A DNA stretch of 64,000 nucleotides from Parvularcula sp. BBD 1991-13 (lineage in GTDB: Bacteria; Pseudomonadota; Alphaproteobacteria; Caulobacterales; Parvularculaceae): NCBI GenBank assembly GCA_001657385.1, contig LYSZ01000002.1, positions 310,001 through 374,000 on the forward strand. The letters are read 5' to 3'. Every line of letters begins with the position of its first letter. The first letter of the stretch is position 1. A model generated the notes under the pieces. The model saw only the letters and a list, made by a program, of their open reading frames with translations, was not told the origin of the DNA and did no database searches. Shown here in pieces: positions 1 through 64,000 of this stretch. A program made the position numbers and the translations under genes.

Positions 1-2
1 AG

Positions 3-716
3 GAAGGGTTCGCCCGCCGGATTGAACAGCTTACGGCCGATCTCGTCGCCGAGCGGGAGCGCAGCGCGGCCCTGCAGGCGGAAATGACGGCCATGCGCGC
101 TTCCTATGAGGAAACGCTGCGCGCGCGCGAGGCTTCGGCCGAGGCGGCGCTTGCTTCGGTCCGCGCCGACCTCGACGCCGCGCGGCGCGCCCTCGACATG
201 CCGCCCGAGGCGGCGGGGGAGGCGTCGGCGGCGCTGGCCCGTCTCGCCGCCGCGGTGGAGGCCGGCCGGTCGTTCGAACCGGAGCTGGCGGCCGTCGCGG
301 CGATCGTGGCCAACGAGGCGGCGTTGCAGCCCCTGCGCGCGCGCGCCGAGGCGGGCGCGCCGACCCGGCGCGAGTTGAAACGGCGCTTCGCCGACGCCGC
401 GCGCAAGGCGCTCGCCGCCGCCGACCAGGCCGCGGCGGACGGCATGGTCGACAGCCTGGAGGCGCGCATGAAAAGCCTCGTCAGCATACGGCCCGCCGAG
501 CCGCAGCCGGGCGACAGCCCCGGCGCGGTGATGTCGCGGATCGAGGATGCGGTGCGGCGCGACGCTTTCGCCCTGGCGCTGGCGCTGCTCTCGGAGTTGC
601 CCGCGCCCGCCCGGGCCGAACTGGAGGACTGGGCCGCGCTTGTGCGCGCCCATGAAGAGGCGAGAGCGGCGCTCGTCGCGCTGAACGGCGCCGTCCTGGC
701 GCAGGCCGCGAGATAG
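3..716 (+). CDS. Mitofilin-like inner-membrane protein (COG4223 type), 5' end outside window
   Basis: The reading frame is open from base 3, so the N-terminus lies outside the window; 237 codons remain. The visible part starts with a charged Glu/Arg/Ala-rich helix typical of coiled coil, then an Ala-rich helical region ending near the stop. The C-terminal part (SVRP-like region, then repeated helices with ELPAPARAELEDW) fits the mitofilin-like proteins that alphaproteobacteria encode between hemD and hemY. The stop is 9 bases before the hemY start, which supports one transcript. Proteins of this group are thought to sit in the inner membrane and shape it, as mitochondrial Mic60 does; the membrane anchor would be in the missing part. 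The assignment rests mainly on context and composition. Confidence 0.75.
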   Translation, partial: EGFARRIEQLTADLVAERERSAALQAEMTAMRASYEETLRAREASAEAALASVRADLDAARRALDMPPEAAGEASAALARLAAAVEAGRSFEPELAAVAAIVANEAALQPLRARAEAGAPTRRELKRRFADAARKALAAADQAAADGMVDSLEARMKSLVSIRPAEPQPGDSPGAVMSRIEDAVRRDAFALALALLSELPAPARAELEDWAALVRAHEEARAALVALNGAVLAQAAR

Positions 717-725
717 CGAGCGTTT

Positions 726-2762
726 ATGATCCGTATCCTCATTTTTCTGCTGTTCATCGTCTTCTTCGCGGGGACGATCACCATTCTTGCGAGCCTTGAC
801 AGCCGCATCACCGGCGAGGCTTTCGGCTATCGCTTCGACGGGCCTTCGGGGCTGATCCTCGGCGGGCTCGCTTTCCTGTTTCTCGCGGTGATCTACGTCA
901 CCCATGCGGTGAAGAACATTCTCGCCATTCCCGGAAAGCTGAAGGCCCGGGAAAAAGAGGCGCGGCGTTCGCGCGGCGTTGCGGCGCTCACCCGTGGGCT
1001 CGAAGCTGTGGCCGCGGGCGACGCGGCGGACGCCTCGCATCACGCCAGGGTCGCCCGCCGCCATCTTGACGACATGGCGCTGACGCGTCTGCTGAGCGCG
1101 CAGGCGGCGCAACTGAGCGGCGACGCGGTCGCCGCCGAAAGCAGCTTTTCCGCCATGCTGGAAGCGCCGGAGACGGAGTTTCTCGGGCTGAAAGGGCTTT
1201 ATCTCCAGGCGATGAAGGCTGGCGAGCGCGAGCGGGCGATGCAATACGCCGAACGCGCCTATCGCTTGCGGCCGAACGCGCAATGGGCGTTCGAATCCGT
1301 GTTCGAACTCGGGCTTCAGCGCGGCGCCTGGCGCGAGACGCGAGAGGCGCTGATGCAGGCGCGGCGCAACAATGTGGTCCCGGCGGACAAGGCCGACCGC
1401 GCCGCGGCGGCGCTGTTGACGGCGGACGCGTATGCGGCGGCGCTGACGAACGAGCCCAAGCTCGCGCTGACCGAAGCGGAGGCGGCGCTGAAACGGGCGC
1501 CCGGATTCTCGCCCGCCGCCGCCCTCGCCGCGCGTTTGCACGCCGCCAACAACAAGACCGCCAAGGCGGCGAAGATCATTGAGGCGGCTTTCGCGGCCGA
1601 CCCTCATCCCGCGCTGGTCAAGGCGTATAACAATCTTTATGCTGATGAAGATGCGGCAAGCCGCGCCGATCTCCTGCGCAAGCTGGCGGCGAAAAACCCC
1701 GCGTCTTACGAAGCCGCATTGTTGCGCGCGCGCGCGCATCTTCTCGAAGGCGGCTGGCGTGAAGCGGCCGAGGCGCTTGAAGCGGCGCTCACCGACGCGC
1801 CGGGGCCGGCGGCGTTTTCCCTGATGGCCGAGGCGGCGGCCGGGCTTCACGGCTCCGACGCTGCCCGGCCCTGGCTGGAGCGGGCCGCCGGTGCGCCGCG
1901 CGACCCGCGTCCGGGCGCGGACGGCGAGTTCCACTTCACCCGTGACGGCTGGGCCCTGATGGTCCGCGAGTATATGGAGCATGCGCGTCTCGCTCCGCCG
2001 CCGCTGGAGGAAACCGGCCAGGGCGCCATGTCCGTGGACGAAGTGCATATTCTTCTGGCTCCGCCGGTGAAAAGGATCACCGACAAAGCCGCCGGGACAA
2101 CCGGCCTCGCGGCGGACGGGCGGGCGGCGGAGGATCAGGCCGGTCAGCATAAGGAAGACAAACCGAAAGCGGAAGAAAGCGGTGCGGGCGCCCCCGCGCC
2201 CGACAGATCGGGCCGGGCGTCTGGCGACGCGCCGGCGGATGCGCCGGTCGATGCCCAGGTGGATGCGTTGTCGTCCCCCGGCGCGGAAGACGGCAGGGAG
2301 GGCCGGGACGCCGCCGCCGCGGCGGCGGCGGCTTCCGGCGCACAAGGCGCGTCAAGCGCTCCCGATACGGAAGAACAAAAGGCGCCGCCTGCGTCGGTGA
2401 CGAAGGAAACGGCCGTCCGGGGCGATGCGGCCGGGCGGGCGGGTCTTGAGGAAACCGCGGCCGCCCCGGCGGAACCGGCGGCGGCCGCGAAAGCTGACGA
2501 CGATCCGAAAGGACAAGCCCCGGCGGCGTCCGATGCGCCCTCGTCCGATCCGGCTCCCACTGAAAACGCCCCCTCTAAGGGCGTCTCCCCGGACCGCGTT
2601 CATGCGGATGGTGCGCCGGCGAACGATCCATCAAGGAATGACCCGTCAGATGACTCATCAAAAGACGGCGCGGCGACGAAGGATGCGCCGGGCGGCGATG
2701 AGCCGTTAACGGATGAGGAAAGGCTTGCCCGCGCCGCGGCGGCGGCCGGAAAAACCCCGTAA
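726..2762 (+). CDS. hemY: HemY N-terminal domain protein with TPR repeats and long disordered tail
   Basis: A 678-residue inner-membrane protein. Two hydrophobic helices lie at about residues 2-24 and 41-65, separated by the LDSRITGEAFGYRFDGPSG loop typical of HemY_N. A helical, TPR-like region runs from about 90 to 430 (repeated Ala-rich helix pairs such as AMQYAERAYRLRPNAQWAF). From about residue 460 to the end the protein is a low-complexity Ala/Asp/Glu/Lys/Pro tail of over 200 residues, much longer than in E. coli HemY (about 400 residues in all). The family is linked to late haem synthesis, but no enzymatic step is proven for it. It follows the mitofilin-like gene by 9 bases. It converges on the acyl-CoA synthetase gene with only 17 bases between the stops. 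Confidence 0.88.
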   Translation: MIRILIFLLFIVFFAGTITILASLDSRITGEAFGYRFDGPSGLILGGLAFLFLAVIYVTHAVKNILAIPGKLKAREKEARRSRGVAALTRGLEAVAAGDAADASHHARVARRHLDDMALTRLLSAQAAQLSGDAVAAESSFSAMLEAPETEFLGLKGLYLQAMKAGERERAMQYAERAYRLRPNAQWAFESVFELGLQRGAWRETREALMQARRNNVVPADKADRAAAALLTADAYAAALTNEPKLALTEAEAALKRAPGFSPAAALAARLHAANNKTAKAAKIIEAAFAADPHPALVKAYNNLYADEDAASRADLLRKLAAKNPASYEAALLRARAHLLEGGWREAAEALEAALTDAPGPAAFSLMAEAAAGLHGSDAARPWLERAAGAPRDPRPGADGEFHFTRDGWALMVREYMEHARLAPPPLEETGQGAMSVDEVHILLAPPVKRITDKAAGTTGLAADGRAAEDQAGQHKEDKPKAEESGAGAPAPDRSGRASGDAPADAPVDAQVDALSSPGAEDGREGRDAAAAAAAASGAQGASSAPDTEEQKAPPASVTKETAVRGDAAGRAGLEETAAAPAEPAAAAKADDDPKGQAPAASDAPSSDPAPTENAPSKGVSPDRVHADGAPANDPSRNDPSDDSSKDGAATKDAPGGDEPLTDEERLARAAAAAGKTP

Positions 2763-2779
2763 AGTCCCATTGACGCGCG

Positions 2780-4558
2780 TTACTCGGCAGCGTCTTTCAT
2801 GGGCGCCTCGCCGCCGGCCGGACCGCTCCCGGCGGCGCCGTTTTTTTTCGGGCCGGCGTTGCTTGGGCTGTCCCTGTGCGGGTCTTGCGCCTCTGCGGCC
2901 GCGCTGTCGTCATCGCCGAGCGGCGTCGCTTTCGCGGTCATGGCGGCGAGCCCTTCCCCGGCAAGCCTGTTCACCGATACGAAGTCGATCTTGCCGGCGC
3001 CGAGCACGGGCACGGCTTCCACTTCGATGATCTTTTTCGGCACGGCGATTTCCGGCACGCCGTGGGATTGCGCCCAGGCCAGCAGCAATCCGCGATTGGC
3101 GTCCCGTTTGTCCGTCACCAGAACGATTTGCTCGCCCTTGCGTTTGTCGGGCAGGATCGCCGCCGCGTGCATGTTGTCCGGCCAGATGGCCGAAGCGCAG
3201 TTCTCGACCACGGCGAGGGAGACCATCTCCCCGCCGATCTTGGCGAAGCGTTTCAGCCGCCCGCGGATTGACACATACCCTTCGTCGTCGATCGCGACGA
3301 TGTCGCCGGTGTCGTGCCAGCCGCCCCTGAGCGGCGTGATGACGCCCGGCTGGTCCGGGGAAAGATACCCTTTCATGATATTGAGGCCGCGCACATGCAG
3401 CCGCCCCGCCCCTTCCAGGCCGTCCACCGGCTCCAGGCGCGCCTCGATCCCCGGCAGCATCCTGCCGACCGTGCCCGCGCGGACGTCGCCCGGCTGATTG
3501 ACGGCGAGCACCGGCGAGCCTTCGGTGACGCCGTAGCCTTCGATCACCTCGAACCCGAAACGCTTTTCCGCCGCCTGGCGGGTTTCGTCGCGCACCCGCT
3601 CTGCGCCGCAGACGGCAATGCGTAAGGACGACATGCCGCCATCGTCGCTCGCGCGCATATATTGCGACAGGAACGTATCGGTCGCCAGGAGCAGGGTCGA
3701 ACCGGTTTCGAAGATCCGCTTGGGGATGATCTTGGTTTGCAGGGGCGAGGGATGCAGGACGACCGGGTATCCGTTGAGGATCGGCCACAGGGTTCCCGCC
3801 GTCAGGCCGTAACAGTGGAACACCGGGAGCGGATTGAAAAACCGCTCCGACGGTTCAAGCTTCACATGGGCGGACACCTGTTCCACGTTCGCCATGATGT
3901 TTCGATGGGACAGGGCGACGCCCTTGGGCGCCCCCTCCGTACCCGATGTAAACAGGATGACGCCGGTTTCCTCCGGGTCCGGCGTCGCGGCGAGCAGCCC
4001 CGGCAGGAACGGGCCGGCGATCGCCAGGGCCTTGTCGCGCGGCGTCAGCGTCTCGCGCACGTCTTCGAGGAGGATGATCTCGACGGCGCCGGACAATTCC
4101 CCGACGAGGGTTTCGAGATTGGCGATGTCGATGAACTTTTTCGCCGTCACGATGCGGGTGACTTGCGCCGCCCGGCACGCGGCGAGGAGGTTTTTCGAGC
4201 CCGCGGTGAAGTTCAGCATCGCCGGCGCGCGCCCCCGCGACAACAGCGCCAGAAGGGAAATCACCGCGCCCGCGCCGGTCGGCAGCATGATCCCCACATG
4301 CTCGCCCTTCGCCGTGCGGCGGGCCAGCGCGCTCCCCAGCGCGAACGCCGCGCGCGTGATGTCCGCGAAGCGGAAATCCTTGCCGTCGCCGTCGGTGAGG
4401 GCGACGGCGCCAGCGCCGCTTTTGCGCGCGCGCTCAAGATAGGCCTGAAAAATCGAGCGTTTCGAGCGCCGCTCCACGCGCTTTGCCAGATCGCCCATGG
4501 CGAGGTTTCCGATCCCTGTCTGACGACGTTCGAATTGGCGACGTCGCTTTTGCGCCAT
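2780..4558 (-). CDS. AMP-dependent acyl-CoA/acyl-ACP synthetase (Aas C-terminal type)
   Basis: A 592-residue ANL-superfamily adenylating enzyme, predicted to activate fatty acids through an acyl-AMP. The P-loop-like AMP motif ILFTSGTEGAPKG lies at about 201-213, GYGVTEGSP at about 355, the HDTGDI motif follows, and the C-terminal catalytic-Lys region GAGKIDF is near 530. The overall pattern (FNPLPVFHCYGLTAG, DTFLSQYMR) resembles the synthetase half of Aas, 2-acylglycerophosphoethanolamine acyltransferase/acyl-ACP synthetase. The PlsC-like half that E. coli Aas carries at its N-terminus is absent and replaced by a short basic segment. The start at 4558 fits a good promoter upstream. The C-terminal 50 residues are low complexity. 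Substrate is not determinable from sequence. Confidence 0.85.
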   Translation of the reverse strand: MAQKRRRQFERRQTGIGNLAMGDLAKRVERRSKRSIFQAYLERARKSGAGAVALTDGDGKDFRFADITRAAFALGSALARRTAKGEHVGIMLPTGAGAVISLLALLSRGRAPAMLNFTAGSKNLLAACRAAQVTRIVTAKKFIDIANLETLVGELSGAVEIILLEDVRETLTPRDKALAIAGPFLPGLLAATPDPEETGVILFTSGTEGAPKGVALSHRNIMANVEQVSAHVKLEPSERFFNPLPVFHCYGLTAGTLWPILNGYPVVLHPSPLQTKIIPKRIFETGSTLLLATDTFLSQYMRASDDGGMSSLRIAVCGAERVRDETRQAAEKRFGFEVIEGYGVTEGSPVLAVNQPGDVRAGTVGRMLPGIEARLEPVDGLEGAGRLHVRGLNIMKGYLSPDQPGVITPLRGGWHDTGDIVAIDDEGYVSIRGRLKRFAKIGGEMVSLAVVENCASAIWPDNMHAAAILPDKRKGEQIVLVTDKRDANRGLLLAWAQSHGVPEIAVPKKIIEVEAVPVLGAGKIDFVSVNRLAGEGLAAMTAKATPLGDDDSAAAEAQDPHRDSPSNAGPKKNGAAGSGPAGGEAPMKDAAE

Positions 4559-4584
4559 TGTAGAAGTCCCGGCGCTTGCCGTCA

Positions 4585-4613
4585 GTCATACCGGATCGAT
4601 CGGATTTTGTAAA
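4585..4613 (-). promoter_or_regulatory. Predicted sigma70-type promoter of the acyl-CoA synthetase gene
   Basis: On the minus strand, TTTACA (4613-4608) and TATGAC (4590-4585) are separated by exactly 17 bases. They match the -35 hexamer at 5 of 6 and the -10 hexamer at 4 of 6 positions. Transcription would start about 20 bases before the ATG at 4558. The hexamers stand in the only AT-rich patch of this intergenic region. Confidence 0.55.
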
Positions 4614-4637
4614 AAATATCCCCTCGCGGGCGGGCGC

Positions 4638-5360
4638 TTACGGCGCCGCCGATGCGCGCGCCGCCTCGATCCCCGCCTCGATTTCCGCCGCGATCGCGGC
4701 CGCGCGCGCGCCGGGGTCCGGCGCGGCGACGATCGGCCTGCCGACGACGAGATAGTCCGCGCCGGCCTTCACCGCCTCGCCGGGGGTGACGACGCGCTTC
4801 TGATCGTCCGCGCCCGCGCCGGCCGGGCGCACGCCCGGCGTGACGACGGCGAGGGCGTCGCCGAACCGCGCCTTGACGGCGCGCGCTTCGCGGGCCGAGG
4901 CGACGACCCCGTCGACCCCCGCCTCGGCGGCGAATTCCGCGCGTTTCAGCACCAGGTCCTCAAGCGCCATGTCGATCCCCATGCGGGCGAGGCTCGCCTG
5001 ATCGAGACTCGTCAGCACGGTCACGGCAAGGATCTTCAGCCGCGGATCGTCGCCGCGCCCGGCCACGGCGCCGTTCAGCACGTCCGGTTCGGCGTGCACG
5101 GTGAGGAAGTCCCCGCCAAGTTGCGCCACGCTCGCCACGCCGCGCTCGACCGTCGCGCCGATATCGTGGAACTTGAAGTCGAGAAACACCTTCTTGCCGG
5201 CCTCGCCGAGGCGCGCCGCAAGCTGAAGGCCGCCGACAGGCATCAGCTGATAGCCGATCTTGTAGAACGCGCCGGCGTCGCCGATGGCGCCGACGGCGGC
5301 CTCCGCCGCATCGACGGACGGCAGGTCGAGGGCGATGATGAGACGATCGTTGCGGGTCAT
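4638..5360 (-). CDS. pyrF: Orotidine 5'-phosphate decarboxylase
   Basis: Decarboxylates OMP to UMP, the last step of de novo pyrimidine synthesis, in the cytoplasm. At 240 residues it has the normal length. The catalytic Asp-Lys-Asp signature [11 protein letters not shown] is present with D61, K63 and D66, and the phosphate-binding end VTPGVRPAG...DYLVVGRPI is intact. Its ATG overlaps the nth stop codon by four bases (ATGA on the minus strand at 5357-5360), so the two genes are almost certainly cotranscribed and translationally coupled. pyrC lies 8.4 kb away and is not in the same operon. Confidence 0.97.
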
Positions 5361-6214
5361 GCGCGGGCTTTCCTTGCGGTCTTGGCGGCGGTGGCTTTCG
5401 CGATTTTCGGCGCCGCCGCTTTTTTTCTCGGCGTTTCAGTCTTTTTCTTTGCTGTTGTCTTTTTTGCCGCCGTCTTCTTCGCTGCTGTCTTTTTCGCCGG
5501 CGATGCGCGTCGCAGCTTTGGCGCGCCGGCGAGGACGCGTTTCGGCTTCGCGGCCTTGTCGTTTTCCTCTTTGAAGACCTTGTCCTTGTAAAGACAGAGA
5601 TCGGTCAGGCAGCAGGCCGAACAGTCCGGCGTCCGCGCCTTGCAGACATAGCGCCCGTGCAGGATCAGCCAGTGGTGGGCGTACTGAAGAAATTCCGCCG
5701 GAACGGCTTTTTCCAGCGCCAGCTCGACCTGGAGCGGGTTTTTGCCGGGGGCGAGGCCGGTTCGGTTCGAGACCCGGAAAATATGGGTGTCGACCGCGAT
5801 GGTCGGCGCGCCGAAGGCGACGTTCATGACCACGTTCGCGGTCTTGCGTCCGACGCCGGGCAGCTTTTCGAGCGCGTCGCGGTCCCGCGGCACCTGCCCG
5901 TCATGCTCGTCGAGCAGCATCTGCGACAGCGCGATCACGTTCTTCGCCTTGTTGCGCCACAGGCCGATGGTCTTGATGTAATCGCCCAGCGCCGCCTCGC
6001 CCAGCGCGACCATCTTTTCGGGCGTGTCGGCGACGGGGAAGAGCTTTTTCGTCGCCTTGTTGACGCCTTCGTCCGTCGCCTGCGCGGATAGGGCGACCGC
6101 CACGAGGAGGGTGTAAGGGTCGGTATAGGAAAGCTCGGTTTCCGGCGCCGGGGTCTTTTCGCGCAGGCGCTGGAAAAGAATGCGCGCCTTGTCGCGCGTC
6201 ATTTTTCGGGGCAT
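5357..6214 (-). CDS. nth: Endonuclease III with histone H1-like basic tail
   Basis: A base-excision-repair DNA glycosylase/AP lyase for oxidised pyrimidines. The helix-hairpin-helix LPGVGRKTA carries the catalytic Lys (K124) and VDTHI the catalytic Asp (D142). The 4Fe-4S loop has Cys 191, 198, 201 and 207 in the C-x6-C-x2-C-x5-C pattern. I place the start at the ATG at 6214 ([13 protein letters not shown]), where similarity to the family begins; an open frame continues upstream to 6421 but has no family-like sequence. After about residue 215 there is a roughly 70-residue tail rich in Lys/Ala/Thr with repeated AAKKT units, like histone H1 tails, absent from E. coli Nth (211 residues). It may add nonspecific DNA binding. 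The gene is followed by the overlapping pyrF. Confidence 0.95.
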
Positions 6215-6408
6215 GGGGCGGGTCCTGTCGGCGTTGCCTGTTGCTGAACCGTGTTGGCCGGCGACCTTACAGAAAGCCCGGGCCGGGTAAAGCCGCAGCG
6301 GCCGGGGAGCCAACGGGTTCCGCGGCGCGCCGGCGGTCGCCCGGCTGCGACGCTGTCGCACGGCTTGCGGGATTTGCCGCCTTTCCCCCGCGCCGGTAAG
6401 ATCGCGCG

Positions 6409-6951
6409 ATGGGCCGTGCACAACACATCGAAACCATGCCGCCGGCGGCGAAAGGCCGGGCGTCGGACGCGTCCGGCCTCGACGATGTGTCCGGGCCCAG
6501 CCTGTTCGACGCGGTGCTCTATCCCAACCGGTCGCTGCGCAGCGGCGGGTTCGCCGTGGTGATGGGCATCGTCATCGCGGTCAACCTGCTGCTCGGCGGG
6601 TATTTTTTTTCCATCGGCGCATGGCCGGTGCTCGGTTTCTGCGGCCTCGACATTGTTATCGTCTGGCTCGCCTTCAAGCTCAATTACCGCCAGGGGCGGC
6701 TGCGCGAGCGGGTGCGCGTGACGAAGGAGGAGATGCTGGTGGCGCGGGTCCTGCCCTCTGGCCACGAGACGCGGTGGCGGCTCCAGCCCTACTGGACCCG
6801 CGTCGCGATCGACCGGCCCGTCGGCCATGAGAGCCAGGTCCGCGTCACGAGCAAGGGCAAGACCCTGATCCTCGGCGCGTTCCTGTCGCCCGAAGAGCGC
6901 GCCCGGTTCGCCGAAGCGCTCTCCGGCGCCTTGGGCCGCGCGCGCGGTTGA
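6409..6951 (+). CDS. DUF2244 family integral membrane protein
   Basis: A 180-residue protein transcribed divergently from nth. A disordered N-terminus of about 30 residues leads to LFDAVLYPNRSLRSGGF, the opening typical of DUF2244 (COG5488). Two adjacent transmembrane helices follow at about 48-90 (VVMGIVIAVNLLLGGYFF and WPVLGFCGLDIVIVWLAF). The C-terminal cytoplasmic part contains ETRWRLQPYWTRV and LGAFLSPEERARFA, also characteristic. Function of the family is unknown; in alphaproteobacteria it often lies close to nth, as here. The start could also be the ATG at 6436. Confidence 0.85.
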   Translation: MGRAQHIETMPPAAKGRASDASGLDDVSGPSLFDAVLYPNRSLRSGGFAVVMGIVIAVNLLLGGYFFSIGAWPVLGFCGLDIVIVWLAFKLNYRQGRLRERVRVTKEEMLVARVLPSGHETRWRLQPYWTRVAIDRPVGHESQVRVTSKGKTLILGAFLSPEERARFAEALSGALGRARG

Positions 6952-7003
6952 GGTAAACACCTCCACGCAAGCTCGCATACCGTAACCGACAGGCTCGTTA
7001 TCA

Positions 7004-7546
7004 ATGCTGTGGTTTTTTCTCATCGCCTTCGCCGCGCTTGCCCTTGCGGGCGGGATTTACTGGCGCTGGCGGCGCATGATCGACGCGGAAAACGCCGAGG
7101 GCGCGGCGATCGAGTGGGCGCGCTTCCAGGCGCGCGAGCCGGAATTCGTCGAGGGCCTGTCGCAAGAGGAATTCCAGAAAATTTACGCCCGCGTGCATAC
7201 GCCGCGCTTTCCCGGCTACGCCCTCGCCGCGTTCGCCGCGTTCCTCGTCTCCCTGCCGGCGACGTTCGCGCTGCTGGCGGCGGTCCTGTTGGGCGCTGAA
7301 GCGGCGGGCATGACGCCGGAGCCGGTCGAGGTGGCCGACCGGCTGTTCCTGGAGGACGGCGAAATGCGGTTCTTTTCCGACGCTCCGCCGGAAGCGGCCC
7401 TTTACTACGCGGAGGACATCGCCGGGTTTTACTATTTCTTTGGGGTGCTGATTGTCTGGCTCGTGATCGTCGCGGCGTTCATGCGCCGGTTTCATGCGCG
7501 CCGGCCCGGTTATCTGCGCGACGAGATTATCCGGGCGCGCGAATAG
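7004..7546 (+). CDS. Hypothetical membrane protein with three predicted helices
   Basis: A 180-residue protein of no family I recognise. A hydrophobic N-terminal helix (residues 2-22) is followed by a soluble stretch with the acidic/aromatic segment EFVEGLSQEEFQKIY. A second helix lies at about 72-98 and a third at about 145-165 (YYFFGVLIVWLVIVAAF), with a basic C-terminus (MRRFHARRPG). Positive charges after helices 1 and 3 suggest those ends face the cytoplasm. It lies 52 bases after the DUF2244 gene and 31 bases before the glyoxalase gene, so these may be cotranscribed. The ribosome site before 7004 is weak. Confidence 0.7.
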   Translation: MLWFFLIAFAALALAGGIYWRWRRMIDAENAEGAAIEWARFQAREPEFVEGLSQEEFQKIYARVHTPRFPGYALAAFAAFLVSLPATFALLAAVLLGAEAAGMTPEPVEVADRLFLEDGEMRFFSDAPPEAALYYAEDIAGFYYFFGVLIVWLVIVAAFMRRFHARRPGYLRDEIIRARE

Positions 7547-7577
7547 CCCCGCGCCCGTTTCAGCAAAGGAGACCCAG

Positions 7578-8018
7578 ATGCAATATCTGCACACGATGGT
7601 TCGCGTTCGCGATCTCGACGCGTCGCTGGATTTTTACTGCAACAAGCTCGGCTTGACGGAAGTGAATCGCTACGACAACGAGGGCGGCCGGTTCACGCTG
7701 GTTTTCCTCGCTGCGCCGGAAGACCTGGAGCGCGCCAGGCAGGACAAGGCGCCGCTGGTCGAACTGACCTATAATTGGGACCCGGAGGAGTATGACGGCG
7801 GGCGCAATTTCGGCCACCTCGCCTACCGGGTCGACGACATCTACGCCGTTTGCCGGCGGCTCATGGATGGCGGCGTCGTCATCAACCGTCCCCCGCGCGA
7901 CGGCCACATGGCTTTCGTCCGCTCGCCGGACGGCATTTCGATCGAGCTTCTGCAAAAAGGCGAGGCGCTGGCGCCCGCCGCGCCCTGGGCCGACATGCCC
8001 AACACCGGAACCTGGTAG
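7578..8018 (+). CDS. gloA: Lactoylglutathione lyase (glyoxalase I)
   Basis: Isomerises the methylglyoxal-glutathione hemithioacetal to S-lactoylglutathione. The 146-residue protein has two VOC beta-alpha-beta repeats. The GloA hallmarks are present: LHTMVRVRDLDASLDFY at the N-terminus (metal ligand H5), VELTYNWDPEEY (Glu ligand), FGHLAYRVDDI (His ligand) and SPDGISIELLQ (Glu ligand). The start at 7578 is chosen because AAAGGAG stands at 7565-7571, seven bases upstream; an open frame continues further but carries no family sequence. No glyoxalase II gene is adjacent. Confidence 0.93.
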   Translation: MQYLHTMVRVRDLDASLDFYCNKLGLTEVNRYDNEGGRFTLVFLAAPEDLERARQDKAPLVELTYNWDPEEYDGGRNFGHLAYRVDDIYAVCRRLMDGGVVINRPPRDGHMAFVRSPDGISIELLQKGEALAPAAPWADMPNTGTW

Positions 8019-8246
8019 GACCCGCGCGGGCCGAACGCGCCGCGGCGGCGCGCCAGGCGCGCGCCGGGCGCGCACCGGGCGCGCAACGGCCTTTATTGCT
8101 TCCTTAACGCCGCGAGACCATATAGGACAGCGTTTCCGCGCCCCCGCGCGCCGGAAACGCCGGCCGGGAAACGGCCTCCCGCGCCGGGCCCGCAACGCCC
8201 TGACGTCGGCCCCGCCGTCTGCAATCCCTCTCGGAAAGGCGCCTGA

Positions 8247-9263
8247 ATGCCGGAGATATCGGTTTCCCTGCAAAACGTGACCAAACGCTACGGCGCCTTC
8301 ACGGCGGTCGACGATCTCAGCTTCGAGGTGTCGGAAGGAGAGATTTACGGATTTCTGGGGCCGAACGGCGCCGGCAAGACGACGACGCTGCGGATGATGC
8401 TCGACATCATCCAGCCGACTTCGGGCTCGGTCGCCATTCTCGGCTCCTCCTCGGCGATCTCCGTGCGCCGGCGCATCGGCTACCTGCCGGAGGAGCGCGG
8501 GCTTTACCGCAAGATGAAGGCGGCGGACTCGATCGCCTATTTCGCGCGCCTGCGCGGGCTTTCCGGCGCGGCGGCGAAGGCGCGCGCGCACGAGCTGCTG
8601 GCGCGGTTCGGACTTGAGAAGTTCGCCCGCTCCAAGAACGAGGCCCTGTCCAAGGGCATGGCGCAGAAAGTCCAGCTTCTCGCCACCATCGCCCACGAGC
8701 CGGAACTCCTGATCCTCGACGAGCCTTTTTCCGGCCTCGACCCGATCAACCAGCAGACCCTGGAGGCGCTGATCCGCGACCAGCGCGCGGCCGGGCGCAC
8801 GATCATTTTCTCCACCCATGTCATGCAGCACGCCGAGCGGCTGTGCGACCGCTTCCTGATCCTTGCGAAGGGTAAAAAGCGCTTCGAGGGCACCCTGGCC
8901 GAGGCGCGCGCGTCCTTCGCCCAGCGCCTGCACGTGCGCAGCGCCGCGCCCATGTCCGTGATCGCCGACCTGCCCGGGGTCGCCTCGGCGCGGGTGGAGG
9001 AGACCCAGAGCGACGGGCGCGAGACGGTGTACGAGATCGCCCTCGCCGACGGGGTCGATCTCCAGACCTTCCTGAAAACCCTGATCGACGCCGGCGTTCC
9101 GGTGACCCGGTTCGAACAGGCGGGCGTTTCCCTGCACGACATTTTCGTCGCCCTGGCCGGCGACGCCGGCGAGGACGCGGACAGTGATAACCCGGATGGC
9201 GGGGACGCGCGCCGGGGCGCTTCTCCGCCTGCGCGCGACGCGGTGATGGAGGCTGCGGAATGA
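8247..9263 (+). CDS. ABC transporter ATP-binding protein (NatA-like, DUF4162 tail)
   Basis: The ATPase subunit of an ABC-2 type exporter. Walker A GPNGAGKTT is at 38-46, the signature LSKGMAQ at 134-140, Walker B LLILDEP at 154-160 and the switch His at 191 (FSTHVM). The C-terminal 110 residues match the DUF4162 region found in NatA-type ATPases, followed by a short polar tail. The signature has Lys in place of the usual second Gly (LSKGM), common in this subfamily. Its stop overlaps the permease ATG by four bases (9260-9263). NatA/NatB in Bacillus export sodium; the substrate here cannot be assigned. Confidence 0.92.
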   Translation: MPEISVSLQNVTKRYGAFTAVDDLSFEVSEGEIYGFLGPNGAGKTTTLRMMLDIIQPTSGSVAILGSSSAISVRRRIGYLPEERGLYRKMKAADSIAYFARLRGLSGAAAKARAHELLARFGLEKFARSKNEALSKGMAQKVQLLATIAHEPELLILDEPFSGLDPINQQTLEALIRDQRAAGRTIIFSTHVMQHAERLCDRFLILAKGKKRFEGTLAEARASFAQRLHVRSAAPMSVIADLPGVASARVEETQSDGRETVYEIALADGVDLQTFLKTLIDAGVPVTRFEQAGVSLHDIFVALAGDAGEDADSDNPDGGDARRGASPPARDAVMEAAE

Positions 9264-10786
9264 GACAGGCGCTGCTCATCGCATGGCGCGAATACAAGCA
9301 ATACGTTCTTTCGCGCGGGTTCCTCCTGTTCCTGGTGATGTTTCCCATCGGCCTTCTGGCGGGCTTCGGCGCCCTCGGCCTCGCCGAGCGCAACAAGCCG
9401 ACGCGCGCCTTCGTCGTCTACGACCAGACCGGACAGTATACGGACGACATCGACCGCGAGATCGAACGCCGCGGGCTCATGAGCGCGCTGTCCGCATGGG
9501 ACGTTTACCTCGCGATGAACCTGCGGCAGGACGCGCTCGCCGACGGGGCGCTGGCCGAGCCTTTCGCCCCGGCCTTCGCCACCGACGCGCGGCTGCGCGC
9601 GTTCCGCGAGGCCGGCGGGTTCGACGCCGCGCGCCGGGCCGCCGCGCCCTATCTCAAGCCGGGCGCGTCCGCCTTTGAGATGCCGCGCCCGGCGTTCCGC
9701 CGTCTCGCCCTGCCGCCTGAGGCGGCTTCGGCCGCGACCCTTGAGGAGGCGGAAGCGGCGCTGCGGCCCTATCTCCTGGAGGAGCGTTTCGCCGCGAGGC
9801 CGGGCGGCGAGGCGGAACGGATCTTCGCGGCGATCCTGATCCCGGCCGATTTCGGCGCCGGGGCGCAGGGCGCGCCCGCCCAGTACTGGAGCCGCAACCT
9901 CACCGACACGGCGCTGGAGCTGGTGATCGACGCGGCGCTCGACGCGGCGCTGCGCCGCGACCGGATCGCCGCTTTCGGTCTCAGCGCCGACGCCATCGAC
10001 GGGATCGCCGCGCTGGAGGCGCCGCTCGACGCCTATCGTCCGGACCGCGCCGCGGAAGACGCCCAGCTCAGCATGCGCGACCGGATCGAGACGGCGTTGC
10101 CGGCGGCGCTGACCTATATGCTGCTGGTGATCATTTTCGGCGTCGGCAATCTGCTCCTGACCAATACGATCGAGGAGCGTTCGAACAAGATCGTCGAGAT
10201 CCTGCTGTCCTCGGTGACCGCCAACCAGCTGATGATGGGCAAGCTGATCGGCATCGCCGCGGTCGGCCTGACCATGCCGACGATTTTCCTGGTCGTCGGC
10301 GTGGGCGCCTCGATGACCCAGGCCGGCGACGGGGAATTCCTGACGGCGATTCTCGACGCCCTGTTCGCCTCGCCGCTCCTGTTGATCTACCTGTTCTACT
10401 TTTTGTGCGCCTACGCCATATTCGCGATGATCTTCCTGGCGATCGGCGCGATCTCCAATTCCCTGCAGGACGCGCAGTCCTATATGGGGCCGGTGATGCT
10501 GGTGGTGTTCGCGCCGCTGCCCTTCATGATCCTGGTGTTCCAGAACCCGAACGGCCTCGTCGCCTCGATCCTGACCTGGATCCCGATCTACACCCCCTAT
10601 GCGGTGATGATGCGGGCCGCCGCCGATCCGCCCCTGTGGGAGGTGCTCGGCGCGACGGCGCTGATGCTGGCTTTTGCGATCGTGCTGATGCGGGTCATGG
10701 GCCGCATCTTCCGGCAGGCGATCCTTCAGGCCTCGCCGCCCAGGGCGCGCGACGTCTGGCGGCTCGCCCGCGGCGAGGCGAGCTAG
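9260..10786 (+). CDS. ABC-2 type permease (NatB-like)
   Basis: A 508-residue inner-membrane partner of the upstream ATPase, translationally coupled through an ATGA overlap. One N-terminal helix lies at about 21-43 (FLLFLVMFPIGLLAGFGALGL). A large extracytoplasmic domain spans roughly 45-275. A cluster of about five or six helices begins near 281 (ALPAALTYMLLVIIFGVGNLLL). The segment IEERSNKIVEILLSSVTANQLMMGKLIG between the first two C-terminal helices is the conserved cytoplasmic coupling loop of ABC-2 permeases. This topology is the NatB/YhaP type. The pair probably exports a small molecule or ion. Confidence 0.9.
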   Translation: MRQALLIAWREYKQYVLSRGFLLFLVMFPIGLLAGFGALGLAERNKPTRAFVVYDQTGQYTDDIDREIERRGLMSALSAWDVYLAMNLRQDALADGALAEPFAPAFATDARLRAFREAGGFDAARRAAAPYLKPGASAFEMPRPAFRRLALPPEAASAATLEEAEAALRPYLLEERFAARPGGEAERIFAAILIPADFGAGAQGAPAQYWSRNLTDTALELVIDAALDAALRRDRIAAFGLSADAIDGIAALEAPLDAYRPDRAAEDAQLSMRDRIETALPAALTYMLLVIIFGVGNLLLTNTIEERSNKIVEILLSSVTANQLMMGKLIGIAAVGLTMPTIFLVVGVGASMTQAGDGEFLTAILDALFASPLLLIYLFYFLCAYAIFAMIFLAIGAISNSLQDAQSYMGPVMLVVFAPLPFMILVFQNPNGLVASILTWIPIYTPYAVMMRAAADPPLWEVLGATALMLAFAIVLMRVMGRIFRQAILQASPPRARDVWRLARGEAS

Positions 10787-10793
10787 CGCCTGA

Positions 10794-10811
10794 CGCCGCC
10801 GCGCGGCGGCG
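10794..10811. terminator. Perfect GC palindrome between convergent genes
   Basis: CGCCGCC-GCGC-GGCGGCG forms an 18-base perfect palindrome between the permease stop (10786) and the end of the convergent zf-CHCC gene (10829). It is the right place for a bidirectional stem-loop, but there is no T-run on either side, so it is at best a weak or factor-dependent terminator. Confidence 0.3.
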
Positions 10812-10828
10812 GTTCCGTCACGCGGTCC

Positions 10829-11089
10829 CTAGCTGGTCTTGACGCCCGGCGCGCCGTTGCCCTCGGCGTCGGCGCGGTAGATGAACTTGCGGTCGCAATA
10901 CATGCATTCCGCTTCGCCGTCCTCGAGCGAGTACCACACGACCGGATGACCGAGCGCGCCGCCGCCGCCATCGCAGGCGACGCGGCGCGTGTTGACGTAG
11001 ATGACTTCAGGGTCTGGCGTGACGGTCGGCATGGGCGCGCCTTGGTTCGTGGCGACTTCGGTCGAGTCGGGCGAGGGGACGTCTGTCAT
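10829..11089 (-). CDS. Zinc-finger (zf-CHCC) protein, NDUFS6-like
   Basis: An 86-residue protein with the CHCC zinc ribbon: Cys39, His48, Cys62 and Cys65 in the context VACDG..GHPVVWYSL..ECMYCDRKFIY. This is the domain of the mitochondrial complex I accessory subunit NDUFS6. In alphaproteobacteria it occurs as a small free-standing protein and is inferred to assist or belong to NADH dehydrogenase. No nuo genes are in this window. The first 30 residues look disordered. It converges with the NatB-like permease gene. Confidence 0.88.
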   Translation of the reverse strand: MTDVPSPDSTEVATNQGAPMPTVTPDPEVIYVNTRRVACDGGGGALGHPVVWYSLEDGEAECMYCDRKFIYRADAEGNGAPGVKTS

Positions 11090-11317
11090 GAGGGTGTTTT
11101 CTGCAACGCTTCAACGCCCGTTCCATGACAGGCGGCGGGCGCTTTCGTCAAGACGGCGCCGCATCGCGACGCCTTTACCATTGTGCTTGTATGCCCTGTT
11201 TTCGCGTCTCTTTCCGCTTTTGCGCCGGCGCGCCGTCCCTGGTCCGCGCCCGTGCGTCCTTGACCGCGGACGGGCCTGCCCGCTATGGCCGGACAGGTTC
11301 AGGAAAGGCCGCTCTTC

Positions 11318-12256
11318 ATGTCCGACGAATACGCCATCGCCGCGCGGGGGCTGCGCAAAACCTACGCCGCCTCTAAAAAATCCCCCGCCAAGGAGGCGCT
11401 GAAGGGCGTCGACATTTCCGTGCGGCGCGGATCGATCTTCGGCCTTCTGGGGCCCAACGGCGCGGGCAAGTCGACCTTCATCAACATTCTCGCGGGCCTG
11501 GTGAACAAGACCGCGGGCTCGGCGGCGGTCTGGGGGTTCGACATCGACAAAAATCCGCGTCAGGCGCGCGCCTCCATCGGCGTGGTGCCGCAGGAAATCA
11601 ACATGGACGTCTTCTTCACGCCGTATGAGGCGCTGGAGATCCAGGCCGGCCTTTACGGCGTCGCCCGGCGCGACCGGCGCACCATGGAAATCCTCGAGGC
11701 TCTCGGGCTGTCCGATAAGGCGAGCGCCTATGTGCGCCAGCTTTCCGGCGGCATGAAACGCCGCCTGCTCGTCGCCAAGGCGATGGTGCATTCCCCGCCC
11801 GTCCTCATCCTCGACGAGCCGACGGCGGGGGTGGACATCGAGCTGCGCCGCCAGCTCTGGGATTACGTCAAGGCGCTGCACGAGACCGGGGTGACGATCG
11901 TCCTGACGACGCATTACCTCGAAGAAGCGCAGGAACTGTGCGAGGAAATCGCCATCATCCACAACGGCCAGGTGGTCGCCTGCGAGCCGACGGAAACCCT
12001 GATCGCCTCCCTCGACCGCAAGACGCTGATGGTGACGCCGGTCGATCCGCTGACCTCGGCCCCGGATCTCGGCGAATTCGCCGGCGATCTGAGGGGCGAC
12101 GGACGCCTGGCGATCCCTTACCAGCCGAGCCGGAGCCAGGTCGGCGCCATCCTGGAACGGCTCGCCGCCGCCGGGGTCGGCGTGAAAGACCTCTCCACCG
12201 TCGAATCCGATCTTGAAGACGTCTTCCTGGAACTGACCTACCGCAACGCCGGCTAG
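11318..12256 (+). CDS. ABC transporter ATP-binding protein without adjacent permease
   Basis: A 312-residue ATPase of the ABC-2 exporter class (YadG-like). Walker A GPNGAGKST is at 45-53, the signature LSGGMKRR at 142-149, Walker B VLILDEP at 162-168 and the switch His at 199 (TTHYLEEAQELCEEI). A C-terminal domain of about 90 residues follows. I prefer the ATG at 11318 because AGGAAAGG (11301-11308) precedes it; an in-frame ATG at 11285 is possible. Such ATPases are normally followed by an ABC-2 permease gene. Here the next gene is a MarR regulator, so the membrane partner must be elsewhere. Confidence 0.9.
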   Translation: MSDEYAIAARGLRKTYAASKKSPAKEALKGVDISVRRGSIFGLLGPNGAGKSTFINILAGLVNKTAGSAAVWGFDIDKNPRQARASIGVVPQEINMDVFFTPYEALEIQAGLYGVARRDRRTMEILEALGLSDKASAYVRQLSGGMKRRLLVAKAMVHSPPVLILDEPTAGVDIELRRQLWDYVKALHETGVTIVLTTHYLEEAQELCEEIAIIHNGQVVACEPTETLIASLDRKTLMVTPVDPLTSAPDLGEFAGDLRGDGRLAIPYQPSRSQVGAILERLAAAGVGVKDLSTVESDLEDVFLELTYRNAG

Positions 12257-12298
12257 CCCCGGCGGCTGGCCGGACAAGGGACGCTCTAGGCAGGCCCC

Positions 12299-12327
12299 TT
12301 GACATCAGACCTTTCGACCTCTATCAT
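12299..12327 (+). promoter_or_regulatory. Near-consensus sigma70 promoter of the MarR gene
   Basis: A perfect -35 hexamer TTGACA (12299-12304), a 17-base spacer and TATCAT (12322-12327, 5 of 6 to TATAAT) form one of the best promoters visible in the window. The start of transcription would be at about 12334. Confidence 0.65.
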
Positions 12328-12343
12328 TTAGACATCAAATGAT
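12323..12343. promoter_or_regulatory. Palindromic operator candidate for the MarR regulator
   Basis: ATCATTT (12323-12329) and AAATGAT (12337-12343) form a perfect inverted repeat with 7-base arms and a 7-base centre. It overlaps the -10 hexamer and the predicted transcription start of the marR-type gene. That size and position suit a MarR-dimer site that would block the regulator's own promoter. Binding is inferred, not shown. Confidence 0.5.
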
Positions 12344-12419
12344 TACAGATGGAAACACATATTGCGGGAATTCACATGGCGACGTCGAGCTGACGCGCGA
12401 CGGTCCGAACGGCCGCGAT

Positions 12420-12920
12420 ATGCCGGGTGCTCAAGACGGCGCCGAAGCCGCAGACGTCCTGTCGACCATCCGCATGATCATCCGCGCGAGCGATGTCTTT
12501 TCCAAGAAGCTGCACCGCGCGACCGGGCTCACCACGGCGCAGGCGGTGGCGCTTAAAGCCATCGCGGAGGCCGGGGAAGTCACGACGAGAACGCTGTCCG
12601 CCATGGTCGCCATCAGCCAGGCGACGCTGACCAGCGTTCTCGACCGGCTGGAAGCGAAAAACCTGATCGAGCGCTACAGAAGCGCCCGCGACAGGCGCAT
12701 TGTTCACGCCCGGCTGACGCCGCAGGGCGAGGCGATGCTGACGTCGATGCCCGCCCTGCTGGACGACAAATTTATGTCGCGCTTCGCCGAACTGCCGGCG
12801 GCGCGACGCCAGGAGATATCATCCGTGCTCTCCGATATGGCCGCGATGATGAACGCCGACGCGACCGATGCTGCGCCGGCGGTAAACGGACGCGCCAAGG
12901 CGCGCGTCAAGCGCAACTAG
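12420..12920 (+). CDS. MarR family transcriptional regulator
   Basis: A winged-helix DNA-binding protein. The core reads VLSTIRMIIRASDVFSKKL (dimer helix), then LTTAQAVALKAIAE, TTRTLSAMVAISQATLTSVLDRLEAKNLIER (recognition helix) and the wing RSARDRRIVHARLTPQGEAML, all standard MarR features. I take the ATG at 12420 (166 residues). The in-frame ATG at 12339 (193 residues) lies inside the palindromic operator and only about 5 bases after the predicted transcript start, so it would be nearly leaderless. No clear ribosome site precedes either start, so a leaderless message is not excluded. The gene follows the lone ABC ATPase by more than 80 bases and has its own promoter. The basic C-terminus (GRAKARVKRN) is unusual. 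Confidence 0.85.
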   Translation: MPGAQDGAEAADVLSTIRMIIRASDVFSKKLHRATGLTTAQAVALKAIAEAGEVTTRTLSAMVAISQATLTSVLDRLEAKNLIERYRSARDRRIVHARLTPQGEAMLTSMPALLDDKFMSRFAELPAARRQEISSVLSDMAAMMNADATDAAPAVNGRAKARVKRN

Positions 12921-12993
12921 AGCGCCAATTGCATCTTTCACTGAAGATCCGCCGGGACCCGCCCGGCGATCCCAAGCGAAAGGAGCATGTCAC

Positions 12994-13500
12994 ATGACCC
13001 TTGAAGTATTGAACACTCAGTACGAAGAACTCCCCATCCGTTCCGGCGTCGACCGCAAGGACCGCAAGATGCTCGCGGAGTTGATGGGGCGCGCGCTCGC
13101 CAGCACCTATGTTCTTTACCACAAGACGCACGCCTTTCACTGGAACGTCACCGGTCCGATGTTCTATTCGATCCACAAGATGACGGACGAACATTATCAG
13201 GACATGGCAAGCGCCATCGACGACATCGCCGAGCGCATTCGCGCCATCGGCTTCACTGCGCCGACCGGTCTCAGCCGGTATGTGAGCGAAAGCCGCATCA
13301 GCGACGAGACCGATCTCGAAGACGCCGTCTCGATGGCGATGCAACTCGCCAGGGACCACCAGGAAGTCGCGGCGCAACTCCGCGACGCCGCGAAGGAAGC
13401 CGAAAAAGTGGATGACGTGTACACGGCGGACCTTCTGACCGCGCGCATCGGCGCCCACGAAGAGGCGTCCTGGATGCTCAACGCGCTCATCGTTCAGTAA
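12994..13500 (+). CDS. dps: Dps family DNA-protecting ferritin-like protein
   Basis: A 168-residue four-helix protein that forms dodecamers, oxidises Fe(II) with peroxide and stores iron. Family landmarks are THAFHWNVTGPMFYSIH (H49, H61 at the inter-subunit ferroxidase site), D65, and the DDIAERIRAIG helix with Asp and Glu ligands. The C-terminal AHEEASWMLNALI matches the family end. AAAGGAG at 12979-12985 fixes the start. The N-terminal 20 residues are not Lys-rich, so DNA binding through a basic tail is not evident. A small membrane-peptide gene follows 16 bases after the stop and probably shares the transcript. Confidence 0.93.
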   Translation: MTLEVLNTQYEELPIRSGVDRKDRKMLAELMGRALASTYVLYHKTHAFHWNVTGPMFYSIHKMTDEHYQDMASAIDDIAERIRAIGFTAPTGLSRYVSESRISDETDLEDAVSMAMQLARDHQEVAAQLRDAAKEAEKVDDVYTADLLTARIGAHEEASWMLNALIVQ

Positions 13501-13516
13501 CAGGAGGACCAGGCAA

Positions 13517-13651
13517 ATGACAGAGCAGGAAAGCTCCGTAACCGAAGAAATTCGTCAAGGTGAAATACGCGGCGTCGACAAGGTGCTGATCACGTCCTTC
13601 ACCATCGCCCTTTTCACGATGACGCTCATCACGCTCTCATTCGCGGGCTGA
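13517..13651 (+). CDS. 44-residue single-helix membrane peptide downstream of dps
   Basis: A short gene between dps and a strong terminator. An acidic N-terminus (MTEQESSVTEEIRQGEIRG) leads to one hydrophobic helix at about 23-43 (VLITSFTIALFTMTLITLSF), ending FAG. CAGGAGG at 13501-13507, ten bases upstream, is an excellent ribosome site, and the intrinsic terminator at 13702-13746 closes the unit. No family is recognised. The size and layout recall small accessory subunits of respiratory complexes, but nothing in the sequence proves this. Confidence 0.6.
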   Translation: MTEQESSVTEEIRQGEIRGVDKVLITSFTIALFTMTLITLSFAG

Positions 13652-13701
13652 CGCCTCACGCGGCCGGTTAAATGGCGCGGCGAAGGCCGCGCGGCGAACG
13701 A

Positions 13702-13746
13702 AATCGGCGCGGGACCTCGCGCAAGGTCCCGCGCCGATTGCTTTTT
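13702..13746 (+). terminator. Strong intrinsic terminator after dps and the small membrane peptide
   Basis: A perfect 16-base inverted repeat (13702-13717 and 13724-13739; arm AATCGGCGCGGGACCT) with a 6-base loop is followed by GCTTTTTC. It ends the dps transcript before pyrC. Confidence 0.9.
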
Positions 13747-13805
13747 CACCGTCGGCGGTGCTAGGTGTCGGCGGTGAAATTCATGGCTGCATCAAAGGCT
13801 TGACG

Positions 13806-14927
13806 ATGAACGAGTTGAACGCGCCGGGCGCCGGTGGAGCCGCCGGCGCTCCCCGAACCACCTCCCAAACCACCCCCCAAACCAATCGCCTGGTCCTGCG
13901 CCGTCCCGACGACTGGCACCTGCATCTGCGTGACGGGGCGATGCTGAAAAGCGTCGTCAATTACACCGCCCGCCAGTTCGCGCGCGCGATCGTCATGCCC
14001 AACCTCGTCCCGCCGGTCACGACCGTCGCCGCGGGCGCCGCCTACCGCCAGCGGATCTTCGACGCGGTGGACCCGGCGTACAACTTCACCCCGCTGATGA
14101 CATGTTACCTCACCGACACGCTCGATCCGGCCGAAGTCGAACGGGGCTTCGAGGGCGGGGTTTTCGCCGCCTGCAAGCTTTACCCCGCGAACGCCACGAC
14201 CAACTCCAGCGCCGGCGTCACAGACATCGCTCACGTCTATCCCGTCCTGGAGACGATGCAGCGGATCGGCATGCCTTTGTTGGTGCACGGAGAGGTTACC
14301 GATGCGGACATTGACGTGTTCGACAGGGAGGCGGTTTTCATCGAGCGCACCCTGTCGAAGATGATCGCCGACCTTCCGGGGCTGAAAGTGGTGTTCGAAC
14401 ACATCACCACCGCCGACGCGGTGGCGTTCGTCGAAAGCGCGGGGCCGAATGTCGCGGCCACCATCACCGCGCACCATCTGGAGATCAGTCGCAACGCCAT
14501 GTTCGAGGGCGGCCTGCGCCCGCATCATTACTGCCTGCCGGTGGCGAAGCGCGAGCGGCACCGGCTTGAGGTGCGGCGCGCGGCGACATCGGGCTCCCCG
14601 AAATTTTTTCTGGGTACGGACTCCGCGCCGCACGAGGTGCACGCCAAGGAATCCGCCTGCGGCTGCGCGGGGATTTTCAGCGCGCCGGTCGCGCTTGAAA
14701 GTTACGCCAAGAGCTTCGAGGAGGAGGGCGCCCTGGACAGGCTGGAAGGCTTCGCCGCCGAGCATGGGCCGCGGTTTTACGGCCTGCCGCTCAATGAAGA
14801 GCGTATCGCGATCGAGCGGCGCGCCCTCGACGTGCCCGAGCGGCTGGAGGCGGGGGGGGCGGAGATTGTGCCTTTCCATGCGGGAAAAAGCCTTGAATGG
14901 CGCTATGCCGGCGTCATCGGCGCCTGA
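13806..14927 (+). CDS. pyrC: Dihydroorotase
   Basis: Cyclises carbamoyl-aspartate to dihydroorotate in pyrimidine synthesis. This is the type II, PyrC form. Binuclear-zinc ligands are visible: H38 and H40 in DDWHLHLRDG, the carboxylated Lys K124 in FAACKLYPAN, H161 in LLVHGE, H199 in VFEHI and D272 in FLGTDSAPH. At 373 residues it is slightly longer than E. coli PyrC (348) because of a Gly/Thr/Gln-rich N-terminal extension of about 25 residues. The start at 13806 is chosen at MNELN; the open frame upstream to 13758 overlaps the end of the terminator region and has no family sequence. Confidence 0.95.
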   Translation: MNELNAPGAGGAAGAPRTTSQTTPQTNRLVLRRPDDWHLHLRDGAMLKSVVNYTARQFARAIVMPNLVPPVTTVAAGAAYRQRIFDAVDPAYNFTPLMTCYLTDTLDPAEVERGFEGGVFAACKLYPANATTNSSAGVTDIAHVYPVLETMQRIGMPLLVHGEVTDADIDVFDREAVFIERTLSKMIADLPGLKVVFEHITTADAVAFVESAGPNVAATITAHHLEISRNAMFEGGLRPHHYCLPVAKRERHRLEVRRAATSGSPKFFLGTDSAPHEVHAKESACGCAGIFSAPVALESYAKSFEEEGALDRLEGFAAEHGPRFYGLPLNEERIAIERRALDVPERLEAGGAEIVPFHAGKSLEWRYAGVIGA

Positions 14928-14958
14928 CGCGGCCGGCCCGCAGCCGGCGGCCCCGTTC

Positions 14959-15903
14959 TCATCCGTCCAGCGGCCGCCACGCCGGCGGCTGGTCCGCCCG
15001 CAGGGACATGGCGTGCCGCCGCAGGGCGTCGGCCACTTGCGGAGCCTCGCCTTTGAGCGCTTCCGGCGGGATCGGCGCGCCGAAGCTGATGCGGTAGGGC
15101 CTGCCTTTTTTGTTGAGCAGTTCGTGGAACAGCGTGATGTCGCGCAGCTCCGTGCTGAGCGTCCAGAACCAGTAATATAGCCAGGAATTGCGCGCCTCGA
15201 TATGGGCGGGAACCACCGTGCAGTCGTATTTCCGTGCAAAGATGGCCACGGAGGGAAGCCATTCCTGCTCGACCAGGGTTTTCGACCGGTCCATGTAGGA
15301 AATTCTTCCGGACGGGAACAGAACGACGCACTGTTCGGCGTTGAACGCGCGGATGGCGCCGGCCAGGGTCTCGCGCGAGCGCGGCATGGTCCGCTTTTCC
15401 TCCACCCATTCCACCGGGATGATCATATCGGCGAGCCCCGGCGCGGCGCGGATGGCGTCGCGATTGGCGAAGAAGGTCATGTCCGGGCGGCGGTCTTTAA
15501 GCGCGTCGTAGACCGCGATGCCGTCGGGGATGCCGGTCGGGTGGGTCGGCGCGATCAGCACCCGTCCTTTTTCCGGCAGGTTCTCAAGCCCCGTCACGGT
15601 CAGGTCGAGGTGAAGAAGCGCGCTCAGATAATCCATGACGCCCCGTCCCGGCAGGGGCGCGATCGCGTCCGCCATCCGCTTGGCCTTGCGGTGCAGCAGC
15701 ACCGGGTAGAGAACGCTGCGGTAAAGGGGCCAGAGCGGCGAGCGGATGAGCTTTTGCGCCCGCTCCTCGATCAGCACGTCGACGATATGCTTGGCCGGGG
15801 CCGCGTGCGCATCCGCCCCGGCGCGCGCGCCCGCCTCCTCGTCGGCGGCGGGACGCCGGGCGCCGCGCTTGTCGGCGGCGGTCGTCGATTGCGGTGCGAT
15901 CAT
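14959..15903 (-). CDS. Lysophospholipid acyltransferase (PlsC-like)
   Basis: A 314-residue glycerolipid acyltransferase candidate. The first catalytic block reads LIAPTHPTGIPDGIAVYDAL, so the usual His-x4-Asp motif is spaced by one extra residue (HPTGIPD). The third block is LFPSGRISYM, corresponding to FPEGTRS. The central part (MTFFANRDAIRAAPGLADMIIPVEW) matches alphaproteobacterial members of this family. An Ala-rich N-terminal region of about 40 residues precedes the domain. The start is uncertain: ATG at 15903 has GGAG about nine bases upstream, while ATG at 15972 or GTG at 15987 would extend the protein. Likely role: acylating lysophospholipid or 1-acylglycerol-3-phosphate at the inner membrane. 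Confidence 0.82.
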   Translation of the reverse strand: MIAPQSTTAADKRGARRPAADEEAGARAGADAHAAPAKHIVDVLIEERAQKLIRSPLWPLYRSVLYPVLLHRKAKRMADAIAPLPGRGVMDYLSALLHLDLTVTGLENLPEKGRVLIAPTHPTGIPDGIAVYDALKDRRPDMTFFANRDAIRAAPGLADMIIPVEWVEEKRTMPRSRETLAGAIRAFNAEQCVVLFPSGRISYMDRSKTLVEQEWLPSVAIFARKYDCTVVPAHIEARNSWLYYWFWTLSTELRDITLFHELLNKKGRPYRISFGAPIPPEALKGEAPQVADALRRHAMSLRADQPPAWRPLDG

Positions 15904-16065
15904 GGGCGGCGTGCTCCGGCGGCTCTGGCGATCGGTGGAACGCCTGTTTTTACGCGCATTTTCCCCGCCCATAAACCATATTTGCACGAGCGGGGCGATT
16001 TGCGGGGGCGGCGCCGTGGCCTGAACGAGGCGTCCCGGAACGCGGCGCGGCCGCGCCGGGCTTTT

Positions 16066-16314
16066 TCAGGACCGCCGGGTTTCTTCCGCGTCGTCCTCAT
16101 AGGGCTGGCTGGCAAGGTGCAGCGCCAGGAACGAGCCGGCGATCAGCAGTCCCACCGCCGCCGGACCGCCGCCATTGTTGCCGAGCCAGGCGCCGACGAT
16201 GCTGACATGGCACAAAATGAGATAAGGCGCGAGCGAGGGCTTTTCGTGGCGCATGCGCAACAGGAACAAGCCCGCCGCGGCCATGAAGAGCAGGACTGAA
16301 AACAGATTGAACAT
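16066..16314 (-). CDS. Small hypothetical membrane protein
   Basis: An 82-residue protein with three short hydrophobic stretches: FSVLLFMAAAGLFLL (3-18), YLILCHVSIVGAWLG (31-45) and AAVGLLIAGSFLALHL (52-67). The hydrophilic end is acidic (PYEDDAEETRRS). The WLGN motif between helices 2 and 3 recalls small accessory proteins of exosortase-type systems, but the similarity is too weak to assign. It lies between two minus-strand genes, with about 80 bases to the M28 peptidase end at 16394 and 160 bases to the acyltransferase start. Confidence 0.6.
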   Translation of the reverse strand: MFNLFSVLLFMAAAGLFLLRMRHEKPSLAPYLILCHVSIVGAWLGNNGGGPAAVGLLIAGSFLALHLASQPYEDDAEETRRS

Positions 16315-16393
16315 AGCATGGTCGACGAAGAATACGCTTCATCGTCGACTTTTTTGCTTAACAAGCCTTTAGTGCGGATGGTTAACGCCGGCT

Positions 16394-18127
16394 TTACCCG
16401 CCGGCGCGTTGCGCGTCGCGCAGGGCCCGGAATTCGTTTCCTTCATACCAGGTGGGCCAGGCGTCGGAATAGGCGAGACCGGCGCCGACATCGTAAAGGG
16501 CGTTCAGCGTCCTGGTCATGGCGCGCAGATCCCAGTCCGCGCTGTATTCGTCCGCGGGAGCGTGGTAGCGCTTCGCGCGGTAGTCCTCCATGAAAGCGAG
16601 GCCCGCATCCTCGCCGCCGTCCACAAAGTCGACGCCGCTGCCGGCGTAAAGCATGGGCACGCCTTTCTTGGCGAGCGAGATATGGTCGGAACGGTAGAAA
16701 TAGCCGCTTTCCGGGCTCATGTCGGGACGCAGATAGAGGTCGCGTTTTTCCGCCGCGTCCTTCAGGATGTCCTCCAGTTCCGACGCGCCATAGCCGACGA
16801 CGATGATGTCCTTCGCCGGCGGCGTCGGTTGCAGACCGTCGATGTTGACGCCGCCGACGATGTTCTCCAGGGGAATGAACGGGTCTTCCGCGAAATAGCC
16901 CGACCCCAGAAGACCGGACTCCTCCGCCGTCACGCCCATGAACACGATCGAGCGGGCGGGCGGCGTTTCGTTCCGCACGAAGGCTTCCGCGATGGCGAGA
17001 ATGCCGCCCGTGCCCGTCGCGTTGTCGACCGCGCCGTTGGAGACGAGGTCTTCGTCCGCGCCGCCGTCCGGCGACGGCGCGGCGACGCCGAGGTGGTCCC
17101 AATGGGCCATGTACAGAACATATTCGTCAGGATGCGTTGCGCCGCGCAGCATGCCCGCCACGTTCGCCGAGGCGCTGCGCCGGATGGCGTTGACGAGCTT
17201 CCCGGAGGCCGCAAGGCCCGCCATCTCGACCGGCGCGAAGCCGGGCGCGTGCGCCGCCGCCGCCGTCTCGTCGAAATCGAGGCCGGCCCGGGCGAACAGC
17301 GCGCGCGCGACGTCTTCCTGGATCCAGCCTTCGAGCGCGACCCGGCCCGCCCCGCCGTCCGGACGGTCGAGATCGAGCTGCGCGCCGGACCAGCTTCCCT
17401 CGACGACGCCCCAGCCATAGGACGCCGGCGCCGTCTGGTGCACGATGATCGCCGCCGCCGCGCCCTGGCGCGCCGCTTCCTCGAACTTGTAGGTCCAGCG
17501 CCCGTAATAGGTCATGGCGCGGCCGTTGAAGAGATCGGGATCTTCCGAGGCGTAGCCGGGATCGTTGACCAGCATCACCACCGTCTTGCCCTCGACGTCG
17601 AGCCCTTCGTAATCGTTCCAGCCATATTCCGGCGCCACGACGCCATAGCCGACAAAGACCATCGGGCTGTCCTCGAACGCGACCTCTTCCCGGACGCGCT
17701 TGGTCCAGAACACCGCGTCACCGCCGTAAGCAAGGGCCTCGCCGTTAATGCGCAGATAGGATTGCGCCGGGTCGGCGGTGATTTCCACCAGCGGGGTTTC
17801 CTGCTCGAAGCTGTCGCCGTTCGCCGGCTCCAGGCCGATCGCCTTCATTTCGTCGATCAGATAGGCGCGGGTTTTCTCGCCCCCCGCCGTCGCCGGCGCG
17901 CGGCCTTCGAAGCTGTCGTCGGAAAGGGTCGCGATATGACGGGCGAGGCTTTCCGCCGAGATTCCAGTCCCGCCAGCCTGCGCAGCGCCAGATTGTGCAG
18001 CGCCAGATTGCGCCGCTGTTTCCTGCGCCGCTGTTTCCTTCGTCGCGCTTGTCGTTTGCTCGCCGCCGCAGGCGCCCGCCATGGCGGCGATGGCGACGGC
18101 GATGCCGGTCTTGATTGCGTAACGCAT
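16394..18127 (-). CDS. M28 family zinc aminopeptidase, lipoprotein with PA domain
   Basis: A 577-residue exported peptidase. The signal peptide ends in a lipobox with Cys20 (MAGAC), so it is predicted to be lipid-anchored. A Gln/Ala/Ser-rich linker (about 22-58) follows, encoded by 15-base tandem repeats. The protease domain is interrupted by a PA-type insert (about 155-300). Zinc ligands of the two-metal M28 site are visible: H343 (MAHWDHLG), D369 (NGAVDNATG), E403/E404 (TAEESG), D431 (GVNIDGL) and a final His in FYRSDHISLAKKG near 486. This arrangement is that of periplasmic or surface aminopeptidases acting on peptides. A second M28 protein is at 37218-38654. Confidence 0.92.
   Translation of the reverse strand: MRYAIKTGIAVAIAAMAGACGGEQTTSATKETAAQETAAQSGAAQSGAAQAGGTGISAESLARHIATLSDDSFEGRAPATAGGEKTRAYLIDEMKAIGLEPANGDSFEQETPLVEITADPAQSYLRINGEALAYGGDAVFWTKRVREEVAFEDSPMVFVGYGVVAPEYGWNDYEGLDVEGKTVVMLVNDPGYASEDPDLFNGRAMTYYGRWTYKFEEAARQGAAAAIIVHQTAPASYGWGVVEGSWSGAQLDLDRPDGGAGRVALEGWIQEDVARALFARAGLDFDETAAAAHAPGFAPVEMAGLAASGKLVNAIRRSASANVAGMLRGATHPDEYVLYMAHWDHLGVAAPSPDGGADEDLVSNGAVDNATGTGGILAIAEAFVRNETPPARSIVFMGVTAEESGLLGSGYFAEDPFIPLENIVGGVNIDGLQPTPPAKDIIVVGYGASELEDILKDAAEKRDLYLRPDMSPESGYFYRSDHISLAKKGVPMLYAGSGVDFVDGGEDAGLAFMEDYRAKRYHAPADEYSADWDLRAMTRTLNALYDVGAGLAYSDAWPTWYEGNEFRALRDAQRAGG
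17984..18038. repeat. 15-base tandem repeats in the peptidase linker
   Basis: Inside the M28 lipoprotein gene two units of GCGCCAGATTGYGCM stand in tandem, followed by two units of GCTGTTTCCTGCGCC (the second partial). They encode the repeated linker AAQSGAAQSG and ETAAQETAAQ. Such in-frame units are likely to vary in copy number between strains. Confidence 0.6.
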
Positions 18128-18383
18128 TCATTGCCCTCCGGTAAATCGTTCAGGGGGACGATGTTGCACGGCGCCGCGCGCGGAGACAAGCGCGCGTCGA
18201 CGCGGCGGCCCCCCTTGAGCGCCCGCGACGCGGGCGGCGCGCGCGGGAAAGGGCCGGGGGAGAGGAGCGGCGGCGCCGATCCTAGCCATGGCGGCGTTTT
18301 TGCCCTAAGAGCCGGGGCATGGCGCGCCGCGGCGTTTTTTCGTGGACGCGCCGCCCCTGAAAAAGGGACTTGGGAGGAAAAAA

Positions 18384-19976
18384 ATGGTTGCTTCTGTTTC
18401 GCCTGCATCCGCGGGCGCGACACGCTTTGAAGACTGCGCGCCGGAGACGCTCGCCAATCTCTCCGCCGCGTCGCTGTACGAGTTGGCCGTGCGCCGCGGC
18501 GAAGGCGAGGTCGCCAGGGACGGCCCGCTGGTCGTGCGCACCGGAGAACACACCGGCCGCTCGGCGCAGGACAAGTTCATCGTTCGCCACGGGGAGATTG
18601 AGGACAAGATCTGGTGGGACGCCAACAAGGCGATGTCCCCCGATCATTTCGACCGTCTTTACGACGACATGCTGGCCTATGCGGGCGAGCGCGAGCTGAT
18701 CCGGCAGGATCTGCGCGGCGGCGCCGACCCCGCCCACGCCGTCAATGTGCGCGTGTTCACCCAATACGCCTGGCACGGACTGTTTATCCAGCACCTGCTC
18801 GTGCGCCCCCCGATGGAGGAGCGCGGCGCCGATCCGGATTTCACCATTGTCGACTTGCCGACGTTCGAAGCCGATCCCGGGCGCCATGGCTGCCGCAGCA
18901 AGACGGTGATCGCCGTCGATTTCGTGCGCCGCGTGGTGCTCATCGCCGGCACCTCTTATGCGGGCGAAATGAAAAAGTCGGTGTTCACGATCCTGAATTA
19001 CTTCCTGCCGGAAGCGGGGGTGATGCCGATGCATTGTTCCGTAAACGTTGGAAAGGACGACGACCCGGCGATTTTCTTCGGCCTTTCCGGCACCGGCAAG
19101 ACAACGCTGTCGGCCGATCCGAACCGCATGCTGATCGGCGACGACGAGCATGGCTGGGGCGCGAACGGGCTGTTCAATTTCGAAGGCGGCTGCTACGCTA
19201 AGATGATCCGCCTGTCGGAAAAGGCGGAGCCGGAGATCTACGCCACCACCCGGCGCTTCGGCACCGTGCTTGAAAACGTCGTCATGGACCCGGATACGCG
19301 CGCGCTCGACCTGGATGATGCGACGCTCGCGGAAAACTCCCGCGGGGCCTATCCGATCCATTACATTCCGAACGCCAGTCTTACGGGCATGACGACGCAT
19401 CCGCGAAACATCATCATGCTGACCTGCGACGCCTTCGGCGTGATGCCGCCGATCGCGCGCCTGTCCCCGGCGCAGGCCATGTACATGTTTCTCTCCGGCT
19501 ATACGGCGAAAGTGGCGGGTACGGAAAAAGGTCTCGGCAACGAGCCGGAAGCGACCTTCTCGACCTGTTTCGGCGCGCCGTTCATGCCGCGCCACCCGTC
19601 CGAATACGGCAGGTTGCTGGGCGAGCTGATCGACCGGCACGGCGCGTCCTGCTGGATGGTCTCGACCGGCTGGACCGGCGGCCCGCACGGGGTCGGCGCG
19701 CGCATGCCCATCCAGGAGACGCGCGCGCTGCTGGCCGCCGCCCTCGACGGCTCGCTCGCGGGCGCGCCCATGCGTGTCGATCCGGTGTTCGGCTTCGAGA
19801 CGCCGCGGCATGCGCCGGGCGTGAACGAGGCCATTCTCGACCCGCGCGGGACCTGGGAGGACGGCGCCGCATACGACGCCCAGGCGGCGCGGCTCGCCGC
19901 GATGTTCGTGGAGAACTTCAAGGCCTACGAGGATTACGTCGACGACGCGGTGCGCGCGGCGGCTCCGAGGATCTGA
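18384..19976 (+). CDS. pckA: Phosphoenolpyruvate carboxykinase (ATP)
   Basis: Converts oxaloacetate and ATP to PEP, CO2 and ADP in gluconeogenesis. The 530-residue protein has the kinase P-loop GLSGTGKT (233-240), the metal site GDDEHGW (252-258), the oxaloacetate-binding Arg in RTGEHTGRS and the KSVFTILN segment. Length is normal for the ATP form. The start at 18384 follows GGGAGG at 18372-18377; the open frame to 18342 is not family-like. The gene stands alone, divergent from the M28 lipoprotein. With mdh at 34888 it covers the malate-oxaloacetate-PEP route. Confidence 0.96.
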
Positions 19977-20008
19977 TCCGCCGCGATCTCGCGCGCCGGG
20001 AGCGCGCG

Positions 20009-20794
20009 TCAGACTTGCGTATCGAGATTGGCGCCGGAAACGCCCTCGCCGCCAAGGCCGCCGCTTTCCCCGCGCGGTGCGGCGCCCGCGCGCTCGCTTC
20101 TGGCATTGTCCGCGGCGCCTTTTTCCGCGGCGCCGTCGCCAACACCGTCGTCCGCGCCCCCGCTTTTCTCGGGGCCGCTATTTTGGGGACCGCCGTTCTG
20201 GGCGCCGCCCCCCGCCGAGACCGTGACCATGGCCGCGCGCAATACGCGCTCGCCGATGGTGAAGCCCGGCTGCGCCACGTCGACCACATGGCCGGAGGGC
20301 ACCGCCGCGCTCGGCACGTGGGCGACCGCCTGGTGCAGGTTGGGGTCGAACTTTTCGCCTTCCGGATGGATCCGGCGCACGCCGTGACGTTCGAGCGCGG
20401 TCAGCAGCTCTTTTTCCGTCATCCGCACCCCGTCCAGGAGGCCGGCGATGGCGTCTTCCCCGCTCGCCCCGTCCGCGGCGCGCAGGGCGCGGTCGAAATT
20501 GTCGGCGACGTCCAGGAGATCGCGCGCGAAGCTGGCGATGGCGTAGCGCCCGGCGTCGGCCTTTTCGCGTTCCGCGCGCCTGCGGGTGTTCTCCAGCTCG
20601 GCGGCGAGGCGCAGGACCCGCTCGTTCAGCGCGGTGATTTCCGCTTGCGGGGCGTCCGGCGCCGATCCCGCCGCATCGCGTCCGGCGGCGGCTTCCGCTG
20701 GATCGCGGGCGCTATCGGCCTCGTCGTCGTTGGATGTCGGCGCGGTTCCGGCGGCGTCTTGGCCGGTGTTCGGCTTGTAGTCGTTTTCGCTCAT
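20009..20794 (-). CDS. grpE: Nucleotide-exchange factor GrpE
   Basis: The exchange factor for DnaK. After an acidic N-terminus, the long coiled coil (AEITALNERVLRLAAELENTRRRAEREK) and the beta domain (VRRIHPEGEKFDPNLHQAV through VAQPGFTIGERVLRAAMVTVS) are complete. A Gly/Ala-rich tail of about 65 residues then replaces the short family C-terminus. I use the ATG at 20794 (261 residues); the frame is open to a TTG at 20821. It lies 71 bases downstream of hrcA on the same strand, the usual hrcA-grpE heat-shock arrangement. dnaK and dnaJ are not in the window. Confidence 0.94.
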   Translation of the reverse strand: MSENDYKPNTGQDAAGTAPTSNDDEADSARDPAEAAAGRDAAGSAPDAPQAEITALNERVLRLAAELENTRRRAEREKADAGRYAIASFARDLLDVADNFDRALRAADGASGEDAIAGLLDGVRMTEKELLTALERHGVRRIHPEGEKFDPNLHQAVAHVPSAAVPSGHVVDVAQPGFTIGERVLRAAMVTVSAGGGAQNGGPQNSGPEKSGGADDGVGDGAAEKGAADNARSERAGAAPRGESGGLGGEGVSGANLDTQV

Positions 20795-20865
20795 GGGCTT
20801 TTTTACAACTGCTCGCGTCAATCAGGCGTGAAAAAGGATCCAGCGCATTTACGCGCCGCCGCGCG

Positions 20866-21894
20866 CTATTTCAACATGCGCGAGAGCACTTCGGCCGTAT
20901 AATCCACGATCGGCACAACTTTGGCGTAGTTGAGCCGGGTCGGGCCGATCACGCCGAGGACGCCGACGATCTTGCGGTTTTCATCACGATAGGGCGCGGC
21001 GATGATGGAGGAGCCGGAAAGCGAGAACAGCCGGTTTTCCGAGCCGATAAACACCTTGACGCCTTCGCCGTCACCAGCGGCGGTCAGAAGCTCGACCACT
21101 TCGCTCTTGCGCTCCAGGTCGTTGAGCAGCATGCGCACCCGTTCGAGATCCTGCGCCGGGCCGTCCTCGATCAGGTGCCCGCGCCCGCGCACGATCAGGG
21201 TCCAGTCGTCGCCGCCGGCGATGTCGGCGACGCCGTCCTCGACCAGGCGCGCGGCGAGGGCGTCCAGCTCGGCCCGGTTGCTGCGCACTTCTTCCAGAAT
21301 TTTCGCCCGCGCCTCGGACAGGCTGCGCCCGCCGAGCCGCGCGTTAAGGTAGTTCCCCGCCATGGTCAGCGCCGAGACCGGCATGTCGCTCGGCGTCTCG
21401 ATGACGCGGTTTTCCACGCGCCCGTCCTCGAACACCATGATGACGAGCGCCTGGCCCGGCCCGGCGGCGATGAATTCTATATGACGCAGGGGCGCGTCGG
21501 CTTTTTGCGTCACGATCAGGCTGGCGGTCTGGGTGAGGCCGGAAAGGCGCGCGGCGGCGTCCTGGAGAAGGCTTTCCACATTGTCGCTGCGGGCTTCGCG
21601 CTCGATCGCCCGGCGTTCTTCCTCGCTCAGTTCGCCCACCTGCATCAGCCCGTCCACGAACAGCCTGAGGCCGGTCTCGGTCGGCATGCGGCCGGCAGAG
21701 GCGTGCGGCGAATGCAACAGGCCGAGATCGGTGAGATCGGCCATCACGTTGCGGATGGTCGCCGCCGACACGCCGATGGCCTCGTCATTGCTGAGCGTGC
21801 GCGAGCCCACCGGCTCGCCGGTGGAGAGATAGGTCTCCACCAGGCGTCGGAAAATCTCGCGCGAGCGCGCGTCAATATCTTGCAGCAGCGTCAT
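20866..21894 (-). CDS. hrcA: Heat-inducible transcription repressor HrcA
   Basis: The repressor that binds CIRCE operators and is kept active by GroEL. The N-terminal winged helix (GEPVGSRTLS..GVSAATIRNVMADLTDLGLLHSPHASAGRMPTE) and the GAF-like and dimer regions are all present; 342 residues is normal length. A matching CIRCE element lies before groES in this window (43514-43540). I find none in the hrcA-rph interval, so autoregulation through CIRCE is not supported here. The gene is divergent from rph, a common alphaproteobacterial arrangement. Confidence 0.96.
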   Translation of the reverse strand: MTLLQDIDARSREIFRRLVETYLSTGEPVGSRTLSNDEAIGVSAATIRNVMADLTDLGLLHSPHASAGRMPTETGLRLFVDGLMQVGELSEEERRAIEREARSDNVESLLQDAAARLSGLTQTASLIVTQKADAPLRHIEFIAAGPGQALVIMVFEDGRVENRVIETPSDMPVSALTMAGNYLNARLGGRSLSEARAKILEEVRSNRAELDALAARLVEDGVADIAGGDDWTLIVRGRGHLIEDGPAQDLERVRMLLNDLERKSEVVELLTAAGDGEGVKVFIGSENRLFSLSGSSIIAAPYRDENRKIVGVLGVIGPTRLNYAKVVPIVDYTAEVLSRMLK

Positions 21895-22114
21895 GGGTCT
21901 GGAGCGTCATGGTTCTGGTTTTCGTCGGCTGGGCGGTCCTTGTGCGCTGCGGCTCCGTGCGCTGCGGCTCCTTGTTGCGCGGCGGCGACGCCTCGACGGT
22001 TTACACGCAGTATATGGGGAGCCGGTCGCGCGAGGCAATCGGCGCGCCCCGCCGCCGCGCCGTTCCGGTCCTGCCGCCGTCGCGCCGGGCCTTACGCTTT
22101 TCGGGGGGATTTTT

Positions 22115-22151
22115 CGCAAAACCGGTTTCCACGCCCCGGCCCGTGCTCTAG
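22115..22151 (+). repeat. Possible degenerate relic of the 108-bp intergenic repeat
   Basis: CGCAAAACCGG at 22115-22125 and CTAG at 22148-22151 reproduce the two most conserved blocks of the right half of the 108-bp repeat family, with 22 rather than 25 bases between them. The left half is absent. It sits 27 bases before the rph start. It could also belong to another CTCTAG-ending alphaproteobacterial repeat, or be chance. Confidence 0.3.
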
Positions 22152-22178
22152 GAGGGTGGGCAGTCAACGGAGACCTGC

Positions 22179-22889
22179 ATGAGACCTTCGGGCCGCGCCT
22201 TCAACGAACTTCGCCCTGTTTCCCTCGAACCTGGATACGCCAAACACGCCGAAGGCTCCTGCCTCGTCAAGTTCGGCGACACCCATGTGCTGTGCACCGC
22301 AAGCTGGGATGAGACGACGCCGCCCTGGCTGCGCGGGGCCGGCCGGGGATGGGTGACGGCGGAATACGGCATGCTGCCGCGCTCCACCGGCGGGCGCATG
22401 AAGCGCGAGGCCAAGGGCGGCCAGTCGGGCCGCACGCAGGAGATCCAGCGCCTGATCGGGCGCTCCTTACGCGCCGTGATCAACCTGAAACGCCTCGGCG
22501 AGCGCCAGATCCTGATCGATTGCGACGTCCTCCAGGCCGACGGCGGCACGCGCACCGCTTCCGTCACCGGCGCCTGGGTCGCCATGAAACAGTGCTGCGA
22601 CTGGGCCGTGACGCAGGGGGTCATCGAGAACAATCCGATTACGGACCGGGTCGCGGCGATTTCCTGCGGGCTTGTCGGCGGCGCGCCTGCGCTCGACCTC
22701 GACTATGACGAGGACTCGACGGCCCAGGCCGACGCCAATTTCGTCATCACCGGCGCCGGCGGTCTCGTCGAGGTGCAGGCGACGGCGGAAGGCGATCCGT
22801 TTTCGGACGATCAGTTCGCCGCTCTCCTCTCGCTCGCCAAACAGGGATGCGTGACATTGTCGGAAAAGCAGGCCGCGCTTGAGACCTGA
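22179..22889 (+). CDS. rph: Ribonuclease PH
   Basis: A phosphorolytic 3'-exoribonuclease that trims tRNA 3' ends and forms hexamers. The 236-residue protein shows the family start MRPSGR..NELRPVS, the phosphate and RNA sites [15 protein letters not shown] and [20 protein letters not shown], and the end segment [23 protein letters not shown]. It is complete. Divergent from hrcA. In many alphaproteobacteria rdgB and hemW follow rph; here an MscS channel gene follows instead. Confidence 0.97.
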
Positions 22890-23009
22890 GGGCGCCGTTT
22901 CCCGTCGTCTTTGTCTTTATCCTCACCGGCCCCGATTTATTCGCCCCAACGCGGGGCCGCGACGGCGATGCTTGTTTCGCGCCGCGCATCGCGCCCATAA
23001 TGGCCGGCC

Positions 23010-24587
23010 ATGACTGAAACGCAGGACCAGGGACAAGAGGAGGGCGCGCCTCGCGAAGGCGAGCCCGGCGATACGCCTTCATCGACGCAGGAAGCGGCGG
23101 GAGCGACGGACGCGGCGGCGGAAGGACCGGGCGCGCCGCCGGAGCCGAGCGCAGAGGCCGGGGCGCCGGCCGAGGAGCCCGCCATCGGCGATCTCGTCAT
23201 CGACGAAGGCTCGGCGCTGGAAACCCTGATCGGCGCGGACGTGCTGCGCGAGCGGCTGAACGGCGTCCTCGCCTTTATCCAGAACCACATGCTGACCCTC
23301 GGCGTTGCAATCGAGGCCGCGCTCCTGATCGCGGCGCTCGCCCCCGCCGCCGCGTTCGGGCCGCAGTTGCGCAAGTTCATCCAGAGCAGCATCGCCCCGC
23401 GCGCGCCTTACGGCCTGTTGCGCCGGGCGGCGGCGGCCTTCGCGCATCTGGCGACGGCGATCGCGCTTTACGTTTTCCTCCAGGCGGCCATCGTCGCCCT
23501 CAACGCTTTCGGCAACTCCACCAGCCTCGTCTCCGCCGCGGTCAGCCTGCTCGCCGCCTGGATCGTCATCCGCATGGTGACGCTGGTGATCCGTTCGCCC
23601 TTCTGGTCGCGGCTCGCTTTCTACATCGTCTGGCCGGTCGCGGCGATGGACGCTTTCGGCGTGCTCGACGACGTGGTGCGCCAGCTTGAAGCCTTTGCGG
23701 TGCCCATCGGCGAGACCGAGGACGGCGCGTCGCAGACGTTTTCCGCGCTCGATTTTATCCGCACGCTGGCGATTTTCGGGATCCTGTTCTGGGGGGCGCG
23801 ACTCCTGAACGGCGTGATCAAGAGCCGCCTCAACGCGACCGACGAGCTGACGGTTTCCTTCAAGGCCCTGACGGGGAAAATCCTCGACGTGCTGCTGCCG
23901 GTCATCGCGCTCGTGCTGGCGTTGCAGATTGTCGGCTTTCCCTTCGGCGCGCTGGCGATCTTCGGCGGCGCCGTCGGCCTCGGCGTCGGCCTCGGCATGC
24001 AGCGCACGGTGTCGAATTTCTTCGCCGGCTTCACGCTGATCGCCGACAAGTCCATCAAGCCGGGCGACATCATCGAGATCGAGGACACCTATGGCTGGGT
24101 GACGGAGATGAACGCGCGATATGTGGCGATCCGCACGCGGGACGGCACCTCGCATCTCGTTCCCAATGACAAGTTCATTCAGGAAGGCGTCACCAACTGG
24201 TCCCACGCGGACCGGGTCGTGCGTCTGCATGCGCCGTTCGGCGTGAGTTACGGCGCGAAGGACGTGCGCCGCATCGCGCGGCGCGCCGAGGAAGTGGCGC
24301 TCACCATCGACCGGGTGTTGAAGACGCCCGCGCCGCGGTGCAATCTCATGGCGTTCGGCGACAGCTCCATCAATTACGACCTGCGGTTCTGGATCAACGA
24401 TCCCGCCAACGGCAGCGCCAATGTGCGCAGCGACGTCCTGATGGCGATCTGGGACATGCTGGCGGAGGACGGCGTCGAGATCCCTTTCCCGCAGCGCGAC
24501 CTGCACTTGCGGTCGGTCTCGGCTGAAGCGCGCGACGCCATCCGGGGCCTTGCCGGCGAGGCGCCCGGCGACGCCGCGCAGGAATAG
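23010..24587 (+). CDS. MscS-family mechanosensitive ion channel
   Basis: A 525-residue channel that should open on membrane tension and release solutes under hypo-osmotic shock. A disordered acidic N-terminus (about 1-75) is followed by about five or six transmembrane helices (roughly 85-335). The pore helix and following loop GALAIFGGAVGLGVGLGMQRTVSNFFAGFTLIADKSIKPGDIIEI is the MscS signature (Gly/Ala-packed TM3). The beta domain contains TRDGTSHLVPNDKFI, and the C-terminal alpha/beta domain is complete. The extra N-terminal helices place it with medium-size MscS paralogues rather than E. coli MscS itself (286 residues). Confidence 0.9.
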   Translation: MTETQDQGQEEGAPREGEPGDTPSSTQEAAGATDAAAEGPGAPPEPSAEAGAPAEEPAIGDLVIDEGSALETLIGADVLRERLNGVLAFIQNHMLTLGVAIEAALLIAALAPAAAFGPQLRKFIQSSIAPRAPYGLLRRAAAAFAHLATAIALYVFLQAAIVALNAFGNSTSLVSAAVSLLAAWIVIRMVTLVIRSPFWSRLAFYIVWPVAAMDAFGVLDDVVRQLEAFAVPIGETEDGASQTFSALDFIRTLAIFGILFWGARLLNGVIKSRLNATDELTVSFKALTGKILDVLLPVIALVLALQIVGFPFGALAIFGGAVGLGVGLGMQRTVSNFFAGFTLIADKSIKPGDIIEIEDTYGWVTEMNARYVAIRTRDGTSHLVPNDKFIQEGVTNWSHADRVVRLHAPFGVSYGAKDVRRIARRAEEVALTIDRVLKTPAPRCNLMAFGDSSINYDLRFWINDPANGSANVRSDVLMAIWDMLAEDGVEIPFPQRDLHLRSVSAEARDAIRGLAGEAPGDAAQE

Positions 24588-24697
24588 CCGGTCCCGCATC
24601 CCGAGCGCGCCCCTGAGCGTTCCTGCGCGCTCCGGCTTTGCATGCGCGCCGCGGGGCGCCTATACTCGCCGCGGGGCGAAGTCGGGAGACGACGAAC

Positions 24698-25264
24698 ATG
24701 ATCAACAAAACGCTGACGCCGGCGATGATGCTGTCGGCGATGCTGGTGCTGGCGGGGTGCGCGACCTCGACGCCATACGGACCGGCGGCGCAGGGGGGCG
24801 GATACGGCTTTTCCGAGCAGCGCATCGAAAATAACCGGTTCCGCATCACCTTTCGCGGCAACTCGTCGACGGCGCGCGAGACGGTGGAAAACTCCCTCCT
24901 GTTTCGCGCGGCGGAACTCACCGTGCAGCAGGGGTACGATTATTTCATCGTCGTCGAGAACGACACCGAGACCCGCCGCACCTTCACCGGCACGTCCTAC
25001 CCGGCGTTTTACGGGCGGTATGGATACGGCCGGGCGTTTCACCGGCCGTATTTCGGATTTCCCTATTACGCCTATGGTTTCGGCTGGGGCTATCCCTACG
25101 ACACCTACACGCGGGAAATCACCCGCTATTCGGCGATCGCCTTCGTGACCATGCATCGCGGGCCGAAGCCGGAAAACAACCCGCAGGCCTTTACCGCCCG
25201 CGAGGTGCTGACCAATCTTGCGCCCTTCGTGCTCGACGGCCAGCCGGCGGTGACGCGCTACTGA
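24698..25264 (+). CDS. CC0125/CC1285-type lipoprotein
   Basis: A 188-residue lipoprotein. The signal peptide MINKTLTPAMMLSAMLVLAGC ends in a lipobox with Cys21. The core NRFRITFRGNSSTARETVENSLLFRAAELTVQQGYDYFIVVEND is the recognisable pattern of the Caulobacter CC0125/CC1285 family, of unknown function. The middle is rich in Tyr, Phe and Gly (YGRYGYGRAFHRPYFGFPYY). The start at 24698 follows GGGAG; an in-frame ATG at 24638 would spoil the signal peptide. Confidence 0.85.
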   Translation: MINKTLTPAMMLSAMLVLAGCATSTPYGPAAQGGGYGFSEQRIENNRFRITFRGNSSTARETVENSLLFRAAELTVQQGYDYFIVVENDTETRRTFTGTSYPAFYGRYGYGRAFHRPYFGFPYYAYGFGWGYPYDTYTREITRYSAIAFVTMHRGPKPENNPQAFTAREVLTNLAPFVLDGQPAVTRY

Positions 25265-25302
25265 GACGGACTGCCGGGAAGGGCCGCGCCGGGCGCGGTC
25301 CT

Positions 25303-25929
25303 TCAGACGGCCTTGAGAACCGGCGCTCCGCCTGTTTCGCCGCCGCCCCCGGCAGCGCCCGCTTCGTCGTCGGCGTCCGCCCTGGGCTCGTCATAGACGA
25401 TCACGAACCCCCGCGGCGTATGACGCACGATCACGCCGCGCCGTCGGCCCATGACGATGGGAGAGCCGATCGGGGGGCGGCGGGGCGCGTCCACCGCCGC
25501 GCCGCTGACGGACATGTTCACCACCTTGACGAACAGCGACGTCCCGTCTTCGAGGCGGCAGACCGTGCGCGCGTTGGCGGCGCTGTGACGCGGTTCGGCG
25601 CGCTGATCGGACAGGCCCTCGGAAAAATTCGGATTGGCGAGCAGCATCAGCTTTTCCGTCAGCACCGCCTTGCGGCTTTTCGACAGCAGGAACGAGATCG
25701 CAATCCCGTCGGGAAAGCTGCGCGCCACCGTGCCCTCGATGATGTCGAGCCCCTTGATGTGGACCACCGCCGCGTCGCCGACCATCGCCCGGGCGCTGGT
25801 GATCAGCGCCATGTCCCCCGGGGAGATGTTCACCAGACGCCCGTCGCTTTCCTCCGAGGCGTTAACGATGATGCGCGCCGGCAGGCTGAGGCTGATCCGG
25901 CGGTACCGTCTTTGATCCTTTTTGAACAT
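25303..25929 (-). CDS. PilZ-domain protein, two tandem PilZ-like modules
   Basis: A 208-residue protein. The first module begins QRRYRRISLSLPARI and continues DGRLVNISPGDMALI. The second begins EPRHSAANARTVC and continues VVNMSVSGAAVDAPRRPPIG through RHTPRGFVIVYD. The c-di-GMP site R-x3-R is plausible in module 1 (RRYRR) with the following DGRLVNIS as a degraded D/N-x-S-x2-G. Module 2 keeps NMSVSGA but lacks a clear RxxxR. A short Gly/Ala tail ends the protein. Start at 25929 (MFKKDQRRYRR); a GTG at 25959 is possible. It may link c-di-GMP to surface or motility control, like the TipF-like protein at 44825. Confidence 0.8.
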   Translation of the reverse strand: MFKKDQRRYRRISLSLPARIIVNASEESDGRLVNISPGDMALITSARAMVGDAAVVHIKGLDIIEGTVARSFPDGIAISFLLSKSRKAVLTEKLMLLANPNFSEGLSDQRAEPRHSAANARTVCRLEDGTSLFVKVVNMSVSGAAVDAPRRPPIGSPIVMGRRRGVIVRHTPRGFVIVYDEPRADADDEAGAAGGGGETGGAPVLKAV

Positions 25930-26272
25930 TCTCGCGTCCACGTCATTGCCAATGCCCACGCGGGTTGCAAACTACCGGCCAGTCATCAAAACTTTTCTGA
26001 AGGAAAGCATTCGACTTTTATGTATTCACCATTCGCGGCCGGTTTTTCCGGCGCCTTTCAGCTTTTTGCGACGCACCATAAACCGCGGCTGCGCCGCGTG
26101 CGCGCCCGATAGCCCGCCCGCCGCCTCGCGCCCTGCCGCAGGCGGCGCCTTCTTCGGATGGGCTCGCGGTGCGTGGGGCTCGCGGTGCGTGGGGCTGGCG
26201 GCGGGCGACAAAACAAGCAAAAACAAGAAACTGGCCGCGAACGGCAATGACAGGATGAAAAAAGGGGGCGGC
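25930..26272. other. Intergenic region between PilZ gene and symporter gene
   Basis: About 340 bases between divergent genes. I see no RNA gene, repeat or convincing small ORF. The part near 25980-26030 is AT-rich and likely holds the promoters of both genes, but no pair of good hexamers stands out. Confidence 0.4.
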
Positions 26273-27541
26273 ATGGCCTGGTGGTTCGGCATTAAACTCT
26301 GGAAGCGCGTGTTTCTCGGTCTCGCGCTGGGAATCGCTTTCGGCCTGGTGGTTTCGCAGACCATGGACGCGGTGCGGGCCGAGGCGCTGCTCCGCGACGT
26401 CAAGGTCATCGGCGACATCTTCATCCGCCTGATCCGGATGATCGTCGTGCCGCTCGTCTTTTTCACGCTCGTCGCCGGCATCTACGCCATGGGCGATCCG
26501 AAAAAGCTCGGCACCATCGGCGTGAAGGCCTTCGCCCTTTACATGGCGACGACGTTTTTCGCCAATCTGATCGGCCTCGGCATGGGCACGCTTCTGCGTC
26601 CCGGCGCCAATGTCGATCTCGGCGGCGCCGAGCCGCGGCAACTCGGCGAGGCCCAGCCGATCGGCGAGCGCCTGATGGCGATCATTCCGGCCAATCCCTT
26701 TCAGGCGCTGGTCGAGGGGGACATCCTGGCGGTGATTTTCTTCGCCCTTCTGCTCGGCGTCGGCCTGTTGATGGCGGGCGAGACGGGCAAGCCCGCCGGG
26801 CGCTTCTTCGAGGCGATCTCCGAGGGCGTTCTGAAAATGACCCATATCATCATGGAACTGGCGCCGTTCGGCGTTTTCGGGCTCATCGCTTATGTGGCGG
26901 GTACGCAAGGCGTGCAGACCTTCACCGCGATCCTGACCCTCGCCATCGCGGTTTACCTCGGCGCGGCCTTGCACATGCTGATCGTTTACGGCGGGCTCGT
27001 CAGGCTCGTCCTGCGACTGCCCTTCGTCGATTTCTTCCGCGGCATCCTCGATCCGATGATGGTCGCCTATTCGACCTCGTCTTCGTCCGCGACGCTTCCC
27101 GTCACCATCCGCGCGGCGACGGAAAACCTCGGCATCAGGAAATCCGTCGCCGGCTCCGTCCTGCCCCTGGGCGCGACCATCAACATGGACGGCACCTCGC
27201 TCTATCTCGGCATCGTCGCGCTGTTCACGGCGCAGGCTTTCGGCTATGCGCTTGAGCCGCAGCACTACATCCTGATCGCGCTCACCTGCGCGCTCGTCTC
27301 CATCGGCACCGCGGGCGTGCCTTCCGCTTCCCTGTTCCTGCTGGCGATTGTGCTCGACGTGTTCGAGACGAGCCCGGAGCACATCGCGCTCGTGATCGGC
27401 TTCATCTTCCCGTTCGACCGCCTGCTCGACATGATGCGCACCGTGGTCAACGTCACCGGCGATACGGCGGTGGCGACGGCGGTGGCGAAATGGGAAGGCG
27501 AGCTGGACGAGGAAACCTTCCGCGCCAGACCTCTGGCCTAA
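26273..27541 (+). CDS. Dicarboxylate/amino acid:cation symporter (DAACS, DctA/GltP type)
   Basis: An inner-membrane carrier for C4-dicarboxylates or glutamate driven by protons or sodium. Family signatures are present: the Ser-rich hairpin YSTSSSSATLPVT, the PLGATINMDGTSLY motif (TM7, cation site) and the final SIGTAGVPSASLFLLAIVL hairpin followed by DRLLDMMRTVVNVTGD. About 8 helices with two re-entrant loops fit the 422 residues. The start at 26273 (MAWWFG) has GGGGG eight bases upstream; ATG at 26255 is the alternative. Confidence 0.93.
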   Translation: MAWWFGIKLWKRVFLGLALGIAFGLVVSQTMDAVRAEALLRDVKVIGDIFIRLIRMIVVPLVFFTLVAGIYAMGDPKKLGTIGVKAFALYMATTFFANLIGLGMGTLLRPGANVDLGGAEPRQLGEAQPIGERLMAIIPANPFQALVEGDILAVIFFALLLGVGLLMAGETGKPAGRFFEAISEGVLKMTHIIMELAPFGVFGLIAYVAGTQGVQTFTAILTLAIAVYLGAALHMLIVYGGLVRLVLRLPFVDFFRGILDPMMVAYSTSSSSATLPVTIRAATENLGIRKSVAGSVLPLGATINMDGTSLYLGIVALFTAQAFGYALEPQHYILIALTCALVSIGTAGVPSASLFLLAIVLDVFETSPEHIALVIGFIFPFDRLLDMMRTVVNVTGDTAVATAVAKWEGELDEETFRARPLA

Positions 27542-27644
27542 GAGACCGCTGGCCCGATTGGCCCGCCGGATCAATTCGCTTGCCTCGCCGGCGGCGTTTT
27601 GTGACACTCGCGTCCGGCTATTGCAGCAATCCGGGAGAAGCGCC

Positions 27645-28712
27645 ATGCGCGTGGGGTTGATTGGTCTCGCCGCGGCGGCCGCGGCTTTCGGCGCCTATGT
27701 GCTCGCCAATCTGGTCCCGGCGTCCGGCGTGTTCGCCGATCTTCGCCCGACGCTTGTGGAGCGGTGCGTGCGCGTCGACATTGCGCCGGGTACTGAAGAT
27801 GTCGCCGTCGACCCGGAGCTGAACGCGGCGTTTGTCTCGGCGGGGGACAGACGCGCGTGGTTCAACGACGGCGCAGCGGCGGGCGGCGCGCGGAACGGGA
27901 TCTACCTGATGGATCTTGACCCGCCCCATGCGGTGCGGCGCGTTTCGCCCGCCGGCATGGAGGATTTCCTGCCCCACGGGATCAGCCTGTGGCGCGGGCC
28001 GAATGGCGGGAAAAGGCTGTTCGTCGTCAACCATCCTTCAACGGGCGAGGAGATCGTCGAAATTTTCGATGTCGCCGCCGACGGCGCCCTGACCCATGCG
28101 GAAAGCGTCTCGTTCGAGGCGATGCACGCGCCGAACGACGTGGCCGCGGTCGGTCCGCGCCAGTTTTACGCCACCAACGACCGGGGCTTCAAGGAAGGGC
28201 TCCTCTCCCTTGCCGAGGCGTATCTGGCCCTGCCGTTTTCAAGCGTCGTCTTTTACGACGGCAAGGCCGGGCGGATCGTCGCGGACGGGCTCGCTTATGC
28301 GAACGGCGTCAATCAGTCTAAAGACGGAAAAACCCTCTATGTCGCCGAGTTCCTGAAGCGCCGCGTCGCCGTATTCGACCGCGATCCGGACACCGGCGCC
28401 CTCGCGCATGCCGCAACCATGCCGACCCGAACCGGTCCGGACAATATCGACGTGGCGGCGGACGGCGCGCTCTGGATTGGCGGGCATACGAAAGTGTTCG
28501 ACTTTCTGGCCCATGCCGAGGACCCGTCCGCGGTCGCGCCGTCGCATGTGGTGCGCGTCGATCCCGAGACCGGCGAAAACGAGGATGTCTTCATCGACAT
28601 TGACGGCGTCATCAACGGCTCCAGCGTGGGCGCCGTCTCCCGGGACCGCCTGGTCGTCGGGGCTGTCTTTGACGGTCACGTGATGGTGTGCCCGCTGGGC
28701 GCGGACCGGTAA
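27645..28712 (+). CDS. Paraoxonase/arylesterase-like six-bladed beta-propeller protein
   Basis: A 355-residue protein with an N-terminal hydrophobic segment (residues 3-25), likely exported or membrane-anchored. The pattern of calcium-propeller lactonases is clear: LPHGISLW, NHPSTGEEIVEIF, the calcium-binding HAPNDVAAVGPRQFYATNDRGF and YANGVNQSKDGKTLYVAE. These align with the corresponding segments of serum paraoxonase 1 (HPNDI..FYATND; NGI..DGK..Y.AE). Members hydrolyse lactones or aryl esters; the natural substrate is unknown. GGGAG at 27633 supports the start at 27645. It stands alone between the symporter and ffh. Confidence 0.85.
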   Translation: MRVGLIGLAAAAAAFGAYVLANLVPASGVFADLRPTLVERCVRVDIAPGTEDVAVDPELNAAFVSAGDRRAWFNDGAAAGGARNGIYLMDLDPPHAVRRVSPAGMEDFLPHGISLWRGPNGGKRLFVVNHPSTGEEIVEIFDVAADGALTHAESVSFEAMHAPNDVAAVGPRQFYATNDRGFKEGLLSLAEAYLALPFSSVVFYDGKAGRIVADGLAYANGVNQSKDGKTLYVAEFLKRRVAVFDRDPDTGALAHAATMPTRTGPDNIDVAADGALWIGGHTKVFDFLAHAEDPSAVAPSHVVRVDPETGENEDVFIDIDGVINGSSVGAVSRDRLVVGAVFDGHVMVCPLGADR

Positions 28713-29014
28713 GGCCGCGTCTGTGGCGCCTGTAGCGTCCGCGACGTCTGCGGCGTTCGGGCGGATGACCTTGATCTCGGGCGGCGCGCCTTGCCTTTCG
28801 CGCGGGTTTCGCCTATAGGCTCCCGGTTTTTCGGGAAACCTGACTTTTCCCAGCATTTACCGGCACGACCCCCTATATGAAAAAAGGGACGGGGCCGGGG
28901 ATGCGCCGCCGCCGGGGTAACGCCCTCGCGGCGGTTCTTCGGCTTGTGCGGCCGGTCGCTGGCAAGCGTCGCCGCGGCGTCTTGGATGTTCGGTTCGCAG
29001 CCGAAAGGAGCGTT
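28713..29014. other. Intergenic region upstream of the ffh leader ORF
   Basis: About 300 bases of GC-rich sequence. I looked for the 4.5S SRP RNA because ffh follows, and did not see its conserved apical loop. The inverted repeat CCCGGTTTTTCGGGAAACC near 28826-28845 and the AT-richer stretch 28840-28890 are possible promoter-proximal elements of the ffh transcript. Confidence 0.35.
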
Positions 29015-29146
29015 ATGGTGGAAAGTCTTTCAGATCGGTTCGGGCCGATCGATGAAAATCCGGCGGTCGAGGGGCGAGCGAATGCGCGAGCCGGCGCCCG
29101 CCGCCATGTCGTCCGCAGCCGGGGATTGGAGACAGCCCTTGTTTGA
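29015..29146 (+). CDS. 43-residue leader ORF whose start mimics the Ffh N-terminus
   Basis: ATG at 29015 is preceded by AAAGGAG (29004-29010), one of the best ribosome sites in the window. The peptide begins MVESLSDRFGPIDENPA. Ffh itself begins [15 protein letters not shown], so the first 12 residues are a near copy, but in another reading frame and 124 bases upstream. After that the peptide is Arg/Ala-rich and unlike Ffh. Its TGA (29144-29146) overlaps the ffh TTG start at 29139, which would allow termination-reinitiation. It could be a real coupling leader, a remnant of a duplicated ffh start, or a decayed former start. No protein product is proven. Confidence 0.4.
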   Translation: MVESLSDRFGPIDENPAVEGRANARAGARRHVVRSRGLETALV

Positions 29147-30782
29147 TTCACTGAGCGACCGGTTAGGCGCGATCTTCGAGGGCCTTCGCGGCCGGGGCGC
29201 GCTTGAGGAAAAGGACGTCAGCGCGGCCCTGCGCGAGGTGCGCGTGGCGCTGCTCGAGGCCGACGTCGCCCTGCCGGTCGCCAAGGCGTTCATCGGCAAG
29301 GTCAAGGAGCGCGCCGTCGGCCAGGAAGTGCTGCGTTCCGTCACGCCGGGCCAGCAGGTCGTCAAGATCGTCCATGACGCGCTGGTCGAGATGCTGGGCG
29401 GCGCGGCGGACGCGCAGGCCGGCGAGGGGGCGGGCGAGGGCGCGCTCAACTTCGCGACGACCCCGCCGGCGGCGATCATGATGGTCGGCCTGCAAGGGTC
29501 GGGCAAGACGACCTCGACCGCCAAGATCGCCCTGCGCCTGCAAAAGCGCGACAAGAAGAAAGTCCTGATGGCCTCCCTCGACACGCGCCGCCCGGCCGCG
29601 CAGGAGCAGCTCAGGATCCTCGGCGAGCAGGCGGCGGTGAAGACCCTCCCCATCATCGCCGGCCAGAACCCGCGCGACATCGCCGCGCGCGCCATGGAGG
29701 CGGGCCGCCTCGGCGGATATGACGTCGTCATGCTCGACACCGCGGGCCGGCTTTCCATCGACGAACAACTCATGACCGAGGTCGCGGACATTCACGCCGC
29801 CACCGGTCCGATCGAGACGCTGCTTGTCGTCGACGCCCTCACCGGCCAGGACGCCGTTCAGACCGCGGAGAAATTCAAGGCGCGCGTGCCCGTCACCGGG
29901 GTCGTCATGACACGGATCGACGGCGATGCGCGCGGCGGCGCCGCCCTGTCGATGCGCGCGGTCACCGGCGCGCCGATCAAATTCGTCGGCGTGGGGGAAA
30001 AGCTCGATGCGCTCGACAGTTTCGAGCCCGAGCGGATGGCCGGGCGCATTCTCGGCATGGGCGACATCGTTTCGCTGGTCGAGAAAGCCAGCGAGGAAAT
30101 GGATCTCGCCAAGGCGGAAAAACAGGCCAGGAAGATGGCCAAGGGCGAGTTCGACATGGACGACCTCGCCGACCAGTTCCGCCAGATGCGCAAGATGGGC
30201 GGCATGGGGGCGATCCTGGGCCTGATGCCGGGCATGGGCAAGGCCAAGAAGATGCTCGATCAGGCCGGCGGGCTCGACGACAAGGAGATCGTGCGCCAGG
30301 AAGCGATCATCGGCTCCATGACGAAAAAGGAGCGCAAGAACCCCAAGCTCATGAACGCGAGCCGCAAAAAGCGCGTCGCGGCGGGTTCGGGGACCAGCGT
30401 TCAGGAAATCAACAAGCTCCTCAAGGCCCATCGCCAGATGGCCGACATGATGAAAAAGCTTGGCCGAAATGCCGGGAAGGGCGGCGGCATGAAGGGCATG
30501 GCGCAGCAGCTCGCCGGCATGGGCGGCGCCGCAGGCATGGGCGGCGGCTTGGGCGGAATGCTCGGCGGTCTCGGGGGCGGCGCGGGCGTCGGCGCGCCCG
30601 ACCCGTCGGCGCTCGCCGGCGGCGGCCCGGCCGGAAAGGGCGCAAAGGGCAAAAAAAATCAGCCAACAGAGGATATTGACTTCGACGCCATCGAAAAGGC
30701 GCTGTCGGGACAGGCGCCGATGCCGCCGGGCCTCGGCGGTCCGGGCGGCGGCCTGCCGGGACTTGGCGGCAAGAAAAAATAA
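29139..30782 (+). CDS. ffh: Signal recognition particle GTPase Ffh (SRP54), TTG start
   Basis: Binds signal peptides on nascent membrane proteins and hands the ribosome to FtsY. The 547-residue protein has the N domain (1-105), G1 GLQGSGKT (117-124), DTAGR (200-204), TRIDG (258-262, the T-K/R-x-D base site) and the Met-rich M domain (about 320-440). A Gly/Met/Ala tail of roughly 100 residues follows, making it about 95 residues longer than E. coli Ffh. Family homology starts at [11 protein letters not shown], encoded from TTG at 29139, with GGAG at 29128-29131 seven bases upstream. No ATG is in a suitable place except 29106, which lacks a ribosome site. rpsP follows after 35 bases. Confidence 0.95.
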
Positions 30783-30817
30783 CCATCGACATTCAAGGAC
30801 CATCGAAAGGAAAAACA

Positions 30818-31243
30818 ATGTCATTGAAAATCAGACTCGCCCGGGGCGGCGCGAAAAAGCGTCCGTTCTATTCCATCGTCGTCGCCGACAGCCGGATGCC
30901 GCGCGACGGACGCTTCATCGAGAAGCTGGGCTCCTACAATCCGCTTCTCAAAAAAGACGATCCGAACCGCGTTCAGTACAAGGAAGAGCGGGTCAAGCAC
31001 TGGCTCGGCGTCGGCGCCAAGCCGACCGATCGCGTCGCCCGATTCCTCGCCGCCAACGATCTCGTGAAATGGGAGCGGGGGAACAATCCGCAAAAAGGCG
31101 CCCCCGGCGAAAAAGCCAAACAGCGCGAGGAAGAGCGCAAGGAGAAGGAAGAGGCCGCCAGGGCCGCCGCTGAGGAAGCCGCCGCCGCGCCCGCCGATGA
31201 CGCCGCGGCCGATGCTGCGCCGGCGGAGGAAGCCGCGCAATAG
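30818..31243 (+). CDS. rpsP: Ribosomal protein S16
   Basis: A small-subunit assembly protein. The 80-residue core is standard ([42 protein letters not shown]). A Glu/Lys/Ala-rich helical and low-complexity C-terminal extension brings it to 141 residues, against 82 in E. coli. Good ribosome site (GAAAGGA) just upstream. It follows ffh, as in many bacteria, but the usual next genes rimM-trmD-rplS are not here; a small lipoprotein gene follows instead. Confidence 0.97.
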
Positions 31244-31383
31244 TTTCGCGCCGCCGCCGGTTTGTCGCCGTTCCTGCGCCGTTTTTTCAACCACTTTGCG
31301 CATAGGATGGCGCATTGCGGGCCGGGTGCGGCGGGCGATCCCGCACGGGGCCGCGCCCGCGGCCGGCCCCCGTGCGTTCTTGG

Positions 31384-31432
31384 CGCTACAGGGTCCGCGT
31401 TACAGGGCGCCGCGCTACAGGGCGCTACGGGG
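31384..31432. repeat. Short direct repeats CGYTACAGGG upstream of a small lipoprotein
   Basis: Four units of CGCTACAGGG or one-base variants stand at 31384, 31398, 31413 and 31423, with spacings of 14, 15 and 10 bases. They lie between rpsP and the small lipoprotein gene. They could be regulator sites or simple slippage; the regular spacing is the only hint. Confidence 0.5.
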
Positions 31433-31482
31433 CGGAACCGGGCAGGCAAGAGCGGGTTTGACGATTTCATTTGGAGGCGATC

Positions 31483-31656
31483 ATGAAAACACTTCTGAGT
31501 CTGGCCGCGCTGATCGGCCTTGGCGGCGCGCTGAGCGGCTGCGTCGTCGCGGCGGCCGCCGGCGCCGGGTATCTCATTCACGACGAAGCGACCGAATGCG
31601 ACGAGAAATTCGATCCGCTTGAAGATGTTCGCGGCAAGGAAGACGGCTGCAACTGA
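31483..31656 (+). CDS. Small lipoprotein of 57 residues
   Basis: MKTLLSLAALIGLGGALSGC is a clean lipoprotein signal with a lipobox Cys at residue 20. The mature part is only about 37 residues: an Ala/Gly stretch, then an acidic segment containing two more Cys (ATECDEKFDPLEDV and DGCN), which could pair. GGAGG at 31473-31477 fixes the start. No family recognised; small entericidin-like or envelope lipoproteins have similar size. Confidence 0.7.
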   Translation: MKTLLSLAALIGLGGALSGCVVAAAAGAGYLIHDEATECDEKFDPLEDVRGKEDGCN

Positions 31657-31879
31657 CCTTTGCGGCGGCTCCGCCGCCAATCTCCCTGACCGACGTCCCT
31701 GATCCGCGCTTGGGCGGCGCGGGCGGGCCGTTGCGGCGCGCGAGGGTGAAATGATGCGCGCGGCGCTCTTGCCCTCGCCCCTGCGTCGCGCGTAAGTTGC
31801 TCCGAAAATTAAAGCGCATCAAAGCCTAAGCGCGGCCGGTCTCCCGTTTCGGAGCGGCGGCGCCGACCAAAGGGCGCCA

Positions 31880-33313
31880 GTGTCGGGGATCAGCATCATG
31901 GAAAGCTTCTACGCATTTGTCGACAACCTCAGCGGTTTTATCTGGGGGGGATCATGGGGCGATGCGCAGATTCTGCCCCTGGCGCCGATGGTGATCGTGC
32001 TCCTGGGCACGGGGCTTTTCTTCATGATCCGCCTGCGCGGCCTGCCGCTGCGGCGGCTTTTTCCCGCTTTCGGCAATCTGTGGCGGGGGCGCGGGGCGAA
32101 TGTCGATCCCGACTCCGAGGGCGAGATTTCGCCCTGGAACGCGCTGTCCACGGCGCTGTCCGGCCAGGTGGGCACGGGCAATCTCGCCGGCGTCGCCACG
32201 GCGCTCACGCTCGGCGGGCCGGGCGCGATCTTCTGGATGTGGGTGACGGCCATTTTCGGCATGGCCGCGGCCTTCGCGGAATCGAGCCTCGCGGTGAAGT
32301 TCCGCGAGCGGCATGCGGACGGCCACACCCATGGCGGGCCGATGTATTACATCAAGAACGGCCTCGGCAAGGGGTGGGGATGGCTGGCCGTGTTCTTCTC
32401 CATGGGCACGATTTTCTCCGCCATCGTCACCGGCAACATGACCCAAGCGAACTCCATCGCGACGGCGGTGGAGGCGGCGCTGCCGGTTCCCACCTGGGCG
32501 TCCGGCCTCGTGATCGCGATTTTCGTCTTTATCGTGATCATCGGCGGCATCAAGTCCATCGGTTCCGTCGCGGGCAAGGTGGTTCCCGCCATGGCGCTGG
32601 GATATATCCTCGTTGCGCTCATTATGCTGATCGTCAATATCGAGCACGTGCCGGCGGCCTTTACGCAGATTTTCACGCATGCGTTGGGCCTGGAGCAGGC
32701 GGCGGGCGGCCTCGCCGGCTACGGCGTCCTGCAGGCGATTCGCTTCGGCGTCGCCCGCGGGCTGTTCTCCAACGAGGCGGGCCAGGGCTCGACCGCCATC
32801 GCCCATGCGGCGGCGAAGACGGGCGATCCGGTCAAGCAGGGCGAGATCGCCATGCTGGGTTCTTTTATCGACACCATCGTCATCTGCACAATGACGGCGC
32901 TCGTCATTCTCTCCGTGCAGGGAAGCTTTCCGGGCGCCGACGGCGGCACGGTGGACTACGCCTGGCAGTCGACGTTGCAGGGCGCGCAGGTGACGACCGC
33001 CGTGTTCAGCCAAGGCCTGCCCTTCGGCGGCGTCTTCATCGCCGTCGCGCTGGCGCTGTTCGCCTTCACGACCATTCTCGGCTGGTCTTACTATATGGAG
33101 CAGGCCGCGACCTATCTGGTGGGCGACTGGGCGGCGCGGCCGCTGCGGTTTGTCTGGGTCGGCATGGTGTTCGTCGGCGCGTTGCAGCCGATTGACTTCA
33201 TCTGGCGTTTCGGCGATCTCGCCAACGCCACCATGGCGTTCCCGAACCTCATCGCCATCCTTCTGCTCAGCCCGGTCGTCGTCGCCATGGCGAAAGAGAA
33301 AGGCCGGCTTTAA
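31880..33313 (+). CDS. Alanine/glycine:cation symporter (AGCS family)
   Basis: A 477-residue sodium- or proton-coupled amino-acid carrier with about 11 helices. Characteristic segments are GTGLFFMIRLRGLPLRRL, SALSTALSGQVGTGNLAGVATAL (the AGCS signature), FRERHADGHTHGGPMYYIKNGLGKGW and GVARGLFSNEAGQGSTAIAHAAAKT (the second conserved block). The start could also be the ATG seven codons later (MESFYAF). It stands as a single gene, with an outer-membrane protein gene 87 bases downstream. Confidence 0.94.
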   Translation: MSGISIMESFYAFVDNLSGFIWGGSWGDAQILPLAPMVIVLLGTGLFFMIRLRGLPLRRLFPAFGNLWRGRGANVDPDSEGEISPWNALSTALSGQVGTGNLAGVATALTLGGPGAIFWMWVTAIFGMAAAFAESSLAVKFRERHADGHTHGGPMYYIKNGLGKGWGWLAVFFSMGTIFSAIVTGNMTQANSIATAVEAALPVPTWASGLVIAIFVFIVIIGGIKSIGSVAGKVVPAMALGYILVALIMLIVNIEHVPAAFTQIFTHALGLEQAAGGLAGYGVLQAIRFGVARGLFSNEAGQGSTAIAHAAAKTGDPVKQGEIAMLGSFIDTIVICTMTALVILSVQGSFPGADGGTVDYAWQSTLQGAQVTTAVFSQGLPFGGVFIAVALALFAFTTILGWSYYMEQAATYLVGDWAARPLRFVWVGMVFVGALQPIDFIWRFGDLANATMAFPNLIAILLLSPVVVAMAKEKGRL

Positions 33314-33400
33314 AACCCGACAAGTTGAACGCCTGCCCGGTTGCGCCCGTCTCCGGGCGCGGGCTATGGTCGCCGCCGTTGGAACAAGGGGTGTGCGCCC

Positions 33401-34150
33401 ATGAAGCGGTTTGGTAAAAAGTCTTGCACGTTCTCGGCGGCCGTCGCCGGCGCGCTGACCGGGACGGCGTTGACGGGAGCCGCCTCGGCGCAAGTTCAGG
33501 CTCAGGTTCAAGCTCAGGCAAAGGCCGCTGACGCCGCCGCGGAGGACGGTATTTATCTGCGCCTCGGCGCCGGCGCCAGCTTCGCCGGCGACTGGGAACA
33601 GGACATTACCTATAACAACACGCAGGCGTTTCCCGCGGTCCCCCTGCCCGATGGTCAGACTGTCGATAACGGAACCGGATTTGTCGCGGCGGCGGCGGTC
33701 GGCTTCAATTACATGGACGGCATCCGCACGGAGCTGGAGTATCGCTACGCCACGACGCCCGTCGATGCGGTGACGCCGTCTGACCGCGTCGGGTTCGCCG
33801 CGCCCTCGAATGACGACGTCAACGCGCATTTCCTGTTCACCAATTTCTATTTCGACCTGAACAACGCCTCCCGCTTCACCCCGTTTATCGGCGGCGGCGT
33901 CGGCGGCGCGTTCGTTGAAAACGAAAACGCCGACCGCGATTCCGCCCTGGCCTATCAGGGCCGTGCGGGGATTTCCTACGATTTTGGCGCAGGGCTGTCG
34001 GCGGATGTCGAATATATCTATCTGCGCACCAACGATCTTTCCTTCGGACCGAATGACGACGCGTTCGCCCCCGACGGCCCGTCCGTGCGCCTCGACGGCG
34101 ATCACTACCAGTCCTCCTCGGCGATGATGTCGATCCGCAAGCGGTTTTGA
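33401..34150 (+). CDS. Outer-membrane beta-barrel protein (OmpA/OMP_b-brl type)
   Basis: A 249-residue protein with a signal peptide ending ASAQ. A short Gln/Val/Ala repeat (VQAQVQAQAKA) follows the cleavage site. The mature part has alternating-residue strands such as DGIYLRLGAGASFAG, FVAAAAVGFNYMDGIRTELEYRYA and FTPFIGGGVGGAFV, and ends SIRKRF. The C-terminal Phe is the usual BamA-recognition signal, and eight strands fit the length. Surface function unknown. Confidence 0.85.
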   Translation: MKRFGKKSCTFSAAVAGALTGTALTGAASAQVQAQVQAQAKAADAAAEDGIYLRLGAGASFAGDWEQDITYNNTQAFPAVPLPDGQTVDNGTGFVAAAAVGFNYMDGIRTELEYRYATTPVDAVTPSDRVGFAAPSNDDVNAHFLFTNFYFDLNNASRFTPFIGGGVGGAFVENENADRDSALAYQGRAGISYDFGAGLSADVEYIYLRTNDLSFGPNDDAFAPDGPSVRLDGDHYQSSSAMMSIRKRF

Positions 34151-34172
34151 GGCGCAGGACGCGCCGCGACCG

Positions 34173-35850
<1,678 letters not shown>

Positions 35851-35890
35851 GGCGCGCCCTCGGCCGTCATTCCTCGGGGCGGGCGCGTCT

Positions 35891-35998
35891 TGGCGCCGAT
35901 TGCGTTCAACGCGATTCATAATCGGCTCTGGATTCTTAACTGGGGCGCGCCCGCGAACCGCAAAACCGGCGATCCGCTGTCGCTGCGACACATTCTAG
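35891..35998 (+). repeat. Copy A of the 108-bp intergenic repeat family
   Basis: Starts TGGCGCCGATTGCGTTC and ends ACACATTCTAG. It shares the blocks ATTGCGTTCAACGCGATTC, CTGGATTCTT and GCAAAACCGGCG with copy C (55362-55470, opposite orientation). It matches copy B (61756-61861) base-for-base without gaps in its right 84 bases, including CGCGCCCGCGAACCG. It lies 41 bases after mdh. Its terminal CTAG (35995-35998) supplies the TAG stop of the minus-strand gene ending at 35995. Within it GCCGATT..AATCGGC (7-base arms) could form a stem. Confidence 0.85.
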
Positions 35999-36396
35999 CG
36001 CCCGCTGTAGAAGCCTTGCGTGAAGCGCCGCGAGGGATAGGGAACGCCGGCGTAAAAGCCCTGGGTGCGCATGCGCCGCATGCTGCGGAAGGGGCGGGCG
36101 CAAGGCGCGTCGGCGGGCGTTGCGCCCGCCGCCATTGCCGCGTCCCGACGCTCGGCGTCGCGAGGCGGGATGCTTCGGGGCGGGATGCTTTGAGGCCGGG
36201 CGGGCGTTCCGCGAAAAACATTCACGCCGCTGATGTTTTCATAAGCGACCCCGGCGGTCTTCGACGCGCGGGGCTCTTCCCCGCCGGCGGTTAGGATGGC
36301 CGGCCCCGGCGCGGCGGCCGCCGCTGGCGCAGCGGCGAGGTAAGCCGCACTCATCAGTATAGCGCTTATCTTGACGGTGAAGGCGATTGGCGTCAC
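35995..36396 (-). CDS. Hypothetical secreted protein with GFYxG repeats
   Basis: A 133-residue protein from a GTG start at 36396, with AAAGGG upstream. The N-terminus TPIAFTVKISAILMSAAYLAAAPAAAAAPG is a convincing Sec signal peptide, cleaved after the Ala run. The mature part is Pro/Arg/Ala-rich, contains a direct repeat IPPRSIPPR, and ends with two related motifs, TQGFYAGVPYPSRR and TQGFYSGR. No family is recognised. The stop codon lies inside the end of repeat copy A. The codon pattern and repeated motif favour a real gene, but the start is uncertain. Confidence 0.5.
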   Translation of the reverse strand: MTPIAFTVKISAILMSAAYLAAAPAAAAAPGPAILTAGGEEPRASKTAGVAYENISGVNVFRGTPARPQSIPPRSIPPRDAERRDAAMAAGATPADAPCARPFRSMRRMRTQGFYAGVPYPSRRFTQGFYSGR

Positions 36397-36615
36397 GATC
36401 CAGGCCCTTTCAATGGCTGCTCTTTTTCGTCGAGCATGAGGCCATATCCATCGGGCGGCAAGCCGACGCGTCGCGAAAGTGTGCTTAATGGTCTGGTTTT
36501 CACATGCATTCGCCTTTGAGGCGAGCGCGCCGTCCGGGTTTCCCGAAAACCTCGCGGCGGCGCGGCGCCGGGCAACGCCATAAGGAACGACCAGACGCGA
36601 ACAGGAGGGGGGAGA

Positions 36616-37167
36616 ATGACATTTCATATCGAGACGGAGCGACTTTTATTGCGTCCGCTGGGGCCGGAGGATGCGGCGGCGCACATGGCGTTGATGGCCG
36701 ACCCGGCGGTCGCCGCGTTCCTGGCGCCGGACGGCAAGGTGCAGTCGTCGAATTACCGTTGGCGCCAGTTCGCGAGCTATCTCGGCCACTGGCGGATTCG
36801 CGGATACGGGTTTTTCGCGGTCGAGGAAAAGCGGACCGGCGCTTTCGTCGGGCGCGTCGGTCCGTGGCGGCCCGAGGGCTGGCCCGGCCTCGAATGCGGA
36901 TGGGCGATTTCCAGCGCCCACTGGGGCAAGGGATACGCCGCAGAAGCGTCGATCGCGACGATCCGCTGGACGTTTCTCGAATTTGCGGACGTCGACCGGG
37001 TGGTCTCGCTGATCGATCCCGGCAACCGGCAGAGCGAGGCCGTGGCCGTCAAGGTCGGTCAGCAGAAAACCGGGGAGATCTTCGAGTTCTGGGACGTCGC
37101 GCTTTATGTCTGGACAGCGGATCGGGACGCCTGGCTTGACCGTTTCGGCGCCCCCGGCGACGCTTGA
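36616..37167 (+). CDS. GNAT family N-acetyltransferase (RimJ/RimL type)
   Basis: A 183-residue acetyltransferase. It opens with FHIETERLLLRPLGPEDAAAH, the usual RimL-like beginning. The acetyl-CoA-binding segment is ECGWAISSAHWGKGYAAEASIATIRWTF (Q/R-x2-G-x-G/A version W-G-K-G-Y-A), and VVSLIDPGNRQSEAVAVKVG follows. AGGAGGGGGG just upstream makes the start certain. The acceptor could be a protein N-terminus, a small amine or an antibiotic; not decidable. It stands alone, with the M28 peptidase gene 50 bases downstream. Confidence 0.9.
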   Translation: MTFHIETERLLLRPLGPEDAAAHMALMADPAVAAFLAPDGKVQSSNYRWRQFASYLGHWRIRGYGFFAVEEKRTGAFVGRVGPWRPEGWPGLECGWAISSAHWGKGYAAEASIATIRWTFLEFADVDRVVSLIDPGNRQSEAVAVKVGQQKTGEIFEFWDVALYVWTADRDAWLDRFGAPGDA

Positions 37168-37217
37168 CGAACGCGGACGAAGCCTGAACATGGAGCCTCA
37201 CGAGACGGGAGACAATC

Positions 37218-38654
37218 ATGGAAGGGTTTCGAATGGATCGTCGTCATCTCCTCGCCGCCGCGCTGGGCGCCCTGGCCGCGCCGGCCTTGCCGGCCGCCGC
37301 CGTCGCGCAGGACGCGCCCGCCGCCGCCGAAGCCCCCGCGCTGACGCCGGCGCAGGCCCGCACCGTTGACCGTCTCATCGACGCCGGCCTGGAAGACGCG
37401 CGCGCCTGGGAGATTCTCGAAAGCCTGACGACGGAGATCGGCCCGCGGCTCGCCGGGTCGCAGGACGAGGCGCGCGCCCGCGACTGGGGCGTGCGGACTT
37501 TCAAGGCGCTTGGTTTCAAAAACGTCCGGATCGAGACGTTTGAGATGCCGTACTGGGAGCGTGTCCACGAGGCGGCGGAAATCGTCTCGCCCTTCGCCCA
37601 GGAGCTGAAGGCGACGGCGCTCGGCAATTCCGTGGCGACGCCGGAAGGGGGCGTTGTCGGCGAGGTCGTCCGTTTCCGCACCTTGCCGGAATTGCAGGAC
37701 GCGCCCATGACCGGGCTTGAGGGCAAGATCGTTTTCGTGGACGAGGCGATGCCCCGCACCCAGGACGGCTCAGGCTATGGCTGGGGCGTGCAAAAACGCT
37801 CCGGCGCGGCCAACGAGGCGGCGCGGCGGGGCGCGGCGGCGGCGATTATCCGCTCGGCCGGCACCAGCCAGGTGCGCACGCCCCATACCGGCAACATGCG
37901 CTATGACGACGACGTGACCCCGGCGCCGATCGCCGCCATTTCCAATCCGGATGCGGATCAGCTTGCGCGCGTCATGGAGCGCGCCGACGGCCCGGTGGAG
38001 CTTCGCCTGGAGATTTCCGTGCGGACCCTGGAGAGCGTCGAATCCGGCAATGTCATCGCCGAAATTCCGGGGCGTTCGGATGACCTCATCGTTATCGGCG
38101 GCCACCTCGACAGTTGGGACCACGGCACCGGCGCGGTCGACGACGGGGCGGGGGTCGCCATCACCGCGGCGGCCGCGAAGCTGATCGACGAGTTGCCTGG
38201 CCGGCCGGCGCGCACCATTCGCGTCATCATGTGGGGAGCGGAAGAGGTCGGCCTTCTCGGCGCGCGCGCTTACGCCAGGGCGCATGCGGACGAACTCGAC
38301 AGGCACCTGATCGCCTCGGAGAGCGATTTCGGCGCGGGACCGGTGTGGCGGTTCCGCACCGGTTTCGGCGAGCAATCCCTGGCCAAGGCGGCGGTCTTCG
38401 AAAAGGCGTTGCGCCGTCTCGGCGTCGGGCCGGGCGACAACGAGGCGTCGGGCGGTCCGGACGTCATCCCGCTGCGCCAGGCGGGCGTGCCGGCCTTTCG
38501 CCTGCACCAGGACGGACGCGATTATTTCGACCTCCATCACACTCAGGAAGACACGATCGACAAGGTCGACGAGGCGGACCTACGGCAGAATGTCGCCGCC
38601 TGGGCGGCCGCAGTTTACATCGCCTCCGAACTTGACGGGGGGTATCGCGAATAA
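37218..38654 (+). CDS. M28 family peptidase, Tat-exported, with PA domain
   Basis: A 478-residue exported metallopeptidase. MDRRHLLAAALGALAAPALPAAAVAQ looks like a Tat signal (RRHLL) cleaved after AVA. A PA-type domain (about 115-255) is followed by the M28 catalytic part with GGHLDSWDHGTGAVDDGAG (His and bridging Asp), MWGAEEVGLLGA (catalytic Glu and Glu ligand), ESDFGAGP (Asp ligand) and LHHTQEDTIDKVD (final His). This is the plasma glutamate carboxypeptidase-like type. It differs from the lipoprotein M28 at 16394 in export route and architecture. Start 37218 or 37233 are both possible; the latter puts the twin Arg at residues 3-4. Confidence 0.92.
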   Translation: MEGFRMDRRHLLAAALGALAAPALPAAAVAQDAPAAAEAPALTPAQARTVDRLIDAGLEDARAWEILESLTTEIGPRLAGSQDEARARDWGVRTFKALGFKNVRIETFEMPYWERVHEAAEIVSPFAQELKATALGNSVATPEGGVVGEVVRFRTLPELQDAPMTGLEGKIVFVDEAMPRTQDGSGYGWGVQKRSGAANEAARRGAAAAIIRSAGTSQVRTPHTGNMRYDDDVTPAPIAAISNPDADQLARVMERADGPVELRLEISVRTLESVESGNVIAEIPGRSDDLIVIGGHLDSWDHGTGAVDDGAGVAITAAAAKLIDELPGRPARTIRVIMWGAEEVGLLGARAYARAHADELDRHLIASESDFGAGPVWRFRTGFGEQSLAKAAVFEKALRRLGVGPGDNEASGGPDVIPLRQAGVPAFRLHQDGRDYFDLHHTQEDTIDKVDEADLRQNVAAWAAAVYIASELDGGYRE

Positions 38655-38718
38655 GACCGAAAAACGTTTGTCACACTCTCGTCTTACATAAAAACTTTTC
38701 GTTGTAGCGAGGGGTGTC

Positions 38719-39888
38719 ATGAAGCGTTTCGCCGTCCTGGTTTCCTTGTTCGTCTCCTGCCTGTTCGTCCTGGCCGCCTGCCAGGAGGGGCCGGCGCCGG
38801 TTCCTTCTGAAGGGCGGGGCGAGGCGGCCCCGGAAGCGCCGGACGGCGCCATTCGCGCCGTCCCCATGCCGTCCGCGCCCCTTGACGAGAAAAAGACGCT
38901 GACGCGGATCGTTTTCGGTTCCTGCGCGGATCAACAGGAAGACCAGTCGATCTGGGACCGGGTCGCCGCCGAGGCGCCGGAGCTTGTTCTCTTCATCGGC
39001 GACAATGTCTATGGCGATGTGCGCTCGGGCGACCCGGCCATGCCGGAGCTCAAGGCGGCCTATATGCGCCTTGCCCGGTCCGAGCCGTTCTCGCGGGTGC
39101 GCGCCCGCGCGCCGGTCCTGACCGTGTGGGACGACCACGATTACGGCCTAAACGACGCCGCGGCGAGCTTCGAGTTGCGCGAGCAGGGCGAGGCGCTGTT
39201 CGAGTATGTATGGGCGCTCGCCGAAGACGATCCCCGCCGCGCCCGGCCCGGCGTATACGGATCGTGGACGTTCGGCGAGGAGGAAGGCCGGCGCGTTCAG
39301 CTCATCATGCTCGATACGCGCTATTTCCGGTCGGACCTGAAGGAAACCGATGAACGCGGCGCCCGGGGCAGGGAGCGTTATCTGCCCGACGCGGAGCCCG
39401 CCAAGACCATGCTGGGCGATGCGCAGTGGGCGTGGCTGGAAGAAGAACTGAGAAAGCCCGCCGACCTGCGCCTCGTGGTCTCCTCCGTTCAGGTCATCGC
39501 CGACGGCCATGGCTGGGAAGCCTGGAGGATGCTGCCGCTGGAGCGCGCAAGGCTGTATTCCCTGATCGACCATACCGACGCGAACGGCGTCGTCTTCCTT
39601 TCCGGCGACCGGCATGCCGGCGCCCTCTATCGCAAGAGCGGCGTCGGCGATTATCCCCTTTACGAAGCGACGTCCTCTTCCCTCAACCTGCCGGCGTCGC
39701 GGTGGCGCGCCGAGAGCGGCGAGACCTATGTGGAGCCCGGTCCCAACCGGCTCGCCGGGATGGTTTATGACGCCAATTACGGCTTGATCGAGATTGACTG
39801 GGAGGCGCGCGCCGTAACGCTGTCCCTGCGGGGCGCGGACGGCGGCGTCTTCGCCGAAGAGCGCATCCTCTTGGAAACTCTCCGATAA
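38719..39888 (+). CDS. PhoD-like alkaline phosphatase/phosphodiesterase, lipoprotein
   Basis: A 389-residue predicted lipoprotein: the signal peptide ends LAAC with the Cys at residue 17-18. The metallophosphatase core matches PhoD-like enzymes: IVFGSCADQQEDQSIWDRV, LFIGDNVYGD, TVWDDHDYGLNDA, MLDTRYFRSDL, QWAWLEEEL and FLSGDRHAGALY, giving Asp, Asn and His ligands for Fe/Ca. Such proteins cleave phosphate mono- or diesters in the envelope. It stands alone between the M28 peptidase and bioB. Confidence 0.9.
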   Translation: MKRFAVLVSLFVSCLFVLAACQEGPAPVPSEGRGEAAPEAPDGAIRAVPMPSAPLDEKKTLTRIVFGSCADQQEDQSIWDRVAAEAPELVLFIGDNVYGDVRSGDPAMPELKAAYMRLARSEPFSRVRARAPVLTVWDDHDYGLNDAAASFELREQGEALFEYVWALAEDDPRRARPGVYGSWTFGEEEGRRVQLIMLDTRYFRSDLKETDERGARGRERYLPDAEPAKTMLGDAQWAWLEEELRKPADLRLVVSSVQVIADGHGWEAWRMLPLERARLYSLIDHTDANGVVFLSGDRHAGALYRKSGVGDYPLYEATSSSLNLPASRWRAESGETYVEPGPNRLAGMVYDANYGLIEIDWEARAVTLSLRGADGGVFAEERILLETLR

Positions 39889-39992
39889 GGCGGCCGTCCG
39901 GTCCCGCCGGAAACGCCGTGCGTTGAGCTTTTCGCCGCCATGGGGTACGCCTTTTCAATAGCTTATAACCTATCGGCGAGGAACGGATCGGG

Positions 39993-40982
39993 ATGGACGG
40001 CGAGGCGGGACCCCAGACAGCGGTGAAAAAAGCGGCGGCGAACCAGATGGCGGCGAAGTGGGTCCGCGAGGATGTCGACGCCCTGATGCGCGCCCCGTTC
40101 GCGGAACTGGTTTTCCGCGCAGCGGCGGTTCACCGCGAGCATTTCGACCCCAACGAGGTCCAGGCCTCGCGCCTTCTGTCGATCAAGACCGGCGGATGTC
40201 CGGAGGACTGCGGCTATTGCAGCCAGTCGGCCCATTTCAAAACCGGCCTCAAGGCCTCCAGGCTGATGGACAAAGAGGCTGTCGTCGCCGAGGCCCGGCG
40301 CGCCAGGGAAGAAGGCGCCTCGCGCTTTTGCATGGGCGCGGCCTGGCGCGCGCCGAAGGACCGCGACATGGGCGATCTTTGCGCCATGGTCGCCGAGGTC
40401 AAGGCGCTCGGCCTTGAGACCTGCATGACGCTCGGCATGCTGACGGACGATCAGGCGGGCCGGCTGAGCGAGGCGGGGCTCGATTACTACAACCACAATA
40501 TCGACACCTCGCCTGAATATTACGGCAAGATGGTGTCGACGCGCACGTTTCAGGACCGCATCGACACGCTTGAAAGGGTTCGCGCTTCGGGGATGAAGGT
40601 GTGTTGCGGCGGCATCGTCGGCATGGGCGAGGCGGTCGAGGATCGCGCCGGCTTCCTGCTCGCGCTGGCGAATATGAGCCCGCCGCCGGAATCGGTTCCG
40701 ATCAACGCGCTGATGCCGATCGAGGGAACGCCGCTGGGCGGTTCCGAGCCGGTCTCCGCCGTCGAGTTCGCTCGGCTGATCGCGGTCGCCCGCATCCTGA
40801 TGCCGACGTCTTATGTGCGCCTATCCGCGGGCCGGGAGAACATGAGCGAGGAGGCGCAGGCGCTGTGTTTCCTCGCCGGCGCCAACTCCATCTTCGTCGG
40901 CGACGAACTTCTCACCACGAACAATCCGGGCCAGGATAAAGACAGCGCCATGTTCGACCGGCTGGGCGTCAGGCTGGTTTAA
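39993..40982 (+). CDS. bioB: Biotin synthase
   Basis: A radical-SAM enzyme that inserts sulfur into dethiobiotin. The 4Fe-4S Cys triplet is C69, C73 and C76 in [38 protein letters not shown] and [11 protein letters not shown] carry 2Fe-2S ligand Cys, and [33 protein letters not shown] is the typical end with the Arg ligand. At 329 residues it is complete. Other bio genes are not adjacent, so this is a solitary bioB. A RidA-fold gene follows 23 bases later. Confidence 0.96.
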
Positions 40983-41005
40983 CCTTCGGTCGCCGGTGGC
41001 GGCCC

Positions 41006-41377
41006 ATGCCGGACGCGAGTTCCATGGGGTATTCCCAGATTTCGGTCGTTGAATCCGGCAGGCTTGCATTCGTTTCCGGCCAGGTCGCATGGACGCCGGC
41101 GGGCGAGCCCGCGCCGAGCGATTTGGCCGAGCAGGCAAGGCTCGTCTTCCAGAATGCAAACGCCGCGCTCCACGGGCTTGGCGCGACGACCCGCGACCTC
41201 GCCATGGTTCGGATTTTCATGGTGGATCTTACGCCCGAGCGACTTGAGATGTTGATGCCGCTCTTCACCGAATGGTGCGACGGCGCCAAGCCGAGCCTCA
41301 CCGGCGTCGCGGTCGCGGCGCTCGCCGGGGCCGACCTGCAAATTGAAATGGAGATGACCGTGCGATTGCCGTCCTAG
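41006..41377 (+). CDS. RidA (YjgF/Rid) fold protein lacking the catalytic Arg
   Basis: A 123-residue Rid-superfamily protein. The fold pattern is clear: SGRLAFVSGQVAWTPAGE, QARLVFQNANAALHGLGATTRDLAMVRIFMVD and GVAVAALAGADLQIEMEM. In canonical RidA the Arg that binds the imine substrate stands just before this last strand (PARS/T-x-V-x-V). Here the aligned residues are PSLTGVAV with Leu98 in the Arg place. It therefore probably lacks 2-iminobutanoate deaminase activity and may bind another ligand. It lies 23 bases after bioB. The start may be the ATG at 41024 (MGYSQIS). Confidence 0.85.
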   Translation: MPDASSMGYSQISVVESGRLAFVSGQVAWTPAGEPAPSDLAEQARLVFQNANAALHGLGATTRDLAMVRIFMVDLTPERLEMLMPLFTEWCDGAKPSLTGVAVAALAGADLQIEMEMTVRLPS

Positions 41378-41404
41378 CGCATGCTCCAACCGCACCTGCA
41401 ATAA

Positions 41405-41432
41405 AAAACGCCGCCCTTTCGGGCGGCGTTTT
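41405..41432. terminator. Bidirectional intrinsic terminator between the RidA-like gene and groEL
   Basis: AAAACGCCGCCC (41405-41416), loop TTTC, GGGCGGCGTTTT (41421-41432). A perfect 12-base stem flanked by A-runs and T-runs on both strands serves the plus-strand bioB/RidA unit and the minus-strand groESL operon. Confidence 0.93.
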
Positions 41433-41462
41433 CATACGCAACGAAATTATTCGGCGGTCGGC

Positions 41463-43148
<1,686 letters not shown>

Positions 43149-43436
43149 TTAGTCAATGATCCCGAGGATGTCCGACTCTTTCATGATGAGCAGGTCCTCG
43201 CCGTCGATCTTGACTTCCGATCCGGACCATTTGCCGAACAGGACCTTGTCGCCGGATTTGACTTCGAGGGGGACGATTTCGTTGTCGTCGCCGCGCGCGC
43301 CGGAGCCGACGGCGACTACTTCGCCTTGCTGCGGCTTTTCTTTTGCGGTGTCGGGGATGATGATGCCGCCGGCGGTCTTTTCGTCTTCGTCGATGCGACG
43401 GACCAGCACGCGGTCATGGAGAGGGCGGAATGCCAT
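43149..43436 (-). CDS. groES: 10 kDa co-chaperonin GroES
   Basis: The heptameric lid of GroEL. The 95-residue protein has [42 protein letters not shown] (mobile loop included) and ends DILGIID. The start at 43436 has GGGAG about ten bases upstream; the open frame to 43547 runs through the CIRCE operator and is not coding. First gene of groESL. Confidence 0.97.
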
Positions 43437-43513
43437 AGGTGAGATCTCCCTTGGTCGATTTTCTGAACAAAAACAACCTGTTAAACATATGACAGCCGGC
43501 CTTGCGCCGCCTG

Positions 43514-43540
43514 TTAGCACTTGCTCGGGGCGAGTGCTAG
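43514..43540. promoter_or_regulatory. CIRCE operator (HrcA binding site) upstream of groES
   Basis: TTAGCACTT-N9-GAGTGCTAG matches the CIRCE consensus TTAGCACTC-N9-GAGTGCTAA at 16 of 18 positions with the exact 9-base spacer. It lies 78 bases before the groES ATG, at the predicted transcription start. The hrcA gene for its repressor is at 20866-21894. Confidence 0.95.
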
Positions 43541-43544
43541 CGGG

Positions 43545-43573
43545 CATTTAGGCAAGCGCAGGGGCAGGGTCAA
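43545..43573 (-). promoter_or_regulatory. Predicted groESL promoter
   Basis: On the minus strand TTGACC (43573-43568) and TAAATG (43550-43545) are 17 bases apart. The -35 is strong and the -10 weak. The transcript would begin at or just before the CIRCE palindrome, the classic arrangement for HrcA repression. A sigma32-type promoter in the same region is not excluded. Confidence 0.45.
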
Positions 43574-43860
43574 GGGCCTGGCGGCGAGATTGTGGGCCGG
43601 GCTTGCGCGAATTTTCCGGCGCGCCTCGACGCCCCCTGCCGCCGGCTGGCGCCAGGGTCTCCGGCGGCGCGCGCGCCGGACGCGGAAAGCGTAATAATCT
43701 CGCCGCAATTACGTGTTTTTAATCTGGTTCGAACGGCAATAAGGCCATAGTGCGCCCGGTTTCGCGCGGCGGCCGCGCAAAAACGCCGAATATCGAACGC
43801 AAAGAAGTCACAAATCGGGCTCATGAGAGCCCATCGCTTAGCGGGAAAAGGAGAACAGCC

Positions 43861-44529
43861 ATGCGCAAAGCGCTTATCATCGGGGCGGCGGCGCTGATCG
43901 CCGTGGGATGCACGACCAACCCTTATACCGGAGAGCGGCGCGCCAGCCGCGCGGTCACGAGCGGCGCCGGGGGCGCGGCGGCGGGCGCGGCGGCCGGCGC
44001 GATCGTCGGCGCAATCGCCGGGAGTCCCGGCCGCGGCGCGGCCATCGGCGCGGGCATCGGCGCGGCGACGGGCGTTGGCATCGGCGTCTACCAGGACCGC
44101 CAGCAGGAAAAACTGCGCCAGCGCCTCGCCAACACCGGCGTTTCCGTTACGCGCCAGGGCGACAACATCTATCTCAACATGCCGTCCGACATCACCTTCG
44201 CGGTCAACCAGTCGGACATCAATCCGGGCTTTTACGAGACCCTGAACTCCGTAGCGATCGTCCTGCAGGAGTTCGACGCGACCACGGTCAGCGTATACGG
44301 CCACGCGGACGCGACCGGCGCGGAGGACTACAACCTGCGGCTGTCCCAGCGCCGCGCGCAGTCGGTTTCGTCCTATATCGCCGGACAGGGCGTCGCGCCG
44401 GCCCGGCTTCAGGCCATCGGTTTCGGCGAAACGCGCCCGGTGGCGCCCAACGACACCGAGGCGGGCCGCGCCGCGAACCGCCGGGTGGAAATCGTCATCG
44501 ACCCGATTGAAAGCCAGTTCAACAGCTAA
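43861..44529 (+). CDS. OmpA-family lipoprotein (YiaD-like)
   Basis: A 222-residue outer-membrane lipoprotein. The signal MRKALIIGAAALIAVGC has its lipobox Cys at 17. A Gly/Ala-rich glycine-zipper stretch (about 40-80, GAAAGAIVGAIAGSPGRGAAIGAG) precedes the OmpA-like peptidoglycan-binding domain (about 105-215), with ITFAVNQSDI, VYGHADATGAEDYNLRLSQRRAQSVSSYI and RLQAIGFGETRPVAPNDTEAGRAANRRVEI. The NLRLSQRRA and Asp/Arg contacts for diaminopimelate are present. AAAAGGAG upstream of 43861 fixes the start. It anchors the outer membrane to peptidoglycan. The 290 bases before it hold no other feature I can support. Confidence 0.93.
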   Translation: MRKALIIGAAALIAVGCTTNPYTGERRASRAVTSGAGGAAAGAAAGAIVGAIAGSPGRGAAIGAGIGAATGVGIGVYQDRQQEKLRQRLANTGVSVTRQGDNIYLNMPSDITFAVNQSDINPGFYETLNSVAIVLQEFDATTVSVYGHADATGAEDYNLRLSQRRAQSVSSYIAGQGVAPARLQAIGFGETRPVAPNDTEAGRAANRRVEIVIDPIESQFNS

Positions 44530-44824
44530 GGGCTGGCGCATCCCTTTGACCGCGCAATGCAATGACCGCGCGATGCGATCAGGCTCGGCCGGCGATCCCG
44601 GCCGGGCCTTTCGCGTTCGGGGGAACCTTTCCGTCCGGGGCCTTTTCCTGTCGCGGCTTCCTGTCGCGGTGTCGCTACAATTGGCGGCGGCGCTTTAACG
44701 CCCCGTCAAACAACAAGCTTAAAAGCTTTTAAACTGAGTTTGTCTAAAAATGACTGCTCGTCATGCGCGCATGGGTGTCGATGCGGCTCAACGGGGGGCC
44801 GCCCAACGCGGGAAAGAGCAGGTC
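44530..44824. other. Intergenic region before the TipF-like gene
   Basis: GC-rich at first, then AT-rich near 44708-44750, where AAGCTTAAAAGCTTTTAAAC contains the perfect 10-base palindrome AAAAGCTTTT (44721-44730). This is a plausible promoter or operator zone for the EAL-domain gene; no matching -35/-10 pair is convincing. Confidence 0.35.
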
Positions 44825-45895
44825 ATGAACTTTCGCCAAAAGGGGTCTCGCTATTCGAGCGGCGTGTTGTTTTGCGCCGGCATCACGGCGGTGTCGCTGG
44901 TCGCGGCCAGCGTCACGTCGGGTTTCCGGACCGGGTTTGAAATCTGGCTCGCCTGCTGCCTCGTCGCGTCCCTGATCCTGCATGCGCGCGCCGGCTTCGC
45001 GCTCAGCAAGGCGCAGCAGGAGCTCGACCTCCTGCAAAGCCTGGTGCAGAAATTCAAGGCCGATCGTCGCCACGCGGATCAAAGCCTTGTCGGCGGCGGC
45101 GCCGCAACGCCCGAGGCCGCCAACGACGCTTTGTCCCTCGACAGGGTCAACGACGCGATCGAAAACGGCCGGGTCGATCTTTATCTCCAGCCGATCTTCA
45201 ACCTTGAAAACCGAAAGCCCGCCTGTTTCGAGGCGTTTTCCCGCCTGCGCAATCTGAACGGCTCCATTATTCAGCCGGCAGACTATATCGACGCGGCCGA
45301 GCGCGCCAACAAGATCGGACTGATCGACAACATGATCCTCCTGCGTGCGGTGCAGGCGCTGCGCGAGTTCGGCCAGAACAATCCGGGCTGCCGCATCTTC
45401 TGCAATATCTCGCCGGCGACCATCTTCGACAAGGATTTCTTCGTTCAATTCACGGACTATCTCGATGCGAACAAAGACCTCGCCGAGCATCTCGTGTTCG
45501 AGTTCACCTACCCGGCGGTGGAAATGATGAACGACGCGGTCGCCGCCAACCTGGAACTGGTGGCGCGCCGGGGCTATGCGTTTTCGGTCGATCATATTTG
45601 CCGCTTCGACATTGACTGGAACGCCCTGCGCAAGCGCAATTTCCGCTATGCGAAGGCGTCGAGCGCGCTGCTGCTCGGCGACGGCGCCGAAGCCGCGCGC
45701 GAGAAAGCCCGCCACGTCGCCGGGCGCCTCGGCGAGATGGGCATCGACCTGATCGCTGAGAAAATCGAGAGCCAGGCCGATGCGCGCCTCGTGCAGGGGC
45801 TGGGCATCCGTTACGGCCAGGGCACGCTGTTTGCGCCGCCGCGTCCGGCCCGCGCCCATCTCGAGGGGCCGCAAAAGCTGGCCGCGGTTTCCTGA
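44825..45895 (+). CDS. TipF-like membrane protein with degenerate EAL domain
   Basis: A 356-residue protein. Two helices at about 13-33 and 38-55 are followed by a coiled coil (about 58-82, ALSKAQQELDLLQSLVQKF) and an EAL-type domain (about 102-340). The domain lacks key catalytic residues. The EAL triad reads EAF (E136), the DDFG loop is DHIC (D256-H257), and the second acidic motif is FEFTYPA (E226). Asn194 (CNISP), Lys277 and Glu312 remain. It is therefore probably a c-di-GMP binder rather than a phosphodiesterase. The two-helix, coiled-coil, EAL layout is that of Caulobacter TipF, which positions the flagellum. Start at 44825; the ATG at 44750 is less likely. Confidence 0.8.
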   Translation: MNFRQKGSRYSSGVLFCAGITAVSLVAASVTSGFRTGFEIWLACCLVASLILHARAGFALSKAQQELDLLQSLVQKFKADRRHADQSLVGGGAATPEAANDALSLDRVNDAIENGRVDLYLQPIFNLENRKPACFEAFSRLRNLNGSIIQPADYIDAAERANKIGLIDNMILLRAVQALREFGQNNPGCRIFCNISPATIFDKDFFVQFTDYLDANKDLAEHLVFEFTYPAVEMMNDAVAANLELVARRGYAFSVDHICRFDIDWNALRKRNFRYAKASSALLLGDGAEAAREKARHVAGRLGEMGIDLIAEKIESQADARLVQGLGIRYGQGTLFAPPRPARAHLEGPQKLAAVS

Positions 45896-45965
45896 CCGGC
45901 GCCCGGCGCGGGCGCGCGGCGATTGCCGCTTGACCCGCCGCCGGGGCCGCCTTATCCGCAGATGC

Positions 45966-46817
45966 GTGACCCGGCTTGCCTTCCAGAAACGGCTGCGCGA
46001 CATCGCATCGGACTATGACGCTCTCCTGTGCGACGCATGGGGCGTCATCCATAACGGCGTGAAGATTTTCCCCGGCGCGGCGGAGGCGATGGTGCGGTTT
46101 CGCGAGACCCGCGGGCCCGTCGTCATCCTGACCAACGCCCCCCGGCCGTCGAGCATTATCCCCGGCCAGCTTGACCGGCTGGGCCTGCCGCGCGACGCCT
46201 ATGACGCGGTGGTGACATCGGGCGACGCGACGCGCGCCGAGATCGAGGCGCGCCTGCCCGCGCCCGCCTACCGCATCGGCCCGGAAAAAGACGACCCTTT
46301 GTTTGACGGCCTCGGCGTCGAGTTCGCGCCGGAAGAGGACGCCGCCTTTATCATCTGTACAGGTCTTGTCGACGACCAGCGCGAGACGCCGGACGATTAC
46401 CGCGCGCTCATGCGGCGGCTGGCCGGGCGGGGGCTCGTCATGATCTGCGCCAATCCGGACATCGTGGTGAACTGGGGCGGGCGGCGCGTGTGGTGCGCCG
46501 GCGCCCTCGCCGAGGTGTACAAGGAATTCGGCGGCTCGGTCGTTTACGGCGGCAAGCCGCATCCGCCGATCTATCGCCTTGCCCGCGCGGCGGCAGCGCG
46601 CGCAAGCGGGGCGGGCGCCGCTGCGCCGAGGCTGCTCGCCGTCGGCGACGGACTGCATACGGACATTGTCGGGGCGAACAGCCAGGGCGTCGACGCCGTC
46701 TTCATCGCCGGCGACGGCGGCGTGCATGAGGGCGGCGCCGATGTCGAGGCGGTGTCGACCCGGCTCGCGGAGGCGGGGGCGCGCGCGATTGCGCTGATGG
46801 AAGCGTTGACGTGGTGA
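45966..46817 (+). CDS. HAD-superfamily hydrolase, TIGR01459 type (class IIA)
   Basis: A 283-residue phosphatase-like protein. The nucleophile block is YDALLCDAWGVIHNGVKIFPGAAEAM, a class IIA variant with CDAWG. VVILTNAPRPSS is motif 2, YGGKPHPPIYRLA carries the motif 3 Lys, and LLAVGDGLHTDIVGANSQGVDAVFI is motif 4 with the metal Asp residues. This family sits just before ribF in many alphaproteobacteria, as here, but its substrate is unknown. Start chosen at GTG 45966; a TTG at 45930 would add 12 Arg-rich residues. It is followed by ribF after 66 bases. Confidence 0.88.
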   Translation: MTRLAFQKRLRDIASDYDALLCDAWGVIHNGVKIFPGAAEAMVRFRETRGPVVILTNAPRPSSIIPGQLDRLGLPRDAYDAVVTSGDATRAEIEARLPAPAYRIGPEKDDPLFDGLGVEFAPEEDAAFIICTGLVDDQRETPDDYRALMRRLAGRGLVMICANPDIVVNWGGRRVWCAGALAEVYKEFGGSVVYGGKPHPPIYRLARAAAARASGAGAAAPRLLAVGDGLHTDIVGANSQGVDAVFIAGDGGVHEGGADVEAVSTRLAEAGARAIALMEALTW

Positions 46818-46883
46818 GCCGGCGCCGGGCATGAGACGGAACCCGGGGGCGAAGATGAACGGGGCGAGGGATTGAGCGGAGCC

Positions 46884-47783
46884 ATGGACACGAGGGGCGT
46901 TGTCGCCGCCATCGGCAATTTCGACGGCGTGCATCGCGGCCATCAGCACCTCCTGGCGCGCACCGTCGCCTTCGCCGGGGAATTGCAGGGCCGTCCCGGC
47001 GTCGTCGTCTTCGAGCCGCATCCGCGGCGCTATTTCCGCCCGGACGATCCGCCGTTTCTGTTGACGACGCCGGAAAAGCGCAACGCGCTGCTCGCCGCCC
47101 ACGGGGCGCAGCATGTCATCTCGCTGCCGTTCGACGCCGCGCTTGCCTCTCTCGATCCGGAGGCGTTCGTGCGCGGCGTCCTGAAGGAGCGGCTGGGCCT
47201 CGCCGGCGTCGTGACGGGCGCCGACTTCCGCTTCGGCAAGGGGCGCGCCGGAGACGGCGCGGCGCTCCGTGCGGTCGGCGACGCGGCCGGCCTCGGCGTT
47301 CTCCTGGTCGACATCCTCGCCGAGCGCGGCGAGGCGGAAAAATTCGGCTCCAGCGCGGTGCGCGCCGCCCTTGAGGCCGGGGCGCCGGAACGCGCGGCGG
47401 CGATGCTGGGCCGGCGCTGGAGCGTTCGCGGCGCCGTGCGCGAGGGGCAGAAGCTCGGCCGCGGGCTCGGCTTTCCGACCGCCAACATGACCCTGGGCGA
47501 GTTGATCGAACCGCGCCGGGGCGTTTACGCCACCCTCGCGGAAGTCGGCGGCGAGACCTACGCCGCGGTCTCCAATTTCGGCCGGCGTCCGACCGTCGGC
47601 GGGGACGCGCCGCTTCTCGAAACGCATCTTTTCGACTTCCAGGGCGATCTTTACGGCGCCGAAATCGAGGTCGGGTTCGTTGCGTTTTTGCGCGACGAGC
47701 GCAGGTTCGACGGCCTTGACGCCCTGAAGGCGCAAATCACCGCCGACAGCGCCGAGGCGCGGCGGATCCTGCACCGCCTCTGA
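46884..47783 (+). CDS. ribF: Bifunctional riboflavin kinase/FAD synthetase
   Basis: Makes FMN and then FAD. In 299 residues the N-terminal FAD synthetase domain has GNFDGVHRGHQHLL (nucleotidyltransferase HxGH-like motif), VVFEPHPRRYF and GADFRFGKGRAGD. The C-terminal riboflavin kinase domain has GRGLGFPTANMTL and RRGVYATLAEVGG..AVSNFGRRPT. The start at 46884 leaves only ten residues before GNFDG, a little short; a TTG at 46872 would add four. Part of the HAD-ribF-(secreted protein)-ileS-lspA region. Confidence 0.95.
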   Translation: MDTRGVVAAIGNFDGVHRGHQHLLARTVAFAGELQGRPGVVVFEPHPRRYFRPDDPPFLLTTPEKRNALLAAHGAQHVISLPFDAALASLDPEAFVRGVLKERLGLAGVVTGADFRFGKGRAGDGAALRAVGDAAGLGVLLVDILAERGEAEKFGSSAVRAALEAGAPERAAAMLGRRWSVRGAVREGQKLGRGLGFPTANMTLGELIEPRRGVYATLAEVGGETYAAVSNFGRRPTVGGDAPLLETHLFDFQGDLYGAEIEVGFVAFLRDERRFDGLDALKAQITADSAEARRILHRL

Positions 47784-48021
47784 CGGCGCGCTTTGGGGCG
47801 GCTGCTCAAGGGGTGCTGGGGCGCTGGTCCGGAGCATGGTAAACGCCGCGGATGGTCGCCGACTTGTGATCCGGCGCCCTTCAGGCCGCCCATCTGCGCC
47901 GCCGTCCGCGCCGCATTTTCGTCACAAACGGGACGATACTTGCTACAATATGAGGGCATTGCGTCGTCTGTCCCGAGCCTGGAAACAGCGCCGGGAAAGC
48001 GACGGGAAAGGTGGAGTAATG

Positions 48022-48792
48022 ATGTCCGGTTCGCGCGTCTCGAAACGATCCCGGTGGCTTGCCGCCCTCGCCCTCGCCGCGGGCGCCGTTTTCGCCGTCA
48101 ATGCGCCGGCGCCGGCGCAGGCGGGCGGCTACGGTTATTACGGCGGCTATTACGGTTATCATGGCGGCTATTACGGCCGGCGGCGCTTTCACCGTCGTCA
48201 CTATCGCAGGGGCGGCGGCGGTCGCGCGGCGGCGATCGCCCTCGGCGTCGTCGGCGGCGCGATCATTCTGAACGAGCTGGCCGAGAGCCGCGCCCGCCAG
48301 CGCGCCTATGACGCCCGCTATTACGGCTATCGGCGTCCGTATTACTACGATCCCGGTCGTCCGGACAGTTATCAGCGGGGCTTTGAGAACGGTTTCGATC
48401 GCGGTTTCGACCGCGGGTACGATCAGGGCGCGATCGCGCCGGGGGCGCCGGCCGCGCCCGCGGCGCCCGGCTCTTACCGGCCGCTGGAGACGCCGCCGAG
48501 CGCCCCGTCCGGCGGCGACGATCTGGACGCGGTGCTGGACGGCGGACCTGACGAAGCGGGCAGGGTCGCCGTCGCCGCCGCCTATGGCGCCTGCCTGCGC
48601 CGGGTGCGCACGGCGCTGTCGGAACGCGGGTTCATTCTATCCGCCCCGTACGAGCCGGAGACCGCCGACGATCTTGGCGGCGCGTGGCGGATGACCGCCA
48701 CCGTGATGGCCCAGCGCGGCGCCGAAGACTGGGCGCGCGCCATGACCTGCGAGGCGGACGAGGGCCGCGTTTACATGGTCGAGCTGATCTGA
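48022..48792 (+). CDS. Secreted Gly/Tyr-rich protein with glycine-zipper segment
   Basis: A 256-residue exported protein without a named family. The signal peptide ends APAQA. The mature N-terminus is a Gly/Tyr/His repeat (GGYGYYGGYYGYHGGYYG), followed by a basic HRRHYRR patch and the hydrophobic segment AAAIALGVVGGAIILNELA. A repeated GFENGFDRGFDRGYDQG motif comes next, then a Pro/Ala linker. The last 85 residues form a compact domain (AAAYGACLRRVRTALSERGFIL..WRMTATVMAQRG) with two Cys. GGTGGAG at 48010-48016 favours the second of two tandem ATGs. It separates ribF and ileS, which are often neighbours. Confidence 0.75.
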   Translation: MSGSRVSKRSRWLAALALAAGAVFAVNAPAPAQAGGYGYYGGYYGYHGGYYGRRRFHRRHYRRGGGGRAAAIALGVVGGAIILNELAESRARQRAYDARYYGYRRPYYYDPGRPDSYQRGFENGFDRGFDRGYDQGAIAPGAPAAPAAPGSYRPLETPPSAPSGGDDLDAVLDGGPDEAGRVAVAAAYGACLRRVRTALSERGFILSAPYEPETADDLGGAWRMTATVMAQRGAEDWARAMTCEADEGRVYMVELI

Positions 48793-49105
48793 CGCGCCCG
48801 ATCCGGCCAGCCTGATCCCGTCAGTCTGATGTTGGATGGCGGCCCGGCATTTCGCGGGTGACGCCGCGGCTCCGGCCTGTTACGACTGATCGCCATGAAC
48901 ACCAGCGCTCTCATAGAAAGCCGCCGCGACGAAATCTGCTGCGATGGGCGAATTAGCGGCCCGGCCCGGCGCGCGGCGGGTCCTGGCCTTGCGGGGCTTG
49001 AGGCTTGACAACGGCGCCCGGGACCGGGCTTCCCTTGATTTCAATTCCCTGGCGCCCCAATGGCGACCAATTCAGCACCATGACCAGACAGAGAAAGAGA
49101 CGCTG
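48793..49105. other. Intergenic region upstream of ileS
   Basis: About 310 bases. A perfect -35 hexamer TTGACA stands at 49005-49010, but the -10 position 17 bases later (GCTTCC) is poor. I see no T-box, attenuator or tRNA. A 37-codon ORF from 48897 has no ribosome site and is not supported. Confidence 0.35.
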
Positions 49106-52090
49106 ATGCCCGACGCATCGCCCGAAGCCGCGAACGAGACCGCCGCCGACGCCGGCCGCGATTACAAGGACACGCTGTTTTTACCGACCACGGATTTTCC
49201 CATGCGCGCCGGCCTGCCCAAGCGCGAGCCGGAGTTGCTCGCCCGCTGGGAGAGCCGGGACCTTTACCGCCGGCTGCGCGCTGATGCCAAGGACCGCCCG
49301 CCCTTCGTCCTGCATGACGGGCCGCCCTACGCCAACGGCCACATCCACATGGGCACGGCGCTGACCAAGATTCTCAAGGACATGATCGTCCGTTCGCGGC
49401 AGATGTCCGGGTTCGACGCCAACTACGTGCCCGGCTGGGATTGTCACGGCCTGCCGATCGAATGGAAGGTGGAGGAGGAGTTCCGCGCCAAGGGGCGGGC
49501 CAAGCGCGACGTGCCGTCGTCGGAGTTCCGCGCCGCGTGCCGCGAATACGCCCAGAAGTGGCTGGATATTCAGCGTGAAGAGTTTCGCCGCCTGGGCGGC
49601 GAGGGCGACTGGGACAATCCCTATACCACCATGGATTACGGCTCCGAGGCGCGCATCGCCTCGGAACTCCTGAAATTCGCCGAGTTGGGCCTGCTCTATC
49701 GCGGCTCCAAGCCGGTGATGTGGTCGCCGGTGGAGCAGACCGCCCTCGCGGAGGCGGAGATCGAGTATCACGATCATCAGTCCACGACCATCTGGGTGAA
49801 GTTTCCCGTCATCGGCGTCGGCGAAACCGTTACGCGGACGGACGCGGACGAACGCTTGCGCCCGCTCCTGGCGGACGCCTCCATCGTGATCTGGACGACG
49901 ACCCCCTGGACCATTCCCGGCAACCGGGCGATCTGCTACGGACCGAAACTGTCCTACGGCCTTTACGAGGTCGTCGCGATGAAAGGCGATCTCGATTTCG
50001 AGCCTTGGTCGAAACCGGGCGACAGGCTGGTCGTCTCCGACGCGTTGGCCGACAGCGTGCGCGAGTCCGGGCTGATCGCCGAATGGAAGCGCGTCGCCGA
50101 CGTGCCGGGCGACGCCCTGGGGGCCGTCGCCTGCGCCCATCCGCTGAGAGGCTTCGCCGGCGGATACGATTTCGACGTGCCGCTGCTCGCCGGCGATCAC
50201 GTCACCGACGAGGCGGGGACAGGCTTCGTGCACACCGCGCCCGGCCACGGCCAGGAGGACTATGTCGCCTGGGTCGGGGCTTTCGGCGCGAATGCGAAAA
50301 TTCCGTATACGGTGGACGAGTTTGGCGCCTATACCGCGGAAGCGCCGGGCTTCGAGGGCGCGAAAGTCCTCGTCATCGAGGGCAAGAAGAAAGGCAAGGA
50401 CGGCGACGCCAACAAGAAGGTGATCGACGCCCTGATCGAAAAAGGCGCGCTCCTCGCCCGCGGACGCCTCGTCCATTCCTATCCCCATTCCTGGCGCTCG
50501 AAAGCGCCGGTGATCTTCCGTAACACCCCGCAATGGTTCATCGCCATCGATCGTCCGACGGCGAACGGAAAGACCCTGCGCGAGAACGCCCTCGCCGCCA
50601 TCGACGAGACGGCCTTCACCCCCCCGCAAGGGCGCAACCGCATCCGCGCCATGGTGGAAGGGCGGCCGGACTGGCTGATCTCGCGCCAGCGCGCCTGGGG
50701 CGTGCCGATCACGATCTTCGCCCACAAGGAGACGGGCGAGGTGCTGGTCGACAGGGCGGTCAACGAACGGATCGTTGATGCGATCAGGGCGCGCGGCGCC
50801 GACGCCTGGTTCGACACGCCGGCGCGGGAGTTTCTCGGCCAGGCGTATTCCGCGGACGACTACGAAAAGGTCGAGGACATTCTCGACGTGTGGTTCGATT
50901 CCGGTTCGACCCACGCTTTCGTGCTGGAGGACCGCGAGGATTTAAGTTGGCCCGCGGATGTTTACTGCGAGGGATCGGACCAGCATCGCGGCTGGTTCCA
51001 GTCATCGCTGCTCGAAAGCTGCGGCACGCGCGGGCGCGCGCCGTACAGGCACATCATCACCAACGGTTTCGTGGTCGACGGCGAAGGCCGCAAGATGTCG
51101 AAATCCCTCGGCAATGTGATGCTGCCGGAGGAGGTGATCCGTTCCTACGGCGCGGAGATCATCCGCATCTGGGCGGCGAGCGCGGACTACACCGAGGATT
51201 TGCGCGTCAGCAAGGAGATCATCGGCTCCGCCGTCGACGCCTACCGCAAACTGCGCAACACCATGCGCTACCTGCTCGGCGCGCTGGCCGGGCTCGAGGA
51301 CGCCGAGCGGGTTGCGCCGGCGGCGATGCCCGAGCTTGAGCGGTATGTTCTCCACCGTCTCGCGGTTCTCGACGAAGAGGTGCGCAAAGGCTATGAAGCG
51401 TTCGATTTCAAGGGCGTCTGGCGCAAGTGTCTCGATTTCGCGTCGATCGATCTGTCTGCGTTCTATCTCGATATCCGCAAGGACAGCCTTTACTGCGACC
51501 GGCCGGACGATTCGCGCCGCCGCGCCGCGCGCACCGTCATGGATCTCGTGTTCGAGCGCCTGACCGCCTGGCTTGCGCCGATCTGCGTCTTCACGATGGA
51601 AGAGGCGTGGCTCGCGCGGCATCCGTCAGACGAGGGATCGGTTCACTTGCGCCAGTTCCCGCAAACGCCGGCGGGGTGGCGCGACGATGCGCTGGCCGCG
51701 AAATGGCGTAAAATCCTGGACGTGCGCCGGGTCGTCACCGGCGCTCTTGAGGTCGAGCGGCGGGAAAAACGCATCGGCGCCAGCCTTGAGGCCGCCCCGC
51801 GCGTATATGTCGACGACGCGGCTTACAAGGACGCCTTTGACGGTCTCGACCCGGCGGCGCTGTTCATCACCTCGGGCGCGGAAATCACCACCGACGCGCC
51901 GCCGCCGAACGCCTTCCGGCTCGACGGCGACGACAAGGCGATCGCCGTCGAGCCCCTTTCCGCCGCCGGACGCAAATGCGCCCGCTGCTGGCGCGTCCTT
52001 CCGGAGGTGGGAAGCGTTCCGTCCCATGACGATCTGTGCGGGCGCTGCGCCGACGCGGTGGCGGCGCACGACGCCGGGGGCGCGGGATGA
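49106..52090 (+). CDS. ileS: Isoleucyl-tRNA synthetase
   Basis: Charges tRNA-Ile. The 994-residue class I enzyme has the HIGH motif as PPYANGHIHMGTA (about 73-85), WDCHGLPIEWKVE, the editing domain (TPWTIPGNRAICYG, TGFVHTAPGHGQEDY) and KMSKS as GEGRKMSKSLGN near 662. A C-terminal zinc finger has CARCWRV and CGRC Cys pairs, so this is the bacterial IleRS1 type. The start at 49106 is where the family sequence begins; the frame is open to 48944. The stop overlaps the lspA ATG. Confidence 0.97.
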   Translation: MPDASPEAANETAADAGRDYKDTLFLPTTDFPMRAGLPKREPELLARWESRDLYRRLRADAKDRPPFVLHDGPPYANGHIHMGTALTKILKDMIVRSRQMSGFDANYVPGWDCHGLPIEWKVEEEFRAKGRAKRDVPSSEFRAACREYAQKWLDIQREEFRRLGGEGDWDNPYTTMDYGSEARIASELLKFAELGLLYRGSKPVMWSPVEQTALAEAEIEYHDHQSTTIWVKFPVIGVGETVTRTDADERLRPLLADASIVIWTTTPWTIPGNRAICYGPKLSYGLYEVVAMKGDLDFEPWSKPGDRLVVSDALADSVRESGLIAEWKRVADVPGDALGAVACAHPLRGFAGGYDFDVPLLAGDHVTDEAGTGFVHTAPGHGQEDYVAWVGAFGANAKIPYTVDEFGAYTAEAPGFEGAKVLVIEGKKKGKDGDANKKVIDALIEKGALLARGRLVHSYPHSWRSKAPVIFRNTPQWFIAIDRPTANGKTLRENALAAIDETAFTPPQGRNRIRAMVEGRPDWLISRQRAWGVPITIFAHKETGEVLVDRAVNERIVDAIRARGADAWFDTPAREFLGQAYSADDYEKVEDILDVWFDSGSTHAFVLEDREDLSWPADVYCEGSDQHRGWFQSSLLESCGTRGRAPYRHIITNGFVVDGEGRKMSKSLGNVMLPEEVIRSYGAEIIRIWAASADYTEDLRVSKEIIGSAVDAYRKLRNTMRYLLGALAGLEDAERVAPAAMPELERYVLHRLAVLDEEVRKGYEAFDFKGVWRKCLDFASIDLSAFYLDIRKDSLYCDRPDDSRRRAARTVMDLVFERLTAWLAPICVFTMEEAWLARHPSDEGSVHLRQFPQTPAGWRDDALAAKWRKILDVRRVVTGALEVERREKRIGASLEAAPRVYVDDAAYKDAFDGLDPAALFITSGAEITTDAPPPNAFRLDGDDKAIAVEPLSAAGRKCARCWRVLPEVGSVPSHDDLCGRCADAVAAHDAGGAG

Positions 52091-52635
52091 GCGACGCGGC
52101 GGAACGCGAAAGCCTGGCGCGGCGGGTGAAAGCGTGGTGGACGGCCGCGCGCGCCAACCGCAATTTCCGGATCGGCCTTGCGGGCGCGGCGGCGCTCGCG
52201 ATTGTCGACCAGGCGAGCAAGTACTGGATCCTGCACGTCGTCCGGCTGCCGGAACGCGGCAAGATAGAAATATCGGGCGTCTTCGACCTTACTTTCGTCC
52301 GTAATTTCGGCGCCAGCTTCGGGCTGTTCGCCGGCGGGCTTGCCTCGCGGATTTTTCTCTCGCTGATCGCGCTTGGCGTGTCGGTCGGGCTCGCCGTGTG
52401 GCTCGGCCGGCTGGGTCGCCCGATGGCCGTCGCCGGGGTCAGTTTTATCATCGGCGGCGCCCTCGGCAATCTCTACGACCGGATCGCCTATGGCTATGTC
52501 GTTGATTTTCTTGATTTCTCAGGGCTTTACTTTCCATGGGTGTTCAATGTCGCGGACGCGGCCATCAATCTCGGCGTCGCCTGCCTGTTGCTTGACGCCT
52601 GGCTGACCCGCGACGGGCGTGCGTCCCGGCGCTGA
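52087..52635 (+). CDS. lspA: Lipoprotein signal peptidase
   Basis: An aspartyl protease in the inner membrane that removes signal peptides from lipoproteins after diacylglyceryl transfer. The 182-residue protein has four helices, VRNFGASFGL, and the catalytic Asp pair D140 (GYVVDFLDF) and D157 (FNVADAAI). Its ATG overlaps the ileS TGA (ATGA at 52087-52090), the common ileS-lspA coupling. Several lipoproteins encoded in this window depend on it. Confidence 0.96.
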   Translation: MSDAAERESLARRVKAWWTAARANRNFRIGLAGAAALAIVDQASKYWILHVVRLPERGKIEISGVFDLTFVRNFGASFGLFAGGLASRIFLSLIALGVSVGLAVWLGRLGRPMAVAGVSFIIGGALGNLYDRIAYGYVVDFLDFSGLYFPWVFNVADAAINLGVACLLLDAWLTRDGRASRR

Positions 52636-52777
52636 CCGGCGCGCGCCTGCGTGGAATGGCGCATGGGCGGGCCGTTGGATTGCGCGCCGCGCCGCGAACG
52701 CTATAGTGCCCCTCCAATGCGTGAGGGCGCAACAATCCGGGCGGCGTGGGGCGTCAGCAAGGTGGAGTGAAGAACCG

Positions 52778-53338
52778 ATGATTTCAGCGTCAACCTTTAA
52801 ATTTGTCGCCGCCATGGGGTGCGTCGCGCTGATGGCGTCCGGCTGCGGCGCGGGCCGCGCGATCGGCGCCGGCAAGAACGCCCCCGACGAATTCGCCATC
52901 GCCACCAAGGCGCCGCTGGTGGTGCCCCCGGACTTTGCGCTGCGCCCGCCGCGCCCGGGCGAATCGCGCCCGCAGGAGCTGTCTCCCTCCGAACGCGCGC
53001 AGCAGGTATTGCTGGGCGACGCCGGCGCGGCCCCGCCGACGGTCGGCGAGCAGTTGCTCCTGCGCAAGGCCGGCGCCCTGGGCGTCGACCCGTCGATCCG
53101 GAATGTTCTGAACGCTGAAAATGGCGGGCGCGCGGAAAAAGACCGCAGCCTCGCCAACCAGCTCCTGTTCTGGAATTTCATCGGCGGCGACGTGGACGAC
53201 AGCGCCGCGCCCCTGCGCGTCGATAATCCCGAAGAATGGCTCGCCGAGCGCCAGCGGGTTATCAATGCGGTGACCGGCGAAGAGGGCGAGGTCAAGATCA
53301 ACAAATCCCGCGCCCTCAACCTGCCGGGCGTTTTTTAG
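52778..53338 (+). CDS. DUF3035 lipoprotein (BamF-like)
   Basis: A 186-residue lipoprotein with a signal ending LMASGC (Cys near 20). The diagnostic segment DEFAIATKAPLVVPPDFALRPPRPGESRP is that of DUF3035. In Caulobacter a protein of this kind was found with the BAM outer-membrane assembly complex (BamF). The rest is helical and polar (AQQVLLGD, GEQLLLRKAGA) and ends NLPGVF. GGTGGAG precedes the start at 52778. It follows lspA and precedes mutL, the usual alphaproteobacterial order except that the peptidase genes often found between them are missing. Confidence 0.88.
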   Translation: MISASTFKFVAAMGCVALMASGCGAGRAIGAGKNAPDEFAIATKAPLVVPPDFALRPPRPGESRPQELSPSERAQQVLLGDAGAAPPTVGEQLLLRKAGALGVDPSIRNVLNAENGGRAEKDRSLANQLLFWNFIGGDVDDSAAPLRVDNPEEWLAERQRVINAVTGEEGEVKINKSRALNLPGVF

Positions 53339-53427
53339 GGCCGTTCGCGCCGTCGGCCGCCGCCGTTCCGGGATGGCGGGGAAAGCGGCGGCGTTGCGTC
53401 GCCGCGCGTTGCCCGCGATAATGCGGC

Positions 53428-55365
53428 ATGGCGAATCGCGCATCGAAACCGGCTTCCCTTTCTTCCGCCATCCACCGGCTGCCCCCCGACGCGGTTAACC
53501 GCATCGCCGCGGGCGAGGTGATCGAGCGTCCGGCGGCGGCGGTCAAGGAGCTTGTGGAAAACGCCCTCGACGCCGGCGCGACGCAAATCGACGTCGAGAT
53601 CGCCCATGGCGGCAAAAGCCTCATCGCGATTACCGACGACGGCAGCGGCATGGGGCCGGACGATCTCGCGCTGGCGGTGGAGCGCCACGCCACCTCGAAG
53701 CTGAATCCGGGCGCCGACGGCGGCTATGATCTCATGAACATCGCGACCATGGGCTTTCGCGGCGAAGCGCTGCCCTCGATCGGGGCCGTGGCGCGCCTGT
53801 CCATCACCTCGCGGGCCAAAGCGGGCGGCGGCGAAGGCGGCGCCTGGCGTCTCGACGTGGATGGCGGCCGGCTCGACGGGCCGGCGCCGGCGGCCTTCGG
53901 CGGCGCGGGAACCCGGATCGAGGTGCGCGATCTGTTCTACGCGACCCCGGCGCGGCTGAAATTCCTGAAATCCGATCAGGCGGAGACGACGGCGATCGGC
54001 GACGCGGTGCGCCGGCTGGCCATGGCGCGGGCCGATGTCGGCGTCTCGCTGGTCTCTTCCGGACGGAAGATCCTGGCGCTGCGGCCGGAAACGCCGGATG
54101 CGGACGGTCGGCTGAAGCGGCTCGCCGCGATCATGGGGCGCGATTTCGGCGACAACGCCGTCGCCATTGACGCGCAGCGGGACGGCGCGCGGGTGTCCGG
54201 CTTCGCGGGCCTGCCCACCTTCAACCGGGGGCTGCCGGACAAGCAGTTTCTGTTCGTCAACGGACGGCCGGTGCGCGACAAGCTGATCGTCGGCGCCGTG
54301 CGGGCGGCCTATGCGGATTTCCTCGCCCGCGACCGGCATCCTGCGGCGGCGCTTTTTCTCGATATTCCGCCGACGGAAGTCGACGTCAATGTTCATCCGG
54401 CCAAGACCGAGGTGCGATTTCGCAACGCCGGCTCGGTGCGCGGGCTCCTGATCACCGCCTTGCGCCACGCCCTCGCCGAGGCGGGCCATCGCGCTTCGAC
54501 CACGGTCAGCGGCTACGCGCTCGGCAAGATGACCCCGCGGGACCTGGCGTCGCAAAGGGCGCCGCAACCGGCGCCGCAGACGGGGTTCTCCGGATTTCGC
54601 CCGCCGCCGCGTCCCAACCCTTATATGCGCGACGTTTATGCGCCCCGGGGCGGGGGGGGCGCCGACGACGCCGCGCCGGACGGCGAGCGCGGCGCGGGGC
54701 TGCGCGACCGGCCGTCGGCGTTCGGCGCGGGGGCCGCGCCGGCAGCGCGCGCCGAAGATGTTGGCGGGGAAGAGACGCTTACGGACTACCCACTCGGCGC
54801 GGCGCGGGCGCAGCTTCACGAGACCTATATTGTCGCGCAGACTGCGGACGGCCTCGTCATCGTCGATCAGCATGCGGCGCATGAGCGGCTCGTTTACGAG
54901 CGCATGAAGGCCGCGCTGGAAGCCGGCGGCGCCGCGGGGCAGGGGCTCCTCCTGCCGGAAGTGGTCGATCTGGAAGCGGAAGACTGCGCCCGCCTGGAGG
55001 GATGCCTTGAGGACTTCGCCCGTCTCGGTCTTGTCATGGAGCGTTTCGGCGAGGACGCCATGATGGTGCGCGAGACGCCCGCCATGCTGGGCGAGGTCGA
55101 TGCGCAGGGGCTGGTGCGCGCGCTGGCGGAGGACGTCAAGGCGTTCGGCGACGCGCTGGTGCTGAAGGAGCGCCTGGAGGAGGTGTGCTCGTCCATGGCG
55201 TGTCACGGCTCGATCCGCTCCGGGCGCCGCCTCGCCGGGGACGAGATGAACGCGCTCCTGCGCCAGATGGAGGCGACGCCCCATTCCGGCCAGTGCAACC
55301 ACGGGCGGCCGACTTACGTGGAGCTGAAGCTCGCCGACATCGAGCGGCTGTTCGGGCGGCGCTAG
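53428..55365 (+). CDS. mutL: DNA mismatch repair endonuclease MutL
   Basis: Couples mismatch recognition by MutS to strand removal. The GHKL ATPase region has [20 protein letters not shown] and [13 protein letters not shown] Pro/Gly-rich linker (about 355-445) follows, and the C-terminal domain has the nuclease motif [12 protein letters not shown] (DQHA-x2-E-x4-E), [11 protein letters not shown] and QCNHGRPT. It is thus a nicking MutL, as expected in alphaproteobacteria lacking MutH. 645 residues. Its TAG stop lies in the CTAG end of repeat copy C. Confidence 0.96.
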
Positions 55366-55470
55366 GGCGTATTGCAGCATAAGCGAAGCGCCGGTTTTGC
55401 CTTTCGCGGGGGCGCTCCGCCCAAGAATCCAGCGCCGATGACGAATCGCGTTGAACGCAATTGGCTCCAG
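55362..55470 (-). repeat. Copy C of the 108-bp intergenic repeat family (inverted)
   Basis: Read on the minus strand it begins TGGAGCCAATTGCGTTC and ends ATACGCCCTAG. It shares ATTGCGTTCAACGCGATTC, CTGGATTCTT and GCAAAACCGGCG with copy A. Its right end CTAG (55362-55365) contains the TAG stop of the plus-strand mutL gene. It fills most of the gap between convergent mutL and the orphan membrane-protein gene. Confidence 0.85.
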
Positions 55471-55517
55471 GCGCGCGACGCCGCGACGGCGCTTTCGTCC
55501 TGGTCATGTCTTCTTTG

Positions 55518-56732
55518 TCATGTCTTCCGGGAGGTGAAGGCGTACGGACCCAGCGGTTTGTCATAGACGGCCGCCTGCGAGCCCTTATGCGCGGCTTTCT
55601 TGTCGCTCTCGACAATGGCGGCGATTTTCTTGTCGATGGCGATTTCCGAGAATTTGACCCATCTGCCCACATTCAGCTTCTTGCGGAACGGGCCCTTGAA
55701 AAACGGCAAGACCCAAATGAACACTGACGAAAAAACAATCAATACAAGGAAGAAAAAAACGAACCAGGTCGCCTGGGGCGGCAACACCCCGTTATTGATC
55801 ATTTTTTCAACGCTATCGCCTATCATGTCGGGGGCTGACGCGGGCGGGACCCGCTCCCCGTTGCCGGCGGGCGGCCCGTCGTCCTCCTGCGTCCCGGTCC
55901 CGAAGCTGGCCGCGAAGGTCGCGCCGAGGACGGCGAGCGTGGCGGCGACGAACCCCGCCGTCTGGTATGTCAGTGTCTTACGCAAATGATAAACGTCAAT
56001 GGAAAACCATCGCATGCCGAACTCGATGCGGCGGGCGATAAAAATGATGATCTGCGACCAGACGCCGGCAAGCCTGGCGTTTTGGTCGGGAACGAGACTG
56101 CCGCTGGAGCCGATATCGTTGATATTGTCGGCAATTTCCTTCAACTCGCGCTCAAGTTCGATGAAAAACTCTCTACAGGTGTTGCCCAGGTCGGTCGCGA
56201 TAGATGAATTGGTGTTCCAGAAGGCGGAAATGGAGATCGCGTGCATTGCGAGCAAGGTCATGAAAGCCCCGACTTTCAGATGGGCGGGGTAAGAGAGCGC
56301 GCACAGGACGATGTAATCGACCACGAATAGAATGATCGTGATCAGATAAATTCTGAAGTAATTGCCCGCAATCGCCTTCGCCCCCGCGGATGTGAACTGA
56401 CGGAACCCCCTGTCGACCGTGATGCGTTCGCCGTCTTCACCGTCGGGCTTGAGGGCGTCGCTTTCCAGGGCGTCGCTGATGGCTTTCTTTTCAAGGGCGT
56501 AGTATTTCTTGTCGAAGAAATCGCCGTACCCGTCGATCATTTCGACCGGCGCGTTAAAGAAGTGCCGGCATGCATGAAGATAACGCCGTTCGTTCTCGCT
56601 GCTGAGGCGGTCCTGGCCCGCCGACGGGATATCATTGTTGAACCGGCTGAACGGAATGCCGCTGACATGTTTTCCGGGATCGAAGGTTGTGTCCAACCCG
56701 ATCAGCCGGTCCTCATGTTCCGTCGAGCGCAT
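55518..56732 (-). CDS. Orphan membrane protein with four predicted helices
   Basis: A 404-residue protein I cannot place in a family. The N-terminal 115 residues are soluble and polar. Helices are predicted at about 126-147 and 150-170 as a hairpin, then at about 255-280 and 322-347. The loop between helices 2 and 3 is helical and amphipathic (CREFFIELERELKEIADNINDIG). The loop between helices 3 and 4 is Gly/Pro-rich. The end is basic and cytoplasmic-looking. Codon use is less GC-biased than its neighbours (more AT-ending and ATA/AAT codons), suggesting recent acquisition. It is flanked by a repeat copy downstream and an AT-rich region upstream. The general layout recalls membrane effectors or sensors, but nothing supports a specific role. 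Confidence 0.75.
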   Translation of the reverse strand: MRSTEHEDRLIGLDTTFDPGKHVSGIPFSRFNNDIPSAGQDRLSSENERRYLHACRHFFNAPVEMIDGYGDFFDKKYYALEKKAISDALESDALKPDGEDGERITVDRGFRQFTSAGAKAIAGNYFRIYLITIILFVVDYIVLCALSYPAHLKVGAFMTLLAMHAISISAFWNTNSSIATDLGNTCREFFIELERELKEIADNINDIGSSGSLVPDQNARLAGVWSQIIIFIARRIEFGMRWFSIDVYHLRKTLTYQTAGFVAATLAVLGATFAASFGTGTQEDDGPPAGNGERVPPASAPDMIGDSVEKMINNGVLPPQATWFVFFFLVLIVFSSVFIWVLPFFKGPFRKKLNVGRWVKFSEIAIDKKIAAIVESDKKAAHKGSQAAVYDKPLGPYAFTSRKT

Positions 56733-56958
56733 GGCCGGATCCCCCTCGATGCAAAGACGCCCTGCTTTATGGCTCAGCGTAAATTCAAAAATAGTTTATT
56801 CAATATCTTGACTCTTTAGATTTTTACTTGGGAGCCTGCTTGTTTTTTCTTTTTCTCGCTGGGTTTTTTCTGGATGCGCCGACGGGTGCGGTTGGCGGGC
56901 ATGGTTGGCGGCGGCGTTGTCTTCAGGGCGCGCGTGTTCTAAAGTCGTTGAGTTATTC

Positions 56959-57642
56959 ATGAACGAAGAAAAATTCATATCCCTCGCCGCGCTCGGCGAT
57001 TTCGTTGATCACGATGCGGAGGAAATGTGCGCGCGCGCCGGCGCCTTTTTCGAGGAGATTCGCCGGCGCCACTCGGTGCGCGAGTTTTCCAACGCGCCTG
57101 TCCCGCGCGAGGTCATGGAGCGGTGCATCGCGGCGGCGGGCCGGGCCCCGTCCGGCGCCAACCACCAGCCCTGGCATTTCTGCCTGATCGGCGATGCGAC
57201 GGTGAAAAAGACCATCCGCCAGGCGGCTGAAGAGGAAGAGCGGGCGTTCTACGCCGGGCGCGCCGGCGACGAATGGCTCGCCGCCCTGGACCCGATCGGC
57301 ACCGACGCCAACAAACCCTTTCTTGAAACCGCGCCCTGGCTGATCGCCGTTTTCGCCCAGCGCCGCGGCGGCGTCGAGGCGGGCATGGACAAGAAGAACT
57401 ACTACATCCATGAAAGCGTCGGCATCGCCTGCGGTTTTCTCCTGGCGGCGCTGCACCATGCGGGGCTTGCGACGCTGACCCACACGCCCAATCCGATGAC
57501 GTTTCTCAACGAAAAGCTCGGCCGTCCGGCGACGGAAAAAGCGTATCTTCTGATCGTGGCCGGCAAGCCCGACCCGGCGGCGCAGATTCCGAACCACGCG
57601 CGCCACAAAAAACCCCTGAGCGACATCATGACGGTTTTCTGA
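56959..57642 (+). CDS. Nitroreductase-family flavoprotein, iodotyrosine-deiodinase-like
   Basis: A 227-residue FMN protein. [40 protein letters not shown] is the nitroreductase flavin site. The segment [21 protein letters not shown] and [15 protein letters not shown] resembles the lid of mammalian iodotyrosine deiodinase. Its three substrate-gripping residues Glu-Tyr-Lys are present as E94, Y98 and K119, with the same spacing as human E153, Y157 and K178. [19 protein letters not shown] and the C-terminal [11 protein letters not shown] also fit that subfamily. It may reductively dehalogenate halotyrosines or related phenols. BluB is a cousin but lacks this lid. Start at ATG 56959; the ribosome site is weak. 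Confidence 0.88.
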
Positions 57643-57672
57643 GGCGCGCCGCATGCTTTGCATGGCGCGCAA

Positions 57673-57802
57673 ATCAGCCTATGTCAGTGCATCAAGAGGC
57701 GCATGTTCGTTCAGCGGCGCGCCGTCGGTTTTTGCGAGACCTCGATAAGAGGCCCCGAACCAGTGAGGAAAAGCCCGGCTTCGCCATGAAGCCGGGTTTT
57801 TT
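57673..57802 (+). ncRNA. Candidate small RNA ending in an intrinsic terminator
   Basis: About 130 bases between the nitroreductase gene and lepA contain the stem CCTC-GATAA-GAGG (57748-57763 region), the 10-base palindrome CGGCGCGCCG and GGTTTTTGCG..CCCCGAACC pairing, and end in a perfect terminator. The segment starts just after a separate hairpin (57645-57672) that may end the nitroreductase message. This density of structure with a terminator but no coding frame suggests an sRNA or a long structured 3' UTR. I could not match it to a known family; a 6S-like RNA is one possibility. No promoter is clear. Confidence 0.35.
57769..57802 (+). terminator. Intrinsic terminator upstream of lepA
   Basis: AAAAGCCCGGCTTC (57769-57782), loop GCCAT, GAAGCCGGGTTTTTT (57788-57802). 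A perfect stem with a six-T tail; it terminates plus-strand transcription before lepA. The A-run on the left arm means the minus strand would also be stopped. Confidence 0.93.
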
Positions 57803-57860
57803 CTCTCGACGCTTTGATCAAAAAACCCGGCGACAGCCTTCGGTAAAAATGTCCGGCGCC

Positions 57861-57897
57861 GCGCGCCCCCCGACGCGCGCCCCCCGACGCGCGCCCC
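57861..57897. repeat. 14-base tandem repeat upstream of lepA
   Basis: GCGCGCCCCCCGAC is present twice in full (57861-57874, 57875-57888) and partly a third time. It is a pure-GC microsatellite-like run about 140 bases before lepA and is likely to vary by slippage. Confidence 0.7.
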
Positions 57898-58036
57898 TTG
57901 CGCGCTCTTGAGCCGGCGTTCGGGACCGGGCGGCGCCATGATACACTTTGCCCGCTTTTTCAGCTGTTCGCGCCGCGGCATTGTGGATTGCGGCGCCGGC
58001 GGCTATATGCCTCTATCTTTTGCAGCAATGTGATCC

Positions 58037-59836
58037 ATGACACCCTTAGCCAATATCCGAAACTTCTCGATCGTCGCCCATATCGACCATGGAAAGTCGA
58101 CGCTCGCCGACCGCCTGATCCAGGTCACGGGGGGTCTGACGGACCGGGAAATGAAGGAGCAGGTGCTCGATTCCATGGATCTGGAGCGCGAGCGGGGCAT
58201 TACCATCAAGGCGCAGACCGTGCGCCTTAAATACAAGGCCGCGGACGGCGAGACCTATATTCTGAACCTCATCGACACGCCGGGCCACGTGGATTTCACC
58301 TACGAGGTCTCCCGCTCGCTGTCCGCCTGCGAAGGGGCGCTCCTGGTGGTGGATGCGAGCCAGGGGGTCGAAGCGCAGACCCTCGCCAATGTCTACCAGG
58401 CGATCGACGTGGACCTGGAGATCACCCCGGTTCTGAACAAGATCGACCTGCCCGCCGCCGAGCCGGACCGGGTCAAGGCCCAGATCGAGGACGTCATCGG
58501 CATCGACGCTTCCGACGCGCTGGAGATTTCCGCCAAGACCGGCATGGGCGTGCCGGCGGTGCTGGAGGCGATCGTCACCCGGCTGCCCGCGCCTCGCGGC
58601 GACCGGGCGGCGCCGCTGAAAGCGCTCCTCGTGGACAGCTGGTACGATCCCTATCTCGGCGTCGTGGTGCTGGTGCGGGTCTATGACGGCGAGCTGAAGA
58701 AGGGCCAGCGCATCAAGATGATGGGCGCGGGCGCGGTCTACACGCTCGAACAGGTCGGCGTCTCGACGCCGAAGAAGACCCCGGTCGACGCCCTCGGGCC
58801 GGGAGAGATCGGCTACATCACGGCCTCGATCAAGGAAGTGGCCGACACCCAGGTCGGCGACACCATCACCGACGACCGCCGCCCCTGCGCCGCGCCGCTG
58901 CCGGGATTCAAACCATCCGTACCGGTTGTTTTCTGCGGCATTTTTCCCATAGACGCCAACGATTTCGAAGACCTGCGCGACGCCATGGGCAAGCTGCGCC
59001 TGAACGACGCCAGCTTCGAATTCGAAATGGAAACCTCCGCCGCGCTCGGCTTCGGTTTCCGCTGCGGCTTTCTCGGACTCCTCCATCTCGAAATCATCCG
59101 TGAACGGTTGGAGCGGGAGTTCAATCTCGATCTCATCACCACGGCGCCGAGCGTCGTCTATCACGTTCACATGACGGACGGGTCGATGATCGAGATGCAC
59201 AACCCCGCCGACATGCCGGACCCGGTGCGCATCGATCACCTGGAGGAGCCGTGGATCAAGGCGACGATCATGGCGCCGGACGAGTATCTCGGCGGCATCC
59301 TGAAGCTGTGCGAGGAACGGCGGGGCGTGCAGCGGGACCTGACCTATGCGGGATCGCGCGCCATGGTGGTCTACGAATTGCCGCTGAACGAGGTGGTGTT
59401 CGATTTTTACGACCGGCTGAAATCGATCTCGAAAGGCTACGCCAGTTTCGATTATCAGATCATGGAGTATCGCGCCGGCGATCTCGTCAAGATGCAGGTG
59501 CTTGTCAATGACGAGCCGGTCGACGCCCTGTCGATCATCGTGCACCGCGACAAGGCGCAGGGGCGCGGGCGCGTCATGTGCGAAAAGCTGAAGGACCTGA
59601 TCCCGCGCCACATGTTCAAGATACCGATCCAGGCGGCGATTGGCGGACGGATCATCGCGCGCGAAACCCTCGCCGCCCTGCGCAAGGACGTCACCGCCAA
59701 GTGCTATGGCGGCGACGCGACCCGCAAGCGCAAGCTGCTCGAAAAACAGAAAGAGGGCAAAAAGAAGATGCGTCAGTTCGGCCGCGTCGAGATTCCCCAG
59801 GAAGCCTTTATCAAGGCCCTCAAGATCGACGGCTGA
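58037..59836 (+). CDS. lepA: Elongation factor 4 (LepA)
   Basis: A ribosome-bound GTPase related to EF-G. The 599-residue protein has G1 [15 protein letters not shown]2 [11 protein letters not shown]3 DTPGHVDF, G4 NKID and the LepA-specific C-terminal domain ([36 protein letters not shown]). Length is typical. It lies downstream of the terminator at 57769-57802 and so uses its own promoter, which I cannot point to with confidence. Confidence 0.98.
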
Positions 59837-59905
59837 CGCCCGCGCCCGGCCGCCGGTTGCCGCGCCCGCGCCGGGTCTTCTATAAGACGAGGGGGGAGGC
59901 GCAAG

Positions 59906-61192
59906 ATGACCGACGATCCGGCAAATCCGAAAGGGTCCGCCCCGAACCGGGTCGCCGCCGCGAGCAGGGCGATGACGCGTCGGCGCATGGTCGCCGGCGG
60001 CGCGGGCGCGTTCGCGGCGCTCGGCGCGCCTGTTCCGTTCCGGCGTTTCATGCCGCCGGGGCTCGCCCCCGTCGCGCTGGCGCAGGGTGCGGGCGACGCG
60101 GCGGCGGACCATGGAAAGCCGGGGCTGACGGTGCTCAGCCGGCGGCCGCTGACCATGGAAACGCCGCCGCATCTTCTCGACGACGACGCAACGCCGGCGG
60201 CGCGCATGTTCGTGCGCAATAACGGGCTGGTTCCGGAGGTTGCGGGCGCGCGCGAGGAAACCTGGTTTCTCGAAATCGACGGCGAGGTGGAGCGGGCCTT
60301 GCGCCTGTCGATCGCCGATCTGAAATCGCGGTACGAGCATGTTACCTGTCAGCTGCAGATGGAATGCGGCGGCAACGGCCGGAAGTATTACTACCCCGGA
60401 ACCTCGGGCAACCAGTGGAGCTTTGGCGCTGTCGCCTGCCCGGAATGGACTGGCGCGCGCCTCGCCGACATTCTGCGCGACGCGGGCGTGAAGCCGGCGG
60501 CGGTCTATACCGGCCATTACGGCGCCGATCCGCATCTTACCGGCGACCCGGACAAGGCCCCCATTTCGCGCGGCGTCCCGATTGAGAAAGCCATGGAGCC
60601 GCACACCCTTGTCGCCTGGGCGATGAACGGCGAGGCGATCCCGGTGCTGAACGGTTTCCCCTTGCGCCTTGTGGTCCCCGGATGGCCGGGATCGTGTTCC
60701 CAGAAATGGCTGACGCGCATCATGTTGCGCGACCAGGTCCATGACGGGCCGAAAATGGGCGGCCAGTCCTATCGCACGCCCGCCTATCCTGTCGCGCCGG
60801 GTACGGAAGCGCCGGACGAGGACATGGAAATCATTCGCGCCATGCCCGTGAAGTCCCTGATCACCTTTCCCGAAACCGGCCAGACGCGCGGCGCCGGCGC
60901 TGCTTTCGAAGTGCGCGGCCACGCCTGGGCGGGCGAGCGCGCGGTGTCGGCGGTGGATGTTTCCATCGATTTCGGGCGGCGCTGGATCAAGGCCGATCTC
61001 GCCGCGCCGAGAAATCGCTATGCGTGGCAGCGCTGGCGCGCGACGCTCGCCTTGCCGCAGGCCGGCTATTACGAGGTGTGGGCGCGCGCGACCGACGATG
61101 CCGGCGATATGCAGCCGCCGGTCCCGCCGGGATGGAACCCGCGCGGCTATCTCAATAACATGCAACACCGCATCGCGGTGTTCGCGGTGTAG
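59906..61192 (+). CDS. Periplasmic sulfite dehydrogenase, molybdopterin subunit (SorA/SorT-like)
   Basis: A 428-residue sulfite-oxidase-family protein. A Tat signal with TRRRMV (24-29) and a hydrophobic core up to about residue 60 exports it folded with Moco. The Moco-ligand Cys is C154 in TCQLQMECGGNGR. YPGTSGNQWSFGAVACPEWTG, YTGHYGADPHL, PLRLVVPGWPGSCSQKW and the dimerisation domain (DVSIDFGRRWIKADL) follow, all as in SorA/SorT. It oxidises sulfite to sulfate and passes electrons to a cytochrome c, very likely the product of the gene 14 bases downstream. A longer N-terminal linker than usual precedes the core. Confidence 0.9.
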   Translation: MTDDPANPKGSAPNRVAAASRAMTRRRMVAGGAGAFAALGAPVPFRRFMPPGLAPVALAQGAGDAAADHGKPGLTVLSRRPLTMETPPHLLDDDATPAARMFVRNNGLVPEVAGAREETWFLEIDGEVERALRLSIADLKSRYEHVTCQLQMECGGNGRKYYYPGTSGNQWSFGAVACPEWTGARLADILRDAGVKPAAVYTGHYGADPHLTGDPDKAPISRGVPIEKAMEPHTLVAWAMNGEAIPVLNGFPLRLVVPGWPGSCSQKWLTRIMLRDQVHDGPKMGGQSYRTPAYPVAPGTEAPDEDMEIIRAMPVKSLITFPETGQTRGAGAAFEVRGHAWAGERAVSAVDVSIDFGRRWIKADLAAPRNRYAWQRWRATLALPQAGYYEVWARATDDAGDMQPPVPPGWNPRGYLNNMQHRIAVFAV

Positions 61193-61205
61193 GGGCGTAC
61201 GGACG

Positions 61206-61727
61206 ATGCGCGTTTTGCCGCTCGCCGCCATCGTCGGCTATGCGTTTGTGTTAAGCGTCAGCCTCCTGAGCTGTGTCGGCGGGGCGGTCACGGGCGGCGC
61301 AGCCGTCCGTATGGAAACCGCCCCACCGCCGACGGCGGCGCCGGATCCTGACGCGCGCGCCCGCCGCGTTGAAGCCATGGCGCGCACATGGCCGGCGGCG
61401 CCTGACTATCGCGTTACGTTTCATCCCCTGGGCGCGGCGCCGCGTGAAGGATCCGCCGGCGGCGGGGCCGTGGGCGGCGCGCCATACGATCCGCAGGACG
61501 CGTATCGGGGCCTGCCGCGCAACGGCGCCTATACCGACGTCGCCGCATACTGTTCCGCGTGCCACACGCTTGAGATCGTCATGCAGCAGCGCGCGAGCCG
61601 GGCGCGCTGGTCCTACATGCTCGACTGGATGACGCGGGAACAGAACATGCCGCCCCTGCCGCAAGAGGACCGCGCGCGCGTGCTTGACTATTTGTCGGAA
61701 AATTTTGGCGCCGGATCCTTGCCTTAA
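61206..61727 (+). CDS. Mono-haem cytochrome c partner of the sulfite dehydrogenase
   Basis: A 173-residue exported protein with a hydrophobic N-terminus that contains a possible lipobox (SLLSC, Cys23). One haem-binding motif CSACH (C116, C119, H120) is present, with Met148 (EQNMPPLP) as likely sixth ligand. The cytochrome domain covers only the last 75 residues; a Pro/Ala-rich linker of about 70 residues ties it to the membrane. That length and position fit a SorB/SorU-type electron acceptor. The start is an ATG 14 bases after the sulfite dehydrogenase stop. Confidence 0.85.
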   Translation: MRVLPLAAIVGYAFVLSVSLLSCVGGAVTGGAAVRMETAPPPTAAPDPDARARRVEAMARTWPAAPDYRVTFHPLGAAPREGSAGGGAVGGAPYDPQDAYRGLPRNGAYTDVAAYCSACHTLEIVMQQRASRARWSYMLDWMTREQNMPPLPQEDRARVLDYLSENFGAGSLP

Positions 61728-61755
61728 CGTCTATTGAATAACAATCCATGCCTTG

Positions 61756-61861
61756 TCTATGCTTTGTCTTCGCGCGATTTGCAATTGGCGCTTGGTTCTA
61801 AAGCGCAGCGCGCCCGCGAACCGTAAAACCGGCGATCCGCTTTTACTGCAACAGGTTCTAG
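61756..61861 (+). repeat. Copy B of the 108-bp intergenic repeat family
   Basis: The right 84 bases align with copy A without gaps (CGCGCCCGCGAACCG, AAAACCGGCGATCCGCT, final TTCTAG); the left part is more diverged. Its terminal CTAG (61858-61861) provides the TAG stop of the minus-strand barrel-protein gene. It lies 28 bases after the cytochrome stop, again between convergent genes. Confidence 0.82.
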
Positions 61862-62526
61862 AAGCGCACGGTCAGGCCAAGATTGAGGATCGGGTAAACC
61901 TGGAAATCATCGAAATCGTCCTCAAGCTCGGCTTCTTCCTCGGCGAGCTGCGCCTGAAATAGCGGATCATCCGCCAGAAGACCGCCTTCCGCGTCAAGAC
62001 TGACTTCCGGGTCGCCGATATAGGCGACGCCCAGCATCGCCTGGAACCCGAAGCGTTTCAGCGCATGCGCTCCATTATTGAAGCCGACGCCGATGAAGGG
62101 CGCGGCGGCGTTCCATTCCGACCGCCCGTTCAGGACGCCCACCTGCTCCGGCGTGAAGACGACGTCGCCGATTTCAACCGGGCTTGCCGGCGCGGCCCTC
62201 AGTTCGATGTCGCGCCCGCCGATATAGACGCCCGACGACAGCCTGAAGCCATTCGCAAACGGATGAACGTCAAGGGCGACGACGCCGGAGGTAAAGCCGA
62301 TATCGGCGTCGTAATCGATGTCGTCGAACTCCCGGTCTATTGAAAAATCCGCATAGCGAACGCCGCCGCGCGCGACGAGCAGCGGCGAAAGTTTCAGCAT
62401 CGCGTCCGCGCCGATGCCGTCCGTACCCGCCGACATGCCGACGCCCAGCGGCTGCGCTGTTGCGCACAAAAGCGGCGCAAGCGCCATGGCGGCCGCCGCC
62501 GCGAAGATCGTTCCTGCCTTTTTCAT
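61858..62526 (-). CDS. Small outer-membrane beta-barrel protein
   Basis: A 222-residue exported protein with a signal peptide ending ATAQ. The mature part has alternating hydrophobic strands (LLVARGGVRYADFSI, IGFTSGVVALDVHPFANGFRLSSGVYIGG, PFIGVGFNNGA, FGFQAMLGVAYIGD), an acidic insertion (QAQLAEEEAELEDDFDDFQ) and ends GLTVRF, with the C-terminal Phe of BAM substrates. Eight strands fit the size. It resembles alphaproteobacterial putative outer-membrane proteins without known function. The stop codon is contributed by repeat copy B. Confidence 0.8.
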   Translation of the reverse strand: MKKAGTIFAAAAAMALAPLLCATAQPLGVGMSAGTDGIGADAMLKLSPLLVARGGVRYADFSIDREFDDIDYDADIGFTSGVVALDVHPFANGFRLSSGVYIGGRDIELRAAPASPVEIGDVVFTPEQVGVLNGRSEWNAAAPFIGVGFNNGAHALKRFGFQAMLGVAYIGDPEVSLDAEGGLLADDPLFQAQLAEEEAELEDDFDDFQVYPILNLGLTVRF

Positions 62527-62681
62527 CGAGATCGCCCGCAGATGATGTTGCTCCAGGCGAGACCTTGTGCGGCGGGCGTAAAATTCGGATCAACATCACG
62601 GCTAAAATTCTATCCATGCCGGCCTTTAGAGCCTGACGCTTTGATTGCGCCCGCGCGCCTTGTCGTCGCTGCGGGCTCGCC

Positions 62682-63341
62682 CTAACCCGCCTGTTTCGCG
62701 ACGAGGCCGGCGCGGTCGATGAAGTCGATCATCGCCTTGTCCACCGTCTGCGCCGCGGCGCGCAGATGCGGGTTGGCCGCTTCGCGTCCGGCGCGGCCCG
62801 TGGCGTAAAGCGGCGAGTAGCCGTCCTTTTGCGGAAACACCGCATCCAGCGCCGGGATGCCGTTCATCTTCAGGATCGAGCGCACCTGTTCCTCCTGCGG
62901 CTTCGAACCGCCGGTGCGGCAGAAAACGATAGCGGTCGCATCCATGCACGCCTTTTGCCGGCGCAGCGTTTCGATCACGCGCAGAGCCGGCGCAATATCG
63001 TCAAGGGAAAAGCTCGACGGCAGCAAGATCGCGTCCGCCCGCGCCGCAAGGATCAGCGTCGTGTCGTCGAGCCGGCCGGGGCTGTCGATCACCACGTCTT
63101 GATACCGGCGCAGCGGTCGTCCGAGCTTTTTCGGATTGTCAAAGCCCTCTGTGGGCACGCGCGGTTTCAGCTTGCGCGCATCCCGCTGCGCGCGCCAACG
63201 CAGGCACGTGCCCTGGTCGACGTCGAAATCGGCGAGCAGGACCTTGCGGCCCCTTTCCGCCAGGGCGACCGACAGCGAGCGTGCGAGGACGGATTTGCCG
63301 ACGCCTCCCTTTTGCGAGGCGAACAGGATGCGGCGCGTCAT
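62682..63341 (-). CDS. ParA-family ATPase, orphan
   Basis: A 219-residue deviant Walker ATPase. Walker A SQKGGVGKSVLARSL has the signature Lys (K11) and the P-loop. LLADFDVDQGT is the switch I region, VVIDSPGRLDD is Walker B-like with Ser-Pro-Gly, and LLPSSFSLDDI follows. No parB, parS-like cluster or replication gene is adjacent, so this is not the chromosome parAB pair. Relatives position or segregate other cargos (MipZ, PpfA, flagellar or chemotaxis complexes) or act with non-ParB partners. The start at 63341 has GAGGGG upstream; a TTG at 63383 is an alternative. Divergent from the CYTH gene. Confidence 0.85.
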   Translation of the reverse strand: MTRRILFASQKGGVGKSVLARSLSVALAERGRKVLLADFDVDQGTCLRWRAQRDARKLKPRVPTEGFDNPKKLGRPLRRYQDVVIDSPGRLDDTTLILAARADAILLPSSFSLDDIAPALRVIETLRRQKACMDATAIVFCRTGGSKPQEEQVRSILKMNGIPALDAVFPQKDGYSPLYATGRAGREAANPHLRAAAQTVDKAMIDFIDRAGLVAKQAG

Positions 63342-63390
63342 GGCGAATAACCCCTCGTTGTTGTCTTGCTTATTATTCGTCAAAAAGTTG

Positions 63391-63429
63391 TATGACAGAT
63401 TCGTGACAAGCTGTCCAAACTATGTCATA
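63391..63429. promoter_or_regulatory. Nested inverted repeat between divergent parA-like and CYTH genes
   Basis: TATGACA (63391-63397) and TGTCATA (63423-63429) are perfect inverted copies. Between them lies a second pair, GACA-AGC-TGTC. The four GACA/TGTC half-sites form a symmetric AT-rich block in a 150-base divergent promoter region, suggesting a regulator bound as a dimer of dimers. No regulator is identified. Confidence 0.4.
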
Positions 63430-63493
63430 GACGTACTTAGTGCGCCTTTTCAAGGCGCGACCGTCTTTTTTCTTTCCCATGGAGATCGCCAAG

Positions 63494-64000
63494 GTGACCC
63501 CGACAGATGATCACGACACAGTTGAAACGGAGCTGAAGCTGCGCCTGAACAGCGATGAGGCCGCCCGTCTGCGCGCATCGCCATGGTGGCGGTCGCTGGA
63601 AGACGAAGGCGACGCCGAACTTAACAGCGTCTACTTCGATACCCCTTCCCGGCGGCTTCGTAAACTGGGCATTTCATTGCGCACACGGAATAAAAATGAC
63701 GTCATCGAGCAGACCTTGAAGATGAACGCGCTGGGCGCGTTTCAGCGGCGGGAGTGGTCTTCGGTCATCCCGGACATGATCCCGGACCCTGCTCTGGTGA
63801 TCGACCCGGCGCTTCCCGCGCCGGTGCGCGCGTTGACCGCCGCCGACCTGGAGCCGGTGTTCAAGGTGGATGTGCACAGGGAAAAACGCCTTTCAAGGCA
63901 CAAGCGCGGCGCGATCGAACTCTCCCTCGATGAAGGCGCGGTTGTCAACGGCAAGGGGCGCGCCGGTTTGCGCGAGGTGGAACTGGAACTGAAGCAAGGC
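63494..64000 (+). CDS. CYTH-domain protein (triphosphate tunnel metalloenzyme), 3' end outside window
   Basis: Open to the last base, 169 codons visible. The CYTH signature E-x-E-x-K is present at the start (VETELKLRL). SVYFDTPSRRLRKLGISLRTR is the tunnel strand with the Arg cluster, VIEQTLKM follows, and VDVHREKRLSRHKRGAIELSLDEGAV and LREVELELKQG carry the alternating Glu/Lys residues. This is the YgiF-like type, inferred to cleave inorganic triphosphate, and a CHAD domain may follow beyond the window. I choose GTG at 63494 because GGAG (63481-63484) stands nine bases upstream; the ATG at 63479 has only pyrimidines before it. Confidence 0.85.
   Translation, partial: MTPTDDHDTVETELKLRLNSDEAARLRASPWWRSLEDEGDAELNSVYFDTPSRRLRKLGISLRTRNKNDVIEQTLKMNALGAFQRREWSSVIPDMIPDPALVIDPALPAPVRALTAADLEPVFKVDVHREKRLSRHKRGAIELSLDEGAVVNGKGRAGLREVELELKQG

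Follow-up and report, generated by a model that had tools for sequence, protein, structure and literature searches.

The short ORF that ends on the start of ffh in the window, the 64,000-nucleotide stretch of DNA analysed here, is likely a former ffh start left behind by a local duplication. The body of ffh would now be read from the downstream copy, and the upstream copy would serve at most as a coupling or throttling leader. The features first needed are the following.

29004-29010, + strand: ribosome site (SD) AAAGGAG of the leader ORF, read from the sequence
29015-29146, + strand: leader ORF of 43 codons and TGA, with ATG at 29015-29017, described by sequence reading, shuffles and codon comparison
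within 29015-29146, + strand: first part of the leader ORF, which appears to descend from an ffh start
29015-29068, + strand: putative old ffh codons 1-18 as a decayed copy, with 40 of 54 bases as in the ffh start of a congener (G012)
29128-29131, + strand: GGAG, SD of the present ffh start, read from the sequence
29139-30782, + strand: ffh (SRP54/Ffh, 547 aa) with a TTG start, recognised by its SRP54_N, SRP54 and SRP_SPB domains

An ffh-like start upstream of ffh

Direct reading bears out the layout given in the initial annotation, in which the ribosome site AAAGGAG leads to ATG 29015 and a leader ORF that overlaps the ffh start in another frame. The leader TGA (29144-29146) lies within TTGTTTGA at the ffh start, and the eight bases 29139-29146 are common to both ORFs. 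From the leader ATG to the ffh TTG there are 124 nt, which is 1 modulo 3, so the frames differ. Two points are absent from that annotation: the leader frame is open beyond 29015, up to an ATG at 28877 (89 aa), and the TTG of ffh is preceded by an SD of its own, the GGAG listed above. The Pfam matches of the downstream ORF (SRP54_N 1.5e-21, SRP54 5.3e-67 and SRP_SPB 3.4e-32) identify it as Ffh. The gene is single-copy in the assembly, where the other two matches are partial, with 37% identity over residues 109-309 and 32% over residues 106-278.

The leader had also been said to imitate the Ffh N-terminus and then to diverge, and both statements hold. In a search of the three forward frames over 600 nt upstream, the leader MVESLSDRFGPI and the 12 N-terminal residues of Ffh give a BLOSUM62 score of 35, which none of 2000 shuffles reaches (mean 12.4, maximum 33). 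A six-frame scan of the window finds the leader as the sole match of at least 24 to these 12 residues, ffh itself aside. When we looked for such N-terminal copies up to 300 nt upstream of 835 candidate starts (ORFs of at least 100 aa), one other pair scored higher, at 37, and it is rich in Arg and Pro. Long open frames come with GC-rich DNA, and past about residue 12 the peptide is hardly recognisable, as one might expect if an arbitrary upstream ORF resembled Ffh by chance. Against that explanation stand the shuffles and three relatives with extra starts at nearly the same spacing, and we give it a negligible probability.

The serine codons of the similar stretch are AGT and TCA in the leader and TCA and AGC in ffh, so the leader was not recently copied, as DNA, from the start that ffh has today. 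Its closest counterpart is the native start of the G012 ffh, the one with 40 of 54 bases in common, where the serine codons AGT/TCA are identical. Since one base would join both frames, a sequencing or assembly indel could in principle hide an in-frame N-terminal extension of ffh. This is very improbable: ffh starts with ATG at the homologous MF[DEN] position in all 52 other family loci, and one congener, G003, is built alike and has a stop in frame ahead of its ATG. Among the 53 family loci, the TTG of the genome under study (G000) is the only non-ATG ffh start.

Extra ffh starts in relatives

The genus is Marinicaulis (now Hyphococcus at NCBI), family Parvularculaceae, order Parvularculales. 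The compared set consists of the 26 of 28 genus genomes with a readable ffh start (G001 and G009, where it is unreadable, are left out of this comparison) and 27 other family genomes; G066 has just 222 nt upstream of ffh, and G070 has the first 26 ffh codons only. Extra ffh starts lie upstream of ffh in four of the 26 genus genomes (G000, G003, G010 and G020), and none was found in the 27 other family genomes. They are at -124 in G000, at -123 in G003 (MFESLSDRLGSIFESLRAPSANAL...), at -124 and -212 in G010, and at -127 and -254 in G020. The G010 copy at -212 is cut off after codon 6, and the two G020 copies are nearly identical and match the ffh of that genome at 51 and 50 of 54 bases. A partial duplication of the ffh start had been proposed as the simplest origin of the ORF, and it gains support from these three congeners with similar spacing and from the box of other species' ffh on which the leader stands (see below).

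Among 80 named loci, a set that overlaps partly with the genus and family genomes, the 62 with a recognised start have no convincing copy up to 500 nt upstream (best score 23, L110 at -495). The start of the other 18 was not recognised by the search pattern, and some loci have less than 500 nt upstream (e.g. L065, L075, L085). In a wider look, the ffh start was found in 346 of 385 genomes of the class.

An ffh tree was made from the 36 of 53 rows with at least 500 nt of ffh body, which leaves out genus rows G005 and G018. On this tree, the four extra-start genomes are not a clade. Its well-supported branches require four changes or more, which is as many as shuffled labels need (mean 3.9). A single duplication would thus have to be followed by many losses or by transfer, the alternative being repeated events. 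A clade-wide conserved leader was rejected on the occurrence in four of 26 genomes and the scatter on the tree.

The upstream copy as the probable older start

Which of the two copies is older can be addressed through the sequence before each of them and through their codons. Two further features enter here.

28994-29014, + strand: ribosome-site box TTCGCAGCCGAAAGGAGCGTT (relatives have TTCGAGACCGAAAGG), probably that of the ancestral ffh start and now before the leader, recognised by its position in relatives
29114-29121, + strand: CGCAGCCG, a weak candidate for a partial second ribosome-site box (first occurrence at 28996-29003)

In G002, G008 and G017, ffh itself has the box TTCGAGACCGAAAGG 21 nt ahead of it, and G024 has a variant. 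At the same distance of 21 nt, the box precedes the first extra copy of G003 (the one at -123) and of G010 (at -212), and in G000, as TTCGCAGCCGAAAGG, it precedes the leader ATG. G020 has no box of this kind. For the old copy of G003, the preceding 35 nt align at a score of 28 with those ahead of ffh in G002 and at 8 with those ahead of the next copy in the same genome; for the first copy of G010 the scores are 22 (with G017) and 8. From the box before the first copy and these alignments, we infer that ffh probably began at the upstream copy originally in G000, G003 and G010, and that its body is now read from a later copy. The G000 alignment is weaker (best 12, with G017, vs 10 for its own pair), and the closeness of these two scores counts against the duplication, as does the non-significant palindrome remnant of G000 described in the next section.

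Over the 18 codons, the G000 leader and its own ffh differ by 6 synonymous and 10 replacement changes. The corresponding synonymous/replacement counts are 10/3 in G003, 9/4 in G010 and 2/2 in G020, and the mean between unduplicated ffh starts is 7.1/3.3. By this codon comparison the upstream copy of G000 is decaying.

Identity between leader and own ffh start is 0.65 in G003 and 0.61 in G010, as unlike as starts of different species, and such divergence is as compatible with a 5' end newly acquired from elsewhere as with an old duplication. By recombination or with a mobile element, the leader could be native and ffh codons 1-18 plus the spacer could have come from another lineage. Several observations agree with a foreign downstream start. 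The box of other species' ffh stands before the old copy, the extra-start genomes are scattered on the ffh tree, and the first 54 bases of ffh are the least similar stretch, both between G003 and G027 (0.63, with 0.78-0.93 in the next five stretches) and between G010 and G024 (0.65, with 0.70-0.87 in the others). In comparisons with unduplicated ffh starts, the G010 leader also comes closer (0.733) than the ffh of that genome does (0.664). However, the first 54 bases are low between unduplicated genomes too, at 0.730 (sd 0.063) vs 0.695 for genomes with a duplication, the four downstream starts have 39-42 of 54 bases in common, about what unduplicated pairs average (0.73), and a donor was not found. 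We consider a foreign start rather unlikely.

Before the TTG and before the leader, the upstream stretches of G000 have CGCAGCCG in common, with 45 of 2000 shuffles as good. For the paired upstream stretches of the other genomes, the shuffles as good, each out of 2000, are 22 in G020, 275 in G003, and 1654 and 231 in the G010 pairs. Among 52 unrelated ffh upstream stretches, those that score as well as the own pair number 3 for G000, 14 for G003, 38 and 18 for G010, and 2 for G020. A duplicated ribosome site was rejected because the own pairs do not stand out from the stretches of the 52 other genomes.

The spacer and a palindromic repeat

A GC palindrome with a loop of the form GAAN comes after old codon 18 in G003, in G020 and in the second unit of G010; behind it lies a T-rich stretch with TTTTGCCGCG at its end. 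Searched with E up to 0.1, some part of the G003 spacer was matched in 21 of 28 genus genomes, many of the matches being short or weak, and no match was found in G000. Nine sites chosen among the matches to the first part of this spacer describe a two-hairpin repeat with an AT-rich spacer between the hairpins, dispersed over several genus genomes with few copies found in each. At these sites (L288-L296) the stems vary yet stay self-complementary. Against the repeat consensus, the spacers of G003, G010 and G020 have 0, 0 and 1 of 2000 shuffles as good. The G000 spacer, with 100 of 2000, is non-significant, and it has one candidate feature.

29074-29088, + strand: GCGAGCGAATGCGCG, a possible palindromic-repeat remnant that resembles the first palindrome, with 14 of 15 bases of the consensus; weak

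Compared directly, the G000 insert resembles the two G020 inserts (2 and 6 of 500 shuffles as good) and weakly that of G003 (37 of 500), and no likeness to the G010 inserts was seen (425 and 358 of 500). An ordinary high-copy REP was rejected: the window has one hairpin with GCGAANGC and a stem of at least 6, vs 0.15 in shuffles. Y1_Tnp (PF01797) occurs in 9 of 28 genus genomes, 7 of them over the cut-off, in a search that does not tell RAYT from IS200. The Y1 transposase domain was not found in G000, G003 or G010, and G020 has one weak match.

Other places with such palindromes were seen. Two copies of the repeat lie in or between coding frames in G022 (L294), where the open frame changes across the first copy. 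In L172 (G005), L170 (G006), L171 (G019) and L167 (G026), the same palindrome is found in a conserved, apparently structured region with at least one copy of a 27-bp repeat, which reads SPSAKALKL in one frame and in G005 adjoins apparent NADH dehydrogenase genes. No Rfam family over threshold was found for this region in the four loci.

The order of events that we propose is as follows. A local event would have duplicated the ffh start, about its first 18 codons, leaving some 70 nt between the copies, where three relatives hold the dispersed palindromic repeat. The ffh body would then have come to be read from the downstream copy, which in G000 begins with a TTG, and the upstream copy would have become a short dead-end ORF, now decaying in G000. 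If so, the translation start of an essential gene has moved at least twice in this genus, or was gained and then lost again, and the old start was left behind as an upstream ORF. The feature is thereby largely explained and is of modest interest in itself.

Overlap of the leader stop with the ffh start

Because the strong ribosome site is kept and the stop lies over the new start, ribosomes of the leader would end on the ffh start. Those entering at 29015 may reinitiate there, although ffh also has its own GGAG. Translational coupling of the leader and ffh through the overlap is thus possible from the layout of the two ORFs. The stops of all six leader ORFs in the genus, units that are partly identical by descent, lie at the next start, five of them 5 nt after and one 6 nt before its first base. 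Given the phase, the fraction of shuffled spacers that end there too is 0.06 for the G003 unit and 0.43-0.74 for the other five, and ATGTTTGA itself gives a stop in the leader frame. The 10 genus genomes that lack both an extra start and a cupin gene served as a control: in 7 of them, and in 8 of 27 other family genomes, an ORF of at least 25 aa ends between positions -12 and +8 relative to the ffh start. ORFs that end at the ffh start are thus common, and not much can be read from the overlap by itself.

Another 12 congeners (e.g. G006, G007 and G027, loci L020, L009 and L019) have a small cupin gene between ffh and the ffh RNA described below. The G007 protein belongs to PF07883. At the ffh start these 12 cupin genes stop in TGATG in nine cases, 6 nt ahead in two, and with the same eight-base overlap in one. 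A cupin search with E up to 0.001 matches 12 of 28 genus genomes and none of the other 16. G015 seems to keep only the first cupin codons before ffh. A cupin gene and an extra start occur together in none of the 26 genomes.

A more ambitious reading takes the leader as a selected regulatory element, kept since the duplication because its peptide, similar to Ffh, or its coupled termination adjusts how much Ffh is made, as a decoy or throttle. It draws on the position of the six stops, on the cupin ORF that stops at the same position in 12 other congeners, and on the peptides of G003 and G010, which are well kept by the codon counts given above. Yet shuffled spacers and control ORFs often end at the same place, the leaders of G003 and G010 are perhaps just recent former starts, the G000 peptide is decaying, and the leader is confined to 4 of 26 congeners, with none among 27 other family members. 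We find a regulatory leader of this kind decidedly unlikely. The suggestion of a decoy or SRP-tuning leader in the initial annotation is not supported, given that 22 of 26 congeners and all 27 other family members are without a copy and start ffh with ATG, and that the peptide has diverged. That annotation had itself named relatives with no such ORF and an ATG-started ffh as evidence against its reading; such relatives disfavour a conserved function, and the duplication origin stands. Broader still, and a long shot in our estimation, is the idea that the genus repeatedly places ffh behind a coupled ORF, be it its own duplicated start or a cupin gene, and so, in a manner specific to this lineage, sets SRP levels below the conserved ffh RNA, with the palindromic repeat creating self-derived leaders by duplicating the start.

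Two other candidates were rejected. For an attenuator or terminator, no terminator-like or promoter-like site was found at 28650-29200, and RNA folding around the leader and the TTG (28990-29175) is not unusual (z -0.36). G003 and G010 have a hairpin followed by T-rich sequence, which G000 does not. For an SRP RNA mimic, the SRP RNA gene (RF00169) is elsewhere, at G000:C32:7777-7874. Among the readings set aside is also an integrase scar.

A structured RNA upstream of ffh

Further upstream of the leader ATG lies the RNA mentioned above.

28856-28934, + strand: structured RNA with two hairpins, a diverged relative of Rfam RF01793 'ffh' with an extra 5' hairpin, found with model R1 (E 1.5e-16; the model was built from 30 sequences, that of G000 among them)

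This match is the sole one listed for R1 in G000. The model has changes on both sides in 11 of its 22 pairs. In genomes of the same order, a grouping that we take to be the GTDB Caulobacterales, R1 matches once per genome in 65 of 249: 46 Parvularculaceae, 18 members of a family f3 and 1 of a third family; four further Parvularculaceae genomes have no listed match. Where R1 matches outside Parvularculaceae (19 cases), the RNA ends 30-97 nt before an ffh start. Among 17 weak R1 matches in the named loci, 15 are within 200 nt upstream of ffh on the same strand; the exceptions are L105 and the second match in L086. In the extra 5' hairpin, the form of Parvularculaceae and f3, all 20 sequences used (14 of the 19 from outside the family and 6 from within it) form the five outer pairs, each of which has at least one both-side change, and the inner three-pair helix is formed in 83% of cells. 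By eye, the second hairpin of the ffh RNA looks duplicated beside a palindrome of similar type in G003 (L014), G014 (L011) and G061 (L179), which recalls the duplicated ffh starts.

The Rfam model itself has no match in 28700-29200 at E up to 10. It passes its cut-off in 3 of 62 family genomes, each time at the place of R1, and misses the other 59; none of 14 control genomes pass, Caulobacter vibrioides being among the controls of the same kind. Applied to eight loci, it matched six, all overlapping R1, and neither of the two f3 loci. In the defining paper, the ffh motif is described as absent from sequenced Caulobacterales, and the regulation of Ffh and 4.5S RNA levels as not fully understood (PMC2704228). 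If f3 is Caulobacteraceae, which is a guess, the ffh RNA motif comes within experimental reach in tractable relatives.

Comparison with known systems

A literature search on start duplication with coupling returned no title on that subject, and ffh is not mentioned in the part of PMC1273637 that was available. The closest comparisons are with four known types of element.

REP and REPIN sequences are a class of palindromic repeats. The repeat seen here is like them in its two small hairpins, AT-rich joint and dispersal in several genus genomes. It differs in having few copies per genome, and its link to the duplication is by position only. The RNA upstream shares with the RF01793 'ffh' motif (PMC2704228) a covarying hairpin directly upstream of ffh, scores below the gathering score of that family, and differs from the motif by an extra 5' hairpin with a conserved internal loop.

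In a partial 5' tandem gene duplication, a truncated copy of the start of a gene lies upstream of it. We find upstream homology to the 5' end of ffh (0 of 2000 shuffles, and 18 codons when compared with G012), and two of the G020 copies form a plain 127-base tandem repeat. The present case differs from that class in that the copies are not joined directly, with about 70 nt between them (where G003, G010 and G020 match the repeat), and in that the old ribosome site stays with the truncated copy.

A regulatory leader would have a conserved peptide under purifying selection; here we find presence in 4 of 26 congeners and the changes counted as 6/10 in G000. The likeness to a translationally coupled upstream ORF is in the layout, a strong SD and a short ORF whose stop overlaps the next start by eight bases; the TGA does lie over the TTG, but this is not distinctive. 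What sets the leader apart from that class is that the ORF derives from the very gene it would putatively regulate.
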